From contig NZ_ALXE01000027.1 of assembly GCF_000295955.2 (NCBI RefSeq), forward strand, positions 62,001 through 126,000: 64,000 bases of DNA, read 5' to 3'. A program made the translations under genes and the position numbers. The notes under the pieces were generated by a model. It searched no databases. It was not told the DNA's origin and saw only the letters and a program-made list of their open reading frames with translations. Shown here piece by piece: positions 1-64,000 of the stretch. Each line of letters opens with the position of its first letter. Positions within the stretch are counted from its first letter, which is position 1. Source of the stretch: Pantoea sp. A4 (GTDB lineage Bacteria; Pseudomonadota; Gammaproteobacteria; Enterobacterales; Enterobacteriaceae).

Positions 1-174
1 TGTGCCATCATTCAGGTCCTGGTTCACCTGGTGTACTTCCTGCATCTGGATAGCAAGTCTGAGGGTGGCTGGAACATGGTCGCCATTGTGTTCTCAGCAC
101 TGATCATCCTGATTGTCGTGGTCGGCTCACTGTGGATTATGTGGAACCTGAACTACAACATGATGCCCCACTAA
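1..174 (+). CDS. cyoD: Cytochrome bo3 ubiquinol oxidase subunit IV (C-terminal part)
   Basis: The window opens inside this gene; frame 1 encodes 57 residues to a TAA at 172-174. The visible part has a hydrophobic stretch, a polar loop ([12 protein letters not shown]) and a second membrane segment ending in NYNMMPH, as in the small CyoD subunit. CyoD is an inner-membrane subunit that assists assembly of the proton-pumping terminal oxidase. It lies 10 bp before cyoE, the usual cyoABCDE order, so the rest of the operon should lie upstream. The missing N-terminus is a window-edge effect. Confidence 0.9.
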
Positions 175-184
175 AGAGTCATAA

Positions 185-1075
185 GTGATGATTAAGCAAT
201 ACCTGCAAGTAACTAAACCAGGAATTATTTTCGGGAATTTAATTTCTGTCATCGGCGGATTTTTGCTGGCCTCCAAAGGCAGCATTAATTACGCCCTGTT
301 TCTCACCGCTTTGGTTGGCGTTTCGCTGGTCGTAGCATCAGGTTGTGTGTTTAACAACGTGATCGACCGTGATATCGACAAGAAAATGGAGAGGACCAGG
401 AATCGAGTGCTGGTTAAAGGACTCATCTCCGCGAAAGTAAGCCTGGCTTATGCCACTGTGTTAGGTATTGCTGGCTTCGCATTGCTGTACGTTGGCGCAA
501 ACCCGCTGGCCATGTGGCTAGCGGTGATGGGCTTCGTGGTATACGTTGGTGTTTACAGCCTGTATATGAAGCGTAATTCCGTTTACGGTACGCTGATTGG
601 CAGCCTCTCTGGCGCTGCGCCGCCGGTTATCGGCTACTGTGCTGTCACCAACGAATTTGATGCTGGCGCACTGATTTTGCTGGCGATCTTTAGCCTGTGG
701 CAGATGCCGCACTCCTATGCGATTGCGATCTTCCGCTTTAAAGATTACCAGGCTGCCAACATTCCGGTACTGCCGGTGGTAAAAGGTATCTCGGTCGCGA
801 AAAACCATATTACGCTCTATATTCTGGCGTTTATGATCGCCACCGTCATGCTCTCTCTTGGCGGTTACGCGGGTTACAAATACCTTGCCGTAGCAGCAGC
901 AGTCAGTGTCTGGTGGCTGGGCATGGCACTTTCAGGTTACAAAACCGCAGACGACAAAGTTTGGGCGCGTAAACTGTTTGTGTTCTCCATTGTCGTAGTC
1001 ACCGCGCTGAGTGTGATGATGTCAGTTGATTTCATGGCACCGGCCTCGAAAGACCTCCTGACCTACGTCTGGTAA
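185..1075 (+). CDS. cyoE: Protohaem IX farnesyltransferase (haem O synthase)
   Basis: Converts haem B to haem O, the haem of the bo3 oxidase, by adding a farnesyl group; integral inner-membrane UbiA-family enzyme. The 296 residues match the family's usual length. The Asp-rich prenyl-diphosphate site is present as [18 protein letters not shown] (about residues 57-74), and multiple hydrophobic segments follow. It is the last gene of the cyo operon. GTG at 185 and ATG at 188 are both possible starts giving MM or M. An intrinsic terminator follows at 1097. Confidence 0.96.
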
Positions 1076-1096
1076 TACCGCAGCAACATGACTCTG

Positions 1097-1125
1097 AAGG
1101 GCGCTTATAGCGCCCTTTCTTTTTG
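1097..1125 (+). terminator. Intrinsic terminator after cyoE
   Basis: Hairpin AAGGGCGCT-TAT-AGCGCCCTT followed by TCTTTTT, 20 bp after the cyoE stop. It closes the cyo operon before yajR. Confidence 0.85.
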
Positions 1126-1205
1126 TTACTACTGCTTAAAAACTAATAATTTACCCGCCCTCCCCCACTGCTTAAAATGGTGGCAGTCGATAATAAGAGG
1201 TTGGA

Positions 1206-2570
1206 ATGAACGATAATAAAATGACCCCCACGGAACGTCGTGCGACATGGGGTCTGGGTACGGTTTTTTCCCTGCGTATGCTGGGAATGTTTATGGTGTT
1301 ACCTGTGCTTACAACCTACGGTATGGCACTCCAGGGCGCAAATGAGACATTAATTGGTCTGGCTATTGGTATCTATGGTCTGGCGCAGGCGGTTTTCCAA
1401 ATCCCCTTTGGTTTGATCTCTGATCGGGTTGGCCGAAAACCGCTGATCGTTGGCGGGTTATTAATGTTCGTTCTGGGCAGTGTGATTGCCGCCTGCACAG
1501 ACTCGATCTGGGGCATTATTCTTGGCCGTGCCCTGCAAGGTTCCGGTGCTATTGCAGCCGCGGTGATGGCGCTGCTATCAGACCTGACTCGTGAGCAGAA
1601 CCGCACCAAAGCCATGGCGTTTATCGGTATCAGTTTTGGTGTCACCTTCGCTATCGCGATGGTTATCGGCCCGATTGTTACCCATGCATTAGGCTTACAT
1701 GCCCTGTTCTGGATGATTGCGATTCTTGCCACTTTGGGGATTGTCATCACCTTACTGGTGGTGCCGAATGCACCGAATCATGTGTTGAACCGTGAATCCG
1801 GCATGGTGAAGGGCAGTATTCGTAAAGTGCTGGCCAATCCTAAACTGCTGAAACTCAACTTCGGTATTTTGTGCCTGCATATTTTATTGATGTCGAGCTT
1901 TGTCGCACTGCCGGGTCAGTTTGAAACCGCAGGTTTACCCGCTGCCGAGCACTGGAAAATCTATTTAGCCACCATGCTGATCGCCTTTGTCGCGGTGGTG
2001 CCGTTTATAATTTACGCCGAAGCGAAGCGTAAAATGAAGCGCGTGTTTGTTGCCTGTGTGGCTTTAATCCTTCTGGCTGAAGTGATCCTGTGGATGGCGG
2101 GCGCTCACTTCTGGACGTTAGTGGTTGGTGTTCAGGTCTTCTTCTTTGCGTTTAACCTGATGGAAGCGATTTTGCCTTCTCTGATCAGCAAAGAGTCCCC
2201 TCCGGGCTACAAAGGCACCGCAATGGGCGTCTATTCCACCAGCCAGTTTATTGGCGTGGCGATTGGTGGCAGCCTCGGTGGCTGGTTATTTGGTCACTTT
2301 GGTGCACCGGAAGTGTTTTTGGTTGGCGCACTGGTTGCCGCCGTATGGCTGGTGGTCAGTTTCACCATGGCAGAACCGCCCTACGTTAGCAGCTTGCGTA
2401 TCGTCCTGAGCGATGCCGTGTTGGCCGTACCGAACCTTGAGCAGCGTCTGAAAGCGCAGCCCGGCGTTGCTTCGGTGTTTATCGTGCCGGAAGAGAAAAG
2501 CGCCTATATCAAAATCGACAGTAAAGTCACCAACCGTGGCGATCTGGAAGCGATGATTGCAACCTGCTGA
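1206..2570 (+). CDS. yajR: MFS transporter YajR
   Basis: Proton-driven major-facilitator transporter of unknown substrate, 454 residues, as in E. coli. The N-terminal part has the MFS motif A region (GLISDRVGRKPLIVGG, about residues 74-89) and twelve hydrophobic segments are apparent. The C-terminal ~65 residues (from about SLRIVLSDAV to IDSKVTNRGDLE) form the cytosolic ferredoxin-like YAM domain typical of YajR. The start is ATG at 1206 preceded by AGAGGTTGGA. It is transcribed alone and converges on the alcohol dehydrogenase gene. Confidence 0.93.
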   Translation: MNDNKMTPTERRATWGLGTVFSLRMLGMFMVLPVLTTYGMALQGANETLIGLAIGIYGLAQAVFQIPFGLISDRVGRKPLIVGGLLMFVLGSVIAACTDSIWGIILGRALQGSGAIAAAVMALLSDLTREQNRTKAMAFIGISFGVTFAIAMVIGPIVTHALGLHALFWMIAILATLGIVITLLVVPNAPNHVLNRESGMVKGSIRKVLANPKLLKLNFGILCLHILLMSSFVALPGQFETAGLPAAEHWKIYLATMLIAFVAVVPFIIYAEAKRKMKRVFVACVALILLAEVILWMAGAHFWTLVVGVQVFFFAFNLMEAILPSLISKESPPGYKGTAMGVYSTSQFIGVAIGGSLGGWLFGHFGAPEVFLVGALVAAVWLVVSFTMAEPPYVSSLRIVLSDAVLAVPNLEQRLKAQPGVASVFIVPEEKSAYIKIDSKVTNRGDLEAMIATC

Positions 2571-2582
2571 TGTTCAGGTAAA

Positions 2583-2609
2583 AGATTGCGCCTCGCTGAG
2601 GCGCAATCT
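2583..2609. terminator. Hairpin between yajR and the alcohol dehydrogenase gene
   Basis: Perfect 12-bp inverted repeat AGATTGCGCCTC-GCT-GAGGCGCAATCT between two convergent genes. On the minus strand it is followed by TTTTA, so it suits the dehydrogenase transcript; the plus-strand side has no T-run. Confidence 0.7.
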
Positions 2610-2616
2610 GCTGCGA

Positions 2617-3642
2617 TTACAGTGCCATATCCACCACAATTCGCCCTTCAATTTTACCGGCATGCATGCGGGCGAAGATATCGTTGATATTCACCAACGG
2701 TTCTACCGCAATATTGGCTTTCACCTTGTGCTGACCGGCAAAATCCAGCGCCTCTTGTAAATCTTTCCGCGTGCCGACAATAGAGCCACGCACCGTGATG
2801 CCATCCAGCACCATATTGAAAATCGACAGATCAAACGTGCCTGGCGGCAATCCGTTCAATACCATGGTGCCACCACGGCGCAACGTACCAATCGCCTGCT
2901 GGAACGCTTTCGGCGACACCGCCGTTACCAACACACCATGCGCGCCACCAAAGGCTTCCTGGAACACCTTCTCCGGGTCTTCATTTTTAGCATTGACGGT
3001 GACGGTAGCACCCAGACGTTTAGCAAAGGCCAGCTTCTCGTCATCAATATCTACCGCAGCTACGTTCAGCCCCATGGCTTTTGCATACTGGACGGCCATG
3101 TGTCCCAGGCCACCAATACCCGAAATCACCACCCAGTCACCGGGCTTGGTCTCGGTCATTTTCAGGCCTTTATAGACGGTGACGCCCGCGCAGAGAATCG
3201 GAGCAATTTCGTTATAGCTGATGTTATCTGGCAGGATGCCAACATAGTTCGCATCGGCCAGACAGTACTCGGCAAAGCTACCGTTTACCGAATAGCCCGC
3301 ATTTTGCTGGTCATGGCACAGTGTCTCCCAGCTATCCAGACAGTGTTCACAGTGGCCACAGGCCGAATAGAGCCACGGTACCCCGACGCGATCGCCCACT
3401 TTAAGATGTTTAACTCCCTCGCCCACTTTAACAATCTCACCCACCCCTTCATGCCCAGGGATAAACGGTGGCGTGGGTTTCACCGGCCAGTCACCTTCAG
3501 CGGCATGTAAATCCGTGTGGCAGATGCCGGTCGCGGCGATTTTGACCAGAATAGTGCCCGGTTTTACTTCCGGTACCGGGACTTGTTCAATCACTAAAGG
3601 TTCACCAAATGCTTTAACCACTGCGGCTTTCATCGTTGTCAT
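2617..3642 (-). CDS. adhP: Zinc-dependent alcohol dehydrogenase, AdhP type
   Basis: 341-residue medium-chain dehydrogenase that interconverts short-chain primary alcohols and aldehydes with NAD. The catalytic-zinc ligands appear as GICHTDLH (Cys, about residue 40) and GHEGVGE. The structural-zinc loop is [15 protein letters not shown], and the Rossmann motif is [17 protein letters not shown] at 3642 has GAGGTGACAAG in front. It lies 30 bp downstream of the aldehyde dehydrogenase gene and probably shares its transcript, so alcohol and aldehyde oxidation are coupled. Substrate is inferred from family (ethanol/propanol). Confidence 0.88.
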
Positions 3643-3672
3643 CTTGTCACCTCATAAATGGATTCAGCAGGC

Positions 3673-5193
3673 TCAAAACAGGCCCAGGGGAGTCGTGTCG
3701 TAACTGACCAGCAGATTCTTGGTTTGTTGATAGGCGCTCAGCGCCATTTTGTGCGTTTCACGCCCTACGCCAGATTGTTTATACCCCCCGAATGCGGCAT
3801 GCGCCGGGTAGATGTGATAACAGTTGGTCCAGACGCGGCCCGCTTTAATGCCACGGCCCATGCGATAAGCGAGGTTAGTGTCGCGCGTCCACACCCCCGC
3901 CCCCAGACCAAACTGCGTTTCATTAGCGATCCGCAGTGCTTCTGCCTCATCTTTAAAGGTGGTAATTCCAATCACTGGCCCAAAAATCTCCTCCTGGAAA
4001 CAGCGCATCGCGTTGTCACCTTTGATCAGGGTGGGCTGAATGTAGAAACCACTATCCAGCTCGGCTGAGAGCGTTGCTCTGTCCCCCCCGGTAAGAATTT
4101 GCCCCCCTTCCAGCCGGGCAATATTGATGTAGGACAAGATTTTATCGAATTGCTGGCGTGAGGCCTGGGCACCCACCATGGTTTCCGTATCCAGCGGATC
4201 GCCACGGCGAATCGTGGCGACTTTCGCCAGCACTCGCTCCATAAAAGGCGCATAGATCGATTCATGAATCAGCGCGCGTGACGGACAGGTACAGACTTCC
4301 CCCTGATTAAAGAAGCCCAGCACCAGTCCCTCAACCGCCTTCTCAATAAAGGACTCTTCGCCCTGGAGTACATCGGCAAAATAGATGTTGGGCGATTTGC
4401 CGCCCAGCTCGACGGTGCACGGAATAATATTCTCGGCGGCACAGGCCATAATATGACGGCCAACCGGTGTCGATCCGGTGAAGGCAATTTTCGCGATGCG
4501 CTTGCTGGTTGCCAGTGCTTCACCGGCTTCGCGACCAAACCCTTGCACCACGTTCAGCACCCCTGGCGGCAGCAGATCGCCAATCAGCTCCAGCAGTAAG
4601 GTGATCCCCAGCGGCGTCTGCTCAGCAGGCTTTAAGACTACGCAGTTGCCCGCCGCCAGTGCCGGAGCCAGTTTCCAGGCGGCCATCAGTAACGGGAAAT
4701 TCCAGGGGATAATTTGCCCGACGACGCCCAAAGGCTCGTGGAAGTGATAGGCAACGGTGTGCTGATCGATCTCAGCGGCACTTCCCTCTTGCGCACGCAG
4801 ACAACCAGCAAAGTAGCGGAAGTGGTCGGCTGCCAGAGGGAGATCGGCATTCAGGGTTTCACGAATGGGTTTGCCGTTATCCCAACTTTCCGCCACCGCC
4901 AGGTACTCAAGATTGGCTTCAATACGATCGGCAATTTGTAGCAGCAACGTTGAACGATGCTGTACGCTGGTCCTTCCCCAGGCATCAGCGGCTCGGTGGG
5001 CGGCATCCAGCGCCAGCTCAATATCTCGTGCATCTGAACGAGGGAACTGGGCAATATCGCTGCCGTTCACCGGAGAGGTGTTAGTAAAATACTGACCGCT
5101 GAGCGGTTCTTTAAATTCGCCATCAATATAGTTGCCGTAGGTCGCTTTAAATGAAACCAGCGCACCTGGCGTTCCAGGATGTGCATAACGCAT
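3673..5193 (-). CDS. exaC: Aldehyde dehydrogenase, ExaC/AldB type (acetaldehyde oxidation)
   Basis: 506-residue NAD(P)-dependent aldehyde dehydrogenase, the usual length of acetaldehyde dehydrogenases of the ExaC/AcoD/AldB group. It begins [16 protein letters not shown], a group signature. The catalytic Cys lies in [11 protein letters not shown] (about residues 297-307); the general-base Glu is in ELGGKSPN, and FTGSTPVGR is the nucleotide-binding turn. ATG at 5193 has AAGGAGTT seven bases upstream. It is the first gene of a two-gene operon with the alcohol dehydrogenase, behind a sigma-54-type promoter at 5274-5290 and divergent from an AcoR-type activator. Induction by alcohol, aldehyde or acetoin is inferred. 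Confidence 0.9.
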
Positions 5194-5273
5194 CGCTAAC
5201 TCCTTCGTGTAGGGTCTGATGAGCAGAGGAGGAGATTGGAATGCGATTAAAATTATCCTCCCCGTTTCCCTAA

Positions 5274-5290
5274 AGCAGATGGCGTGCCAC
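5274..5290 (-). promoter_or_regulatory. Sigma-54 (-24/-12) promoter for the aldehyde/alcohol dehydrogenase operon
   Basis: On the minus strand the sequence reads GTGGCACGCCATCTGCT: TGGCACG, four bases, then CTGC. The invariant GG and GC are exactly ten bases apart, and the only departure from TGGCACG-N4-TTGC is C for T. Transcription would start near 5263, giving a leader of about 70 bases. A sigma-54 activator gene lies divergently next to it. Confidence 0.8.
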
Positions 5291-5383
5291 TTTTACATCT
5301 GAAAAAAATAGCTTTTAATATCATTGCATTAATGACATTTGATTGAGCGACAATCGGATTAACCGCAAGAAATTTCTGCTTCT

Positions 5384-5402
5384 GTGTTGCAAATCGCAAC
5401 AC
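5384..5402. promoter_or_regulatory. Palindromic candidate activator site
   Basis: Perfect inverted repeat GTGTTGC-AAATC-GCAACAC about 97 bp upstream of the -24 element, a normal distance for a sigma-54 enhancer site. The half-site GCAACA recurs at 5429-5434, and GCGACA (TGTCGC on the other strand) at 5347-5352. It probably binds the neighbouring AcoR-type protein. Confidence 0.6.
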
Positions 5403-5422
5403 TGTAAAAACCACAGCGCTAC

Positions 5423-5436
5423 AATGTCGCAACATT
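5423..5436. promoter_or_regulatory. Second candidate activator site
   Basis: AATGT-CGCA-ACATT inverted repeat carrying the same GCAACA half-site as the palindrome at 5384. The two GCAACA copies are 33 bp apart, about three helical turns, so they lie on the same DNA face. It sits just before the activator's proposed start at 5460, so autoregulation is possible. Confidence 0.45.
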
Positions 5437-5459
5437 CAGGACAGGCGTATGAGGTCAAA

Positions 5460-7232
5460 ATGCAGGGAACCCCATCCACACACATTGATGCTGATGCCGT
5501 TTTGACAGATTCCTGGTTTCGCAGTCAACAGTATGGATTAGAGCGCAATGCTGATGATTTTCCCCGTGTGCGCCAGGGTGAACTGGCTGATTTGATCGCC
5601 ACCCATGCCGGTTTGCAGCAGTTTTCCCAGCCCATCGTTAATGCCCTCGCACAAAAAATTGCTGATAAACAATCCGTCGTGATTCTTTCTGATGCCACCG
5701 GCCTGGTGCTGAATACTTTTGGTGACATGCACGCCATGCAGAAAGCACAGCGTTTCGCGCTGGCTCCGGGCAACCTGTGGAGTGAATGTGGCCGTGGCAC
5801 CAATGCTATTGGCACGGCTTTAGCCATTGATGACAGCTGTGAAATCACCGGCGACCAACATTTCCTCACCAGTAATCAGAACCTCTACTGCGCCGCGATC
5901 CCGCTGCAAACCCCCAACGGCCAAATAGCCGGCGTGCTGGATATTTCCGGCCCGGCACACTTTTCCCATCCGCACACGTTGGAATGGATTCAACAGGCGG
6001 CCCGGCAGATCGAATACCTCTGGGTGAAACAGAGCCTGCACCCACAACAGTGGTTGATGAGCCTGCATGTTCAGCCACAGGGGATTGATACCGGTGAAGA
6101 GCTCCTGCTGGTGTTCTCAGACAATATTCTCATGGCGGCAAATCGGGTAGCGACGCGCGAACTGGCATTGGGCGCGGAGCAATTTGGCCTGCTGCGTTTT
6201 GATCAGCTGTTCCCGTTACAGGAACAGCTTGCGACTTCACTTCCGCTGCCGGTGATCACCCACCAGCAACAAGCGTACTATTTCCGCTTGCGTGCCCCTG
6301 CCAGAGTACACCATGCCGTTAGCAGCGGCGGCGACCACAGCCTGCCCTTTTCCCTCCAGCGTGATGGCGAAAAAATGGTGCGCCTGCTTAACGCCGGAGT
6401 TTCTCTCTGTATTCAGGGCGAAACAGGCTGCGGCAAAGAGTACCTCAGCCGGGCATTGCATCAGCAAAGCCGCTGGAACACGGGTAAGTTTGTCGCCATC
6501 AACTGCGCCGCGATTCCCGAATCCCTGATTGAATCAGAGCTGTTTGGCTATCAGGCGGGGGCGTTTACCGGGGCCAGTAAAAATGGCTATATCGGTAAAA
6601 TTCGTGAGGCGGACGGCGGTGTGCTGTTCCTGGATGAAATTGGCGATATGCCACTGGCACTCCAGACGCGCCTGCTGCGCGTGTTGCAGGAAAAAGAGGT
6701 TGCTCCGCTCGGCTCTAGCCGGAGCTGGCCGGTGAATTTTGCCGTGATTAGCGCAACACACCGCAACCTGGCACAGCGAGTGGCTGAAGGCGCATTCCGT
6801 GAAGATTTACTCTACCGTTTACAGGAGTTCTCTTTCGCGATTCCTCCCCTGCGTGACTGGCCTGCATTACCGGACTTTATTCGCCGGTTGTGGCAAGAGC
6901 TGGATGGTGATGCGCGCAATGTCCAACTGCGGCCAGAGCTGCTGCAGTCTTTGGCGCAATTGCCCTGGCCGGGGAACGTCCGCCAGCTGCGCAGTCTGTT
7001 AAAAGTGCTGCTGGCCTTAGCGGATGATGGCGAAGTGCTCGGACAAGATAATCTGCCGCACGACTACCGTCCTCCAGAAGCGGAAGCGTCGGTGATGTTG
7101 CAACAACATGATGAGAAGCTGATTGCAGAAACGCTGCACCGCTTTGACGGAAATATCAGTAAAGCGGCGCAGGCGTTGGGAGTAGCACGCAGCACGCTCT
7201 ATCGGCGGGCTGCGCGGGAAAAGCAGGATTAA
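5460..7232 (+). CDS. Sigma-54-dependent transcriptional activator, AcoR type
   Basis: Enhancer-binding protein with a GAF-like sensor region (about residues 30-180), an AAA+ domain and a C-terminal Fis-type helix-turn-helix. Walker A is GETGCGKE, the sigma-54 contact loop is GAFTGA, and Walker B is [11 protein letters not shown]. The final helix is [20 protein letters not shown]. The N-terminus ([13 protein letters not shown]) resembles AcoR/MimR regulators of acetoin or alcohol catabolism. I chose ATG 5460 because GAGG lies five bases upstream; the in-frame ATG at 5424 has no ribosome site. It is divergent from the dehydrogenase operon, its likely target. The effector is unknown. Its stop overlaps the convergent yajQ stop by 3 bases. 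Confidence 0.88.
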
Positions 7233-7720
7233 TCGCGGAAGTTTTTGAACTGGAACGGCTGCCCCAGGTTACCACCGCGTACCAGCGCCATGGCGCCTTG
7301 CAGATCATCACGTGATTTGCCGGTAACGCGCAGTTCTTCACCCTGAATCTGGGTCTGCACCTTCAGCTTGCTGTCTTTGATCAGCTTAACCAGCTTTTTG
7401 GCAACGTCGCTTTCAATGCCTTTTTTCAGCTTGGCTTCCAAAGACCAGCTTTTACCGCTGTGTTCAATCTGTTCCGGGACTTCAATCGCCGCCCCTTCAA
7501 TGCCGCGTTTCAGCAGCTTTTCTCGCAAAATATCCACGATCTGTTTCACCTGGAAATCAGACTCGCTGGTGATTTTGATAGTTTCATTCTTTTCGTTGAG
7601 CTCAATGCTGGCGCTCACGTTACGGAAGTCGAAACGAGTAGAGAGTTCACGGTTGGCATTCTCGACTGCATTCCGTACTTCTGGCAACTCGACTTCTGAA
7701 ACGATATCGAAAGATGGCAT
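7229..7720 (-). CDS. yajQ: YajQ nucleotide-binding protein
   Basis: 163 residues from [19 protein letters not shown] to [11 protein letters not shown], the same length and ends as E. coli YajQ. The family has two ferredoxin-like domains; homologues bind nucleotides, tRNA or cyclic di-GMP and act as cytoplasmic effectors (family knowledge). ATG at 7720 has AGGAGAAG upstream, so a longer in-frame start at 7753 is not needed. Monocistronic and divergent from panE. Confidence 0.94.
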
Positions 7721-7850
7721 CTTTTCTTCTCCTGACGCTAAAGTGACAGGCATAATACGCGTCTTGTGCCAGTAAATAAAATCGCATAACGCTGAAAGCT
7801 ATACTGTGTAGATAGGGCGTTAACACCAGAAACCGCCAGCGGGAGGCAAA

Positions 7851-8771
7851 ATGAAGATTACCGTATTAGGCTGCGGTGCCATTGGCCAGGTTTGGCTCGC
7901 CGCGCTGGCCCGCCAGGGCCATGAAGTACAGGGCTGGTTACGCGTACCTCAGCCTTACTGTTCAGTAAAGGTGATTGATACTGAAGGTAACCGCAGCGAG
8001 AGCACTTTTATTGCTAATGACCCGCTGTTTCTTTCACAAAGCCAACTGCTCTTAGTCACGCTGAAAGCCCCTCAGGTTTCCCAGGCGGTAAAAAACCTGC
8101 AGGCCCTGTTGCCTGCCGAATGTCCGGTGCTGCTGCTGCATAACGGTATGGGGACCATGGAAGAGCTAAAAGGGCTGCCACAGCCGTTAGTGCGGGGGAT
8201 CACCACCCATGCAGCGCTGCGTGAAGAGGGCTATGTGCGCCACATCGCCAATGGCATTACCCATATTGGCCCAGGCAACCGCGCCAGTATGGCGCACAGT
8301 GACCTCGCGGATGTGCTCCACCAGGCCCTGCCTGATGTGGCATGGCACGATAACATCGCAGCCGCCTGCTGGCGTAAGCTGGCGGTTAACTGCGTCATCA
8401 ACCCGCTGAGCGTGGAGTACAACTGTAGCAACGGTGAACTGCATGATAAACGCGCGCAAATCACGTTGCTGTGTGATGAAGTGGCGCTGGTTATGGAGCG
8501 TGAAGGGCTGCATACCAGCAGTGGCGCGTTACAGGACATCGTCTATGACGTGATCGCCAGCACAGCGGCCAACGTCTCGTCTATGCTGCAGGACGTGCGC
8601 GCCCAGCGCTTGACTGAAATTGATTACATTAATGGTTTTCTGGTGCGCAAAGCTCGTAAACACGGTTTCAGCGTGGCGGAAAATAACCGACTGTACGAAC
8701 TGATTAAACGCAAGGAGTCTGATTATGATCGCGAAAGCTTCGGTACTGGTTTGCCTGGCTCATGGCAGTGA
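7851..8771 (+). CDS. panE: 2-dehydropantoate 2-reductase
   Basis: NADPH-dependent ketopantoate reductase forming pantoate for coenzyme A. 306 residues (E. coli 303). The Rossmann motif GCGAIG is at residues 7-12; HNGMGT and the catalytic region [13 protein letters not shown] follow. ATG at 7851 has GGGAGGCAAA in front. The 3' end overlaps yajL by 47 bp, so the two are co-transcribed. The overlap encodes the C-terminal [15 protein letters not shown]. Confidence 0.95.
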
Positions 8772-9330
8772 GGAGACAGAAGCGGTCACCACTATCGATC
8801 TGCTGGTGCGTGCGGGTTTGCACGTTGTCACCGCTAGCGTAGAAGGCGATGGCAGCCGTGAAATTCGCGGCTCACGCGGCGTGAAACTGCTGGCAGATGC
8901 GCCACTGGTTGAAGTGGCAGATAACGATTTTGCGGCGATTGTGTTGCCCGGCGGCTTGCCCGGCGCAGAAACCTTCCGTGATAGCCCGCTATTGATCGAA
9001 ACCGTACGCCAGTTTCATGTCTCTGGCCGTATTGTCGCGGCGATTTGCGCGGCACCCGGCACAGTGCTGATCCCGCACGATCTGTTCCCGGTAGGCAACA
9101 TGACCGGCCATCCCAGCCGCCGTGACACCATTCCTGATAAACACTGGGTCGATCGCCGTGTCGCCTGGGACCCACGGGTCAATCTGTTGACCAGCCAGGG
9201 CGTCGGGACGTCCATCGATTTTGCGCTGAAGTTGATTGATCTGCTGGTGAATAAAGAAACTGCCCGAGCCGTTGCAGCCCAACTGGTGGTTGCTGCTGGT
9301 ATCTACAACTACGATGACGAGCCGGCATAA
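8725..9330 (+). CDS. yajL: DJ-1-family protein deglycase/chaperone YajL
   Basis: 201-residue member of the DJ-1/ThiJ superfamily, which protects proteins against oxidative and carbonyl damage. The reactive Cys is Cys108 in AAICAAP, with the acidic partner in HGSEETEA (Glu16/17). The start lies inside panE (47-bp overlap) with AAGGAGTCTGATT just upstream, indicating translational coupling. Convergent with thiI. Confidence 0.93.
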
Positions 9331-9337
9331 CCTGGAA

Positions 9338-9365
9338 TGAAAAAGGCCCCGTTTTCACGGGGCCT
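9338..9365 (-). terminator. Intrinsic terminator of thiI
   Basis: Stem AGGCCCCG-loop-CGGGGCCT between yajL and thiI. The T-run (TTTTTC) follows the stem on the minus strand, 6 bases after the thiI stop, so it ends the thiI transcript. On the plus strand there is no T-run. Confidence 0.85.
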
Positions 9366-9370
9366 GATGC

Positions 9371-10819
9371 TTATGGGCGATAGATTTTCACGTTGGCATG
9401 GCCCTGCTCGTGCAGGTAGAGCGCCTGCAAGCGGCTCATCACACCACGGTCGCAATACAGCAGCCAGGTTTTGCTCTGATCGAGGTCAGCAAACTGGGTG
9501 CTGAGTTTGTAGAACGGCAAACTTTTCACCTCAGCGCCTTCCAGCACCAGCGGTTTGGCTTCCTGCTCATCGATAGAGCGAATATCCAGCACCACGTCAT
9601 TTTCGCTGAACGATGCCACGGTTTCGACTTCGGGAACTTCTTCGCGCGCCTGCTGTGCAATCTCGCGGATATCCATATTGCTGGCTTCGGCGATCACGCG
9701 CTCCAGAATACTGAAATCAAAGTTCGCCTCTTCCGCTTCGATCTTCGCCTTCACCGCTTTTACCGTTGGGCTTTTGGAGATAACGCCACAGTATTCCGGC
9801 ATGGTTTTGGCAAAATCTTCGGTGCCGATGTGGCGCGCCAGATTGATGATGTGCTCTTTATCATGGGAGATAAGCGGACGCAGAATCAGCGTATCTGAGG
9901 CGTTATCGATCAGGCGCAGGTTGGTCAGGGTCTGGCTTGATACCTGGCCGAGTGCTTCACCCGTCACCAGCGCCTGTACGCCATAGCGTTCTGCAATCGT
10001 TGACGCCGCGCGTACCATCATGCGCTTCAGCACCACGCCCATCTGGCCATCATCCACTTTTTCGAGGATCTCGCCTACGACCGGCTCGAAGTTGATCGCA
10101 ACGAAACGCACGCGGTGTGAACGACCAAAACGCTGCCACAGATAGTGAGCCACCTGACGAACGCCAATTTCATGCGCGGCACCACCAAGGTTAAAGAAGC
10201 AGTAGTGAACGCGGCAGCCACGGCGCAGTAACATATAACTGGAGACGCCAGAGTCAAAGCCACCGGAAATCAGCGACAGCACATCTTCCTGGCTACCGAT
10301 CGGGAAACCACCCAGACCTTCGTAACGGCCAGTGATTAACAGCACCCGGTCATTCTCAATTTCGAGATTGACGGTCACATCCGGTTTGGTGAGCTGTACG
10401 CGCGCGCTGGCAATGTGTTGATTCAGACCACCACCCACGTAGCGCTCAACATCCTGTGAGCTAAAGCTGTGCTGACCACGACGCTTAACGCGGACGCAGA
10501 AACTTTTGTTCTCCAGCCCGTCGCGGTAGAGCGCCAGCGTCTGTTCAAAGATGTCATGGATATCATTATACGGACGGTCTTCCACCGCCAGGACGTGATG
10601 GATACCCGGAATACGGGTCAGTTCACCGGTGATAACTTCACGCAGGCTTTCATCTTTTGCACGGACTTCAATGTGATCCCAGTGGCGCACCACGGCCATC
10701 TCTTCCGTGATCGTCTTGAGTACATTGCGAATGTTTCCGCTAAGCATTTTGATAAAGCGCAGACGCACCGACTGACTTTTGATGGTGATTTCAGGAAATA
10801 ATTTAATGATAAACTTCAT
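9371..10819 (-). CDS. thiI: tRNA 4-thiouridine synthase / thiazole sulfurtransferase ThiI
   Basis: 482 residues, identical in length to E. coli ThiI. It has an N-terminal ferredoxin-like and THUMP region, a PP-loop ATPase ([14 protein letters not shown]) and a C-terminal rhodanese domain. The persulfide Cys is Cys456 ([10 protein letters not shown]), and the partner Cys is in [10 protein letters not shown]. It makes s4U8 in tRNA and supplies sulfur for the thiazole of thiamine, so it fits thematically with thiL and dxs nearby. Divergent from xseB. Confidence 0.96.
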
Positions 10820-11052
10820 GGCGGCACAGGTTCATTGAGCAAAATAGTGCTAAAAGCTTTCGCTGTTAGCGAGTAAAATCAGAGAATTCGCGGGATCAAC
10901 TGCACCTCCGCGACCAGGGCGCGAAGTATACCACCTTTGTCTCCTGACTGCTTCTGCAAGCTGATTCACATTGAACATTTTGCTAATCAATCTGACTCGG
11001 CTACCATGACCGTTGATCAGACGATGACTAACTCTGTGAGTTGACACAAAAT

Positions 11053-11295
11053 ATGCCTAAAAAAGCCGAACAGCCCGCCAGTTTCGAGACCTCTTTGCAG
11101 CAGCTGGAACAGATTGTCAGCCGACTGGAGAGCGGAGAGCTCCCGCTGGAAGAGGCGTTGAATGAATTCGAGCGCGGAGTACAACTGGCGCGCAGCGGCC
11201 AACAAACGCTACAACAGGCAGAACAGCGCGTCCGCATCCTGCTGAGTGATGACAAAGACGCCGAACTTGCCCCTTTCATGCCGGAAAATGACTAA
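11053..11295 (+). CDS. xseB: Exodeoxyribonuclease VII small subunit
   Basis: 80 residues starting [20 protein letters not shown], like E. coli XseB. The small helical subunit joins XseA in the single-strand exonuclease VII. The sequence is largely helical ([18 protein letters not shown]). I prefer ATG 11053 over the in-frame TTG at 11041. Its TAA shares a base with the ispA start (TAATG), so translation is coupled: first gene of xseB-ispA-dxs. Confidence 0.95.
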
Positions 11296-12194
11296 TGGAT
11301 TTTGCTCAACGGCTTAGCGCCTGTCACGATCGCGTTAATCACGCCCTGACCCAGTTTTTAGCGCCACTGCCATTTCAGAGTTCTCCTCTGGTGAATGCCA
11401 TGGAATATGGGGCATTATTAGGGGGTAAACGCTTACGTCCGTTTCTGGTGTACGCCACCGGAGAGATGCTGCAAGCCGATGCCACCGCGCTGGATGCACC
11501 TGCAGCGGCTGTGGAGTGTATCCACGCCTACTCCCTGATCCACGATGATCTGCCCGCCATGGACAACGATGCTCTGCGTCGTGGTCAGCCGACTTGCCAT
11601 ATAAAATATGGTGAAGATACCGCGATTCTCGCAGGTGACGCCCTGCAAACGCTGGCATTTTCTATACTGGCAGATAGCGAGATGCCGCGCGTGAGCCTTC
11701 AGGCACGGCTGGCAATGGTTTCTGAGTTAGCCCGCGCCAGCGGCGTGGCCGGTATGTGTGGTGGCCAGGCGTTGGATCTGGCTGCGGAAGGTAAAAACGT
11801 TGACCTGGCGCAGCTGGAGCAGATCCATCGCCATAAAACAGGTGCATTGATTCGTTCTGCCGTGCGTCTTGGTGCACTGGCCGCCGGAGAGCGCGGCCAA
11901 CAGGCGCTGCCTCTGCTCGATACTTATGCCGCCGCTATTGGCCTGGCATTCCAGGTACAAGATGACATCCTTGACGTGGTCGGTGATACCGCCACCCTCG
12001 GGAAAACGCAGGGTGCCGATCAGGCCTTAGGTAAGAGCACTTACCCTGCACTGCTCGGGTTAGATAATGCCCGGCAGAAAGCCTGGGATCTCTGTCAGGA
12101 AGCGCTGAGTGCCCTGGATGCACTGGCTGAGCAGTCACTGGATACCTCAGCGCTACGGGCGCTAGCCAGTTTCATAATTGAACGCGACAAATAA
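11295..12194 (+). CDS. ispA: Farnesyl diphosphate synthase
   Basis: Condenses isopentenyl diphosphate with DMAPP and GPP to give FPP, precursor of undecaprenyl and quinone chains and substrate of CyoE. 299 residues. First Asp-rich motif DDLPAMD (84-90), GGKRLRP substrate loop (43-49), second motif [10 protein letters not shown] near residues 220-230. Start overlaps the xseB stop; dxs follows after 19 bp. Confidence 0.96.
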
Positions 12195-12213
12195 CTTCCA
12201 TAATGAGTCTCTG

Positions 12214-14079
12214 ATGAGTTTTGATATTGCTAAATACCCGACACTGGCGCTGGCAGGCACGGTACAAGAATTACGTTTGCTGCCAAAAGAGAAGCTTCCC
12301 GCGCTGTGTGATGAACTGCGCCAGTACCTGCTGGATAGCGTAAGTCGTTCCAGCGGCCATTTTGCCTCGGGTCTGGGCGTCGTCGAACTGACAGTCGCAC
12401 TGCATTATGTGTACAACACACCTTTTGATCATCTGGTGTGGGACGTTGGCCATCAGGCCTATCCCCACAAGATTTTGACCGGCCGTCGCGATCGCATCGG
12501 CACCATTCGACAGAAGAATGGCGTGCACCCTTTCCCATGGCGTGAAGAGAGCGAGTTCGACGTATTAAGCGTGGGTCACTCCTCTACCTCCATCAGTGCC
12601 GGTCTGGGCATGGCCGCCGCCGCCGAGCGCGAAGGTAAAGGCCGCCGCACGGCCTGTATTATTGGCGATGGCGCGATCACTGCCGGTATGGCCTTTGAAG
12701 CGATGAACCACGCCGGGGATATCAAGCCCGATATGCTGGTTATCCTGAACGACAACGAAATGTCGATCTCAGAGAACGTAGGTGCGCTGAACAACCGCCT
12801 GGCCCAAATTCTTTCCGGTAAGACCTATGCACGCCTGCGTGAAGGCGGCAAGCGCGTCTTGACCGGCCTGCCACCCATTAAAGAGCTGGTACGGCGCACG
12901 GAAGAACATCTTAAAGGCATGGTGGTTCCCGGTACGCTGTTTGAAGAACTGGGCTTTAACTACATTGGCCCGGTAGACGGCCATGATGTGCTGGCGCTGG
13001 TGCAGACGTTGGGCAATATGCGTAGCCTGAAAGGGCCGCAGTTCCTGCATATTATGACCAAAAAGGGCAAAGGCTACGCCCCTGCCGAGCAAGACCCCAT
13101 CACCTGGCACGCCGTGCCGAAGTTCGATCCGGCCAGTGGCTCTCTGCCAAAAAGCGCAGAAGGTTTACCAAGCTACTCCAAAATTTTCGGTAACTGGCTG
13201 TGTGAGATTGCCAAAGATGACAGCCGTTTAATGGCGATCACCCCGGCAATGCGTGAAGGTTCCGGTATGGTGGCGTTTTCCCGTCAGTACCCAAAACAGT
13301 ACTTTGATGTGGCGATTGCCGAGCAGCATGCGGTGACCTTTGCCGCCGGTATGGCCATTGGCGGCTATAAACCTGTTGTGGCGATCTACTCGACTTTCCT
13401 GCAACGTGCCTACGATCAGCTGATTCACGATGTGGCGATCCAGAAGCTACCCGTGCTGTTCGCCATTGACCGTGGTGGCATTGTCGGGGCCGACGGGCAG
13501 ACGCATCAGGGCGCATTTGATATCGCCTTCCTGCGCTGTATCCCGGACATGGTGATCATGACCCCGAGTGATGAGAATGAGTGCCGTCAGATGTTGTATA
13601 CCGGCTACCACTATCAGGAAGGTCCAAGTTCCGTGCGTTATCCGCGTGGCACGGGAACGGGCGCCACGCTTGAGCCGCTGGCAAGCCTGCCGCTGGGTAA
13701 AGGGATTGTGCGCCGTAAAGGCGAGAAGCTGGCGATCCTTAACTTTGGCACCCTGCTGCCAGAAGCCGCAGCCGTAGCAGAGAAACTTAATGCCACGCTG
13801 GTGGATATGCGCTTTGTTAAGCCACTGGATGAAGCATTGATTACCGAGCTGGCTGGCAGCCATGAAGCGCTGATTACCCTTGAAGAAGGGGCGATCAAAG
13901 GTGGCGCAGGCAGCGGTGTAAATGAGTTTGTGATGGCCAAGCGTTTGGCTGTGCCAGTGCTGAACCTCGGCCTGCCGGATGTGTTTATTCCGCAGGGTAC
14001 GCAGGAAGAAGTGCGTCATGATTATCAGTTAGATGCCGTGGGTATCGAACAGCAGATCGCCCACTGGCTGAGCCAGTAA
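12214..14079 (+). CDS. dxs: 1-deoxy-D-xylulose-5-phosphate synthase
   Basis: First enzyme of the MEP isoprenoid pathway; joins pyruvate and glyceraldehyde 3-phosphate, and its product also feeds thiamine and pyridoxal synthesis. 621 residues starting [15 protein letters not shown], as in E. coli (620). The ThDP motif runs from [16 protein letters not shown] to LNDNEMSIS; the pyrimidine-binding Glu lies in [14 protein letters not shown]. An upstream in-frame ATG at 12178 overlaps ispA and is not conserved. The ribosome site at 12214 is weak, suggesting coupling to ispA. Confidence 0.96.
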
Positions 14080-14090
14080 TCCCTTCCGCA

Positions 14091-14117
14091 CGGATACTCC
14101 CTTCGCGGGGGTATCCG
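14091..14117. terminator. Hairpin between dxs and yajO
   Basis: CGGATACTCCC-TTCG-CGGGGGTATCCG: an 11-bp stem with a UUCG loop and one G-U pair. No T-run follows, so it may stabilise the dxs mRNA end or act as a weak terminator. Confidence 0.5.
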
Positions 14118-14164
14118 CCTGCTATGCTTACTGCACCTTTTTCAGGATAACGCAGGAAGCAACG

Positions 14165-15139
14165 ATGAAAACCATTCAATTAGGCAAAACCGATCTCCAG
14201 GTGTCACGCCTGAGTCTTGGCTGTATGACTTTCGGCGAGCCAGAACGTGGACGTCACGCCTGGACGCTGCCCGAAGAGAGCAGCCGCCCGTTGATTCAGC
14301 AGGCGCTGGATGCTGGCATCAACTTTTTTGATACCGCCAACAGCTACTCCGATGGCAGCAGTGAAGAGATCGTGGGCCGGGCGCTGAAGGATTTTGCCCG
14401 ACGCGAAGAGGTAGTTATTGCCACCAAAGTGTTCTTTTCACTGAGTAATCTCTCTCAGGGGTTATCGCGCAAGAATATTCTGCAATCCGTCGATGATAGC
14501 CTGCGCCGCCTCGGCACCGACTATATCGATCTGTTACAGATCCACCGCTGGGATTACGAAACGCCGCTAGAGGAGACGCTGGAAGCACTGCATGACGTAG
14601 TACAGGCCGGTAAAGTCCGCTATCTCGGCGCTTCTTCCATGCATGCCTGGCAATTTGCTAAGGCACTCTACACTCAGCAGCATCAAGGCTGGCACGCGTT
14701 TGTCAGCATGCAGGACCAGTACAATCTAATTCAGCGTGAAGAAGAGCGTGAGATGCATCCACTGTGTCAGGCTGAAGGGATTGCGGTGCTGCCATGGAGC
14801 CCACTGGCCCGTGGCCGCCTGACGCGCCCCTGGGGAGAAGCCACTGCACGCACGGCTTCAGACGAATACGGCAAAACGCTGTATAGCGCCACTGAAGAGA
14901 ATGATGCTGAAATCGCCCAACGCGTGGCCCGTATCGCGGAAGATAAAGGCGTTTCCCGTGCACAAGTTGCCCTGGCGTGGATGCTGCATAAACCGGCTAT
15001 CACCGCACCGATTATTGGTGCTTCACGCGCGGAGCAGTTGAACGATCTGGTACAGGCTGTTGATGTGCAACTCAGTTCCATTGAGATCGCTGAGCTGGAG
15101 TCGGCCTATCAGCCGCATCCCGTGGTGGGGTTTGATTAG
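14165..15139 (+). CDS. yajO: Aldo/keto reductase YajO
   Basis: 324 residues, same length as E. coli YajO, an NADPH-dependent aldo/keto reductase implicated in 1-deoxyxylulose-related thiamine metabolism. The catalytic tetrad is visible as FFDTANSYSDG (Asp, Tyr), ATKV (Lys) and LQIHRWD (His); the NADPH region is PIIGASRAEQL near the C-terminus. It starts ATGAAAACC with AGGAAGCAACG upstream. Position right after dxs fits a role near DXP, though the substrate is not proven by sequence. Confidence 0.93.
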   Translation: MKTIQLGKTDLQVSRLSLGCMTFGEPERGRHAWTLPEESSRPLIQQALDAGINFFDTANSYSDGSSEEIVGRALKDFARREEVVIATKVFFSLSNLSQGLSRKNILQSVDDSLRRLGTDYIDLLQIHRWDYETPLEETLEALHDVVQAGKVRYLGASSMHAWQFAKALYTQQHQGWHAFVSMQDQYNLIQREEEREMHPLCQAEGIAVLPWSPLARGRLTRPWGEATARTASDEYGKTLYSATEENDAEIAQRVARIAEDKGVSRAQVALAWMLHKPAITAPIIGASRAEQLNDLVQAVDVQLSSIEIAELESAYQPHPVVGFD

Positions 15140-15219
15140 TTACGGTCTCGGTTGAGGTGGTGATTGAGGCTACGGTCAAAACATGCGACTGACAAACTGA
15201 GAAACTTCGGCCTGTAAGG

Positions 15220-15256
15220 GGAAAAGGCCGTGTACTGAATCCCAGAACACGGCCTT
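15220..15256 (-). terminator. Terminator of the nrdR-thiL gene run
   Basis: Ten-bp inverted repeat AAGGCCGTGT...ACACGGCCTT, 25 bp after the thiL stop. On the minus strand it is followed by TTCCCC, a weak U-tract. In E. coli pgpA would occupy this position; here the transcript ends instead. Confidence 0.65.
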
Positions 15257-15281
15257 CTGACAGAAGTGCTTTTGCTAAAAC

Positions 15282-16259
15282 CTACTTCTTCACAAAGTGA
15301 TCGTATCCCTGGAAACTGGCACTGGCTGGTTTGCCATTTTCCAGCAGGGTAAACCCGTCAGCCTCGGGCAGAATTTGCCCTACGCAGGTGTAAGGGACAC
15401 CGAGATGTCCTAATGCAACGTCCAGCGCGCCACGATTCACTTCCGGCACGGTGAAGCACAGCTCATAGTCTTCGCCGCCGCTCAGCGCCCAGCGCATCAC
15501 TTGCTCATGCTCAAAATGATCGCGCAATACAGCAGAAAGCGGCAGCGCCTCCAGATTGACCTTCGCGCCACAGCGGCTTGCCTGAAGCACATGCCCCAGA
15601 TCGGAAATCAGGCCATCGGAGATATCAATCGCGGAACTTGCCAGAGCGCGTAAAGCCTGACCTTGCAGAATGCGCGGCATCGGCCGCAGATGGCGTTTAA
15701 TCAGCGCTTCATGCACGGCTGGGTCGGCAATGCGCTGATGATGTTGTAACAGTGCCAGACCGGCAGCGCTATCGCCTAATGTCCCGGTGACATAGATCCA
15801 GTCGCCAGGGCGTGCACCGCTGCGTCGTAACGCTTTACCGACTGGCACCATCCCGTGAATGCCGAGCGTCATGCTCAACGGACCACGCGTGGTATCACCG
15901 CCAATCAGCTGCATATTGTAGTAATTCAGTAGCTCAAACAAACTGTCACTGAATGCCTGCAACCAGCTCTCGTCGACTTCGGGTAACGTCAGCGCCAGCG
16001 TTAACCACGCAGGATCGGCCCCCATCGCGGCCAGATCGCTGAGGTTCACTGCCAGTGCTTTATAGCCTAAATCAGCGGGATGGATATCCCGTAAGAAATG
16101 CACCCCTTCGACCAACGTATCAGTGCTGATTGCCAACGTCTGTTTTTCAGGCAGGTTCAGCAGTGCGCAGTCATCACCAATGCCCTTCTCCACATCGCGG
16201 CGGGAACTGGTGACGCGGTTGAAGTAACGTGCAATGAGTTCGAATTCGCCACAGGCCAT
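15282..16259 (-). CDS. thiL: Thiamine-monophosphate kinase
   Basis: Phosphorylates thiamine monophosphate to the active diphosphate. 325 residues like E. coli ThiL. N-terminus [14 protein letters not shown], then the ATP/Mg site GIGDDCALL (about 26-34) and [20 protein letters not shown] is the second conserved motif. It lies downstream of nusB but behind a strong terminator-like hairpin (16274-16298), so its expression may be attenuated. The usual downstream partner pgpA is missing. Confidence 0.96.
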
Positions 16260-16273
16260 AATAAAATCCAGAT

Positions 16274-16298
16274 AAAAAAAGGCCGGGATTACCGGCCT
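16274..16298 (-). terminator. Intrinsic terminator/attenuator between nusB and thiL
   Basis: Minus-strand stem AGGCCGG-TAATC-CCGGCCT followed directly by TTTTTTT, 6 bases after the nusB stop. The U-tract runs into the ribosome-binding region of thiL (CTGGA), about 15 bases before its ATG. It has the form of a true intrinsic terminator placed inside the operon. Confidence 0.8.
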
Positions 16299-16304
16299 CT
16301 TACA

Positions 16305-16724
16305 TTATTTTTTGTGGGGTCTGATTTGCGGAGCGGCTTTATCCAGCACACCGTTGACAAATTTGTGGCTGTCTTCAGCACCGAAGACTTTCGCCAGCTC
16401 AATACCTTCATTGATGGCCACTTTATAAGGCACATCATCGCGCTTGCTCAACTCATAGAGCGAAATACGCAGGATGGCTTTTTCAACCTGACCCAGTTCT
16501 TCCAACTGGCGCGACAGATATGGCTTCATCAGCCCATCCAGGTATGCACTATTGGTCGCCACACCGGCCAGCAGTTCGCGGAAATAGCTAATATCAACGT
16601 CTTTGACGTCTTGTTCCGCCAGAAACTGGTATTCCACATCAGCAATGTCGTTTTTCGACAACTGCCAGGAGTAGAGTGCCTGGACAGCGCACTCACGGGC
16701 GCGACGACGAGCAGCAGGTTTCAC
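16305..16724 (-). CDS. nusB: Transcription antitermination factor NusB
   Basis: 139 residues, all-helical, beginning [20 protein letters not shown] and nearly identical in pattern to E. coli NusB. With NusE (S10) it binds boxA RNA in rRNA operons and phage-type antitermination. It lies 19 bp after ribE in the nrdR-ribD-ribE-nusB-thiL run. The hairpin after its stop is noted separately. Confidence 0.97.
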
Positions 16725-16743
16725 AAAATTCCCCTTACTAAAA

Positions 16744-17214
16744 TCAGGCTTTGATAGCTTTCAATACGTTAATCATTTCGAGAGCGGTCAGAGCCGCTTC
16801 GGCACCTTTGTTACCCGCTTTAGTACCAGCGCGTTCAATTGCCTGCTCGATGTTTTCAGTGGTCAGAACACCAAAGGTCACTGGGATTTCACTGGTCATG
16901 GCAACATTGGCAATCCCAGAGCTGGCTTCACCTGCCACATATTCAAAGTGTGCAGTGCCGCCACGAATCACAGTACCCAGCGCCACGATAGCGTCATGGT
17001 TACCGGCTTTAGCCAGCGCGCGCGCGGCCAGTGGCAGTTCATAAGCGCCTGGCACCCAGACCACAGTGATATTTTCATCTTTCACCTGGCCAATACGCTT
17101 CAGGGCGTCAACGGCACCAGACAGCAGGCTGTCATTAATGAAGTTGTTAAAACGCGCGATAACAATGGCAATTTTTGCCTCAGGCGTGGCAACAGCAGCT
17201 TCGATAACGTTCAT
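16744..17214 (-). CDS. ribE: 6,7-dimethyl-8-ribityllumazine synthase (RibE/RibH)
   Basis: Penultimate step of riboflavin synthesis, forming the icosahedral lumazine synthase shell. 156 residues, as in E. coli. Substrate-binding pieces are [16 protein letters not shown] and [14 protein letters not shown] (catalytic His), with AGNKGAEAA near the C-terminus. It sits between ribD and nusB. No FMN riboswitch is visible in the 90-bp gap before it. Confidence 0.97.
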
Positions 17215-17304
17215 ACATATCCTTTGGGTGTAGTTTATAGCCCCCGCAGGGGGGCGGATTCTATCATAGTCTAAGGCGGCTTGCTCTCGCTTTTCCGACC
17301 TGAC

Positions 17305-18405
17305 TCAGCGTGGGGTCAACGTCAGGCGGAGATCTGGCCCAACCTGCCGAATATCACTGAAGGTAAACTGAGGTGCATCAATCAGTTGGCTCAACCCAGG
17401 CAACGCACACAGTCCGCGCGCCTCATCACCTAATAATTTAGGTGCCAAATAAACAATCAACTCGTCAACCACCCCGGCCTGTAACAGCGCACCGGCGAAC
17501 GTTGCGCCCGCTTCAACCCAGACGCTGTTAATTTGCTGCTTGCCCAGCAGCATCAACATTGCCACTAAATCCAGCTGGGACTCACGCAATGGGACCGCTA
17601 TCTGGCTGACGCTGTCCGGCCAGAGCTGGTTATCGGGCTGTGGTCGCATCAGCCAGGTTTCCCCTGGCTGTGTAATTAAGCGATGCTGCGGCGTCACACG
17701 GTTCTGGCTATCCACAATCACACGGACGGGCTGACGCAAGGCGTCCTGACTCAGCAATTCGCGCGTCGGTTGATCTAACTCTTCCCAACGGACGGTCAGT
17801 GAAGGATCGTCCGCCAGCACCGTGGCACTGGTAGAAAGAATAGCGGAACTTGCCGCGCGCAAACGTTGCACATCCTGCCGTGCCTGCGGTGAGGTGATCC
17901 ACTGACTTTCGCCATTGGCTAACGCGGTACGGCCATCCAGGGAAGCGCCCAGTTTGAGCTGAACCCAGGGAAAACCGGTGCGCATACGTTTAAGGAAGCC
18001 ACGATTCAGGGCTTCTGCTTCGGCGGCCATCAGGCTGTGGCTGACTTCAATACCCGCCTGCTGCAAACGATACAAACCACGCCCCGCGACCTGCGGATTG
18101 GGGTCCTGCATCGCTGCAACCACACGGGTGACGCCAGCGGCAATCAGTGCGTCACAACATGGCGGCGTTCGACCATGATGGCTACAAGGTTCCAGCGTGA
18201 CATAAGCTGTCGCGCCACGCGCTTTTTCCCCGGCCATACGCAACGCATGCACTTCCGCGTGGGGTTCCCCCGCACGGTGGTGCCAGCCTTCACCCACCAC
18301 TTCTCCCTCGCGGACAATCACGCAGCCGACATTAGGGTTAGGTGTCGTCGTAAAGCGACCGCGCCGCGCCAGTTCCAGCGCGCGCGCCATGTAATGTTGA
18401 TCCAT
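17305..18405 (-). CDS. ribD: Bifunctional riboflavin deaminase/reductase RibD
   Basis: 366 residues: N-terminal zinc deaminase (HAEVHAL, PCSHHGRTPPC, residues ~50-85) and C-terminal NADPH reductase (LKLGASLDGRTALANGESQW, VEAGATFAGALL). It converts the GTP-cyclohydrolase II product into 5-amino-6-ribitylamino-uracil phosphate. It starts 3 bp after the nrdR stop, so the two are co-translated. Confidence 0.96.
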   Translation of the reverse strand: MDQHYMARALELARRGRFTTTPNPNVGCVIVREGEVVGEGWHHRAGEPHAEVHALRMAGEKARGATAYVTLEPCSHHGRTPPCCDALIAAGVTRVVAAMQDPNPQVAGRGLYRLQQAGIEVSHSLMAAEAEALNRGFLKRMRTGFPWVQLKLGASLDGRTALANGESQWITSPQARQDVQRLRAASSAILSTSATVLADDPSLTVRWEELDQPTRELLSQDALRQPVRVIVDSQNRVTPQHRLITQPGETWLMRPQPDNQLWPDSVSQIAVPLRESQLDLVAMLMLLGKQQINSVWVEAGATFAGALLQAGVVDELIVYLAPKLLGDEARGLCALPGLSQLIDAPQFTFSDIRQVGPDLRLTLTPR

Positions 18406-18408
18406 GCT

Positions 18409-18858
18409 TTAGTCCTGTAAGCGGGCGATCTCTTCCCCGAATTCGCGAATATCTTCGAAACTACGGTATACGGAAGCGAAACGAATGTAGGCGACCTTAT
18501 CAAGCTTTTTCAGTTCATCCATGACCAGATTACCAATCAACTTGCTCGGCACTTCACGCTCGCCGGTCGAGCGCAATTGGGTTTTGATGTGGTTAACCGC
18601 CCCTTCGATAGCATCGGCGCTGACCGGACGTTTCTCCAGGGCTTTCATTAAACCGCTACTGAGTTTGTCTTCGTTAAACGGCTCACGCACATCGTTGCTT
18701 TTCACCACGCGTGGCATCACCAACTCAGCCACTTCGAAGGTGGTAAAGCGCTCATGGCAGACCAGACACTGGCGGCGGCGGCGCACCGAAGAGCCCTCGC
18801 TGACCAGGCGGGAATCGATCACTTTAGTATCCACAGTGGAGCAGAATGGGCAGTGCAT
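18409..18858 (-). CDS. nrdR: Transcriptional repressor NrdR
   Basis: 149 residues starting [17 protein letters not shown]. Zinc finger Cys3/Cys6/Cys31/Cys34, followed by an ATP-cone domain ([21 protein letters not shown]). It represses ribonucleotide reductase operons in response to the ATP/dATP ratio. A longer in-frame extension to 18918 is not conserved. First gene of the riboflavin/nusB/thiL run; divergent from yajI. Confidence 0.96.
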
Positions 18859-19027
18859 GGTGTTTCCTGAAACCAGATAAATGATCTTCACAGTGTAGCG
18901 CGAACTGGCAAGCAACAAAATGCATTAGCGTACCTTTCCAGACTATGAGAGAAGCGAAAACGGCCTCATGCTGCTAACATCTGTCGTCATGCTTGCGACT
19001 CACTTCATTGGCTATTCAGGAAAAAAC

Positions 19028-19588
19028 ATGTTCAACAGGACGCTTTGCGCACCCTTTGCCCTGTCACTGCTCATTTTAAGCGGCTGTAGCAGCACCGCGC
19101 CCTCACCACAGGTCAAGCAACTGCATCAGGAAGTCAGTCAACTGAGCCAGCAGATGCAACAGCTTACTGGGCAGGCTGAAGCGCTGGAAACCCAGGGGCA
19201 GCTCAATAGCCAGGCAGCACAGGGGGCATGGTTACTGCCGCTGGCAAAAACGCCCGTGTTGCTACAAACCCAACTGGGCGAAATCCGTCTCTCACTCGGC
19301 CAGGTCAAAGGGGATGTTGAGGGTAGCCGGGTTGATCTGACACTGAGCAGCAGCAACCATCAGCCACTACCGGCGCTGAGCGCCAGCGTGGTTTGGGGTG
19401 AACTTGATCCCACCAGTGGGAAACCACTGAATGCCAGTAGCCAGCAACAGACGCTGGTTATTCCCGCTAGCCTGACGCCACAATCTTCGGTAACCGTGCC
19501 CTTACATCTTGGTGGCTTAGCCCCGGAACAGCTTGGTTTCATTCGCGTACATGACGTCATGAGCAACGGCGAGCCGTTGACGCACTGA
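19028..19588 (+). CDS. yajI: DUF3251 lipoprotein YajI
   Basis: 186 residues with a lipoprotein signal: basic start MFNRTLC, hydrophobic core, lipobox LSGC (Cys about residue 19). A short heptad stretch follows (QLHQEVSQLSQQMQQLTGQ), then a beta-rich domain ending PEQLGFIRVHD. It sits next to nrdR as E. coli yajI does. I chose ATG 19028 because AGGA lies 7 bases upstream and the signal then has normal length. Function unknown; envelope-associated by the lipobox. Confidence 0.82.
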   Translation: MFNRTLCAPFALSLLILSGCSSTAPSPQVKQLHQEVSQLSQQMQQLTGQAEALETQGQLNSQAAQGAWLLPLAKTPVLLQTQLGEIRLSLGQVKGDVEGSRVDLTLSSSNHQPLPALSASVVWGELDPTSGKPLNASSQQQTLVIPASLTPQSSVTVPLHLGGLAPEQLGFIRVHDVMSNGEPLTH

Positions 19589-19597
19589 TCCCTGGTT

Positions 19598-19622
19598 CAG
19601 CAGCACCGCCCGGGTGCTGCTG
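19598..19622 (+). terminator. Hairpin after yajI
   Basis: CAGCAGCACC-GCCCG-GGTGCTGCTG, a perfect 10-bp stem 9 bp after the yajI stop. It lacks a T-run, so termination strength is uncertain. Confidence 0.5.
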
Positions 19623-19697
19623 ACATCAAGCTCCCCTCTCCTGACTGCAACACAATTCTGCAACCTTACGGTCATCGGACGTCCATATACCGCCCCC

Positions 19698-19703
19698 TAT
19701 AAT
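19698..19703 (+). promoter_or_regulatory. Candidate -10 element of the glycolipid-type gene set
   Basis: Consensus TATAAT about 52 bp before the start of the metallophosphoesterase gene. No convincing -35 hexamer stands 16-18 bp upstream, so this is a partial promoter call only. Confidence 0.4.
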
Positions 19704-19755
19704 GCGCCTGATCTGGAAACTGATTGATTTTCCGTCACCTCATCAGGAGGACGTT

Positions 19756-20574
19756 ATGCCAGGCTATGCTGGTCTTCCCGCTGCGGCGCGATATCGCACG
19801 CTGTTCCTGTCTGATTTACATCTGGGTGCTCAGGGGTGTCATGTGGAGAAGATTCTGCACTTTCTCCAGACCCACGAAGCCGAAAACATCTATCTGGTGG
19901 GCGATATTTTCGATCTTGGCCGAAGGCGGCCACAATTCTGGAGCCCGCGGCACGATGAGATCCTCTCGCTGCTGAAAGCCCGTCAGGCGGCAGGAATGAC
20001 GCTGATACGGCTCCCCGGCAATCACGATCCCTGTCTCGCCCCCCAAGATACCCATCCTCACTCTTCGTTAATTCCCGCACACCATGACTATGTGATCCAC
20101 CAGGCGGCCGACAAGCGTCGCTACCTGATTACCCACGGTCACTGCTGTGATTTCTGGCTCGGTCGCTCCCATCTGATGTCACGGGTGGGTAGCTATCTTG
20201 AAGGGCGGATGCGGCGCTGTGCCGCCAGACATCATCAGCCGCGCCAGAGCGGGTTTGTCTCCGGCTTTGTTGATGCGTTTAACAGCCTGCTGACGTGGGG
20301 AGGATTAATCGAGAAGCGGCTGGTCGCCCTGGCACGCCAGCATGGGGTCGATGGTGTGGTTTGCGGGCACTTACACCGCGCCGCGTTGAACCACTATCAG
20401 GGCACACTTTACGCTAACTGTGGCGACTGGATCAGCAGCATGAGCGCGCTGGTAGAAGATCATCACGGAACATTAAGCCTGATTGACTGGTGTGGCGCAC
20501 CGCTGTTGCAGGCGGCTGAGCCCCCCGTTTCCGTATTGGCAGAGCTTGAACAGCCTGAAGAGAGAATGGCATGA
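19756..20574 (+). CDS. LpxH-like metallophosphoesterase (UDP-diacylglucosamine pyrophosphatase family)
   Basis: 272 residues with the full calcineurin-like metal site: SDLHLG, VGDIFDLG, PGNHDP, THGHCCDF and GHLHRA. It resembles the LpxH-related UDP-2,3-diacylglucosamine pyrophosphatase group rather than LpxH itself (GNHD instead of GNRD, different C-terminus). ATG 19756 has CAGGAGGACGTT in front, a strong ribosome site; an in-frame ATG at 19702 lacks one. Its stop overlaps the next start (ATGA), so it is coupled to the GT21 gene. By context it may hydrolyse a nucleotide-linked lipid or sugar; the substrate is unknown. The housekeeping lpxH should lie elsewhere. Confidence 0.8.
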   Translation: MPGYAGLPAAARYRTLFLSDLHLGAQGCHVEKILHFLQTHEAENIYLVGDIFDLGRRRPQFWSPRHDEILSLLKARQAAGMTLIRLPGNHDPCLAPQDTHPHSSLIPAHHDYVIHQAADKRRYLITHGHCCDFWLGRSHLMSRVGSYLEGRMRRCAARHHQPRQSGFVSGFVDAFNSLLTWGGLIEKRLVALARQHGVDGVVCGHLHRAALNHYQGTLYANCGDWISSMSALVEDHHGTLSLIDWCGAPLLQAAEPPVSVLAELEQPEERMA

Positions 20575-21704
20575 ATCTGATGACGATTGTGGTACTGAGC
20601 GCCTGCATCCTTCTGACGCTCATTCAGCTCGGCTCACTGTTACTGGTCCGCTGGCGGTTACATCAGCCACTGCGACAATCGACGACCGCGCTGCCGTTTA
20701 TTACACTTGCACGCCCAGTGTGCGGACTGGACTGCTTTGATGAAGCCACGTTGCGCTCCAGCTTTGTGCAGAACTATCCGCACTATGAAATTCTGTTTTG
20801 TGTTGCCTCTCCGCGCGATCCCATCATTCCTGTGATAAAGCGCTTGATGGTCGAATTTCCGCAGCAGCAGGCCCAGCTACTGATCGGCGACATGCATGCC
20901 ACCACTAACCCCAAAATCAATAATCTGATGAAAGCCACTCAGCACAGTCAGGCTGAATGGCTGGTCATGGCAGACAGCAATTTGCTGCTCCCACCGGACT
21001 ACCTGCGCGTGTTACTCGCTTCGGCCACAGACAAGACTGCGCTGGTAAGTTCTCCAGCGATTGGCATCATGGCAGAAAATTTGTGGGGTGCCGTCGAGGC
21101 GGCGATGCTGAATACCCACCAGGCACGCTGGCAGTTTAATTCTGATGTCATCGGCAAGGGGTTTGCTCAAGGGAAAACCCTGTGCTGGCGTCGAGAGGTG
21201 CTGGAGCAGCACGGTGGCTTAATCGCCCTTGGGGCCGAGCTGGCAGAAGATGTCGCCTCCACGAAAATGGCACGCAACGCCGGACTGCAAGTCACTCTGC
21301 CACCACGCCCCTTCTGTCAACCCATTGGTCGCCGCAGCTTTACTGCCGTCTGGCAGCGTCAACTGCGCTGGGCGCGTATTCGTCGCTTCGGCTTCTTCTG
21401 GCTATTCATACCCGAGATCTTACTCGGTGCTCTGCCCGCACTGCTCGGCAGTCTGTGGCTGGTACAGCAAGAGGTTATCCCGGCACTGGTGCCCGTGATG
21501 CTGATGGCGCTGTGGTACGGCGCTGAGTGGGCACTGGCGTACAGCGCTGGCTGGCCACACCGGGCAAGGGATGTGCTGGCGATGATGATCCGCGATTTGC
21601 TGCTGCCGGCACTGTGGCTATGGTGCTGGGCTGGACGCAGCTTTACCTGGCGAGGCAATGTCCTTTCCAGCGCACTGAATGCACCGCAAATGAATGAGGA
21701 GTAA
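20571..21704 (+). CDS. Family 21 glycosyltransferase (ceramide glucosyltransferase / HpnI-like)
   Basis: 377-residue membrane glycosyltransferase. An N-terminal membrane anchor (residues ~5-25) precedes the GT-A domain, and C-terminal hydrophobic segments follow. GT21 features include ARPVCGLD, a DSN metal motif in MADSNLLLPPDY, the acidic LGAELAEDV region, and the (R/Q)xxRW-type motif as RQLRWARI. Family members transfer glucose to ceramide or act on hopanoid lipids (HpnI). It overlaps the upstream phosphoesterase gene by 4 bp. The lipid acceptor in this organism is unknown; neither ceramide nor hopanoid genes are in the window. Confidence 0.8.
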   Translation: MNLMTIVVLSACILLTLIQLGSLLLVRWRLHQPLRQSTTALPFITLARPVCGLDCFDEATLRSSFVQNYPHYEILFCVASPRDPIIPVIKRLMVEFPQQQAQLLIGDMHATTNPKINNLMKATQHSQAEWLVMADSNLLLPPDYLRVLLASATDKTALVSSPAIGIMAENLWGAVEAAMLNTHQARWQFNSDVIGKGFAQGKTLCWRREVLEQHGGLIALGAELAEDVASTKMARNAGLQVTLPPRPFCQPIGRRSFTAVWQRQLRWARIRRFGFFWLFIPEILLGALPALLGSLWLVQQEVIPALVPVMLMALWYGAEWALAYSAGWPHRARDVLAMMIRDLLLPALWLWCWAGRSFTWRGNVLSSALNAPQMNEE

Positions 21705-21798
21705 AGATCATCGCCAATATTGCAAAACGACCCTCGCGGGAAGCACCACGGGCAAAATGCAGTATCTACATCCCGCCCTGTCGCGTCAGGGGTGAACG

Positions 21799-22497
21799 AT
21801 GACTGAAAGTGACTGCATCACGGTGAGCTGCATTATCCCGGCCTTCAATGAAGCCGCCCGCATTGATGCTGTGTTAAGTGCAGTGGTAGGACATCCACTG
21901 ATTCATGAAGTGATTGTGGTGGACGACCGATCTCGCGATGCCACCGTCAATGTGGCGCGCCGCCGCCGCGTGCGGGTGATCCAGCTGAAACGTAATCAGG
22001 GGAAAAGCGCCGCCGTTGCCCAGGGTGTCGCCGCCAGTCATGGTAGCCACATACTGCTGTTGGATGCGGATTTAGTCGGCCTGAGTACCGATGACATCAC
22101 CGCCCTGATCTATCCGGTGCTGCACCACAGTGTCGATGCCACCATTAGCCTGCGCAGCAATAGCCCGTTACTGTGGCGCGCCATCGGACTGGATTATATT
22201 TCTGGTGAGCGGGTATTTCCGCGCTCACTGGTGGCCAATCGGCTCAAAGAGATGCGCCAGTTGCCCCGTTTCGGTCTGGAAGTGTGGCTGAACAGCCTGT
22301 GGATTGAGCTACAACTGCACGTACAGGTGGTAGGCTGGTCACATGTCATCAGCCCACTGAAGGGCCGAAAAATGGGCTGGTGGCGCGGTATTCGCGCAGA
22401 TGCCCGCATGATGTGTGATATTTTCCGCACCATTTCCCCACGTGATGCCCTCCAGCAAATTTATGCCTTACAGCGCAGTCGCTTTCGCGGCAACTAG
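21799..22497 (+). CDS. Family 2 glycosyltransferase
   Basis: 232-residue GT-A glycosyltransferase with CIIPAFNEAARI, VVDDRSRDAT (first Asp motif) and LLLDADLVG (DXD-like). There is no clear membrane helix, so it is probably cytosolic or peripheral. It lies 94 bp after the GT21 gene on the same strand and ends the set. It resembles dolichyl/polyprenyl-phosphate sugar transferases in the N-terminal half, but donor and acceptor cannot be read from sequence. It converges on secF. Confidence 0.78.
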   Translation: MTESDCITVSCIIPAFNEAARIDAVLSAVVGHPLIHEVIVVDDRSRDATVNVARRRRVRVIQLKRNQGKSAAVAQGVAASHGSHILLLDADLVGLSTDDITALIYPVLHHSVDATISLRSNSPLLWRAIGLDYISGERVFPRSLVANRLKEMRQLPRFGLEVWLNSLWIELQLHVQVVGWSHVISPLKGRKMGWWRGIRADARMMCDIFRTISPRDALQQIYALQRSRFRGN

Positions 22498-22515
22498 CCG
22501 GGTGAAATTCAGGCG

Positions 22516-22546
22516 ATAAAAAAGGGCGCATATTGCTATGCGCCCT
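22516..22546 (-). terminator. Intrinsic terminator of the tgt-yajC-secD-secF run
   Basis: Stem AGGGCGCATA-TTGC-TATGCGCCCT; on the minus strand it is followed by TTTTTT. It is placed 39 bp after the secF stop and may also stop the convergent GT2 transcript. Confidence 0.85.
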
Positions 22547-22584
22547 CTCTCACTCTGCTTTAACGCTGAGGCGCTAAAACAGGC

Positions 22585-23553
22585 TTACGGCATGATCGAT
22601 GGCTGATCCGCCCCTTCCTTCTCGACTTTTTGCACCAGCAAATGCTCGCGCTTCATGCCGAGTTTCAGCGCCAGCGCTGAAGAGACATAAATCGAGGAGA
22701 CAGTACCAATGGTGACACCGATCAGCATAGTGAGCGAGAAGCCTTTCAGCAGTGCGCCACCAAAGATGAACAGAATCAGAATCATCGCCAGCGTTGTCGC
22801 TGAAGTGATAATGGTACGGCTCAGCGTTTGCGTCAGTGAGACGTTAGTAATGTCGTAAGAGGAACCACGGCGAATTTTGCGGAAGTTCTCACGAATACGG
22901 TCAGATACCACGATCTTATCGTTAAGCGAGTAACCAATCACCGACATCAGTGATGCAACGATGGTTAAATCGATTTCGATATGGAACAGTGACAGCAGAC
23001 CCGCCGTGATGATCACGTCGTGCGCCAGCGCCAGTACGGTACCGAGCGCCAGACGCCATTCGAAGCGAAAACCGATGTAGATCAGAATCGCAATTAACGC
23101 TGACATCAGCGCCATCGCACCAGCCTGAGCCAGATCGCTACCAACGCTTGGGCCAACAAACTCAATGCGTTTCACGGTCGCGTTCTGCTGTGCAGTCTGG
23201 TTGATCACCGCCAGTACTTTGGTACCCAGTTCCTGCCCTGCCGCGCCGCTGGTCGGTGGCATACGCACCACTACGTCACGGCTGCTGCCGAAGTTCTGCA
23301 CCTGCGGCTCATCAAAGCCCGCCTGTTGCAGTGCTGATCGCAGCGTATCCAGGTCGGTTGGTTTTTCCAGGTTAATCTCGATCACCGTACCACCGGTGAA
23401 ATCCAGACCCCAGTTAAAACCGCGCACACCCATGATCGCCACTGCGGCAATAATCAGCAGGCCGGAGATGAGAAACGCCAGCTTATCCCAGCGCATAAAG
23501 TCGACGACTTTACGCCCGTGGTTTAGCTGCTCAATAGTATATTCCTGTGCCAC
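22585..23553 (-). CDS. secF: Protein translocase subunit SecF
   Basis: Inner-membrane partner of SecD; uses the proton gradient to drive late stages of Sec export. 322 residues from GTG at 23553 ([23 protein letters not shown]. coli 323). AAGGAGT lies five bases upstream of that GTG, so the longer in-frame ATG extension to 23661, which overlaps secD, is not used. Typical motifs are [21 protein letters not shown] and [20 protein letters not shown]. Six membrane segments. Gap to secD is 10 bp. Confidence 0.96.
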
Positions 23554-23563
23554 AACGCACTCC

Positions 23564-25411
23564 TTAGATAGACAGCTTGTTGATGCGTTTGCCGCCGTAC
23601 ACCAGGTTAACGATGGCACGAGTACCGATAATCGCGGTAAACATCGACGTACCGATACCAATTGCAGTGGTAATCGCGAACCCTTTGATTGAACCCGTAC
23701 CTACCGCATACAGAATGATAACTTTGATCAGGGTGGTGACGTTTGCATCCACGATACTGGAGAAGGCACCTTTGTACCCCTCGTGAATCGCCTGCTGTAC
23801 GCTTCGCCCATTACGCAGCTCTTCTTTGATACGTTCGTTAATCAGTACGTTTGCATCCACGGCCACCGCCAGCGTCAACACAATACCGGCAATGCCTGGC
23901 ATGGTCAGCGTAGCACCTGGGATCAACGACATAATGCCGACAATCAATACCAGGTTAGCCAGCAGCGCACTGGTCGCAATCAAACCAAACTTCTTATAGA
24001 AGAACACCATAAACAGAATCGAGGCAATCAGGCCCCACAGGCAAGCTTCAAGTCCCTGAGTAATGTTCTGCTGGCCCATGGTTGGACCGATGGTACGCTC
24101 TTCAACAATCTGGATTGGCGCAATCAACGCACCGGCACGGAGCAGCAGCGAGAGCTGACGCGCTTCGTTCGGGTTATTGATGCCGGTGATACGGAAGCTG
24201 TTACCCAGACGAGACTGGATGTTTGCAACGTTAATCACTTCTTCCTGTTTCACCAGAATCGCACGACCGTTGGCATCTTTCTTACCGCTGTCTTTGTACT
24301 CAACAAACAGGGTCGCCATCGGTTTACCGATGTTGTCCTTGGTGTAGTTCGACATCAGCGATCCGCCAGCGCTATCCAGCGAGATGTTCACCTGTGGCTG
24401 GTTGTACTCATCCATACTGGAGGTGGAATCCGTGATGTGGTCACCGGTCAGGATAACGCGTTTGTACAGCACAACCGGCTGGCCATCACGCGACATCTTC
24501 ACTTCGGAGTCACCCGGCACGCGGCCCTGAGACGCAGAAAGCGCATCAACGCTGGTGTTAACCGGACGGAACTCCAGCGTTGCGGTTGCACCCAGGATCT
24601 CTTTCGCACGCGCGGTATCCTGAATACCTGGCAGTTCCACCACGATGCGGTCAGCACCCTGACGTTGAACCACTGGCTCAGCAACACCCAACTGGTTTAC
24701 ACGGTTACGCAGAATCGTGATGTTCTGTTGTACTGCGTATTCACGCGCTTCACGCAGGCGATCGTCAGACATGACGGCACGCAGCGCGTTGCTGCCACTG
24801 CTGGTGATAACGAGGTCACGATGACGTGAGGTCAGGTATGAGATCGCAGCATCACGGCTGTTGGCATCCGCAAAGCGGATTTCCACACCGTAGTTGTCGA
24901 TTTTATTGACGTTGGTATAAGGGATGTTTTTGTCGCGCAGATCGCCACGCAGACTGTCTGCATTTTGCTCTTGCAGCTTACCCAGCGCGGTATCCATATC
25001 GACTTCCATCAGGAAGTGCACACCACCACGCAGATCGAGACCGAGTTTCATCGGCTCCGCTGACAGCATCCGCAGCCATTCAGGCTGAGCAGGTGCCAGG
25101 TTGAGGGCAACTACATAGTTCTCGCCAAGAACCTTCATAATCGCTTCACGGGCGCTTAACTGCACATCCGTGTTAGCAAAGCGGGCGGTAATCGCCCCGT
25201 TTTCCAGTGCGATAGATTTGCTCTGGATATTATCTTGTTTTAATACGTTCTGAACCTGATCCAACGTTTGCTCACTGGCGGCGCCACCGCGCGCGCCAGT
25301 GATCTGAACAGCCGGATCCTCACCATACAGGTTGGGAAGTGCATACACTAAGCCGACGACGAACACGACAATCAGCATGATGTACTTCCACAAAGGATAA
25401 CGATTTAACAC
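23564..25411 (-). CDS. secD: Protein translocase subunit SecD
   Basis: 615 residues, the same as E. coli. Begins [16 protein letters not shown] (first membrane segment), a large periplasmic P1 region with [16 protein letters not shown], then membrane segments 2-6 with [22 protein letters not shown]. It forms the SecDF complex with the next gene and works with YajC. Operon tgt-yajC-secD-secF is intact. Confidence 0.97.
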
Positions 25412-25436
25412 GGCAGTTCCCTTAGGGAAGTAGAAA

Positions 25437-25769
25437 TTACAGCGCCTTCATGGTGCCTTTCGGCAGGACGGCAGCTACGAAATCACGTTTGATCACTACT
25501 TCAGTAGTGTCGTTCAGCGCGATAGCAATGTAACCCGTCTCAGCGACTTTAGTTACACGACCTACCAGGCCGCCATTGGTCAGGACTTCATCACCTTTGC
25601 CGATCGAATCCATCAATTTTTTATGATCTTTGGTACGCTTCTGTTGCGGGCGCAGGATCATGAAATAGAAGATCAGACCGAAAACCACCAGCATGATGAC
25701 CAGAGAGTACGGACTGCTCTGCGACGGTGCACCTGCGGCAGCCACAGCGTCAGAAATGAAAAAGCTCAT
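25437..25769 (-). CDS. yajC: Sec translocon accessory protein YajC
   Basis: 110 residues with one membrane segment ([22 protein letters not shown]) and a cytosolic basic domain. It associates with SecDF-YidC. It is 24 bp after tgt and 25 bp before secD on the same strand. Confidence 0.96.
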
Positions 25770-25793
25770 TAATTTTCCCTCATTGATGAATAA

Positions 25794-26948
<1,155 letters not shown>

Positions 26949-26966
26949 CTAAGAAAAAAGAGGCGC

Positions 26967-26995
26967 ATTCTACCAACCCAGCCCGCTGCTGCCAA
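26967..26995 (-). promoter_or_regulatory. Sigma-70 promoter of tgt-yajC-secDF
   Basis: On the minus strand: -35 TTGGCA (26995-26990), 17-bp spacer, -10 TAGAAT (26972-26967) preceded by TGG (extended -10). Each hexamer matches consensus at 5 of 6. Start of transcription is expected near 26960, 42 bp before the tgt ATG. Confidence 0.75.
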
Positions 26996-27050
26996 CCGGC
27001 ATGGGCACCTGGGGGCGGTTGAGTGGCTACGCGCACACTCAATGCTTACA

Positions 27051-27255
27051 TCATTCAACGCTCACATTATCTGGACCACATCTAAGGAAATCATGCCATC
27101 GGATAAGAGCACCCCCTGGCTTAACTGCTTTAGTCTCTGACAGTTCCAGTGTTAAACATTGAACATCTCCATAGCTCATCATTATTACGCTCGATGTATA
27201 CATCCATGTATCATTCCCCGTTGAATATTCCTCACCTCGCGTACCAATGCATAAC
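27051..27255 (-). pseudogene. Possible frameshifted C-terminus of the orphan immunity gene
   Basis: Directly after the preceding reading frame stops at 27232, the +1 frame stays open for about 60 codons (GEEYSTGNDTWMYTSS ... DNVSVE, stop at 27051). It has no ribosome site or start of its own. Read through with one frame change it would extend the immunity protein to about 172 residues. An independent small gene is the alternative. Confidence 0.35.
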
Positions 27256-27570
27256 CTTTTCTTTAATTGACTCCAAGGCAGAGACATTAGCAACTATAAT
27301 ATGGATGGAATAACCTTCCACTTCGTTATCAAACTCACTAATTGAATCAGTATCTTCATCTAAAACGACCTTAATGACCTGTCCATTATTTTTCTTTCTC
27401 GCTGAAAATATAGGATCACCATCCATAAACGGTACTCCATTTGAAAAGGTAGTGTTGTAATATGGACAGTCCACTGGGTTTTTATAGTTTACGATACTTA
27501 AAAAGAAATCTTGTAATGAAGTCTCTAGCGCCAAATACTTATCTATATCAACAAGATAATTATTAAACAT
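27232..27570 (-). CDS. Orphan Rhs immunity protein (unknown family)
   Basis: 112 residues from ATG 27570 (MFNNYLVDIDKYLALETSLQ), with GGAG five bases before the start. The start overlaps the end of the decayed toxin tip (ATGTTTAA), the standard toxin-immunity arrangement. The protein is acidic, with VKVVLDEDTDSISEF-like acidic patches typical of immunity proteins. AT-rich relative to the backbone. I do not recognise a family. The C-terminus may be truncated by a frameshift. It could still protect against kin that carry the intact toxin. Confidence 0.6.
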   Translation of the reverse strand: MFNNYLVDIDKYLALETSLQDFFLSIVNYKNPVDCPYYNTTFSNGVPFMDGDPIFSARKKNNGQVIKVVLDEDTDSISEFDNEVEGYSIHIIVANVSALESIKEKVMHWYAR

Positions 27571-27952
27571 ATTCACTCCAAAATGCTTTTCCAGAAATTA
27601 TTTCAATATCTACGCGTTCATGCTTCGTGTCTTTCAGCATAAATGTTTTACTGACAGGTGCATCAACACCCCGCATTTACCAGCATTAGTTATGAACTTC
27701 GATGCCTTTTGGAATGCTTCTTTTCTGAGCACTAAATCACGTTTATTTAACTTTCCCTTTAGCTCCGTCATCATTTTCTTAGCATCCTCTGCCGTAAGGG
27801 GGTGTTCCTGGCTCCATGAAACAGATTCTTCAAGGGATGCGCCTTGTGCCTGGATTCGTCCTCGATGCGCTGCTGACAGCCCCAACGGATCAATCCAGCT
27901 CAGCGCATTGGGCGCGTACTAGTACGGATTGATCCCGCCCGCCAACCCTATC
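27563..27952 (-). pseudogene. Displaced Rhs toxin tip, inactivated
   Basis: A second copy of the Rhs core end (GLAGGINPY*YAPNALSWIDPLGL) leads into a different tip (SAAHRGRIQAQGASLEESVS ...). The core Gln codon CAG has become TAG at 27918-27920 (minus strand). After GKCGV (near 27670) the frame shifts: the open frame ends at 27634, while the neighbouring frame continues DAPVSKTFMLKDTKHERVD ... FWSEYV and stops at 27563, overlapping the immunity start. Repaired, the tip would be about 105 residues, lysine-rich, of unrecognised type. It has no start of its own, so it is a silent leftover from an earlier tip exchange. Confidence 0.75.
27880..27952 (-). repeat. Rhs core-end direct repeat, copy B
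   Basis: 73 bp matching 28739-28811 with about 4 differences (69/73). It encodes the end of the Rhs shell (GGINPY.YAPNALSWIDPLGL) and marks the junction of the displaced tip. Confidence 0.85.
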
Positions 27953-28062
27953 AGGTCATCGGGACGATTCCGGTGCGACCATACTTTTCAGGCTACCTAA
28001 CCTGCTGATGTAAAGTTACTTTCTGACGCCAGACCTGCCAGTTTCGCCCCGGTTTTTTTCCG

Positions 28063-28221
28063 ATGCCCCGACGCGCACTTTTGGCCCGCGCGCTACCGAC
28101 TCGCCGTGACTGTCCCTGTCTGCACGAGGAAGTAACCCGTTATGTGCAGCAGAAGCGGGACACCAGACAGAACCGGCAACAGATCGAGATGTTGCTGGCC
28201 TGGATTAGCGGCTTACAGTAA
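28063..28221 (+). CDS. Small ORF or gene remnant, unidentified
   Basis: 52 codons from ATG 28063 (MPRRALLARALPTRRDCPCL ... LLAWISGLQ, TAA at 28219). The last 32 residues (HEEVTRYVQQKRDTRQNRQQ) look like a genuine helical protein end. It lies on the opposite strand from the rest of the island, has no clear ribosome site, and shares the bidirectional terminator at 28220-28260. It is probably the 3' remnant of a lost gene; family not recognised. Confidence 0.35.
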   Translation: MPRRALLARALPTRRDCPCLHEEVTRYVQQKRDTRQNRQQIEMLLAWISGLQ

Positions 28222-28260
28222 AAAGCCGGAAGGATCGTTAAGATCGCTTCCGGCTTTTTT
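28220..28260. terminator. Bidirectional intrinsic terminator in the Rhs island
   Basis: Long stem AAAAAGCCGGAAG ... CTTCCGGCTTTTT with a 14-base loop containing GATC...GATC. T-runs are present on both strands. It ends the rhs-immunity transcript (stop at 28260) and the small plus-strand ORF. Confidence 0.88.
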
Positions 28261-28472
28261 TATTTAGTAATAATAATATCTGGAGACTTTCTTGATTTTA
28301 TAAAATCAGAAAAGTGTTCATGCCCAAAACTTTCTCCATTTTCTTCCATAATATTAATCGTGTTGATGATGAAATTGGATAATTCCCTTAGCTCCTCAAT
28401 AGTTACTTGTAATGACATTTCCTGAAGAGAAACTAAATCACCATCTTCATTCTCATATCCATAAATTTTCAT
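28260..28472 (-). CDS. Rhs immunity protein, Imm32-like
   Basis: 70 residues (MKIYGYENEDGDLVSLQEMS ... SPDIIITK), 14 bp after the rhs stop with AAGGGG six bases before the ATG. Position, small size and acidity mark it as the cognate immunity protein of the main toxin tip. The pattern (M)KIYGY..EDG, TIEELRELSNFI and GHEHFSDF resembles Imm32-type immunity proteins as I remember them; that name is tentative. AT-rich. An upstream in-frame ATG at 28505 would overlap rhs and is less likely. Confidence 0.75.
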   Translation of the reverse strand: MKIYGYENEDGDLVSLQEMSLQVTIEELRELSNFIINTINIMEENGESFGHEHFSDFIKSRKSPDIIITK

Positions 28473-28486
28473 AATGCCCCTTATCT

Positions 28487-31400
28487 TTATTCTGGTGGTG
28501 TCCATCCATGGCTAATCAGCCACTTACGCGCTTTCTTTGTGGGATTTGGTACCCCTCGGTGGGCATCATGCACACCGCCACTTACATTAGAAGAAGTTCC
28601 GTCAGAGTAATGGACATGTGCCTCCTGACCAGGGATATGGCCTCTGTCGACTCGTTCTATTTCTCGCGGAGCTTGCCCACGCTCAACTTCTTTTTGCATT
28701 GAGCCCGGCGATGAAGGTTTACATTTATCCCGATTCAACCCCAACGGATCAATCCAGCTCAGCGCATTCGGCGCGTACTGGTACGGATTGATCCCGCCCG
28801 CCAGTCCTATCGGATCTGGCTGGGTAAAGCGGGCGGTCAGCGGGCAGTAGTAGCGGTACAGGTTATAGTGCAGCCCGGTTTCCTGGTCAACATACTGGCC
28901 CTGCAGCGCGAGGCTCTGATGCGACCACAGCGTATCATCGCGATCATAACTGCCGATCTGGGTGCCGTAGCTGCCCCAGCCGAGCGGGATACCGCGCCAG
29001 ATAAGCTTGCCCTGCTCATCCGTCAGCATTTCGGGCTGGCCGTTCAGGGCACAGTGATACCACTCGATTTTGCTGCCGCTGCCCTCACACAGCACCCGCG
29101 CCAGCGGCTCGTGACTCCCTTCGTGGTAGAGGTATTTCAGCGCCTGGCCGGGATGCCGGCTGCTGCGCTCTTCCGCCAGCCGCATGCCCCGCCACAGAAA
29201 GGTCACGACTTCCGGTGCAATCGGATCTTTCCCCACCGGCCTGTGACGATACAGCACCTTGCGGCTGCGGCGGCCCAGCGCATCATAGCCATATTCGACG
29301 TGGCTGAAGCGCGCATCGCCGCTGAACTCCACCCGGCTCAGCTGCTGTTCCGAATTATAAAAGAGCCGCTGCGTTACCCCGCTGGCCAGCCTGCGCTCGC
29401 AGACCCGGCCAAAGCCGTCGAAGCGCTGGGTGGTTTGCCCCAGCCGCGTCAGCAGATTTCGCCAGACGCGCTGGTCCGCGCGATCCACGCGATTACCCGC
29501 GACATCGTAGCGGAAATAATCGTCCGTCAGCGAGCGGTGGTGCAGCAAATCCCCGTCCGCACTGTAACTATAGCGGCGCTGATGATGCTGGCCGAACGTA
29601 ATCACCGATTCACCGCTCAGGCGATCGTCGGGCTGCCAGTCACAGCCGCGTTCCTCGATCTCGCTGTCGCGACGAATAATGTGGCCTTCTACGTCATAGC
29701 CGGTGCGCAGGGTCAGCGGCCCCATGCTACGCTCCACCTCCCGTTCCAGCTTGTCGCGCTGGAACGCCGCCAGTTCGGTGATTCTACCCCCGAACTGCAC
29801 GTGGTGGTGGAGCAGCGCACCACGGCCATAGCGCATAAAGTTTTCACGACCGCCGTCGGGATGATGCAGGTGCGTGAGGTTGCCCAGCACATCGCGCTCC
29901 ATGTGCCACGCCCCCTGTGGGCCGGACTCTTCGATCAGTTGGCCTGCGGCGTCATAGCGCAGCCACAGCGTCTCCTGCCACGCGACCGCCTCTGCGTCCG
30001 CCTGAAGATCAGCCTGGGCACAGCGCTGAATGCACACATCCCCCTGCTGCCAGCGATAGCGGGTATGGTGCTCAGCGGTGTCGCGCGTCACCAGGCGATC
30101 GTCCGCATCATACCCGTAGCGCACCGTCCGGGGGGCCATGTCCGGCTCCTGTGGCCATTTGGGTGAAGCGGGTGGCACCGGCTTGCCTGATTTCACCCCG
30201 TCCACCCACGCCCAGGGGGCCGGGCTCGCCTCCATACCGGCCTGGGCGGCGTCGGCAGAAGGCAGATCGGTGATTTCTGTCACCCGGCCGCGCGCGTCGT
30301 AGACCCGCTGCTGGCGGACGCCGGCATAATCCTGCTGCCCGCTGAGCCGCCCGGCTGGATCGTAGTCAAGCTGCCAGCGCTCCCCCGCCGGGTTGATCAC
30401 GGTGGTCAGATTGCCGCGGTCGTCATACTGCCAACGGGTGATGCGACCGGAAGGGCTGGTATGGGCAACCACCTGGTCGCGCGCGTTGTACGCCAGCGCG
30501 CTCACCGCCAGCCAGGTTTCCTCGCCACAGTAGCGTCCCGATCGGTCATAGCGGTAACGCGTTTCCACGTGCGCGGGGGTAAAAGAGGCGTTGAGTCGCC
30601 CCGCCGGGCTCCATTCCGCCCGACTGAGATTGTCGCCGAAGTCGCTGACGTCGGTCAGCCTGCCGCGCGCGTCATAGCGCCACCAGGCGCTGTTGCCGGA
30701 ACAGTTGGTGCTGCGTATCAGCCTGCCGCAGCTGTCGTAGCGATAGTCACGGCTGTTACCTGCGGTATCCGTCTCCCTGATCACGTCACCCAGCGCATTC
30801 ACCTGGTAACGGGTCACGGCACCGCTGGCCTCGGTCATGCTGGTGATATCCCCTACCCCGTTACGCTCGCAGCGCCAGACGCCGCCCTGCTCATCCACCT
30901 GCTGCATCGGCAGCGCCCAGTAATCATGCCAGCGGGTGGTGCGCGTGCGGCCTTCCGGGCTGGTGACATCCTCCAGCCGCCCGCGGGCGTCATAGCCGTA
31001 CTGCCAGCGACCACCGTCAGGTAACTGCGTGGCCAGCAGTTGTTCTTCATGCTCTGCCCAGCGGTAGTGCCACTCCTGCTGCCAGGGATCCACGTAGCGG
31101 GTAATGCGCTGCTGCGCATCCCAGTCATGCCGGGTGACCGCGCCCTCACGCTGACTGACGGTGGCACTGCGCCCCGCCTCGTCCACCACGATGTGCCACT
31201 GCTCCAGTAGCCGGGCCTCCGGCTGGCTGTCGTCGAAGACCTGATAGCCGCAGACGCGTGCCGTGCCGTCCGCAGTCTCCGTCCAGTCGTAGCCGATGCG
31301 CAGCCCACCGGCATAGCGATGCGTGGCCAGCAGGCCGTTCGCGTGCCAGCTGAAACGGCGGGTGACCACACCATCGGCATCGGTCACGCTGACCAGTTCC

Positions 31401-32992
31401 CCGCTGGCGGTGTAGTCATACGCCACCAGCAGATGCTCTGTGTTATCTTCTACCGTCACCTGACAGACGCGGCTCAGCCGCCCGTGCTGCGCGTGATAGT
31501 AGAGCCGGACGTTAAGCGCTTCGTTATCGCCGCAGATGGCGGACAAGCGCCCGTCCTCACCCCAGTCGAGGTACTGCACGTTGCCGCGCCGGTCGTGGAT
31601 ATCCACCATGCGCCATTCGCCGGGTCTGACGGGGTCAGGCTCGTAGCGCTGGTTCTCCCCGCTGGCGAACTGCAACACCAGTACACCGTTCAGCCCGCAG
31701 CACAGCGTCACGCCGTCGGTGGGAAACTGCACCACATCACCCGGCTGCACCGCGCCCAGCACACACTCCCGCCCGACCGGATCGCGCCAGGTAAGCACCA
31801 GCTTGCCCTGCGCGTCAAACGCCCCCAGCAGGCGGGTTTCCCACGGCAGCATCCAGCCGCGCCCCAGCACGCCCTCCGCCTGATTGAGGCTGTGATAAAC
31901 ACGCTGCCACACCAGCGGCACGCGGTCCTCAAGGGTAAAGTCACACTCTTCTGTGCCCGCCAGCAGCTTGGCCCCGGTGGCGATATTGACCGGATGCGCC
32001 GTCTGCACCGCTCTGGCGGGAAGTTGCGCCATGCCCGCCGCAGCCCGCGCACTGCCCGCCGCGGTATTGAGGGGACAGGGGATCCGTTTAAGCATTCTGC
32101 CTAAGCGCACGCGCAGATAGAGTTTTTGCGCCAGTTCAGACGCCCGCTGAAGCGCCTTACCCCCGGCCAGCGAGCCGATAAACCACGCCAGCGCATTTTT
32201 TCCGCTGCGGATATCGCGCACCACCACCGTGCCGCCGCCGATGCGCACCCGGTGATCTTCCGTCACACTGATTTTCGCCTCACAGGTACTGCGATCGCCG
32301 TGGCGGGCGGCGGGCTGGCCGTTGATAAAGACTTTGGTGGAGCCTTCTGCCAGAAACAGGGGACCGGGTGCGAGGTGCCATTTACTGCACGCAATCTGGT
32401 CCTGCGGAGCCGGAGAGGTGTGCGGCGCAGCGCTGGCCTCCACCGGTTGCACCATGTCCATAAACAGGCGGGTGAAGGCGTTGCCAATATCGGCGTCAGC
32501 CGCGCTGCGCAGGCCATTGCGCATCGCCTCCAGCAGCGGCTGAGGGTGCATGACCACCGCGCTGAGGGTGGCAGCCAGTGCCAGCGCGCGCTGTAAGCCA
32601 CTTTCCTGCGCTTCAGAAGCAGGCAGACTGAGATACGCCGGATCGGCCTTACCTGCCGCGCGCGCCGCCGGTTTGCCGCCAATCATCACATTGGGTGAGC
32701 CGGTGGTGATGACCCCATCAGGCGGCCCCTGCCACCCCAGCATATTCAGCAGGCTGTCCACCGCTTCACCGGCCGCATTCCCCCAGCGACCCGGAAAGCC
32801 CTCCACCGTGGCCCCCACCACCAGCGCCACGCCGATGGCAACGCCAATCCCGCTTGCGACCAGGGCCGTGCCGCCCACATAGACCGCCGCGTAGAGTGCG
32901 CCTTCGGCAATCCCGCCAATCGCATCAGCCAGCAGTGAGGGATGGTGCAGTACATCACCGCTACGTGCGGCAAGCTGGCCGTTATCGGACAT
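28487..32992 (-). CDS. rhs: PAAR/Rhs polymorphic toxin (T6SS-type effector)
   Basis: 1501 residues. A prePAAR motif AARxxDxxxH is at residues 8-17 (AARSGDVLHH). Hydrophobic helices follow (~22-65), then PAAR-like segments (GVITTGSPNVMIGGKPAARA; AEGSTKVFINGQPAARHGD near 215-235). The long YD-repeat shell spans about 320-1400 (many GYDARGRL-type repeats). It ends RFTQPDPIGLAGGINPYQYA, then WIDPLGL where Rhs proteins cleave off the tip. The tip is about 80 residues with HVHYSDGTSSN and WLISHGWTPPE, resembling short tips called polymorphic toxin type 24; activity unknown. ATG 32992 has GGAGTGAAC upstream. A prePAAR Rhs normally needs an Eag chaperone; none is encoded beside it. Confidence 0.9.
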   Translation of the reverse strand: MSDNGQLAARSGDVLHHPSLLADAIGGIAEGALYAAVYVGGTALVASGIGVAIGVALVVGATVEGFPGRWGNAAGEAVDSLLNMLGWQGPPDGVITTGSPNVMIGGKPAARAAGKADPAYLSLPASEAQESGLQRALALAATLSAVVMHPQPLLEAMRNGLRSAADADIGNAFTRLFMDMVQPVEASAAPHTSPAPQDQIACSKWHLAPGPLFLAEGSTKVFINGQPAARHGDRSTCEAKISVTEDHRVRIGGGTVVVRDIRSGKNALAWFIGSLAGGKALQRASELAQKLYLRVRLGRMLKRIPCPLNTAAGSARAAAGMAQLPARAVQTAHPVNIATGAKLLAGTEECDFTLEDRVPLVWQRVYHSLNQAEGVLGRGWMLPWETRLLGAFDAQGKLVLTWRDPVGRECVLGAVQPGDVVQFPTDGVTLCCGLNGVLVLQFASGENQRYEPDPVRPGEWRMVDIHDRRGNVQYLDWGEDGRLSAICGDNEALNVRLYYHAQHGRLSRVCQVTVEDNTEHLLVAYDYTASGELVSVTDADGVVTRRFSWHANGLLATHRYAGGLRIGYDWTETADGTARVCGYQVFDDSQPEARLLEQWHIVVDEAGRSATVSQREGAVTRHDWDAQQRITRYVDPWQQEWHYRWAEHEEQLLATQLPDGGRWQYGYDARGRLEDVTSPEGRTRTTRWHDYWALPMQQVDEQGGVWRCERNGVGDITSMTEASGAVTRYQVNALGDVIRETDTAGNSRDYRYDSCGRLIRSTNCSGNSAWWRYDARGRLTDVSDFGDNLSRAEWSPAGRLNASFTPAHVETRYRYDRSGRYCGEETWLAVSALAYNARDQVVAHTSPSGRITRWQYDDRGNLTTVINPAGERWQLDYDPAGRLSGQQDYAGVRQQRVYDARGRVTEITDLPSADAAQAGMEASPAPWAWVDGVKSGKPVPPASPKWPQEPDMAPRTVRYGYDADDRLVTRDTAEHHTRYRWQQGDVCIQRCAQADLQADAEAVAWQETLWLRYDAAGQLIEESGPQGAWHMERDVLGNLTHLHHPDGGRENFMRYGRGALLHHHVQFGGRITELAAFQRDKLEREVERSMGPLTLRTGYDVEGHIIRRDSEIEERGCDWQPDDRLSGESVITFGQHHQRRYSYSADGDLLHHRSLTDDYFRYDVAGNRVDRADQRVWRNLLTRLGQTTQRFDGFGRVCERRLASGVTQRLFYNSEQQLSRVEFSGDARFSHVEYGYDALGRRSRKVLYRHRPVGKDPIAPEVVTFLWRGMRLAEERSSRHPGQALKYLYHEGSHEPLARVLCEGSGSKIEWYHCALNGQPEMLTDEQGKLIWRGIPLGWGSYGTQIGSYDRDDTLWSHQSLALQGQYVDQETGLHYNLYRYYCPLTARFTQPDPIGLAGGINPYQYAPNALSWIDPLGLNRDKCKPSSPGSMQKEVERGQAPREIERVDRGHIPGQEAHVHYSDGTSSNVSGGVHDAHRGVPNPTKKARKWLISHGWTPPE
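28739..28811 (-). repeat. Rhs core-end direct repeat, copy A
   Basis: The intact copy inside the main rhs gene of the 73-bp segment repeated at 27880-27952. It spans the codons for GLAGGINPYQYAPNALSWID, just before the toxin tip. Confidence 0.85.
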
Positions 32993-33000
32993 TGTTCACT

Positions 33001-33434
33001 CCATGATCTAAAAGTACCGGCCGTCAGCGCCCCTTTCCCCAGTGGAGAAATAATGCAAAACGGGCCGCCTGAATGACGGACAAAGAGAAGCCATCACGCA
33101 GGAATAATTCGCGTGATAATGATTGACGTTTTGAATAACCGGCGCAGATACTGGCAGAATTAAATAACCGCCACCAGTGGCGTTTCCATGAAAAAAAGAT
33201 ATAGCCGTTACGCTAATAAACTCAGGGCAGATAACAAGCTGGCGGGCAGGTAAGCAGGTGTTTACTTATTCACACCAGGACAAGGATTGAAAATATAATT
33301 ACACGTATCGCTAACGCGAAATAACAAAGTTCACCGTGGCGGGAAATTTTTATTGCGAGAACACGCATAAAAAAGCCCAGAGATTTCTCTCCAGGCTCTT
33401 GCTCTATTTAAACGACTCGCAATCAGTGAGCGAG
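33001..33434. other. Intergenic region between rhs and queA
   Basis: 434 bp with no believable gene. It holds the rhs ribosome-binding region at one end and the queA terminator (33369-33396) at the other. No Eag chaperone, VgrG remnant or repeat was seen. Confidence 0.6.
33369..33396 (-). terminator. Intrinsic terminator of queA
   Basis: Minus-strand stem AGCCTGGAGA-GAAA-TCTCTGGGCT (two G-U pairs, GNRA loop) followed by TTTTTT, 39 bp after the queA stop. It uncouples queA from the Rhs island and tgt. Confidence 0.82.
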
Positions 33435-34505
33435 TTATTCACCGACTTTTTCGTCGATAGCCAGCATATTCTTGCTGATGAACATCGCGTCACCATAGCT
33501 GAAGAAGCGATACTCTTTAGCCACGGCTTCCTGATAGGCCGCCATGGTATTTTTATAACCGGCAAACGCCGAAACCAGCATAATCAGGGTCGATTCTGGA
33601 AGGTGGAAGTTAGTGATCAGCGCGTCAATCACCTGATAGCGGTAGCCAGGGTAGATAAAGATCTGCGTGTCATCAAAGAAGGGGGCAATCAGCGCCTGAT
33701 CGGCTGCCTGGGCTGCACTCTCCAGAGAACGCACTGACGTGGTTCCCACGGCAACCACTTTATTACCCCGTGCTTTACACGCCAGCACCGCATCGACCAC
33801 CTCTTGCGGCACTTCTGCATATTCAGAGTGCATGGTGTGATCTTCAATGCTGTCAACGCGTACCGGCTGGAAGGTTCCCGCGCCAACGTGCAAGGTCACA
33901 AACGCCATCTCAACGCCTTTTTCGCGCAGCGCCTGTAACAGCGGTTCGTCAAAATGCAGGCCCGCTGTCGGTGCAGCCACCGCGCCTGGTTTTTCACTGT
34001 AAACGGTCTGATACAACTCGCGGTCGGCTTCTTCATCCGGGCGATCGATGTACGGTGGCAACGGCATATGGCCGACGCTGTTGAGGATATCCAGCACCGC
34101 ACGTTCATCGTCAAAAGCGATTTCAAACAGCGTATCGTGACGGGCGACCATGGTCGCTTTCACGCTTTCATCGTCACCCAGCAGCAGCCCGGCACCCGGC
34201 TTCGGTGCTTTAGACGCACGTACATGGGCCAACACGCGTTTTTCATCCAGCATGCGTTCGACCAGCATTTCGATTTTGCCGCCGCTGGCCTTACGACCAT
34301 AAACACGCGCAGGAATAACCCGCGTGTTGTTGAACACCAGCAGATCGCCAGGATGCAGTTTTTCCAGCACATCAGTGAAGACGCCGTGCGTCAGTTCACC
34401 GCTTGGGCCATCCAGCGACAGCAAGCGGCAGCCACTGCGCTGCGCCTGTGGGTAGTGGGCAATTAACGACTCAGGTAATTCAAAAGCAAAATCGGCAACA
34501 CGCAT
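33435..34505 (-). CDS. queA: S-adenosylmethionine:tRNA ribosyltransferase-isomerase
   Basis: Adds the epoxycyclopentane ring to preQ1 in tRNA, the step after Tgt. 356 residues starting [20 protein letters not shown]. Conserved blocks include [33 protein letters not shown] and [18 protein letters not shown]. Separated from tgt by the Rhs island but intact. Divergent from acpH. Confidence 0.97.
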
Positions 34506-34658
34506 GGCAACAACGAACCAGGTTCAAAAAATAGGCGGCATAGTGTAGCGGAAAACCGGGCAATGCAGAACCATTGGCATGGAACTAACGCAAAAAGAGG
34601 GATTAGCCGCTCAACGATTCCGCACTCAACGTGCTGGCTGGCAAAGGGAACATCAGCC

Positions 34659-34670
34659 TATAATGCGCCA
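34659..34670 (+). promoter_or_regulatory. -10 element touching the acpH start
   Basis: Consensus TATAAT at 34659-34664 lies only five bases before the acpH ATG (34670). A transcript from it would begin at about the start codon, giving a leaderless message. No Shine-Dalgarno sequence precedes the ATG. The -35 region is weak. Confidence 0.55.
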
Positions 34671-35251
34671 TGAACTTTCTTGCTCACCTCCATCTGGCCC
34701 ACCTTGCTGACAGCTCGCTGTTAGGCAATTTATTGGGCGACTTTATTCGTGGCAATCCCCATGACGCGTGGCCTGAAGCGGTTGCTGATGGCATTCTGAT
34801 GCACCGTCGGCTGGACGCCATGACCGATGCGCTGCCTGAAGTCGACGAGGCAAAGCAGCTGTTCCGGGGGCAAACCCGGCGCGTCGCGCCGATCACGCTG
34901 GATGTGGTATGGGATCACTTTCTGGCTCGTCACTGGCAAGAGCTGCATCCCCAGCAGTCGCTGACCGCGTTTGTCGATCTGGCTGAACAGGCCATCGTCC
35001 CCCATCAGGCGGGCACGCCCGAAGGATTTATCGAGCTAAATGCGATCATGTGGCGTCAACGCTGGCTGGAGCACTACGCCACGGCGGATTATCTGGCACC
35101 GGTACTCAACGGCATGGCTCATCGACGCCCTCGCCTCTCCGCCTTGCGTGACTCCTATGACGATTTCATTACAAACTATGCTGCGCTGGAGCAGTTTTTC
35201 TTCCGCTTTTACCCACGTTTGATGCAGTTAGCCCGACAAAAACAGCTGTAA
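34670..35251 (+). CDS. acpH: Acyl-carrier-protein phosphodiesterase
   Basis: Removes 4'-phosphopantetheine from holo-ACP. 193 residues, MNFLAHLHLAHLADSSLLGN through FFFRFYPRLMQLARQ, as E. coli AcpH. HD-type metal residues are in NFLAHLHLA, GDFIRG and MHRRLDAMTD. It is divergent from queA, the conserved arrangement. Its start codon is almost on top of a TATAAT, so a leaderless message is possible. Confidence 0.94.
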   Translation: MNFLAHLHLAHLADSSLLGNLLGDFIRGNPHDAWPEAVADGILMHRRLDAMTDALPEVDEAKQLFRGQTRRVAPITLDVVWDHFLARHWQELHPQQSLTAFVDLAEQAIVPHQAGTPEGFIELNAIMWRQRWLEHYATADYLAPVLNGMAHRRPRLSALRDSYDDFITNYAALEQFFFRFYPRLMQLARQKQL

Positions 35252-35379
35252 ACCCACGCGTAAGGGCTCAAACCACTATAGCCCTTGCCACCGCCCCTCA
35301 AGTCCGGCTTAATAAAATAAATCTTAAGTATTTATCGCTTTTTGTCGCGTTTTAACACCGGAAGAAAGGACGAGGGAAG

Positions 35380-36192
35380 ATGGCCTCTGCTGCACAGAAC
35401 GAAATCGATGTCCGTTATCAATATGCCTGCGAAGTGGCACGCGCGGCGGCCAGTCGCGCATTATCCTGGTATCAGCAACGCCATCAGTTGGTGGTGGAAC
35501 ACAAGCGGGATCTACAGGATGTGGTCAGTGAAGCCGACCGTAATGTAGAGGAGCTGGTAAAAAGCCTGATTGCCGAGCGCTTCCCACAAGATGGTATTTT
35601 GGGTGAGGAGAGTGGCGGTGACATCGAGGGAGCCAGCTTTATCTGGGTTATCGACCCGATTGATGGCACCAGCTGCTTTTTAAATGGCCTGCACAACTGG
35701 TGTGTTTCGCTGGCGGTGTTAAGCCACAATGAACCGCTCATCGGTATCGTATGCGATCCTAACCATCATGAGCTGTTCCACGCCTGCAAAGGTAAAGGTG
35801 CCTGGGTTAACGAAACCCGCATTCAGGCAAGCCCTGCCCAACAGCTGAGCGAAGGTGTTTTGGGCATCAGCCACTCCAGCCGCATGCCGCCGGAGAGCAT
35901 TATGCCGCTGCTTCACGCGCTACTGGCCGAAGGGGGAATGTTCGTACGTACCGGCTCTGGCGCGCTCACCAGCGCCTGGGCCGCAGCTGGGCGGCTCATT
36001 GGCTATTTCGAAGCACATATGTCGCCGTGGGATGGTTTACCCGGCATCGTGCTGATGCGTGAAGCCGGTGGCATTACCAATGATTATCTCGCCAATGATG
36101 GCCTGAAAAATGGCAATCCGGTGCTGTTGGCAAACCGCGCTATTTATGACCAGCTTAAAGCCTTATTGCCTGCGGAATTATTTGTTGAATAA
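35380..36192 (+). CDS. Inositol monophosphatase-family phosphatase
   Basis: 270 residues with the metal-dependent phosphatase signatures: ILGEESGG (Glu-Glu), WVIDPIDGT (Asp...Asp-Gly-Thr, about 89-97) and MSPWDGLPGIVLMREAGG (third Asp). It removes phosphate from a small metabolite; possible substrates include inositol phosphate, PAP or a sugar phosphate. It is not the housekeeping suhB, whose context differs. GAGGGAAG precedes the ATG. It occupies the place of malZ in E. coli synteny and is monocistronic. Confidence 0.85.
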   Translation: MASAAQNEIDVRYQYACEVARAAASRALSWYQQRHQLVVEHKRDLQDVVSEADRNVEELVKSLIAERFPQDGILGEESGGDIEGASFIWVIDPIDGTSCFLNGLHNWCVSLAVLSHNEPLIGIVCDPNHHELFHACKGKGAWVNETRIQASPAQQLSEGVLGISHSSRMPPESIMPLLHALLAEGGMFVRTGSGALTSAWAAAGRLIGYFEAHMSPWDGLPGIVLMREAGGITNDYLANDGLKNGNPVLLANRAIYDQLKALLPAELFVE

Positions 36193-36230
36193 GTCAGGAT
36201 TGGGCCTGACTCACCGCATCAGTATTAAAT

Positions 36231-36266
36231 AAAACCAGGGTCGCTTGCGAGATGCAAATGACCCTG
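36231..36266 (-). terminator. Terminator of the GNAT gene
   Basis: Minus-strand hairpin CAGGGTC...TTGC...GCAA...GACCCTG followed by GTTTTATTTA, 27 bp after the GNAT stop. Confidence 0.6.
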
Positions 36267-36292
36267 AGCGTACGAGAGACCAGCAGGAAATA

Positions 36293-36757
36293 CTACTCAA
36301 GATTCAAAGCATATATTTCCACTCCAGACTCCTGTTCATACCCTACTTTCTTATATAGGCTTTTCGCTGCAAAATTATCCGTCATCGTTTCAAGTACCAG
36401 CGTGCTGGCATTTTGCTTTCTCGCGTACGCTGCGGCGAAACGCATTAATCTCTCTCCCGCTTTCAACTGACGATATCCAGCGCTGACGAATAAGTCATTC
36501 AGGATAAAAATTTTCTTAGCCTGTACAGAAGAAAAAGAAGGGTACATTTGAATGAAGCCAATCACTTTCTCTGCGGCTTTTGCGACAAAAATGATCGACT
36601 CGTTATTGAAAAAACGTTCGCGGATAAAGTGGGATGCGGCACTGACATCCGTTTCCTGCTGATAAAAAATGCGGTAGTCATTGAAGAGCAATGCAACATC
36701 ATCCAAATCGCGCGCATCGAGAACCTCTACGATGAACTCGCATTCATCCCTGGACAT
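36293..36757 (-). CDS. GNAT-family N-acetyltransferase
   Basis: 154 residues with the GNAT fold. The acetyl-CoA site is YRQLKAGERLMRFAAAYARK (R/Q-x-x-G-x-G/A variant), followed by LVLETMTDNFAAKSLYKKVGY, the usual C-terminal half. The substrate is unknown. It lies alone between the phosphatase gene and proY. The last helix-strand (YEQESGVEIYALNLE) is complete, so the gene appears intact. Confidence 0.82.
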   Translation of the reverse strand: MSRDECEFIVEVLDARDLDDVALLFNDYRIFYQQETDVSAASHFIRERFFNNESIIFVAKAAEKVIGFIQMYPSFSSVQAKKIFILNDLFVSAGYRQLKAGERLMRFAAAYARKQNASTLVLETMTDNFAAKSLYKKVGYEQESGVEIYALNLE

Positions 36758-37149
36758 AGCTCACTTCCTCTTAAATTTTAACGTGGGGGTGATTTTGATA
36801 AAAAATAATTGAATACTCTTGCAACAATGGTTATTTCATCGCACCAAAAAAAACCTTCCAATAAAATAAAAAAACCTTCCCGCTTGATTATTTATCCATG
36901 GTGAACGGTGCAATGATAGTAGGATCAATTTATTTATCAGTACAATACTTAAATTTACCACTGCTATTCATTTTTGATATAGCTGGAATACAGATAAAAA
37001 AGGAATGTTTATTTGAAACAATGAATGATTACGTAATATGAGCTTCACGCAATTCTGTTGCAGGGATTGTTTACAGGCGTTTTTTTGCTGAAGGGATAGA
37101 AATTGCTGAAGACAACCGGCCAGCACGCTGACCGGTTGTTAAGACAAGA
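36758..37149. other. AT-rich intergenic region
   Basis: 392 bp without a gene, notably AT-rich (runs of A and T around 36780-37030). It holds the promoter side of the GNAT gene and, at its end, the proY hairpin. No other structure was seen. Confidence 0.6.
37112..37139 (-). terminator. Hairpin after proY
   Basis: ACAACCGG ... CCGGTTGT with a 12-base loop, 11 bp beyond the proY stop. The minus-strand tail (CTTCAGC) is not a good U-tract, so it is a weak terminator candidate. Confidence 0.5.
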
Positions 37150-38502
37150 TTAGTCTGGCTTACGCACGAAGCGATAGCCGATCACCAGGGCAATCACCCA
37201 GGCGAAACCGGCGTACAGTGATACGCGGGTATCCGGGAAATAGCCAATCAGGGCGATGATAAAGCACAGGAACACCACACCTACGCCTGCCGTCCAGCTC
37301 CCGCCTGGCAGCGCGAAGTTAAGCTTCGCGGCAGCTTCTTTACCTATTTTGCGGCGGAAAGCGATCTGCGACAGCAGAATCATGATCCACACCCAAACGG
37401 TGGCGAACGTAGCCAGTGAGGCAATCACCAGGAACACTTTTTCAGGCATCAGGTAGTTGAGATACACCGCAATCAGCAGCGCCGTCATCATCACCACAAC
37501 CGTCACCCACGGTGCACCACGGTCACTGGTATTGGTGAAGATTTTTGGCGCATGGCCCTGCTGTGCCATACCGTGCAGCATACGGCCAACACCAAACACA
37601 TCACTGTTAATGGCCGACAGCGAGGCAGTAATCACCACGAAATTCAGGATGGAAGCGGCTGCTGCAATCCCCAGGTGCTGGAAGGTCATCACAAACGGGC
37701 TACCGTGCGTCCCTACCTGATTCCACGGGTAGATAGACATGATGACAAACAGCGTACCCACATAGAACACCAGGATGCGCCACGGCACTGAGTTGATGGC
37801 ACGTGGAATCGATTTAGCCGGGTCTTTCGCTTCACCCGCGGTGATACCGATAATCTCAATGCCGCCGTAGGCAAACATCACCATCTGCAACGACAGCAGC
37901 ATGCCCACAATGCCATGCGCAAAGAAACCGCCGTTGCTCCACAGATTATGAATGCCGGTTGGCTGACCGCCGTTACCGATGCCCCAAATAATCATGCCTA
38001 AACCCGCAATGATCATAATGACAATGGTCGCGACCTTGAAGAAGGAGAACCAAAATTCCACTTCACCAAACACTTTGACACTCATCAGGTTGATAGCGCC
38101 GATAATCAGCACCACGCTCAACACCCACACCCAGTGCGGGACTTCCGGGAACCAGACGCCCATGTAAATACCGAACGCCGTCACATCGGCAATCGCCACA
38201 ATCAGAATTTCAAAGCAGTAAGTCCAGCCGGTGATATACCCCGCCATTGGGCCGAGATAATCCTGCGCATAGCGAGAAAACGAACTGGCCTGCGGATTGT
38301 TGACTGACATCTCGCCCAGCGCACGCATGATGATATAGGCGATAAGGCCACCGATGATGTAAGCCAGCAGTACGCTCGGGCCAGCCATCTGAATAGCGTC
38401 CGCCGAGCCGTAGAACAGACCGGTGCCGATGGCCGATCCCAGCGCCATAAAACGGATGTGACGAGTGCTCAGTCCGCGTTTGAGCTTGTTGGTTTCTTGC
38501 AT
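37150..38502 (-). CDS. proY: Amino-acid permease ProY
   Basis: Cryptic proline/amino-acid transporter of the APC superfamily, 450 residues, twelve membrane segments. Starts [20 protein letters not shown]; the APC signature [16 protein letters not shown] is at residues ~18-33. ATG 38502 is chosen by comparison with E. coli; the in-frame extension to 38541 runs through the brnQ terminator. It follows brnQ on the same strand as in E. coli, but a terminator lies between. Confidence 0.93.
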
Positions 38503-38525
38503 AACAACCTGTACCTGTGAAAATG

Positions 38526-38551
38526 AAAAAACCACGGGCAAGCCCGTGGTT
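38526..38551 (-). terminator. Intrinsic terminator of brnQ
   Basis: Minus-strand stem AACCACGGG-CTTG-CCCGTGGTT followed by TTTT, 22 bp after the brnQ stop and just ahead of proY. proY thus depends on readthrough or a promoter close to its start. Confidence 0.82.
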
Positions 38552-38572
38552 GTCGAAGAACGGCGATGTCAC

Positions 38573-39892
38573 TTAGGAGTGAGCAACCACCTGTTCGCGC
38601 CCCTTCACGCGATCAACCACTGCTGCGATCACCAGCATCGCAACAGCCGGTGGCAGCCAGGAAAGTCCCTGATCCGCGAGCGGCAGATGCTGGCTGAAGG
38701 CCGGCAGAGCGTCTTTAAACGCGGTGGTTTTGATGGCATCAACGATACCAAACAGCAGGCTAACCAGCATGGTTGGAGCCACAACACGGCTGCCTTTGTT
38801 CCACCAGTTCAGGGTGAAACTCAATACCACCAACACGATGCATGGCGGATAAATCGCCGTTAACACCGGGATAGAGATCTGGATCAGATGGCTCAGACCG
38901 AGGTTTGATACCACCATTGAGAACAGACCAAGAATAAAGACCAGGGCTTTATACGACAAAGGCAGGTACTGCGCAAAGAATTCTGCACAAGCACAGGTCA
39001 AGCCAACTGCGGTTACCATACAAGCGACGAAGATCAGTGCAGCCAGGAAGAAGCTGCCCATGCCACCGAAGGTGTGCGCAACGTACGCATGCAAGATGGC
39101 TGCACCGTTGGCATTCTGGTCAACCAGGCTGCCGCTGTCCGAGCCCAGCTTGAACAGGCTGAGGTAGACCAGCGTCAGGCCTACACCGGCAATCAGGCCA
39201 GCAAGAATGGTGTAGCGCGTCAGTAAACCGGCGTTTTCCACACCGCGTGAACGGGCGGCGTTAACGATAACAATACCGAACACCATCGCACCCAGGGTGT
39301 CCATGGTGAGATAGCCGTTAACGAAACCGCTGGAGAAGGCCGCGTGTTGATACTCGGTCGTTGCCGCGATTTCGCCACCCGCTGGCCACACCAGTGCCGC
39401 GATGCCCAGTACGGTCAGCGCGACAATTTTCAGTGGCGCAAGGAAATGACCCACGGTATCCAGCAGTTTGCCAGGATACAGCGAGATGCCGATGACCAGT
39501 GCGAAGTAGATCAGGCTATAGATAAACAGCGGTAATGCGCCATCGCCGGTCAGCGGGGCGATGCCCACTTCAAACGAAACGGTCGCGGTACGTGGCGTTG
39601 CAAACAACGGACCAACGGCCAGATAACATGCCGTTGCCAGCAGCAGGCCAGCAGCTTTACCAATCGGTGAACTCAGCGCATCAACGCCCCCACCCACGCG
39701 GGCTAGCGCGATAACGGTCATCACCGGAAGGCCTACAGCAGTGATCAGGAAGCCAATAGCCGCTACCCAAACGTGTTCGCCAGATTGAATACCCACCATC
39801 GGTGGGAAGATGATATTACCTGCGCCAACAAACAGGGCAAAAGTCATAAAGCCCAGCGCGAGGATATCCTTCGAGGTTAAACGATGTGTCAT
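38573..39892 (-). CDS. brnQ: Branched-chain amino acid transporter BrnQ
   Basis: Sodium-coupled (LIVCS family) uptake system for leucine, isoleucine and valine, 439 residues, the same length as in E. coli. Starts [32 protein letters not shown] and [17 protein letters not shown] are family motifs. ATG 39892 is preferred over the in-frame ATG at 39958 by comparison with E. coli. Confidence 0.95.
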
Positions 39893-40290
39893 TAAACTGT
39901 ACTGCCTGTCATTGGTGTTGCGGTGGAAGTTGGTTTCTGCCGTCCCTTTCTGCGTCACGACAACGGGTTAGCATGTGATGCCAGAGCATTATGCTTACGG
40001 TTGTGGAGTAACACAGGTGATATGAGCTGATTTTATTCTGTTCACAGAGGGATTAATCGACAACGGCGCTAAGTAAAACGTTTATAGCGAAGAAAGGCAA
40101 GACGGGATCGAAAAAGCAGTATGATCTACTGGAAATACCCAACCGACCAGCTTAAGTGTTTAGTTTAGCGCGAATGAGCATCAGATGATGTGCTTATTAT
40201 TTCTCCAACAGGCAAGAAATATCAGCAGCAATGGGGAAATACATGCACAAAAGGCGCGATTTACGCGCCTGTGTGCACAAGTTTACAGCT
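39893..40290. other. Intergenic region upstream of brnQ
   Basis: 398 bp with no convincing gene; a plus-strand ORF at 40190 is an antisense shadow of the methyltransferase. It contains the brnQ promoter region and the terminator of the MetE-type gene at 40246-40270. Confidence 0.55.
40246..40270 (-). terminator. Terminator of the MetE-type gene
   Basis: Minus-strand stem AGGCGCG-TAAAT-CGCGCCT followed by TTTGTG, about 20 bp after the stop. Flanking TGCACA/TGTGCA can extend the hairpin. Confidence 0.7.
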
Positions 40291-41397
40291 TTACCAGACT
40301 TGTTTAGCGATATCGACCACCAGACGAATCTTCTGCCACTGTTGCGCTTCCGTCAGGCTGTTGCCCTCTTCGGTGGACGCAAAGCCACACTGCGGGCTCA
40401 GGCAAAGCTGGTCGAGGCTGATGTACTGCGCCGCTTCCTGCAAACGCGCCTTCACCTGCTCAGGGTCTTCCAGCTCGCCGTTCTTGGTGGTAATCAAACC
40501 TAACACCGCTTTCTGTCGACCCGGCTTGATGAAACGCAGTGGTTCAAAGCCGCCTGAACGCTCGTTGTCATATTCAAGGAAGAAAGCATCGATATTGACC
40601 CCACCGAACAGCACTTCTGCAACCGGCTCGTAGCCGCCTTCGGAGATCCAGGTGGAGCGGAAATTGCCGCGACAAACATGCAGCCCTACCGTTAAGTCGT
40701 CAGGCTTACCTTCCAGCGCTTTATTCAGCACGCGTGCGTAGGTCCGCGCTAGCTGCTCTGGATCTTCGCCGCGCGCCCGAATCTGACTTTTTTGATCTTC
40801 CGAGCACAAATAAGCCCAGACGGTGTCATCCAGTTGCAAATAACGACAGCCGATAGCATAAAACGCCGCAATGGCCTCTTTGTAGGTCTGCGCTAAATCG
40901 TCAAAATAAGCATCCAGCTCAGGATAAACGGTGGCATCAATCACTTTACGCCCACCACGGAAGTGCAGCACGCTGGGGCTAGGAATGGTCATTTTAGCCA
41001 CCGCGTCCCCTGCGACGCTTTGCAGGAAGCGGAAGTGATCCAGCATCGGATGCTGTGGGTTAAAGGCCACCTTGCCGGTGACTTTTACGCCGTGAGATTT
41101 GGTCTGCACGCCGTTAAACTGAATGCCCTGATCGGCTTCGTACAGCTCTACGCCGTGTAAGTCGCCAAAGAAGTCAAAATGCCACCACGCGCGACGGAAT
41201 TCGCCATCAGTCACCACCTCAAGACCATTCGCACGCTGCTGTTCAACCACGTGGCGAATCTGCTCATCTTCCACCTGACGCAGTTTTTCAGCGCTCAACG
41301 CGCCTGCGGCATACTGCTCACGTGCGGTTTTGATGGCTGCCGGACGCAGGAAACTGCCGACGGTATCGGCACGGAAAGGGGCGCTATTGTTTGGCAT
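40291..41397 (-). CDS. MetE-type methyltransferase, single catalytic domain (YxjG family)
   Basis: 368 residues corresponding to the C-terminal catalytic half of cobalamin-independent methionine synthase. Zinc ligands appear as GLHVCRG (His, Cys), FLEYDNERSG (Glu) and LSPQCGFAST (Cys). It begins RADTVGSFLRP, typical of the stand-alone YxjG/YxjH group, and VVTDGEFRRAWWHFDF follows. It probably methylates homocysteine from a methyl donor that is not settled for the family. ATG 41397 has GAGGAGTTCC upstream. A tandem MetJ operator overlies its promoter, supporting a methionine role. Confidence 0.87.
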   Translation of the reverse strand: MPNNSAPFRADTVGSFLRPAAIKTAREQYAAGALSAEKLRQVEDEQIRHVVEQQRANGLEVVTDGEFRRAWWHFDFFGDLHGVELYEADQGIQFNGVQTKSHGVKVTGKVAFNPQHPMLDHFRFLQSVAGDAVAKMTIPSPSVLHFRGGRKVIDATVYPELDAYFDDLAQTYKEAIAAFYAIGCRYLQLDDTVWAYLCSEDQKSQIRARGEDPEQLARTYARVLNKALEGKPDDLTVGLHVCRGNFRSTWISEGGYEPVAEVLFGGVNIDAFFLEYDNERSGGFEPLRFIKPGRQKAVLGLITTKNGELEDPEQVKARLQEAAQYISLDQLCLSPQCGFASTEEGNSLTEAQQWQKIRLVVDIAKQVW

Positions 41398-41456
41398 TGG
41401 AACTCCTCGCGTCTTCCCGCGCGCTAGTCACGGCAGGAAATAATTACCTCAGGTTA

Positions 41457-41486
41457 TTTATAGCCATCTGGATGGCTATATGTCTA
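41457..41486 (-). promoter_or_regulatory. MetJ-controlled promoter (three tandem met boxes)
   Basis: Three contiguous 8-mers at 41462-41485, AGCCATCT, GGATGGCT and ATATGTCT, match the met box AGACGTCT at 6, 5 and 6 of 8. They cover a minus-strand promoter with -35 TAGACA (41486-41481), 18-bp spacer and -10 TATAAA (41462-41457). Repressor bound there would block RNA polymerase. Confidence 0.75.
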
Positions 41487-41563
41487 AAACAAGAGTGACA
41501 TGACGCAGCGCCGGGTGCAACGGAAGAAAATTCAGGCCACATGAATAAAATTCATCATGCCTG

Positions 41564-42490
41564 CTACGGCGCGCCAATCGCCGCGCGTGCCTGTGCCATT
41601 TGTGCATCGGAGAGCGGTAAATATCCGGCTTCTTCCACACGGGCCTGACCTGCAGGGGACAAGACCTGGCGCATAAACGCCGCAACCAGCGGGGGTAACG
41701 GTTTGTCCGGGGCTTTGTTCAGATAGATATAGAGCGGCCGCGACCACGGATAGCGCCCACTGCGGATGGAGGCGCTGTCTGGCAACACGGCCTCATGGCC
41801 GGGGCGTTTAATTGCCAGCATTTTCACCCCGCTGAGGTGAAAACCAAAGCTGGCATAACCAATGCTGTAAGGAGATGCCGCCACAGCCTGCACCACGGCG
41901 GCCGATCCCGGGAATTCAGCCACATCCGCGCGGAAATCACCGCGACACAACGCCTGCTGCTTAAAGAAACCCCAGGTACCGGAGGCAGAATTTCGCCCAA
42001 AGCGCTGGATGCTGCGTTGTGCCCATCCCGTTTGTGTAATCCCCAGCTCTCCCCAGTGTTTCGGCACGCTTTCACCGCCACACAAACGGGTGATGGAATA
42101 GAGTGCATCGAGTTGCGTCGGTGAAATTTCCTGCATGGGATTGCGCTGATTAACCACCACCACCAGAGCATCCATCGCCACCGGTACTGCCAGCGGTGGA
42201 TAGCCATAGCGATCGATAAAGCGCTGCCGCTCTTCCGCCTGCATCGGGCGGCTCATGGGGCCGAGTTGAGCGGCCCCCGCCGCCAGTGCGGTAGGGGCCG
42301 TGGAGGAACCGGAAGCCTGAACCTGAACGTTCACGCCCGGTGATTGCCGGCTAAAATCCTCGCCCCACAGCGTCATCAAATACCCCAGCGTGTCCGATCC
42401 TACGCTGCTGAGATTACCAATCAGCAGCGGCATCTGGGCCTGCGTCAGTGCGGGAAGAAGAAGAGCAACAATCAGCAGGAGTGGGCGCAT
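41564..42490 (-). CDS. PstS-like phosphate-binding protein
   Basis: 308 residues with a signal peptide (MRPLLLIVALLLPALTQAQ). It then reads as a PstS-type periplasmic binding protein: GSDTLGYLMTLW, QASGSSTAPTALAAGAAQLG, NSASGTWGFFKQ and IGYASFGF are phosphate-ligand regions. It starts 19 bp after the phoR stop, so it probably forms a third gene of phoBR. It is not the pstSCAB transporter itself; no ABC genes follow. It may act as a phosphate scavenger or accessory sensor. Confidence 0.82.
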   Translation of the reverse strand: MRPLLLIVALLLPALTQAQMPLLIGNLSSVGSDTLGYLMTLWGEDFSRQSPGVNVQVQASGSSTAPTALAAGAAQLGPMSRPMQAEERQRFIDRYGYPPLAVPVAMDALVVVVNQRNPMQEISPTQLDALYSITRLCGGESVPKHWGELGITQTGWAQRSIQRFGRNSASGTWGFFKQQALCRGDFRADVAEFPGSAAVVQAVAASPYSIGYASFGFHLSGVKMLAIKRPGHEAVLPDSASIRSGRYPWSRPLYIYLNKAPDKPLPPLVAAFMRQVLSPAGQARVEEAGYLPLSDAQMAQARAAIGAP

Positions 42491-42509
42491 AAGTTCACAT
42501 TACAAAGAG

Positions 42510-43823
42510 TCAATGCGTCACATTCTCCCGTATCTCGCTGTTGACAATCAACCGTGCCGGTAACGTAAAGGTAAAACAGGTCTCCACGTCTGGCTCGCTG
42601 GTGATATCTAACCGCGCATTGTGGTGGCTGAGCGCGTGTTTAACAATCGCCAACCCAAGGCCACTGCCGCCTGTTGCACGGGAACGGGCTTTATCTACCC
42701 GATAAAAACGTTCGGTCAGACGCGGTAAATGCTCCGGGGAAATGCCAGGACCGTTGTCACACACTTTAAATTCTGCGCCGTGCCGGGTATGTAACCAACT
42801 GATATTAATGCGCGTTCCCTCGGGCGTATGATTCACCGCGTTGTACACCAGGTTAGAGATGGCGCTACGAAGCTGTTCATCATCGCCAAACACTTTGAGG
42901 TGCGGATCGGTATGGAAGTGGATCTCATGCCGTCCCCCGCTCAGCGTCTCCGCTTCCGGCTGCAACATGCGTAGCATCATGGGAACATCGACTTTCTCTT
43001 TCAGGTCAATAACCGGTGCGGCCTCAATGCGGGACAAGGTGAGCAGTTGCTTGACCAAACTATCCATGCGCCGCGTTTGCTCTTGCATGGTCTGCAACGC
43101 TTTAACGCGTGATTTCTCGTTCAGCACCTCGTCATTCATCATTTCAAGGTAGCCCTGCAACACGGTCAACGGGGTGCGCAGCTCATGACTGACGTTGGCA
43201 AAGAAGTTACGCCGTGCGCCTTCCAGTTGGTGCATCTGGGTGACATCACGCGCCACCATCAGCCACTGCCCTTCACTGTAGGGCATGACGCGAAACTCCA
43301 TATGGCGTTGATTATTCAACACCAGCGTCAACGGTTTATTGAAATCTCGCTGGCGGATATAGCGCGAAAATTCAGGATAACGCAGCAGGTTGAGGATATT
43401 TTGGCCATTATCTTCCGGCCAGCGCAGCCCTAAATGCTGCTGCGCCAGGCCGTTGCACCAGAAAATCGTGCCCTCTTCCGTGGTGAGGATCACCGCATCC
43501 GGCAGAGATTCAGCACCACTGCGAAAGCGCTTGATCAGATTGCCCAGCTCACGCCGACGACGTCGGTTGCGCATCTGCATCTGATAAAGGCCATAAAACA
43601 ACGGCTCCCAACTGGCACGGCCGGTGGGGGGCGTCATGGTGCGATCAATCCACAACCAGTGCGACAAGCGCATCAGATTGCGGAAGTGCCAGACCAGCAT
43701 GATCAGCACACTTGCAAACAGGAACCAGGGCAAATATCCAAATAGCAGCCCTAACAACAGCGCGGGCAAACAAGCCAGCGCCAGTTCCGACACTAATCTC
43801 TTCCAGGAGAGTCGTTCCAGCAC
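42510..43823 (-). CDS. phoR: Phosphate regulon sensor kinase PhoR
   Basis: 437 residues (E. coli 431). Two N-terminal membrane segments, a PAS domain ([17 protein letters not shown]), then the H-box [20 protein letters not shown] with the phosphorylated His. The ATPase part has [24 protein letters not shown] and [12 protein letters not shown]. It phosphorylates PhoB under phosphate limitation. It lies 14 bp after phoB. Confidence 0.96.
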
Positions 43824-43837
43824 GGTGAAGGCTCCGT

Positions 43838-44527
43838 TTAGTAGCGACCCGAGAAACGGTAGCCAGTGCCACGCACGGTCTGCACCATGCGATCGTGGCC
43901 GGAAACCTCAAGTGCTTTACGCAAGCGGCGGATATGCACATCTACGGTACGATCTTCAACGTAGACGTTGGTGCCCCAGACGTTGTTTAGCAGCTGTTCA
44001 CGGCTGTAAACACGTTCCGGGTGAGTCATAAAGAAATGCAGCAGCTTGTATTCGGTGGGCCCCATTTCCAGCGGGGTGGTTTCTGCCATCACGCGGTGAG
44101 ATGAAGGATCAAGGCTGAGGCCCTGCATTTCAATCACTTCTTCTACTGCCATCGGTGAGATGCGACGCATCACGGCTTTAATACGCGCCATCAGCTCTTT
44201 CGGCGAGAATGGCTTGGTGATGTAATCATCCGCGCCCACTTCGAGACCCCGTACGCGGTCTTCCTCTTCGCCGCGCGCAGTCAACATCATGACCGGAATA
44301 TCACGCGTCATCGCTTCACGTTTTAAATGCTTAATAAACTGAATGCCGCTACCGCCGGGTAACATCCAGTCCAGCAGGATCAGGTCAGGCCAGGGTTCGA
44401 TCAGCTTCCCGATTGCACTGTCATAATCTTCCGCTTCAATCGGCTGGTAATCATTTTGTTCCAGCACGAAACATAACATCTCACGGATGGGAGCTTCATC
44501 TTCCACAACCAAAATGCGCTTTGCCAT
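43838..44527 (-). CDS. phoB: Phosphate regulon response regulator PhoB
   Basis: 229 residues. Receiver domain [18 protein letters not shown] with phosphoacceptor Asp53 ([10 protein letters not shown]), and a winged-helix DNA-binding domain ending [23 protein letters not shown] 44527 is the conserved start with AGGAG upstream. A Pho box precedes it, so the operon is autoregulated. Confidence 0.97.
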
Positions 44528-44572
44528 TATTACTCCTGCAGATGTGACTGATGTCACTGGGATTTTCGGCGT

Positions 44573-44606
44573 CATTATGCGTCAGTTTTATGACATTTTT
44601 ATGAAA
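44573..44606 (-). promoter_or_regulatory. Pho box of phoB
   Basis: Minus-strand 11-bp repeats TTTTCATAAAA / ATGTCATAAAA / CTGACGCATAA closely follow the E. coli phoB Pho box. The -10 CATAAT lies at 44579-44574. The region also separates phoB from the divergent sbcD. Confidence 0.82.
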
Positions 44607-44720
44607 AACGCACCCCCTGCGTGACAGTTTAGCCCGGCTTTTATGACAGTGCCGCGACGTTTCGGCTTTTGCAGCAGAATCGTTATAATCACCCCGGCAA
44701 AAATGACAGCAGGGAGAGTT

Positions 44721-45926
44721 ATGCGCATCATTCACACCGCCGACTGGCATTTGGGTCAGTTCTTCTACAGCAAAAGCCGCGCTGCGGAGCACCAGGCCTT
44801 TCTCGACTGGCTGCTGGCTGAAATTCGCACTCACGCAGTGGAAGTGCTGCTCATCGCAGGGGACCTGTTTGATACCGGTGCTCCCCCGAGTTACGCCCGT
44901 GAGATGTTTAACCGTTTTGTGGTCGCGTTACAGCCCACAGGTTGCCAGTTGATTGTGTTGGCGGGTAACCATGATTCAGTAGCCACGCTTAACGAATCTC
45001 GCGAATTACTCGCTTGCCTGAATACCCTGGTGGTGGCTGCACCGCAGGATGTGCCCGATGTACTGCCATTGAAAAATCACGCGGGTGAAGTGGCTGCCCT
45101 GCTCTGTCCGGTGCCGTTTTTACGTCCACGGGATATCATGCGATCTCAGGCCGGTCAGTCGGGCCGCGATAAACTCCTGAGCCTGCAGGAGGCCATCGCC
45201 AACCACTATCAGCGCTGTTATGACGCCGCGCTGACGCTACGGGGCGATAAGGCGCTGCCGATCATTGCAACCGGCCACCTCACCACGGTGGGCGTGAGCA
45301 AAAGCGATGCGGTACGCGACATCTATATCGGCACGCTGGATGCTTTCCCGGCCTATGCCTTTCCCCCGGCAGATTACATCGCCCTCGGCCATATTCACCG
45401 TGCTCAGCGCGTAGCCGATAGCGATCACATTCGCTACAGCGGCTCACCGTTGCCACTGAGTTTTGATGAGCTGGGGCGCAATAAAAGTGTGTTTTTACTC
45501 GATTTCGCTGCCAGCGGGTTAACCCAGGTGACCACGCTGGAAATCCCGCTCTTCCAGCCGATGCAGACGCTGAAGGGTTCTCTGGCACAGATTGAAACCC
45601 AGCTCGGCCAGTTTGCCGATCACACCCACGAACTGCCGGTTTGGCTGGATATCGAAGTGACAACCCAGGAGTACCTGAGCGATCTACAGCAGCGCATTGA
45701 GCAGTTAGCCGAAGGGCTGCCGGTAGAGATCTTATTGCTGCGGCGCAGTCGTGAACAGCGCCAGCGTAGTTTGAGTCGGATGGAGAATGAAACGCTGAGT
45801 GAACTCAACGTGGAAGAGGTGTTTGAACGCCGCCTGGCGCTGGAAACCGAGCTAGAGCCGGAGCAAAAAGCACCGTTACGCGATCTGTTTCGTCGCACCC
45901 TGGCCCGCATTGAGGAGCAGCCATGA
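44721..45926 (+). CDS. sbcD: Exonuclease SbcD (Mre11-like subunit)
   Basis: 401 residues from [20 protein letters not shown]. Metallophosphoesterase motifs: DWH, GDLFDTG, GNHDS, GHL and GHIHRAQ. With SbcC it cleaves DNA hairpins and processes double-strand breaks. ATG 44721 follows GGGAGAG; an in-frame extension to 44643 overlaps the phoB control region. Its stop overlaps the sbcC start (ATGA). Confidence 0.96.
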
Positions 45927-48900
45927 AAATTCTGACGCTGCGGTTTAAAAACCTCAATGCGCTGCGCGGCGAGTGGTTTATTGATTTTCGTCGCGAGCCT
46001 TTTGCCAGCAACGGCCTGTTTGCCATTACCGGCGCAACCGGGGCGGGTAAAACCACCCTGCTGGATGCGATTTGCCTCGCGCTCTATCATCAAACCCCGC
46101 GTTTAGGGGGGATCTCGCAAAGCCAAAATGCCCTGATGACGCGCGATACCGCAGAGTGCCTGGCGGAAGTCGAGTTTGAGATTAAAGGTGAAGCCTGGCG
46201 CGCTTTCTGGGGCCAAAACCGGGCACGCGGCAGCGCAGACGGTAAATTACAGGCTCCACGCGTTGAACTGGCTCGCTGTGCAGATAACCAGATTGTCGCT
46301 GACAAAGTGAATGACAAGCTAAAGCTGATCGAAACGCTCTCCGGCCTCGATTTTGATCGCTTTACCCGTTCCATGATGCTGTCTCAGGGACAGTTTGCCG
46401 CTTTCCTCAATGCAAAAGCAGGCGACCGGGCCGAGCTGCTGGAAGAACTGACCGGCACCGAAATCTACGGCACCCTGTCGATTGCGGTCTACGAACAGCA
46501 TAAAAATGCCAAAACCGCACTCGATCTGCTGCGCAGCCGTGCCACCGGCCTCGCCTTGCTGGAAGATGAAACGAGAAGCGGACTTCAGCAACAGCTTGAA
46601 GGGTTACAAAGCGGCAGCCAGGTACTGACCCAACAGCAAGATATCGCCTTAAAAAGCCAACACTGGCAAACCCAGGCCGCGCAGTTGCAACAGCAACAAC
46701 AGCAAGTCCAGGCCGCGCTACATGAAGCAGAGCAGGCCTGGGCGCAAACGGAAACCGGACGCCAACGCCTGGCACAGAGTGAACCAGCAGAAAAGCTACG
46801 CCACAAGCTGCAACAACGGGATGAGCACCAAGCCGCTGCCACCCAGTCAGCCACGCTGTATGCACAGCTCCAGCAGCAGCGACAGGCCTCTCAGACGCAC
46901 CAGCAACAGGCCGAGCGAGAGTATCAAACCGCGCTGGCACAACGTGACGCTCATCAGCACCATCAACGACAGCAGGAAACCCTGTTAACCGATGAGGTGA
47001 TCCCCCGCGACCAGCACATTGCCACGCTGGAGAAACAGCAGCAGACAGACCAACAGTCAGCCCAGCAGCTACAACAGCAGCATGCGATGTTGGTTAAGCA
47101 ATTACAGCAGGCACAGCACGAGCAGCAACAGTTGCAGCAAACGCTGAAACAGCAGCAGGAATGGCAGGCAGAGCAGCCTGGTGTCTCTACATGGGGTCCA
47201 GAGTTGCCCGTGTGGCAGGTACATTTCAGCCAGTTGACCGAGAGCGAAGTCGGGTTACAGGCAGCCCACCAACAGGCGACGCAGGCCGAACAAGTCCTCA
47301 ACCAACAGCAAGCCGATGTAGCCCGCTTACAACAGCAGGCAATACCGCTGGCGCAAGCAGAACAACAGTCGTCACAGCAAGTGGTAGAAGCGGAGCAGGC
47401 GCTCACTCGCCTGTGGCAAGCGACACCACCGGAAAACCTGCGCGCGATGCTCGGGCAGTTTCAAAACAGCCGGGATGCCCGCCAACGCTTAGCGGTTATC
47501 AGTTCGCAGTGGCAACCTCTGCAACAGCAGCGCACGGCACAGCAGTTGCGTCTTACGGCACTGGAAAAACAGCAGCAGCAGGCGGAGCATGAGCTGCTGC
47601 AACTGCGCGAGCAGTACAAACAGCAGCTCCAGCAGCTACAGGATGTGGAGCGCATCTGCGAGCTGGAACGGCAAATTGCCGACCTGGCGCAGCAGCGTGC
47701 TCAGCTTCAGCCCGATCAGCCCTGCCCGCTGTGTGGCTCATGTCAGCATCCCGCTATCGAAGCCTACAGCCAGCTGGAGGTGAGCCAGAACCAGCAGCGC
47801 CGTCTGCAACTTCAGCAGGTGGTGGAAAAAGCCAAAAGTGACGGCACGGAAAAACGCGAGCAGTTCTTACTGTTACAGCAACAGGTGCAGACACTGCAGG
47901 AAGAACTGGTCACGCTGGAGCAGCGACAACAAGCTCTGATGCAGCAGTGGCAGGCCGTTGGTGGTGAGCTGGCACTTACTTTTACGCCTGATCAGGTCGA
48001 TGAATTAACCGCCTGGCAACAGGAGCAGCATACCCTTGAGGCCAACCTGCAACAGCAGTGGCAGCAGCAAGACGAGGCGCAGCGTCAGCTACAACAGCTG
48101 AAAACCCAACATCAGCAGCATCAAAACGCCTGGCAGCAACATCAGCAAGCGCAGCAGTTGGCCGATCAGACGCTGAGCTCGCTGCACAGCCAGTTGCAAA
48201 AGCAGCAGCAACAGGTTGTGACACTGCAGCAGCAATGCCTGCAAGTTGAACAGGATTTAGCCGGTAAAGTCGCCGCCTGTGACTTGTCCCTCCCAACCGC
48301 CACGGAACGCCACAGTTGGCTCGCAGCTCGTCAGGATAGCTGGCAACAGTGGCAAAAGAGTGAGCAGTTACTTGCCACGCTGCAACCGCAGTTAGTACGC
48401 GCTGAGATGCAGGTCAATAATCTGCAACAGCAGGTCACTGAATTCGCACGGCGTGTCGAGCAACAGCAGCAGGTCGTCACAAACCTCAACCAGGAGTTGC
48501 AGGAAAAACGGGCGCAACGCTTTGCGCTGTTCGGCGATGGCAATGTCAGTACCACCCGCCAGCAGTTGCAGGCACAGCAGCACCTGCTGGAACAGCGCTT
48601 GAGCCAACAGCTGCAACAGTGGCAGCAGGCGCAGTCAGGTTTGAGTGCGCTGGAGGGCCAGTTAGCCGCTGCTCAACAGCAGCAACAGGAGATGACAACG
48701 CGTGCCATCAGCGCCAGCGAGCAGTTACTGCAAGGCTGGCAAGCGGCAGGATTTAGCAGTGAAGACGCATTACGGGCAGCATTACTGGATGAGACCGAAG
48801 CGTTACGCCTGCGTGAGCAGATTCAGCAAACGGAGCAGCTACGCAGTACCCAGCTCACCAGGCTGGCCCATCTGCAACAGCAGCAGGAACAGCATCAGCA

Positions 48901-49594
48901 GCAACAGCCAGCGTGGAATGACAGCGACGAAACGCCACTACAGGCGCTGGATCGGCTGCGGCAGGCGTTACATGACAATGCCAGCCAGCAGGGGGAAATT
49001 CAGCAACAACTTCAGCGTGATGCGCAGTTACGTGCTGAGCAGCAGAGCCTGCTGGCACAAATCCGCGAGGACGATCGCGCGTTGAGCCATCTGAGTGTTT
49101 TAAAAGAGTTAATTGGCTCCGCCAGTGGCGACAAATTCCGCCTGTTTGCTCAAGGGCTGACGCTGGATCATCTGGTGATGCTCGCCAACCGTCAGCTCGA
49201 TCGCCTGCATGGCCGCTATCAGCTGCAGCGGCGCAGTGAAGACGCGCTGGATTTAGACGTGGTGGATACCTGGCAAGCCGATGCAAGACGAGATACGCGA
49301 ACCCTTTCCGGAGGTGAAAGCTTCCTCGTCAGTCTCGCCCTTGCCCTCGCCCTGTCTGATCTGGTGAGCCATAAAACGCGCATTGAATCGCTGTTCCTGG
49401 ATGAAGGGTTTGGCACACTTGACGCGGAAACACTGGATATCGCGCTTGATGCGCTGGATACGCTCAATGCCAGCGGGAAAACCATTGGGGTGATCAGCCA
49501 TATTGAAGCGATGAAAGAACGCATTCCGGTGCAGATCAAGGTACAAAAACAGAACGGCCTCGGTTACAGCAAACTTCTGCTGCCCGAAGCCTGA
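45923..49594 (+). CDS. sbcC: Exonuclease subunit SbcC (Rad50-like ATPase), enlarged
   Basis: 1223 residues against 1048 in E. coli. Walker [10 protein letters not shown] (about 37-45), Q-loop region [11 protein letters not shown], zinc hook CPLC at 601-604, ABC signature TLSGGESF (~1127) and Walker [12 protein letters not shown] (~1154). Long coiled coils on both sides of the hook are extraordinarily rich in glutamine (runs such as QQQQQ), with CAG/CAA codons dominating. The extra ~175 residues lie in these arms. Catalytic parts look normal, so the gene is probably functional. Translationally coupled to sbcD. Confidence 0.95.
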
Positions 49595-49598
49595 GACT

Positions 49599-49627
49599 AA
49601 CGGGTGCGCAGGCACCCGTTATTTTTA
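49599..49627 (+). terminator. Intrinsic terminator of sbcDC
   Basis: AACGGGTGC-GCAG-GCACCCGTT followed by ATTTTT, 4 bp after the sbcC stop. Confidence 0.87.
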
Positions 49628-49777
49628 CCGCGCCTTCTGCCGTTATGCCCATCCGCGTTGGGAAGTTATCACCTGTTTCCCGTGAAGATAGGGGTATAAC
49701 CAAATCCGGTTAATGCGTAGACTTTATGCAACGTCACCCGACCAGGCTTGAATGGCGAAATGAATGAGGCAGGAATA

Positions 49778-50137
49778 ATGAAAAGCGTTTTCACCGTAGT
49801 AGTCGCGCTGGTTTTGACTGCCTGTTCCGGGACATCACCGGAAAAACACGCTGTCGCACAGTATAACCAGGCGGTACAACAGGCCGTGATGAAGCAGTTT
49901 GGATCTGGAGAGAAGTATGCAGGCCAGCACTGCACGGTCACCGCGGAGCGCCGTGCCGATGGCGGCTATAACGTAATGAGAACCGAAGGTGATGAGCCAC
50001 TATGCCTGGCCGCATGGCACAGCGTCAGCAGTGCCCAACGTTTGCCGTTGCCGCCACAGCAGGCAGCTAAAACCGCCATTTTCCTGTTTGCCCCGCTTAA
50101 ACCAGCGCCTCATGCTGCCGCCACTGGCGCGGGCTAA
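49778..50137 (+). CDS. Small lipoprotein with TolA C-terminal-like domain
   Basis: 119 residues. Lipoprotein signal MKSVFTVVVALVLTACSG (LTAC lipobox, Cys about 16). The rest follows the pattern of TolA domain III: YNQAVQQAVMKQFGSGEKYA, a Cys pair (GQHC ... PLC), ADGGYNVMRTEGDEPLCLAA and LPLPPQQAAKTAIFLFAPL. In TolA this domain binds TolB/Pal, colicins and filamentous phage. AGGA precedes the ATG. The 3' end overlaps the convergent AraC-type gene by 41 bp. Function unknown. Confidence 0.72.
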   Translation: MKSVFTVVVALVLTACSGTSPEKHAVAQYNQAVQQAVMKQFGSGEKYAGQHCTVTAERRADGGYNVMRTEGDEPLCLAAWHSVSSAQRLPLPPQQAAKTAIFLFAPLKPAPHAAATGAG

Positions 50138-51158
50138 CGCCAAACCAGCGGCGAAACGCACGTGAGAAAGCGCTGACTTCTGAATACCCCAGCAGCAGCG
50201 CCATCTCCGAGATCGGCAGCTGTTTCTGTTGCAGATAGTGGGTCGCCATTTCGCAACGCACCTTATCCACCAGCGTGGTGAAACTCCCCCCTTCTTCACG
50301 CAAGCGACGTTGCAGTGACCAGCTCGAGAGTCCCATCTTATCTGCCACCTCTTCCAGTACCGGTTCACCCTGCAGCAGTGACAAGCTAATTTGTGCGCGA
50401 ACCTGTTCAACCAGGCTCTGCTGTGAGGCAGAACTGTTGAGGCGACGAATGGCATCCTGCATCACCATCAGCAACATGGGGTCGCTCTCCGGCATGCTGC
50501 GTTGCAGATCCCGTTTGGCAATCACCAGGGAGTTAAACGGCTGATCGAACCAGACTGGCGCATCAAAGATTTTGCAGTGTTCATGCCACTGTTCCGGACG
50601 CGGATGTTCGAAATGCACTTCGCGGGGAGCCCAGTTTTTGCCCGCCACGTGGCGAATGATATTCAGGAACATACCCAGCGTGAGTTCCGCATCCTGACGA
50701 CGAGCAAGAATCGCACCGTGGCGTACCTGATAATCGAGCCGCCAGCTGTCACCCTTATCGACTAAGCGTGTCAGCGTGTCGTGCTGATGCCAGGGAAATG
50801 CCGTAACAACGTTCTGCAATGCTTGCTCCAGCGTCGAGGAGCAAAGGCCGATGTAGCCAATCAGCCCTAATGACTGCGGTTTAAACTGCTTGCCGTAGTG
50901 TAAACCGAAGTTATCAAAACCTGAGACGCGCGCCGCCTCTTCCATCACCCGACAGTAGTTGACCAGGCCTAAACTCAACGTTGGACTGCTGAGCTGTTCA
51001 GGATTGATGCCACTGAGGCCGAAAATACGATCGGCATCGCCCCCTTTGCTGTGAATAAAGTCCCCTAGCCCGGTTGCCGCTGCGGCGAGCACACCGCGGT
51101 TAGCCGCGCCAGCGGAGAGTGCACTAAAAGCATCGGGTGTGGTGATGAGCGTATTCAT
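50097..51158 (-). CDS. AraC-family regulator (OruR/ArgR-like)
   Basis: 353 residues. The N-terminal ~200 residues form an arabinose-binding-like sensor (FGLSGINPEQLSSPTLSLGL, then GLIGYIGLCSSTLEQALQN). The C-terminal AraC double helix-turn-helix contains EEVADKMGLSSWSLQRRLRE and ISEMALLLGYSEVSAFSRAF. ATG 51158 has TGAGG six bases upstream. It lies 140 bp downstream of the kinase gene on the same strand and near the permease, so it probably controls both. Ligand unknown, perhaps an amine or amino alcohol. Confidence 0.82.
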   Translation of the reverse strand: MNTLITTPDAFSALSAGAANRGVLAAAATGLGDFIHSKGGDADRIFGLSGINPEQLSSPTLSLGLVNYCRVMEEAARVSGFDNFGLHYGKQFKPQSLGLIGYIGLCSSTLEQALQNVVTAFPWHQHDTLTRLVDKGDSWRLDYQVRHGAILARRQDAELTLGMFLNIIRHVAGKNWAPREVHFEHPRPEQWHEHCKIFDAPVWFDQPFNSLVIAKRDLQRSMPESDPMLLMVMQDAIRRLNSSASQQSLVEQVRAQISLSLLQGEPVLEEVADKMGLSSWSLQRRLREEGGSFTTLVDKVRCEMATHYLQQKQLPISEMALLLGYSEVSAFSRAFRRWFGVSPRQWRQHEALV

Positions 51159-51298
51159 GGTTGCCTCACAGCAATAAAGGGCCTGTGGGGAATAAAGCAA
51201 TTTTCGTACCAGGGTTGATCGCCGCCATCTCAGGCGGCTGATCCGTTTCAGCCGGGGTGCAGCACTGCGAGTGCGCACCTCTGCCTCTTAGTGGTGCA

Positions 51299-52300
51299 TC
51301 AGGCACCGACCGGGAGCATGCTGTTTTCCAGGTAGCGACGTGCCAGACGCACAGAGTGATCCGCCCACTGCGGCCCGAGGCTGAGGGCCATTTCAGTTTC
51401 TGCATGGGATCCCACCCACGCGGTGAGCTGAATGCGACGCTGGATCAGCAGCGTCGGTACGATCGCCATCTCTTGATCGCTGATATGTGCGACCTGTTCG
51501 TAGCCGTGGATCCAGTTTTCAACCCACTCTTCTGCACGCGGGTGGTGCTCAACAAAGCTGATGGCTGCGGCCAGATCGTGCATATACCAGCTGAAACCGC
51601 AGTCATCAAAATCAATAACGCGGGTTTCGCCTTTGTGCAGCAGCAGGTTTGTCAGGCGCAGATCGGCGTGGATCAGCCCATAACGATCGCTGTTTTTACC
51701 GAAGTCCGCCAGTTCATGACCAATACGGGCGATCGCTTCTTCTACCACGGCATGATCGGCGATCTTCAGGTTAGGTGCATCCTGCCAGCGGCCCCAGTGG
51801 CTCTGGGCGCTGACCATGGTGTGGTGATCCCAGATGATGCGCTGGAAGCCCGCCGGTTTGTGCCAGGTTTTACTGTGCTGATGGAGCCGTGCGGTGATGT
51901 TACCCAGCTGACGGAAAGCTTTGGGGTCCACATCCGTGGTGGGCATTTCCCCGTCAATCCAGTGGAACAACACCGCGTAGCGCACGCCGCCATCCGGCAG
52001 AGCCAGCGTCAGCACAGGCTCGCCCTGCAGGTCGGGAACGGCTTCGGGCACCATAATGCCGGTTTCACGCAGCGCATCCAGCCATTGCAGTTCACTGATG
52101 ATATCGGCCTTCGCATGATAGTTACCGCGATGCAGGCGCAGCGCATAACGTTTTCCCCCTGCCAGCAGCAGGAAGGTGGCATTTTCTGAACGGCATAGCA
52201 GGCGAAGTTCACCCTGCAAGGCGGTGGGATAACACTGCAGCGCCTGTTGCGCCAGCATAGTGAGTTGTTGGTTGCTCAGGGTATCGTATTGTTCGCTCAT
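51299..52300 (-). CDS. APH-fold phosphotransferase (candidate amino-alcohol kinase)
   Basis: 333 residues with the choline/ethanolamine kinase and aminoglycoside phosphotransferase fold: YALRLHRGNYHAKADIISEL (ATP Lys), LIHADLRLTNLLLHKGETRV (catalytic HxDxxxxN) and VIDFDDCGFSWYMHDLA (metal DFDD). ATG 52300 is chosen for GGAG nine bases upstream. It is divergent from an ethanolamine-type permease, so phosphorylation of imported ethanolamine or 1-amino-2-propanol is a reasonable inference. No PLP phospho-lyase is encoded in the window. Confidence 0.8.
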   Translation of the reverse strand: MSEQYDTLSNQQLTMLAQQALQCYPTALQGELRLLCRSENATFLLLAGGKRYALRLHRGNYHAKADIISELQWLDALRETGIMVPEAVPDLQGEPVLTLALPDGGVRYAVLFHWIDGEMPTTDVDPKAFRQLGNITARLHQHSKTWHKPAGFQRIIWDHHTMVSAQSHWGRWQDAPNLKIADHAVVEEAIARIGHELADFGKNSDRYGLIHADLRLTNLLLHKGETRVIDFDDCGFSWYMHDLAAAISFVEHHPRAEEWVENWIHGYEQVAHISDQEMAIVPTLLIQRRIQLTAWVGSHAETEMALSLGPQWADHSVRLARRYLENSMLPVGA

Positions 52301-52396
52301 ATTGTCTGGCTCCAGCTCGTTGCGTGTTATCAGCATGAGATGCAAGAAGCGCTCCCGCTTGACCGTAAAGCAGTAAAAGTTGACATCAGCGTAGTA

Positions 52397-52413
52397 CTGG
52401 CACTGTTCTTGCC
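52397..52413 (+). promoter_or_regulatory. Sigma-54 (-24/-12) promoter for the permease
   Basis: CTGGCACTGTTCTTGCC: TGGCAC, five bases, TTGC, with GG and GC exactly ten bases apart. Transcription would start near 52424, giving a leader of ~127 bases. No clear NtrC site was found upstream. Confidence 0.75.
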
Positions 52414-52550
52414 TGTTATTTGACTGTGGAAGACAACACTCTGTACGCCAGCGTCAAGTTTCCCCACCTGGGCGGCGGCATTATTCCTCCACAGCCAGTT
52501 TTTCTTTCGCGGTGATTTTGCCGCCATGACATAACGACGGGGAAGATACG

Positions 52551-53915
52551 ATGACAAGCACACTAAAACCTACGTTGGGCACCCTGCATTTGTGGGGGAT
52601 CGCAGTTGGGCTAGTGATCTCTGGTGAGTACTTCGGCTGGAGTTATGGCTGGGGCGTTGCCGGGACACTGGGCTTTTTGATCACCACTGCGCTGATCGCG
52701 ACCATGTATACCTGTTTCATTTTTAGTTTCACCGAATTGACCACAGCCATTCCCCATGCGGGTGGGCCGTTTGCTTACAGCCGCCGTGCATTTGGCGAAA
52801 CGGGCGGACTGATTGCCGGTATGGCCACGTTGATTGAGTTCGTGTATGCGCCACCGGCTATCGCGATGGCGATTGGTGCCTATCTGAATGTGCAGTATCC
52901 CGATTTAAACCCTAAGACGGCGGCGGTCGGGGCTTATCTGGTGTTTATGACGCTGAACATTTTAGGTGTGAAGCTGGCCGCAATGTTTGAGCTGGTGGTC
53001 ACCATTCTGGCGGTGCTGGAGCTGCTGGTGTTTATGGGCGTGGTGTCACCGGGCTTTAGCATGGTGAACTTCGTTTCGCACGGTTGGGCCGGTAGCGATC
53101 ATTTTGGTATGCCTGCGCTATCCGGTATTTTCGCTGCGATCCCGTTTGCCATTTGGTTCTTCCTGGCGATAGAGGGTGCCGCCATGGCCGCAGAGGAAGC
53201 CAAAGATCCTAAGCGCACGATCCCTAAAGCGTATATCGGCGGAATTTTGACGCTGGTCGTATTAGCTATCGGTGTGATGCTACTGGCCGGGGGTGCCGGA
53301 GACTGGCGTAAGCTGTCGGATATCAACGATCCGCTACCACAAGCCATGAAGATGATTGTCGGCGAGCATTCCAACTGGATGCATATGCTGGTGTGGATTG
53401 GTTTGTTCGGTTTAATCGCCAGTTTCCACGGCATTATCCTCGGCTATTCGCGTCAGTTTTTTGCTCTGGCACGTGCAGGCTATTTGCCGCCTTCGCTGGC
53501 TAAGCTGTCCCGTTTCCAGACGCCACACCGTGCAATTATTGCCGGTGGTGTGATTGGTATTCTGGCGATTTACAGCGACGGTTTGATTAATCTGCAAGGC
53601 ATGACGCTGACTGCCGCGATGATTACCATGGCGGTATTCGGTGCCATCGTGATGTATGTGATGAGTATGCTGAGCCTGTTTAAGCTGCGTCGCACCGCAC
53701 CGGATTTGGTCCGTAGCTTCCGCGCACCGGGTTATCCTGTAGTGCCAGCCATTGCCCTGGTGCTCGCCGTGGTCTGCCTGATCGCCATGTTGTGGTTCAA
53801 CCCGGTGATTGGTGCGTTGTTCGTTGCGATTATGGCGGCAGGTTATGTCTACTTCCGCGCCACCAAAGCCCAGCGCGACAACGCGCCACAGGACAGCATG
53901 CTGGTGGGGGAATAA
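52551..53915 (+). CDS. eat: Ethanolamine-type APC permease
   Basis: 454 residues, twelve membrane segments. The N-terminal block GIAVGLVISGEYFGWSYGWG is characteristic of ethanolamine permeases of the APC superfamily; PHAGGPFAYSRRAFGETGG and FLAIEGAAMAAEEAKDPKRT also fit. It is divergent from the kinase gene and has its own sigma-54-type promoter, suggesting use of the substrate as a nitrogen source. Symbol from family similarity only. Confidence 0.83.
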   Translation: MTSTLKPTLGTLHLWGIAVGLVISGEYFGWSYGWGVAGTLGFLITTALIATMYTCFIFSFTELTTAIPHAGGPFAYSRRAFGETGGLIAGMATLIEFVYAPPAIAMAIGAYLNVQYPDLNPKTAAVGAYLVFMTLNILGVKLAAMFELVVTILAVLELLVFMGVVSPGFSMVNFVSHGWAGSDHFGMPALSGIFAAIPFAIWFFLAIEGAAMAAEEAKDPKRTIPKAYIGGILTLVVLAIGVMLLAGGAGDWRKLSDINDPLPQAMKMIVGEHSNWMHMLVWIGLFGLIASFHGIILGYSRQFFALARAGYLPPSLAKLSRFQTPHRAIIAGGVIGILAIYSDGLINLQGMTLTAAMITMAVFGAIVMYVMSMLSLFKLRRTAPDLVRSFRAPGYPVVPAIALVLAVVCLIAMLWFNPVIGALFVAIMAAGYVYFRATKAQRDNAPQDSMLVGE

Positions 53916-54000
53916 GCTGGTACAGGCCCAAAGCAGCACGAGAAAAGATCTGCACATCAATCACATAAAGGCGGGGATGGTGGGGAGTAGAGTAAAGCCT

Positions 54001-54060
54001 CCGCTGCATGGATGCAGCGGCAGAGCCTCCAGGGACGGATTCACGGCGTCTTTACGGCAC
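54001..54060. repeat. Palindromic intergenic element
   Basis: Perfect hairpin CCGCTGCA-TGGA-TGCAGCGG (54001-54020) followed by CAGAGCCTCCAGGGACGGAT and a TTCACGGCGTC tail. The pattern of a variable palindrome, then GAGCCTCCAGGGACGGATTC, resembles short dispersed repeats I recall between genes in Erwiniaceae and related genera. Only one copy is in this window, so the dispersed nature is an inference. Confidence 0.55.
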
Positions 54061-54078
54061 TCCCCGCCATCTGCGACT

Positions 54079-54218
54079 GGAACGCACGGATACCCACCGC
54101 ACCGTGCCAAACTAAAACGCACGAACACAAACCACACCGCGCCAAACTAAAACGTACGAACACCAACCACACCACCCCAACTGAAACGCACGGACACCAG
54201 CCGCACTACCCCTCAAGT
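54079..54218. repeat. 35-bp tandem repeat array, four units
   Basis: Four imperfect units begin at 54079, 54114, 54149 and 54184, each of the form AAAACGCACGAACACCAACC plus a 15-base second half ending near CCAAACT. Units 2 and 3 are the most alike. The period is not a multiple of three and no coding ORF with a start site fits. The last unit runs over the mak stop codon. Confidence 0.8.
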
Positions 54219-55117
54219 GGCCACAGCCAGGCGGCACCGCGTACACCACTGGAATCGCCATGTTGAGCCTTCAGTACCGGCGTCTCGCATTCACGTCCGA
54301 ACACCCACTTTTTCATCAAACCCGGAACCGTCTGGTAAAGCCGATCCACATTGCTCATACCGCCGCCCAGCACGATCACATCCGGATCGAGCAAATTCAC
54401 TACCTGCGCCAGCGACTTCGCTAACCGCAACTCATAACGCCCGATCGTCAGTTCCGCCAGAGGATCTTGTTGATCGATCAACTGCACGATCTCCGCACCT
54501 TTGCGCGTAATGCCGCTCAGGCGCTGATAATCAGTGGCGAAGCCGGTACCGGAGACAAACGTCTCAATGCACCCCTGTAAGCCGCAATAGCAAGGCACCT
54601 CTTCCCGATAGCGCAGTTCGTCGGCATCCATCCACGGCAGCGGATTATGGCCCCACTCTCCAGCGACCCCGTTGCTACCGGTCCGTGACGCACCGTTAAT
54701 CGCCAGACCGGCTCCTGAACCGGTACCTATAATCACGGCGAAAACCAAGGCTTGACCCGCCCCTGCACCATCAACAGCTTCAGAAACCGCCAGACAATTG
54801 GCATCATTGGCAATCCGCACTTCCCGTTGTAAGGCATGCGCCAGGTCTTTATCCAGCGGTTGCCCGTTGAGCCAGGTCGAGTTGGCGTTTTTCACCAACC
54901 GGGTAAAAGGTGAAAGCGTGCCGGGAATACCCACTCCCACACTGCCACGCTCTCCGGTCTGTGTTTCCGCAAGTTGCACCAACTCAACAATAGTGCGCAC
55001 CGTCCCCTGATAATCATTACGTGGCGTATCAACGCGGTGGCGGAACAGCTGAACTCCCTGGTCTGACAGCGCGATAACTTCCGTTTTAGTGCCGCCCAGA
55101 TCAATCCCAATACGCAC
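54206..55117 (-). CDS. mak: Fructokinase, ROK family
   Basis: 303 residues starting [20 protein letters not shown] (ATP motif). Phosphorylates fructose to fructose 6-phosphate. The sugar site includes [11 protein letters not shown], and the ROK zinc motif is [10 protein letters not shown] (about residues 168-177). Ends [14 protein letters not shown] as in E. coli Mak. Its stop codon lies inside the fourth tandem 35-bp unit. Divergent from rdgC; araJ, next to mak in E. coli, is absent. Confidence 0.95.
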
Positions 55118-55252
55118 GATTTATTCCTCACTATTCAGGGTGATGACATCAACAGTAGAAGGCAAGAGACGGAAAGGCAATGAAACCCCCGCCGGGTTTC
55201 GTTATCATGCGCGCAGTTTTGCAATGTTGTGTGTCAGAGCCAAGGAGCTGAG

Positions 55253-56164
55253 ATGTTGTGGTTTAAAAATATGATGGTCTATCGACTCAATCGTGACATT
55301 CCCCTGTCGGCAGACGAAATGGAAAAACAGCTTGAGGCGTTTACCTTCTCACCTTGCAACAGCCAGGAGATGGCAAAAACCGGCTGGGTTGCACCGATGG
55401 GCAACCGGAGTGAGGCACTCACTCACGTCAACAATGGGCAGATTATTATCTGCGCGCGCAAAGAAGAGAAAATTTTGCCTTCGCCCGTGATTAAGCAGGC
55501 ATTACAGGCAAAAATTGACAAGCTGGAAGCTGAACAGAGCCGCAAGCTGAAAAAAACCGAAAAAGATTCACTGAAAGATGAAGTCCTGCACAGCCTGCTG
55601 CCACGCGCGTTCAGCCGTTTCAGTCAGACCTTTATCTGGATCGACAGCGTGAACAATCTGATTGCCGTGGATTGCGCCAGTGCCAAAAAAGCGGAAGACA
55701 CGCTGGCACTGCTGCGTAAAAGCCTGGGATCGCTGCCAGTGGTGCCGCTCACGCTGGAAAACCCGGTCGAGCTGACGCTGACACAGTGGGTAAGATCCGG
55801 AGACCTGCCAGCCGGTTACGCGCTGATGGATGAAGCCGAGTTAAAAGCGATTCTGGAAGAAGGTGGCGTGATTCGCTGCAAAAAACAGGATCTGGTGAGC
55901 GATGAGATCGCACATCACATCGAAGCGGGTAAAGTGGTCACCAAACTGGCACTGGACTGGCAGGAGCGCATTCAGTTTGTGCTGTCCGATGATGCTTCGA
56001 TCAAGCGTCTGAAATTCAGCGAAGAACTGCGTGAGCAGAATGATGATATCGATCGGGAAGATGCGGCACAGCGTTTTGATGCCGATTTTATCCTGATGAC
56101 CAGTGAGCTCGCTGCGCTTATCGCTAGCCTGACCGAAGCCCTCGGCGGAGAAGCGCAGCGTTAA
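55253..56164 (+). CDS. rdgC: Recombination-associated protein RdgC
   Basis: 303 residues, [18 protein letters not shown] to [11 protein letters not shown], same length as E. coli. Ring-shaped DNA-binding protein that restrains RecA filament activity and is required in recombination-deficient contexts. AAGGAG lies upstream of ATG 55253; the in-frame ATG at 55229 is less conserved. It converges on ppnP. Confidence 0.96.
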
Positions 56165-56175
56165 TCGTCTGCCGC

Positions 56176-56460
56176 TTACAGGTAGCGACAAAGATAAGAA
56201 GTGGATTCCGCAACCTGCAAGTGGAATTCACTGCTGCCTGGCACGTTGAATGACGTGCCAGCTTCAAACCAGACCCACTCAGTTTCACCTGGCAGCAGCA
56301 CTTTCAGCGCGCCGCTAACCACGGTCATCTCTTCTGGCTGAGCAGTACCAAAGGTGTACTCGCCCGCAGCCATCACGCCTACACTGGCACGGCCAATGGT
56401 GTCAGCCTCAAAGCCAATTGATTTTACTTTTCCTTCAAAATACTCATTTACATTGAGCAT
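56176..56460 (-). CDS. ppnP: Pyrimidine/purine nucleoside phosphorylase (YaiE)
   Basis: 94-residue small cupin-fold protein, [20 protein letters not shown] to STSYLCRYL, matching PpnP. Splits diverse nucleosides to base and ribose 1-phosphate. Conserved [23 protein letters not shown] and [16 protein letters not shown]. Start ATG 56460. Confidence 0.95.
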
Positions 56461-56728
56461 GGGTCTTCCTCACTGCACGTTAAACAGTGTGGCAGTGTAG
56501 AGGGGAAAATAGCGTGCTGTCACGCGAATTGAGCAAGCGGTAGGAAAAGCTTAAAACAGTCTGATTTTAATCATATAACCAGCAAAATACACTGGAAAAC
56601 CGCAAACTTTCTAGTCAGAACGCGGTGCGGGTCAAATCGACCCGCACGCGCTCTTTTATGTTCTTCCTTGATAGTACATCAGACAGAGTCAGAAACCTGT
56701 CTATCCCCGGTGTGGCGAAATATTACGC

Positions 56729-57496
56729 CTACAATTCATTCCGCTCTGCGCCATATTTGGCCATCAGATCGGCAGCAGTGGTCTGCAGCGCTTCAAGCAG
56801 CGCCTGCGGATAGCCTGGCGGCTCAGACTGGGATAAAAACGACAGACAGAGCGCCATTGAATCACCAAACTGCTGGTTATTAATGCTTACGGCTAGCGAA
56901 CTGATGCCGAATACCGTTTCGTTACACGCCAGCGAAAAGCCATTTTTTCGCACCTCAGCCAGCCTGACGCAGAGATCGTCACAGCTCTGCGGTGATGACG
57001 GCGTACCCGGATGCCACTCATTGCTGTAACGCTCTCGCACCTCGTCATCACTCAGTTGGGCCAACAACATCCGCCCACCTGAAGAAGAAGCTGCGGGAAT
57101 ACGACTACCGGGCGGTGTCATCACCTGCGTAAATTGTCCGCCGTGGAACATGCGTAAGATCACGCTTTCACGGCCACTCAACACCGAAATGTACCCCATA
57201 CATCCGGTGCGCTCGGCCAGTTTCAACATCACCGGCGTAACGCGATCGACCAAAGGTGCGGCCAGATAGCTGCCCGAGATAGAAAGTAGCAAGGCACCGG
57301 GATGAAAGCAGCGGCTATCGCTGTCACGTTCAAGCAACCCTTCACTTTCCATCACGGAAAGCAGGCGCGAGACCGTGCTTTTTGGTAAACGCAGAGCATC
57401 CACTATTTCGGTAAACGTCAGTCCAGGATGTCCCTGAGTGACGCCAAAGCGTCGAAACAATTTCAGTACCGACGCCGCATTTTCCAGCGTAGTCAT
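56729..57496 (-). CDS. IclR-family transcriptional regulator
   Basis: 255 residues: N-terminal winged helix (GLTFTEIVDALRLPKSTVSR, LLSVMESEGLLERD) and C-terminal effector domain (CMGYISVLSGRESVILRMFH, IPAASSSGGRMLLA, GISSLAVSINNQ). It lies between ppnP and yaiA, where E. coli has aroM. There is no obvious catabolic neighbour, so its target may be distant or itself; a palindrome just upstream supports autoregulation. Confidence 0.86.
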   Translation of the reverse strand: MTTLENAASVLKLFRRFGVTQGHPGLTFTEIVDALRLPKSTVSRLLSVMESEGLLERDSDSRCFHPGALLLSISGSYLAAPLVDRVTPVMLKLAERTGCMGYISVLSGRESVILRMFHGGQFTQVMTPPGSRIPAASSSGGRMLLAQLSDDEVRERYSNEWHPGTPSSPQSCDDLCVRLAEVRKNGFSLACNETVFGISSLAVSINNQQFGDSMALCLSFLSQSEPPGYPQALLEALQTTAADLMAKYGAERNEL

Positions 57497-57510
57497 AATG
57501 AGAGTTTCAC

Positions 57511-57531
57511 TATATGGAACTCAGTTCCTGA
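57511..57531. promoter_or_regulatory. Operator-like palindrome before the IclR gene
   Basis: GGAACT-C-AGTTCC (57516-57528), a perfect 13-bp inverted repeat 20 bp upstream of the ATG, in the size range of IclR-family operators. Confidence 0.6.
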
Positions 57532-57765
57532 TTTAATATCAGCAAAGTATAGCCTCACCTGCTAACGGTCAAGTTGGCGCGGAGCAGCGGGTGACTTTTC
57601 ACTGGCAGTATCAAGAGGTCAACGTTGGCAAGCTCAGAATTCATCAATAACTCTTCACAGACGAGCAGAATAATTGACTGATAAATAGGCAAGAAAGAAG
57701 TGATAAATGGTGTTTTTGAACGAAGCTTAAACGGGCTACGCTGGTCTCCCTTCCAGCGTGTACGA

Positions 57766-57945
57766 TCACTCTTTTTCCACATCCTCGTAGCGATCTTTAG
57801 CGTCCCGCGCCTCCGCTTCCGTTTTATGTTCACTGATCAGTGTATTGGGATTCGGGTGATCGGCCCGCAGCTCATATTTGCTGTGGGAACCCTCACCGAC
57901 TTTAACGATACGGGCTTCGCGTGGATAAGGTGGTTTTGTTGGCAT
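57766..57945 (-). CDS. yaiA: Conserved small protein YaiA
   Basis: 59 residues, [20 protein letters not shown] and [20 protein letters not shown], matching E. coli YaiA (63). Function unknown; hydrophilic. It follows aroL on the same strand as in E. coli, where the two share shikimate-pathway regulation. Confidence 0.9.
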
Positions 57946-58048
57946 CACTCTTCCCTCTGTCATTGAGATTACGTTCCACAGCTAAGTATAGTCCTTAACT
58001 GTGAAGCGTCAGCAAAAGAGGGGACTGGAAAGGCGTGATTCAGAATAA

Positions 58049-58573
58049 TCAGCTGGCACGTGCTATCGCGAGACAATGCAGAATTTGTTCTACCACTGCA
58101 TCGGGTGCCTGCATCGCATTCACTTCATGATGGGCGACCTGACGGTAAAGATGGGCACGGGCACGTAACACTTCGCTCATCTCTTCAGCAATGGGACGTC
58201 CGGTTAAGGTCGGACGCTGATCGGCATCAGGCTGTTTTTCTAAACGCTCAGCTAACACGTGTGCAGGCGCACTGAGCCAGATGACCCGGCCGTGTTCACG
58301 CATATAACAGCGATTACCTTCTGCCAGCACCATGCCACCGCCAGTTGCGATAATGGTGGCTGGCGCGGTGACGGCATAGAGCGACTGGCTTTCACGGGCA
58401 CGAAATCCTTCCCACCCCTCATCCGCAACAACTTGCGCCACGCTACGTTGCATGGTGAGCTGCAGATGTTGGTCCGTGTCACTAAAAGCGTAGCCCAGCG
58501 CCTGTGAAAGAGCCTGACCTACTGTGGTTTTGCCACAGCCGCGTGCACCGACCAAAAAAATGGGTAAAGACAT
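58049..58573 (-). CDS. aroL: Shikimate kinase II
   Basis: 174 residues, same length as E. coli AroL. P-loop GARGCGKT (9-16), DTDQ shikimate-binding Asp, GGGMVL and the lid TLTGRPI. Makes shikimate 3-phosphate in aromatic amino acid synthesis. I found no clear TyrR box in the 280 bp upstream. Confidence 0.96.
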
Positions 58574-58852
58574 TAGAGCCGTTCCTCCGCCATGCTGCTC
58601 TCAGCATCAAAGCAAATAAATGTTGCGACGCATGATAACTGGATTTCTTTTCATCAGCCACCGATGAAGCACGATTTACGCGTCATTACAAAGCGAAAAA
58701 CAATAACATGTTGTTTTTAAATGATTTAATCGTGCGTGTTTTGTGCATGGTGCGAAAAAACACCGCTCAGCAACAATTTTTTACCGCAACGTTTTTCCTT
58801 TGCCAGAATTCGCCCCCATATAATGTAGTGACATGCAACCGGAGAATCCCCC

Positions 58853-59575
58853 ATGCAGAGCCAGGAACAACAACTGATTGAAAATCTCTTCAGCCGTCTG
58901 AAACAGGCTGAAGGACAGAGCGGCCCACGAGACGCCGCCGCTGAACAACTGATTAAACAGCACTTACAAGAGCAGCCCGGTGCCCCTTATTACATGTCGC
59001 AGGCGATCCTGATTCAGGAAGCCGCGCTGAAAAAACTTAACGAGCGTATTGCGCAGTTAGAAAGCCAGGTGACGCAACTGCAACAGCAGCAACAACCGCA
59101 ACAGAGCAGCGGCGGTTTTCTGTCAGGCCTGTTCGGTGGTGGTTCACGTCAGCAATCACAGCCCGCGCAGCAGCAGTCAGCCTGGGGCAACCCAGCGCCA
59201 CAGCAACAGCAGTACAATGCGCCACAGCAGCAATATAATGCACCGCAGCAGCAGTATGGTGCAGCGCCAGCCCCCGCGCCTGCGCGTGGCACCGGCTTCC
59301 TGGGTGGTGCACTGCAAACTGCCGTTGGCGTAGCGGGCGGTGTTGTGATGGCAGATATGCTGACCAGCATGTTCCACCACTCTCAGCCAGAAGAGATTGT
59401 GAATATCATCAACGAGCCGCCGTTACCGGAAGTCGATACCAGTCTGGATACGTTTAACGGTGGCGACCGTAATTTCCTTGATCAGGATAACGGCTGGGGC
59501 AACAGCTTCACCGATAACACCGATTTTGGTAATGACAGCTTTGACAGCGACTACGATGACGACAGCTTTGTCTGA
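58853..59575 (+). CDS. DUF2076 protein
   Basis: 240 residues. The N-terminal helical part MQSQEQQLIENLFSRLKQAE and AILIQEAALKKLNERIAQLE forms a coiled coil. A Gln/Pro/Ala-rich linker with three 7-residue repeats (QQQYNAP) follows, then a Gly-rich hydrophobic segment (GGALQTAVGVAGGVVMADML) and an acidic Asn/Asp tail ending DDDSFV. DUF2076 members are proposed envelope-associated ligand-binding proteins. CCGGAG lies upstream of the ATG, with TATAAT at 58819-58824. Its stop is 2 bp from the convergent yaiI stop. Confidence 0.85.
   Translation: MQSQEQQLIENLFSRLKQAEGQSGPRDAAAEQLIKQHLQEQPGAPYYMSQAILIQEAALKKLNERIAQLESQVTQLQQQQQPQQSSGGFLSGLFGGGSRQQSQPAQQQSAWGNPAPQQQQYNAPQQQYNAPQQQYGAAPAPAPARGTGFLGGALQTAVGVAGGVVMADMLTSMFHHSQPEEIVNIINEPPLPEVDTSLDTFNGGDRNFLDQDNGWGNSFTDNTDFGNDSFDSDYDDDSFV
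59204..59266 (+). repeat. In-frame 21-bp repeats in the DUF2076 gene
   Basis: Three 21-bp units encode QQQYNAP, QQQYNAP and QQQYGAA. Copy number may vary between strains because the units are in frame. Confidence 0.8.
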
Positions 59576-59577
59576 TT

Positions 59578-60027
59578 CTACGCTTTGCGCTGCCTAAGCC
59601 AGCTATCCAGTGCATTAGCAAACTGTTGGCGATCCCGTGGACTCAGCGCTGCGGGACCGCCCGTTTGAATACCACTGGCGCGCAGCGTATCCATGAAATC
59701 GCGCATCGTCAGCCGCTCACGAATGGTTTCCGGCGAGTAGCGCTCACCGCGCGGATTTAACGCCTCTCCCCCTTTCTCCAACACTTCTGCTGCCAGTGGG
59801 ATATCTGCGGTGATCACCAAATCGCCGGGTTCGACCCGCTTCACTATTTCATTATCAGCAACATCAAAGCCCGCAGCCACGCGCAGCGATCGCAGATAGG
59901 GTGACGGCGGGATACGCAGTGACTGATTAGCGACAAACGTCACCAGCGTTTCGGTTCGTACCGCTGCACGGTACAACACTTCTTTGATGACGTTTGGACA
60001 GGCGTCAGCATCAACCCAGACAGGCAT
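59578..60027 (-). CDS. yaiI: UPF0178 protein YaiI
   Basis: 149 residues (E. coli YaiI 152): [51 protein letters not shown]. The DUF188 family is related to PIN-like metal-dependent nucleases (DADACP motif). Cellular role unknown. Lies near aroL and proC as in E. coli. Confidence 0.93.
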
Positions 60028-60197
60028 TTCAATTCCTTACTTAGCACGGAGTAACCGTGATCTTGCCGTGACGGCGCTGAATGGCAAACTTTATTTAGCC
60101 TGTCAGGAGGATCGGTGGCATCCGCTTACTTGTTATTCATTCAACGATATGTAAGCTTACCTCTCCAGAAACTCAAGAATATTCATAGGATACAGTG

Positions 60198-61010
60198 ATG
60201 CTGCAGAAGAAAATTGGCTTCGTGGGTGGCGGTAATATGGCGCAAGCCATTATCGGTGGGCTGGTCAACAGTGGGCAAATTGCGCCAGAGAATATCTGGG
60301 TGTTTGACCGCAAATCGGAGACCAACCAGGCCCTGGCGCAGCAGTATGGGATTCATGCCGCAGAAAGCGCAGAAGACCTGGCGCAGGAAGTCGATATTCT
60401 TTTTGGTGCCACTAAGCCAGCCGTGTTACCCGGTGTGCTGAAGTCGCTGGCGAATGCGTTAAAAAAAGAAACCGTAGTGGTATCGATTGCCGCAGGCGTG
60501 AGCCTGGAAAGCCTGGCAGCCGTGTTGGGACACGATCGTAAAATTATCCGGGCGATGCCCAACACCCCAGCGCTGGTGAATCAGGGGATGACGTCCGTAA
60601 CGCCAAATGCCCTGGTGAGTGAGCAGGAAGTCGCGGATGTCGTGGCCATTTTCCGCAGCTTTGGTAAAGCGGAAGTGGTGAGCGAATATCTGATTCACCC
60701 GGTTGTTGGCGTCAGCGGTTCTGCCCCGGCCTATGTGTTTATGTTTATTGAAGCCATGGCAGATGCCGCCGTATTGGGCGGTATGCCACGTGCGCAGGCT
60801 TATCAATTCGCGGCCCAGGCCGTCAAAGGCTCCGCAGAGATGGTGCTGGAGAGCGGGAAACACCCTGGCGAGCTAAAGGATATGGTGTGCTCCCCGGCCG
60901 GCACGACGATTGAAGCCGTGAAGGTATTAGAGGAGCAGGGTTTCCGCGCCGCCGTGATCAATGCGGTTGAGGCCTGCATGGCCAAATCGAAAGCCATGAG
61001 CCAGAAATAA
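60198..61010 (+). CDS. proC: Pyrroline-5-carboxylate reductase
   Basis: Final step of proline synthesis. 270 residues (E. coli 269). Rossmann motif GFVGGGNMAQAI (residues ~7-18), HDRKIIRAMPNTPALVNQGM, HPVVGVSGSAPAYVFMFIEA and DMVCSPAGTTIEAVKVLEEQ. AGGA lies seven bases before ATG 60198; GTG three bases upstream is less likely. Confidence 0.96.
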   Translation: MLQKKIGFVGGGNMAQAIIGGLVNSGQIAPENIWVFDRKSETNQALAQQYGIHAAESAEDLAQEVDILFGATKPAVLPGVLKSLANALKKETVVVSIAAGVSLESLAAVLGHDRKIIRAMPNTPALVNQGMTSVTPNALVSEQEVADVVAIFRSFGKAEVVSEYLIHPVVGVSGSAPAYVFMFIEAMADAAVLGGMPRAQAYQFAAQAVKGSAEMVLESGKHPGELKDMVCSPAGTTIEAVKVLEEQGFRAAVINAVEACMAKSKAMSQK

Positions 61011-61015
61011 GCAGT

Positions 61016-61040
61016 CGTGCCCGAACCTGCTTCGGGCACG
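61016..61040. terminator. Hairpin between proC and the Rieske reductase gene
   Basis: CGTGCCCGAA-CCTGC-TTCGGGCACG, perfect 10-bp stem between convergent genes, without a T-run on either side. It may still stop both transcripts. Confidence 0.6.
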
Positions 61041-61042
61041 CT

Positions 61043-62575
61043 TCAGGGTAAATAGGGCTGCACGGTAGCGCGAGCCTGGGACAGCGTCATTGGCTGCTGC
61101 ATTAATTCCACCAGCTCCGCCGTGAGGGTATACATCCCGCATGAAAATGCGGCTGCCAACTGTCCACCCCGCCCGTAAAGGGCAATACATTTTTTCTTTT
61201 CCAGCGACCCGAGCAGTAAATACTCATCCCACTCCTCAACATGCCCGAGATACTCATAACGGGTGCCGTAATGGGCGGTCCAGAAGAACGGGACTCGGTT
61301 ATACAGCAGGTTCTGTCCCAGCATATTCAGTGCCGCTATACGCCCCTGCTGTTGTGCTACGCGATAATGTTCAATTCTTAACGGCCCACGCGCCGTCGGG
61401 TAGCTGGCAATATCTCCCGCCGCCCAGACCTGGGGCGCAACCTGAAGAAAGCTGTCGGTCTGGAGGCTGTGATCTTTTAGCTGGGGCAGCTGGCTGATGA
61501 ATGTTGTCACAGGCGTTACCCCGGTTGCGAATAACACCAGGGAGGTGTCGATTTTCCCCCCTTGTTTTAGCTGTAATCCAGTGACGTGGTGATGTTGATC
61601 CCCCAACAGACGTTCCGGCTCACCTTGAATGAATTTGACGCCGTTGGCCTCATGCAGTTGGCGGAAATAGTGACCGATTTCCTCACCAAATTGTGCCACA
61701 AACGGCAGTGGCTGACGGGCAACGACGGTGACAGCGATATCCCGGTTACGCAGTGCACCAGCCAACTCCAGACCAATAAAACTGTTGCCAACGAGGGTGA
61801 GCTGCTGCTGTTCATCAACCGCTTCAAGCAGCTGTCGCGCTTGTTCACGGCTACGTAATACTTTTACGCCATCCAGGTGAGTGCCAGGTAAATGGGGCAG
61901 CACGGGTTCACTCCCGCTGGCAATCAGCAGCTTGTCATAAGGTACTTCGCGACCATCCTGCAACTGTATGCGCTGCGTCTGAGTATCGATATGGGTTACC
62001 TGTGCAGCGATACGATCCACTTGCTGTAGCAGTTGTGGCGTGAGCGGGCTGGGAACATCATCAATGTTCATTTTACCGGCGGGAACAAATTTACTCAGCG
62101 CGGTGCGGTCATACGGCGTATTTTCTTCACGCTCAATCAGAATAATACGGCCGCTGAAACCTTCATGGCGCAAGGTCCAGACAGCGGCACAGCCTGCGGC
62201 TCCTGCACCAATCACAACCCATACCGGCGCGTGACCCGCCTGAGCGGTAAAACTGGCAGGAGACATCGCTTTGGGAGTGATGCGTACCTTGCCATTTTCA
62301 ATGCGCAGCGGGTATTGTTTGAGATCGGCTAGCGCCAGAGGCTCGCACAGTTTTCCATCAGAGAGCTGAAATACCGCTTTGTGCCACGGGCAAACCAGCT
62401 TGTCACCACACACTGCACCCTGCTCAAGCGGTGCACCGGCATGGGGGCATGTCGCCTGGAAGGCTTTCACCCTGTCACCGGTGCGCAGTAGCACCATCTC
62501 CGTTTCACCCACCGTAACTTTGGTGAGTTTACGTTCAGGAAGATCGCTGAGGTCGATAGCATATTGTTCGTGCAC
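61043..62575 (-). CDS. Rieske [2Fe-2S]-FAD/NAD(P)H oxidoreductase (AIFM3-like)
   Basis: 510 residues. An N-terminal Rieske domain has cluster ligands Cys43/His45 (CPHAG) and Cys62/His65 (CPWH). A ferredoxin-reductase-type flavoprotein domain follows: VVIGAGAAGCAAVWTLRHEG (FAD), LLIASGSEPVLP, LVGNSFIGLELAGALRNRD (NAD), VWAAGDIASYP. The C-terminal reductase domain ends PMTLSQARATVQPYLP. Probably a soluble electron-transfer protein; no oxygenase or P450 partner is nearby. A single promoter region lies upstream. Confidence 0.87.
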   Translation of the reverse strand: MHEQYAIDLSDLPERKLTKVTVGETEMVLLRTGDRVKAFQATCPHAGAPLEQGAVCGDKLVCPWHKAVFQLSDGKLCEPLALADLKQYPLRIENGKVRITPKAMSPASFTAQAGHAPVWVVIGAGAAGCAAVWTLRHEGFSGRIILIEREENTPYDRTALSKFVPAGKMNIDDVPSPLTPQLLQQVDRIAAQVTHIDTQTQRIQLQDGREVPYDKLLIASGSEPVLPHLPGTHLDGVKVLRSREQARQLLEAVDEQQQLTLVGNSFIGLELAGALRNRDIAVTVVARQPLPFVAQFGEEIGHYFRQLHEANGVKFIQGEPERLLGDQHHHVTGLQLKQGGKIDTSLVLFATGVTPVTTFISQLPQLKDHSLQTDSFLQVAPQVWAAGDIASYPTARGPLRIEHYRVAQQQGRIAALNMLGQNLLYNRVPFFWTAHYGTRYEYLGHVEEWDEYLLLGSLEKKKCIALYGRGGQLAAAFSCGMYTLTAELVELMQQPMTLSQARATVQPYLP

Positions 62576-62902
62576 TATAGGCTCCTTAGGTTGTCAGTAG
62601 TGAATGACAGCATCGGGCTTAGTCGAGCAATAAAAACCTTACAATGTGTAAGCCTGGCAAAGGTCGCCACAAAAATTCACCCTAAATGCGACAAATTTAC
62701 TAATCAGTTGTTCTGCTTAAATTTTAATGCAAATTGCTCTATTGCAGGATGTGTCAGTTAATCCGAGGGAAGGACAATAAGGTGAGTTTTAGTCGGTGAG
62801 AGTGTTCCAGAACTTTAGGCTCGCGCTACGTTTAATAAAGAATGAATAAATGAGAATAATATCGAGAACCCTCCTGCAACACAGGTTGCAAGAGGGCCAT
62901 AA
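62576..62902. other. Intergenic region between the Rieske reductase gene and psiF
   Basis: 327 bp, AT-rich in the middle, without a gene. It contains the reductase promoter side and the psiF hairpin at 62869-62896. Confidence 0.55.
62869..62896 (-). terminator. Hairpin after psiF
   Basis: Minus-strand CCCTCTTGCAAC-CTGT-GTTGCAGGAGGG, a 12-bp stem with one mismatch, starting 7 bp beyond the psiF stop and followed by TTCTC. Confidence 0.65.
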
Positions 62903-63202
62903 TTAACTTTTTTTCAGGCAAGTGCTCATAAAGGTTTTACGTTCATCCCCTTTAAGCCCTTTTGTACTGGCATCACTGTTACAGGTTTTCATTTTCATTT
63001 GCTGTGGCGTCATGCCAGACATTTTACTGTCTTTCTTGAGGCAGTTGCTCATGAAACTTTTACGTGCATCACCGCTCAGATTTTGCGTCTTCGCGTTTTG
63101 GTTGCACATGGTCATTTTTTCCTGTTGCGCGGTTTTTTCTGCAGCATAAGCGCCGCTGCTCAGGCACACACCCGCCAGAGCCATTACCAGTAACCATTTC
63201 AT
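62903..63202 (-). CDS. psiF: Phosphate-starvation-inducible protein PsiF
   Basis: 99 residues: signal peptide MKWLLVMALAGVCLSSGAYA, then two copies of the PsiF repeat (MTMCNQNAKTQNLSGDARKS and MKTCNSDASTKGLKGDERKT), each with two Cys. Periplasmic, function unknown. In E. coli it follows phoA under PhoB control; here phoA is absent and no clear Pho box was seen upstream. Confidence 0.92.
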   Translation of the reverse strand: MKWLLVMALAGVCLSSGAYAAEKTAQQEKMTMCNQNAKTQNLSGDARKSFMSNCLKKDSKMSGMTPQQMKMKTCNSDASTKGLKGDERKTFMSTCLKKS

Positions 63203-63299
63203 TGTTTTTCTCCGAGTGGACTGTCGTCGCCATAAGTTTGGCAGGAAAAAAACGAAGTGCGCATATTTATATGCAAATTATGCAGATCGAATTAAATGG

Positions 63300-63554
63300 T
63301 TATACGCGAGGATGATTTAATAACTTATTAATATAGCCGTATAAAACTTGTGCGTCGTCATGGCTGGCATCCATGCTCGCTTTTTGCATGGCAGATTCAA
63401 TGCCTGCGGCAATTTCATTTTGTTGAGTGGGTTCCAGTTTACGCAGTATTGCCGTGACGACAATTTCCAGCGCTTCAACCTGGGCGAGTAATTCTTTCGA
63501 TTCTTCTTCTTTTTCAGCTAGCTTAACCAGCAGCTCGGCAATCAGATGCTTCAT
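63300..63554 (-). CDS. iraP: Anti-adapter protein IraP
   Basis: 84 residues, MKHLIAELLVKLAEKEEESK and QVEALEIVVTAILRKLEPTQ, ending YINKLLNHPRV; it matches E. coli IraP (86). It binds the adaptor RssB and so protects RpoS from ClpXP during phosphate starvation. The N-terminal coiled coil is visible. ATG 63554 is the conserved start; a further in-frame extension to 63602 is not needed. The iraP-psiF neighbourhood is as in E. coli minus phoA. Confidence 0.92.
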   Translation of the reverse strand: MKHLIAELLVKLAEKEEESKELLAQVEALEIVVTAILRKLEPTQQNEIAAGIESAMQKASMDASHDDAQVLYGYINKLLNHPRV

Positions 63555-63742
63555 GCCATTATCCTGGCAGTGAGAAAAGCAGAAGTTAGCATTGCGAGAC
63601 ATAAAAAAACAGCGATTTCTTACGCTAAAGGTGCGGTAATTAGCGTTTTGGAGAGAAGTTTACTTCTTTTTATTCAGCGAAACGTTTTACTGACATTTTT
63701 TGACGAGAGCAAAACGTTTCGCGGATAAGAATAAATATCTAA

Positions 63743-63895
63743 TTAGCGTGGACCGCCGCCACCGTGCCAGCCGCCGCCACCCCAGCCGCCACCGCCCCAA
63801 CCGCCACCACCACCACCACCAGGAGGAGGAAAGAGGCACCCGCTCAGGGCAGTAACTAACGCAACTACAGCAGCCAGTTTTACGATTCGTACCAT
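63743..63895 (-). CDS. Short glycine-rich lipoprotein
   Basis: 50 residues from ATG 63895: MVRIVKLAAVVALVTALSGC (lipobox LSGC, Cys20), then LFPPPGGGGGGG and repeats of WGGGG / WHGGGGPR. GAGGTTAT lies upstream of the ATG. A small envelope lipoprotein with a Gly/Trp tail; function unknown. Glycine codons are mostly GGT/GGC in short tandem repeats, which may vary in length. Confidence 0.7.
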   Translation of the reverse strand: MVRIVKLAAVVALVTALSGCLFPPPGGGGGGGWGGGGWGGGGWHGGGGPR

Positions 63896-64000
63896 AATAA
63901 CCTCAGGGTAAAGAAAACAGGCTGAGTGTATGAGTGGCGGTGTCACTCCACAATACAGAATTTTCTGCAAGCCGCCGCTATTCACCGCCAGGGGTGAATA

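Follow-up and report, generated by a model that had tools for sequence, protein, structure and literature searches.

Three co-directional open reading frames lie on the + strand of the window, the 64,000-nucleotide stretch analysed here, and encode a metallophosphoesterase, a GT21 glycosyltransferase and a GT2-type glycosyltransferase (Table 1). We observed a 4 bp overlap between the first two, so the ORF list agrees with an earlier note on this DNA that had described a three-gene set with this overlap. The phosphoesterase has an alternative in-frame start at ATG 19702 (ORF 19702-20574). We preferred ATG 19756 because a Shine-Dalgarno-like aggagg lies directly upstream of it, at about 19746. 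The products matched the Pfam families Metallophos (39.4 bits, cut-off 21.5), Glyco_transf_21 (165.3 bits, cut-off 21.7) and Glycos_transf_2 (77.1 bits, cut-off 23.3), respectively. GC content was 56.7-58.0% in the cassette, 54.5% in the window and 53.2-56.3% in the flanking genes, a composition without a strong foreign signature.

Table 1. Features of the cassette, in window positions
Feature	Position	Strand	Basis and remarks
PlcP-type metallophosphoesterase, 272 aa	19756..20574	+	ORF, family, tree, motifs; predicted intracellular phospholipase C
GT21 lipid glycosyltransferase, 377 aa	20571..21704	+	PF13506, tree, PDB match, hydrophobic segments
Spacer, 94 bp	21705..21798	+	Position of VTT/DedA-like gene in 7/7 other enterobacterial loci
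GT2-type (GT-A fold) glycosyltransferase, 232 aa	21799..22497	+	Pfam, alignment, model, fold/PDB matches
Weak Pho-box-like sequence	19658..19675	+	11/14 consensus positions; begins 98 bp before ATG 19756

Insertion site, spread and upstream sequences

The neighbours of the cassette in the window are yajI and secF. The trio had been said to replace the tsx/yajD region of E. coli. In E. coli K-12, yajD-tsx does sit between secF and yajI, but that wording is misleading: in 19/19 other same-genus genomes examined, secF came after yajI, and the sequence retrieved contained no match to tsx, yajD or the cassette. Between the aligned ends of yajI and secF, 18 of these genomes had 55-148 bp and the remaining one 597 bp. 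The trio has been inserted at yajI-secF as a segment of about 3 kb.

The cassette was rare (4/392 genomes of the window's family), and such genes are unusual for enterobacteria. The trio was seen again in other genomes, usually with one additional gene, and this recurrence argues against a chance arrangement. In all seven other enterobacterial loci, a gene for a VTT membrane protein stood between GT21 and GT2; genome G127 holds such a four-gene copy. The phosphoesterase gene was absent beside GT21 in four of the seven and so is not strictly needed there. The window copy lacks the VTT gene, and a search of the GT21-GT2 gap found no recognisable VTT remnant. In Candidatus Pantoea haifensis (G005) both the cassette and yajI were broken, which makes an assembly error likely, and this genome was excluded from the trees. 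Relatives of the cassette also occur in Brenneria and Rahnella.

The gene order phosphoesterase–GT21–VTT membrane protein–GT2 was kept in one alphaproteobacterial family. Among 21 alphaproteobacterial GT21 loci, GT2 was present in all 21, and VTT and the phosphoesterase in 20 each. Two of the named plasmids with the four-gene order come from Rhodobacterales.

Pho boxes are enriched in the alphaproteobacterial operon copies. Their 26 upstream regions gave a Pho-box score of 263, compared with a shuffle mean of 227 (reached by 0/300 shuffles) and with permuted motifs that averaged 231 and scored 258 at best (263 reached by 0/400). The 4-base spacer was the best of 12 for this motif, and 17 control promoters scored at chance. 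The signal was weak in the enterobacterial copies (n = 8; equalled by 30/400 permuted motifs). Upstream of the window cassette, the 11/14 match was not above chance (equalled or exceeded in 52/500 shuffles and in 89/1000 in a second test). The same scan scored the E. coli controls phoA, phoB, pstS, phoE and phnC at 13, 12, 14, 11 and 10 of 14, so it can miss weak true sites.

Family placement of the three proteins

The phosphoesterase missed the cut-offs of both curated LpxH models (40.9 bits, cut-off 134; 33 bits, cut-off 190.35). It carries the motifs SDLHL, GDIFD, GNHDP, HGHCCD and GHLHR, and thus the metallophosphoesterase motifs with GNH[DE] expected of PlcP. PMC5016852 gives an Arg instead of the usual His (Arg80 of PaLpxH) as diagnostic of LpxH. 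At the aligned site the window protein reads GNHDP, with His, and the LpxH of E. coli and that of the window genome itself read GNRDF, with Arg. In total, 17 alignment columns divide the PlcP-like proteins from the LpxH group, among them the column at the lipid X site of LpxH, where His stands in place of Arg. The genome's own canonical LpxH scored 340.5 bits.

In an 18-row tree the phosphoesterase grouped with PlcP of S. meliloti and with PlcP-like proteins, across a 100/100 split from two LpxH; a single reference in this tree, identified through its neighbouring genes, is taken to represent a characterised PlcP. That S. meliloti protein is 33% identical to the window phosphoesterase, which falls in its own subclade. 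AHL synthase and LuxR genes lie near the reference, a neighbourhood that we take to be that of SMc00171 beside sinRI. PMC3596328 lists SMc00171 in the Pho regulon as a phospholipase C. A glycosyltransferase gene lies directly downstream of the phosphoesterase gene in three of seven non-cassette homologues on plasmids (P. aeruginosa, Sphingomonas and Parabacteroides) and is absent from that position in the other four. The best PDB sequence matches were LpxH, and the structure model was too poor for use (pLDDT 48.5). Homologues are publicly annotated as 'UDP-2,3-diacylglucosamine diphosphatase'. We conclude that the phosphoesterase is not LpxH and is of the PlcP type, a predicted phospholipase C. 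Its earlier placement in the UDP-diacylglucosamine pyrophosphatase group holds for the superfamily and fails for the enzyme, given the missed LpxH cut-offs.

The GT21 protein has an N-terminal hydrophobic helix by hydrophobic-segment analysis and aligned with a PDB chain of a ceramide glucosyltransferase (E 3e-31). DSN, AED and QLRWA, presumably the active-site motifs of GT21, were invariant among four GT21 copies. Its best NCBIfam match was HpnI (198.2 bits), below the cut-off of 310. In the tree, three annotated HpnI lay across a 100/100 split, and the window protein adjoined single alphaproteobacterial GT21s, Rhizobiaceae included (39-47% identity). The three HpnI loci have hpnK and/or hpnJ close by, and the window GT21 has yajI and secF instead. 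The Glyco_transf_21 match and the tree also counter a reading as an ordinary GT2 polysaccharide synthase, which the earlier note had named as an outcome against its proposal. Processive glycosyltransferases (Pgts) belong to GT21 (PMC8231724) and favour diacylglycerol (DAG) over ceramide, which they accept less well (PMC3972451). We use 'Pgt-like' for the window GT21 at the level of the family only.

GT2 showed no hydrophobic segment by hydropathy. Its structure model (pTM 0.74) found glucosyl-3-phosphoglycerate synthases as best fold matches, with GtrB and ArnC also among the fold matches, and the best NCBIfam match was again glucosyl-3-phosphoglycerate synthase. The best PDB sequence match was the polyisoprenyl-phosphate transferase GtrB (E 1.8e-6).

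Alternative acceptors and products

Serine palmitoyltransferase is encoded in the window genome (613.8 bits, cut-off 500), beside an acyl carrier protein, an NAD-dependent reductase and a fatty acyl-AMP ligase. Ceramide could therefore also be an acceptor, and GT21, with or without GT2, would then glycosylate ceramide supplied by this cluster elsewhere in the genome. The PDB match to ceramide glucosyltransferase fits, as does the lesser activity of Pgt on ceramide. Serine palmitoyltransferase was found in 38/392 family genomes (37 above cut-off) and in two of the four with the cassette (G000 and G174; chance of at least two, 0.048), an association that depends on these two genomes. However, 36 of the 38 lack the cassette, and it is not evident what the linked PlcP-type gene would do in a ceramide pathway. 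The enzyme was not found in G127, G378 or G005; G127 and G378 had BioF/Kbl-like matches only (31-33% identity). We counted the four-gene copy in G127, which has no close match to the enzyme, in favour of DAG. On the earlier suggestion of ceramide, this genome has a serine palmitoyltransferase but half of the four cassette genomes sampled from the family do not. We consider a glycosphingolipid pathway unlikely. The same holds for its extension in this Pantoea, in which GT21-GT2 would glycosylate ceramide besides DAG and membranes would contain both sphingolipids and phosphate-free glycolipids. The open-licence PMC literature yielded no paper joining serine palmitoyltransferase, Enterobacteriaceae, Pantoea and sphingolipid.

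A role in a surface or periplasmic glycan appeared less likely still. GT2 would load sugar onto undecaprenyl phosphate and VTT would recycle the carrier, with lipid glycosylation secondary. The GtrB and ArnC matches and a weak likeness of VTT to the undecaprenyl phosphate transporter UptA (39 bits, cut-off 250) point this way, but GtrB has membrane helices whereas GT2 has no hydrophobic segment, and the best fold and NCBIfam matches of GT2 lie elsewhere. A lipid A-related modification, with UDP-diacylglucosamine or lipid A precursors as substrates of the phosphoesterase and decoration by the transferases, is very unlikely: the superfamily likeness, the PDB matches and the public annotation are set against the missed cut-offs, the tree split, the His in place of Arg and the genome's own LpxH. 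Hopanoid glycosylation of the HpnI type is highly improbable despite the HpnI match, given the missed cut-off, the tree and the neighbouring genes. We found no match to squalene-hopene cyclase (TIGR01507) in the window genome; 0/14 control genomes passed the cut-off either, so this search had no strong positive control. Both the lipid A and the hopanoid readings, raised in the earlier note, were rejected on these grounds; superfamily and fold alone are shared with LpxH and HpnI.

Glycolipid remodelling as the preferred reading

We consider it probable (about 0.72) that the trio arrived by horizontal transfer and represents, in slightly reduced form, a four-gene operon for phospholipid-to-glycolipid remodelling. 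The genes look like those some bacteria use for this purpose at phosphate scarcity, and not like lipid A or hopanoid genes. The earlier proposal of a glycolipid cluster is supported. From these comparisons we infer the following steps, possibly under phosphate control in Pantoea. The PlcP-type phospholipase C would convert phosphatidylethanolamine or related phospholipids to DAG and a phosphoalcohol. GT21 would then glycosylate DAG with one hexose, either galactose or glucose, and GT2 would add a second sugar to the glycosyl-DAG. The VTT (DedA-like) protein of other copies probably carries the lipid across the inner membrane, a role that the host's remaining DedA proteins may fill in the window genome.

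Related systems are known. Marine plcP genes lie directly upstream of glycosyltransferases, one of which was shown to produce di/triglycosyl-DAG, and putative Pho boxes were reported in these clusters, as they are enriched here for the alphaproteobacterial copies (PMC4796936). Types 3 and 5 of those operons likewise have a PlcP-like gene immediately before the glycosyltransferase; the cassette may differ from them in having a VTT gene and a second transferase, which form a conserved four-gene unit that enterobacteria share. The processive Pgt of Mesorhizobium loti and Agrobacterium tumefaciens (PMC3972451, PMC8231724) shares the GT21 family, but GT21 of the cassette is paired with GT2 and so may add the first sugar only. 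PlcP-Agt of Pseudomonas aeruginosa (PMC8528852) also joins a PlcP-type phospholipase to a DAG glycosyltransferase, although Agt is GT4-type (PMC8231724) and the cassette enzyme GT21. Rhodobacter sphaeroides makes a glucosylgalactosyl-DAG, alpha-Glc(1-4)-beta-Gal (PMC3972451), a two-sugar DAG from a phosphate-starved member of Rhodobacterales, the order to which two of the named four-gene plasmids belong; this likeness concerns the lipid. A bold reading of the whole operon is that GT21 and the glucosyl-3-phosphoglycerate-synthase-like GT2 make this very lipid. In the open-licence PMC literature we found no paper treating plcP together with DedA and a glycosyltransferase, and none treating a glycolipid with Pantoea and PlcP.

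The annotation 'UDP-2,3-diacylglucosamine diphosphatase' can mask a different enzyme, and the conserved four-gene unit associates a VTT protein and one more transferase with the remodelling of lipids. To our knowledge, enterobacteria are thought to retain phospholipid membranes under phosphate shortage. If our reading is true, the PlcP-GT21-GT2 cassette in Pantoea and the related cassettes in Brenneria and Rahnella would give a few enterobacteria phosphate-free membrane lipids.

A three-gene insertion between yajI and secF

We analyzed the genes for a metallophosphoesterase (PE), a GT21 glycosyltransferase and a GT2-type transferase on contig 25 of a 5.33-Mb genome. The PE and GT21 genes overlap by 4 bp, as the earlier note had stated. 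That note also had the trio replacing the tsx/yajD region of E. coli, and in K-12 these two genes do separate secF from yajI. We observed yajI followed by secF in all 19 other sampled genomes of the genus, and the gap between the aligned ends measured 55-148 bp in 18 of them and 597 bp in one; none of the 19 fetched yajI-secF stretches matched tsx, yajD or the trio. Because yajI and secF adjoin without any of these genes in every sampled congener, the trio is an insertion in this lineage and not a substitute for tsx/yajD. Elsewhere in the window, pgpA, the gene after thiL in E. coli, was absent between thiL and a yajO-like gene (15139-15282), and tblastn found no pgpA match within the window.

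Coordinates of the trio, its neighbours and a sphingolipid-type cluster in the same genome
Feature	Coordinates	Strand	Remark
yajI (DUF3251)	18968-19588		left neighbour of trio
PE, metallophosphoesterase	19756-20574	+	ORF; in-frame ATG also open at 19702
GT21 glycosyltransferase	20571-21704	+	
GT2-type transferase	21799-22497	+	
secF	22585-23661	-	ORF; right neighbour of trio
Sphingolipid-type cluster	L073 (G000:C19:198000-212000), 6785-10901	-	outside window

Predicted functions of the three enzymes

PE had been placed in the UDP-diacylglucosamine pyrophosphatase (LpxH) group. It fell below both curated LpxH cut-offs, and the genome encodes a separate canonical LpxH (340.5 bits; PE, 22.5 bits on the same scale). 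An 18-row tree, which excludes loci L090, L092 and L102 (no PE row after the ORF filter), split this LpxH and that of E. coli from the 16 other rows (100/100). A 9-row group (99/100) held PE, the other cassette PEs and a single Thioclava gene; it stood clear of LpxH, next to PlcP-like proteins and the PlcP of S. meliloti. Identity was 33% to the S. meliloti protein (242 columns), 25% to the genome's own LpxH (252 columns) and 29% to E. coli LpxH (126 columns). The S. meliloti reference was picked out by its annotation and by neighbouring genes for an AHL synthase and a LuxR protein, which we take to be sinRI near SMc00171. In PMC3596328, SMc00171 appears as a phospholipase C within the Pho regulon. 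In seventeen alignment columns the two LpxH differed from 15 or more of the 16 other sequences; at PE residue 90, His occurred in 16/16 non-LpxH rows and Arg in both LpxH. Part of PMC5016852 describes Arg for the usual His as peculiar to LpxH, contacting the lipid X phosphate. Cut-offs, tree, residue 90 and the separate LpxH together make the LpxH assignment very unlikely, and by sequence PE is PlcP-like.

Among seven non-cassette homologues, a glycosyltransferase lay directly downstream in three (P. aeruginosa, Sphingomonas, Parabacteroides), upstream in the opposite direction in Thiodictyon, and adjacent in none of the other three (Thioclava, Mitsuaria, Roseomonas). Loci L142 and L144 are plasmid pairs of a PlcP-like gene and a glycosyltransferase family 1 gene, from Pseudomonas aeruginosa and Sphingomonas; their phosphoesterases carry lipid A enzyme annotation.

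For GT21, a hopanoid role (HpnI) and a ceramide role had both been raised. The HpnI model scored 198.2 bits (cut-off 310). A 57-row tree, with a tool warning that the HpnI branch is long and possibly misplaced, separated 41 rows from 16 (100/100). The window gene fell on the 41-row side with enterobacterial and alphaproteobacterial cassette genes and single alphaproteobacterial GT21s. The three annotated HpnI fell on the other side, together with further gammaproteobacterial GT21s. By score and tree position, the window GT21 is not an HpnI. Seven enterobacterial GT21s formed one clade (100/100), which joined six alphaproteobacterial cassette genes (87/82); three further cassette genes were placed apart. 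Another set (99/100) held 25 single genes, including those of S. fredii NGR234, Shinella and Methylobacterium. The tree gave no supported branching order among the joined clade, the three genes apart and the single-gene set.

For the ceramide reading, we found a serine palmitoyltransferase in the genome (613.8 bits, cut-off 500), adjoined by an acyl carrier protein, an NAD-dependent reductase and a fatty acyl-AMP ligase. Near this cluster lies a divergent 376-aa gene without a family match, presumably resembling a bacterial ceramide synthase. The palmitoyltransferase occurred in 38/392 family genomes (37 above cut-off) and in 2/4 cassette genomes (hypergeometric 0.048, family sample). Two copies occur in genome G174; in G127, G378 and Candidatus Pantoea haifensis (G005) we saw just BioF/Kbl-like matches (31-33% identity). 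On these data ceramide may, but need not, be an acceptor. A second extra BioF/Kbl-type acyltransferase gene (L072, G000:C31:65000-81000, 7531-8775, - strand) lies in what appears by eye to be a large polyketide synthase cluster. According to PMC8231724, GT21 includes the Pgts of M. loti and A. tumefaciens, enzymes that glycosylate DAG; PMC3972451 reports that Pgt favours DAG over ceramide. The shared family suggests that the window GT21 may be a relative of DAG-glycosylating Pgt.

The GT2 model (pTM 0.74) best matched the fold of glucosyl-3-phosphoglycerate synthases (E 2.5e-13, TM 0.68), followed by ArnC and GtrB (E ~1e-11). Glucosyl-3-phosphoglycerate synthase was also the top NCBIfam match (52.5, cut-off 262; runner-up 52.1); GtrB, by contrast, was the top PDB sequence match (E 1.8e-6; the synthase, 5e-5). 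A simple hydropathy scan found no hydrophobic segment. PMC3972451 also describes alpha-Glc(1-4)-beta-Gal-DAG in R. sphaeroides. Hypothetically, GT2 as a retaining second glucosyltransferase would fit this two-sugar DAG.

Distribution of the cassette

Searches matched 2/60 relatives (this genome and G005), 11/392 genomes of the family, probably Enterobacteriaceae as GTDB broadly defines it (E 0.001), and 30/369 genomes of the class (own included; others ≤31% identity). Four family matches were close (own, G127, G174 and G378, the latter three 56-61%), and the remaining seven were ≤26% identical. A named-genome scan, whose coverage possibly excludes the window's own genome, returned Brenneria sp. 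4F2, Brenneria sp. hezel4-2-4, Rahnella perminowiae and Ca. P. haifensis. Nine window flanking genes had no match in eight enterobacterial cassette loci, so the cassette occupies other sites there. With P. haifensis taken as a single locus, seven enterobacterial loci remain besides the window; in these, a gene for a DedA-like membrane protein (VTT) lay between GT21 and GT2 in 7/7, with GT2 in 7/7 and PE in 3/7. The window copy is the sole enterobacterial copy examined without VTT, and we recognized no remnant. In G005 (L018, L136), frameshifts affect both the cassette and yajI, which suggests assembly errors and not true pseudogenes.

By tblastn against plasmids, we found the order PE-GT21-VTT-GT2 in Fuscovulum blasticum and Gemmobacter fulvus, and PE-GT21-GT2 without VTT in Pannonibacter. 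In the phylum sample, 42/398 genomes matched (E 1e-15, own included). Among 27 close loci (38-53% identical), a few of which end early at contig ends, cassette partners lay within ~1.5 kb in 6 and none were seen in 21. GT21 occurred in 21/248 genomes of one alphaproteobacterial family (f239, probably Rhodobacteraceae), adjoined by GT2 in 21/21, VTT in 20/21 and PE in 20/21. A Thioclava plasmid (L055, NZ_CP019439.1) carries a cassette copy with fragmented annotation downstream of transposase genes; the same strain has a second PE-like gene on another plasmid (L143).

Predicted phosphate control and lipid remodelling

We scanned upstream regions with the Pho-box consensus CTGTCATNNNNCTGTCAT, from a section of PMC8528852. 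In 26 alphaproteobacterial cassette regions (L091 excluded, no PE), the summed best score was 263 (shuffle mean 227, maximum 239, 300 shuffles), with no single region above 11 of 14. None of 400 permuted motifs reached 263 (best 258, a near-identical rearrangement), and on the reverse strand the sum was 247. Spacer 4 was best among spacers 0 to 11, followed by spacer 6 (253). Three of these loci supplied 17 control promoters, which gave 150 versus 149.6; in E. coli, Pho promoters (n = 5) gave 60 versus 45.7 and control promoters (n = 6) 54 versus 53.0. Eight enterobacterial regions totalled 77 versus 72.9, equalled by 30/400 permuted motifs, and 52/500 shuffles equalled the window's best Pho-box-like site. 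The motif enrichment thus supports phosphate control of the alphaproteobacterial operons, whereas such control is unproven for the window copy.

In our best account, in which we infer all enzymatic steps, a PlcP-type phospholipase would supply DAG to GT21 and the second transferase. The four-gene form would have been transferred into a few enterobacteria and cut to three genes in the window copy. PlcP-DAG-glycosyltransferase lipid remodelling is of a known kind, as part of PMC4796936 (section 13) describes; the cassette would add a four-gene form to it, here reduced to three.
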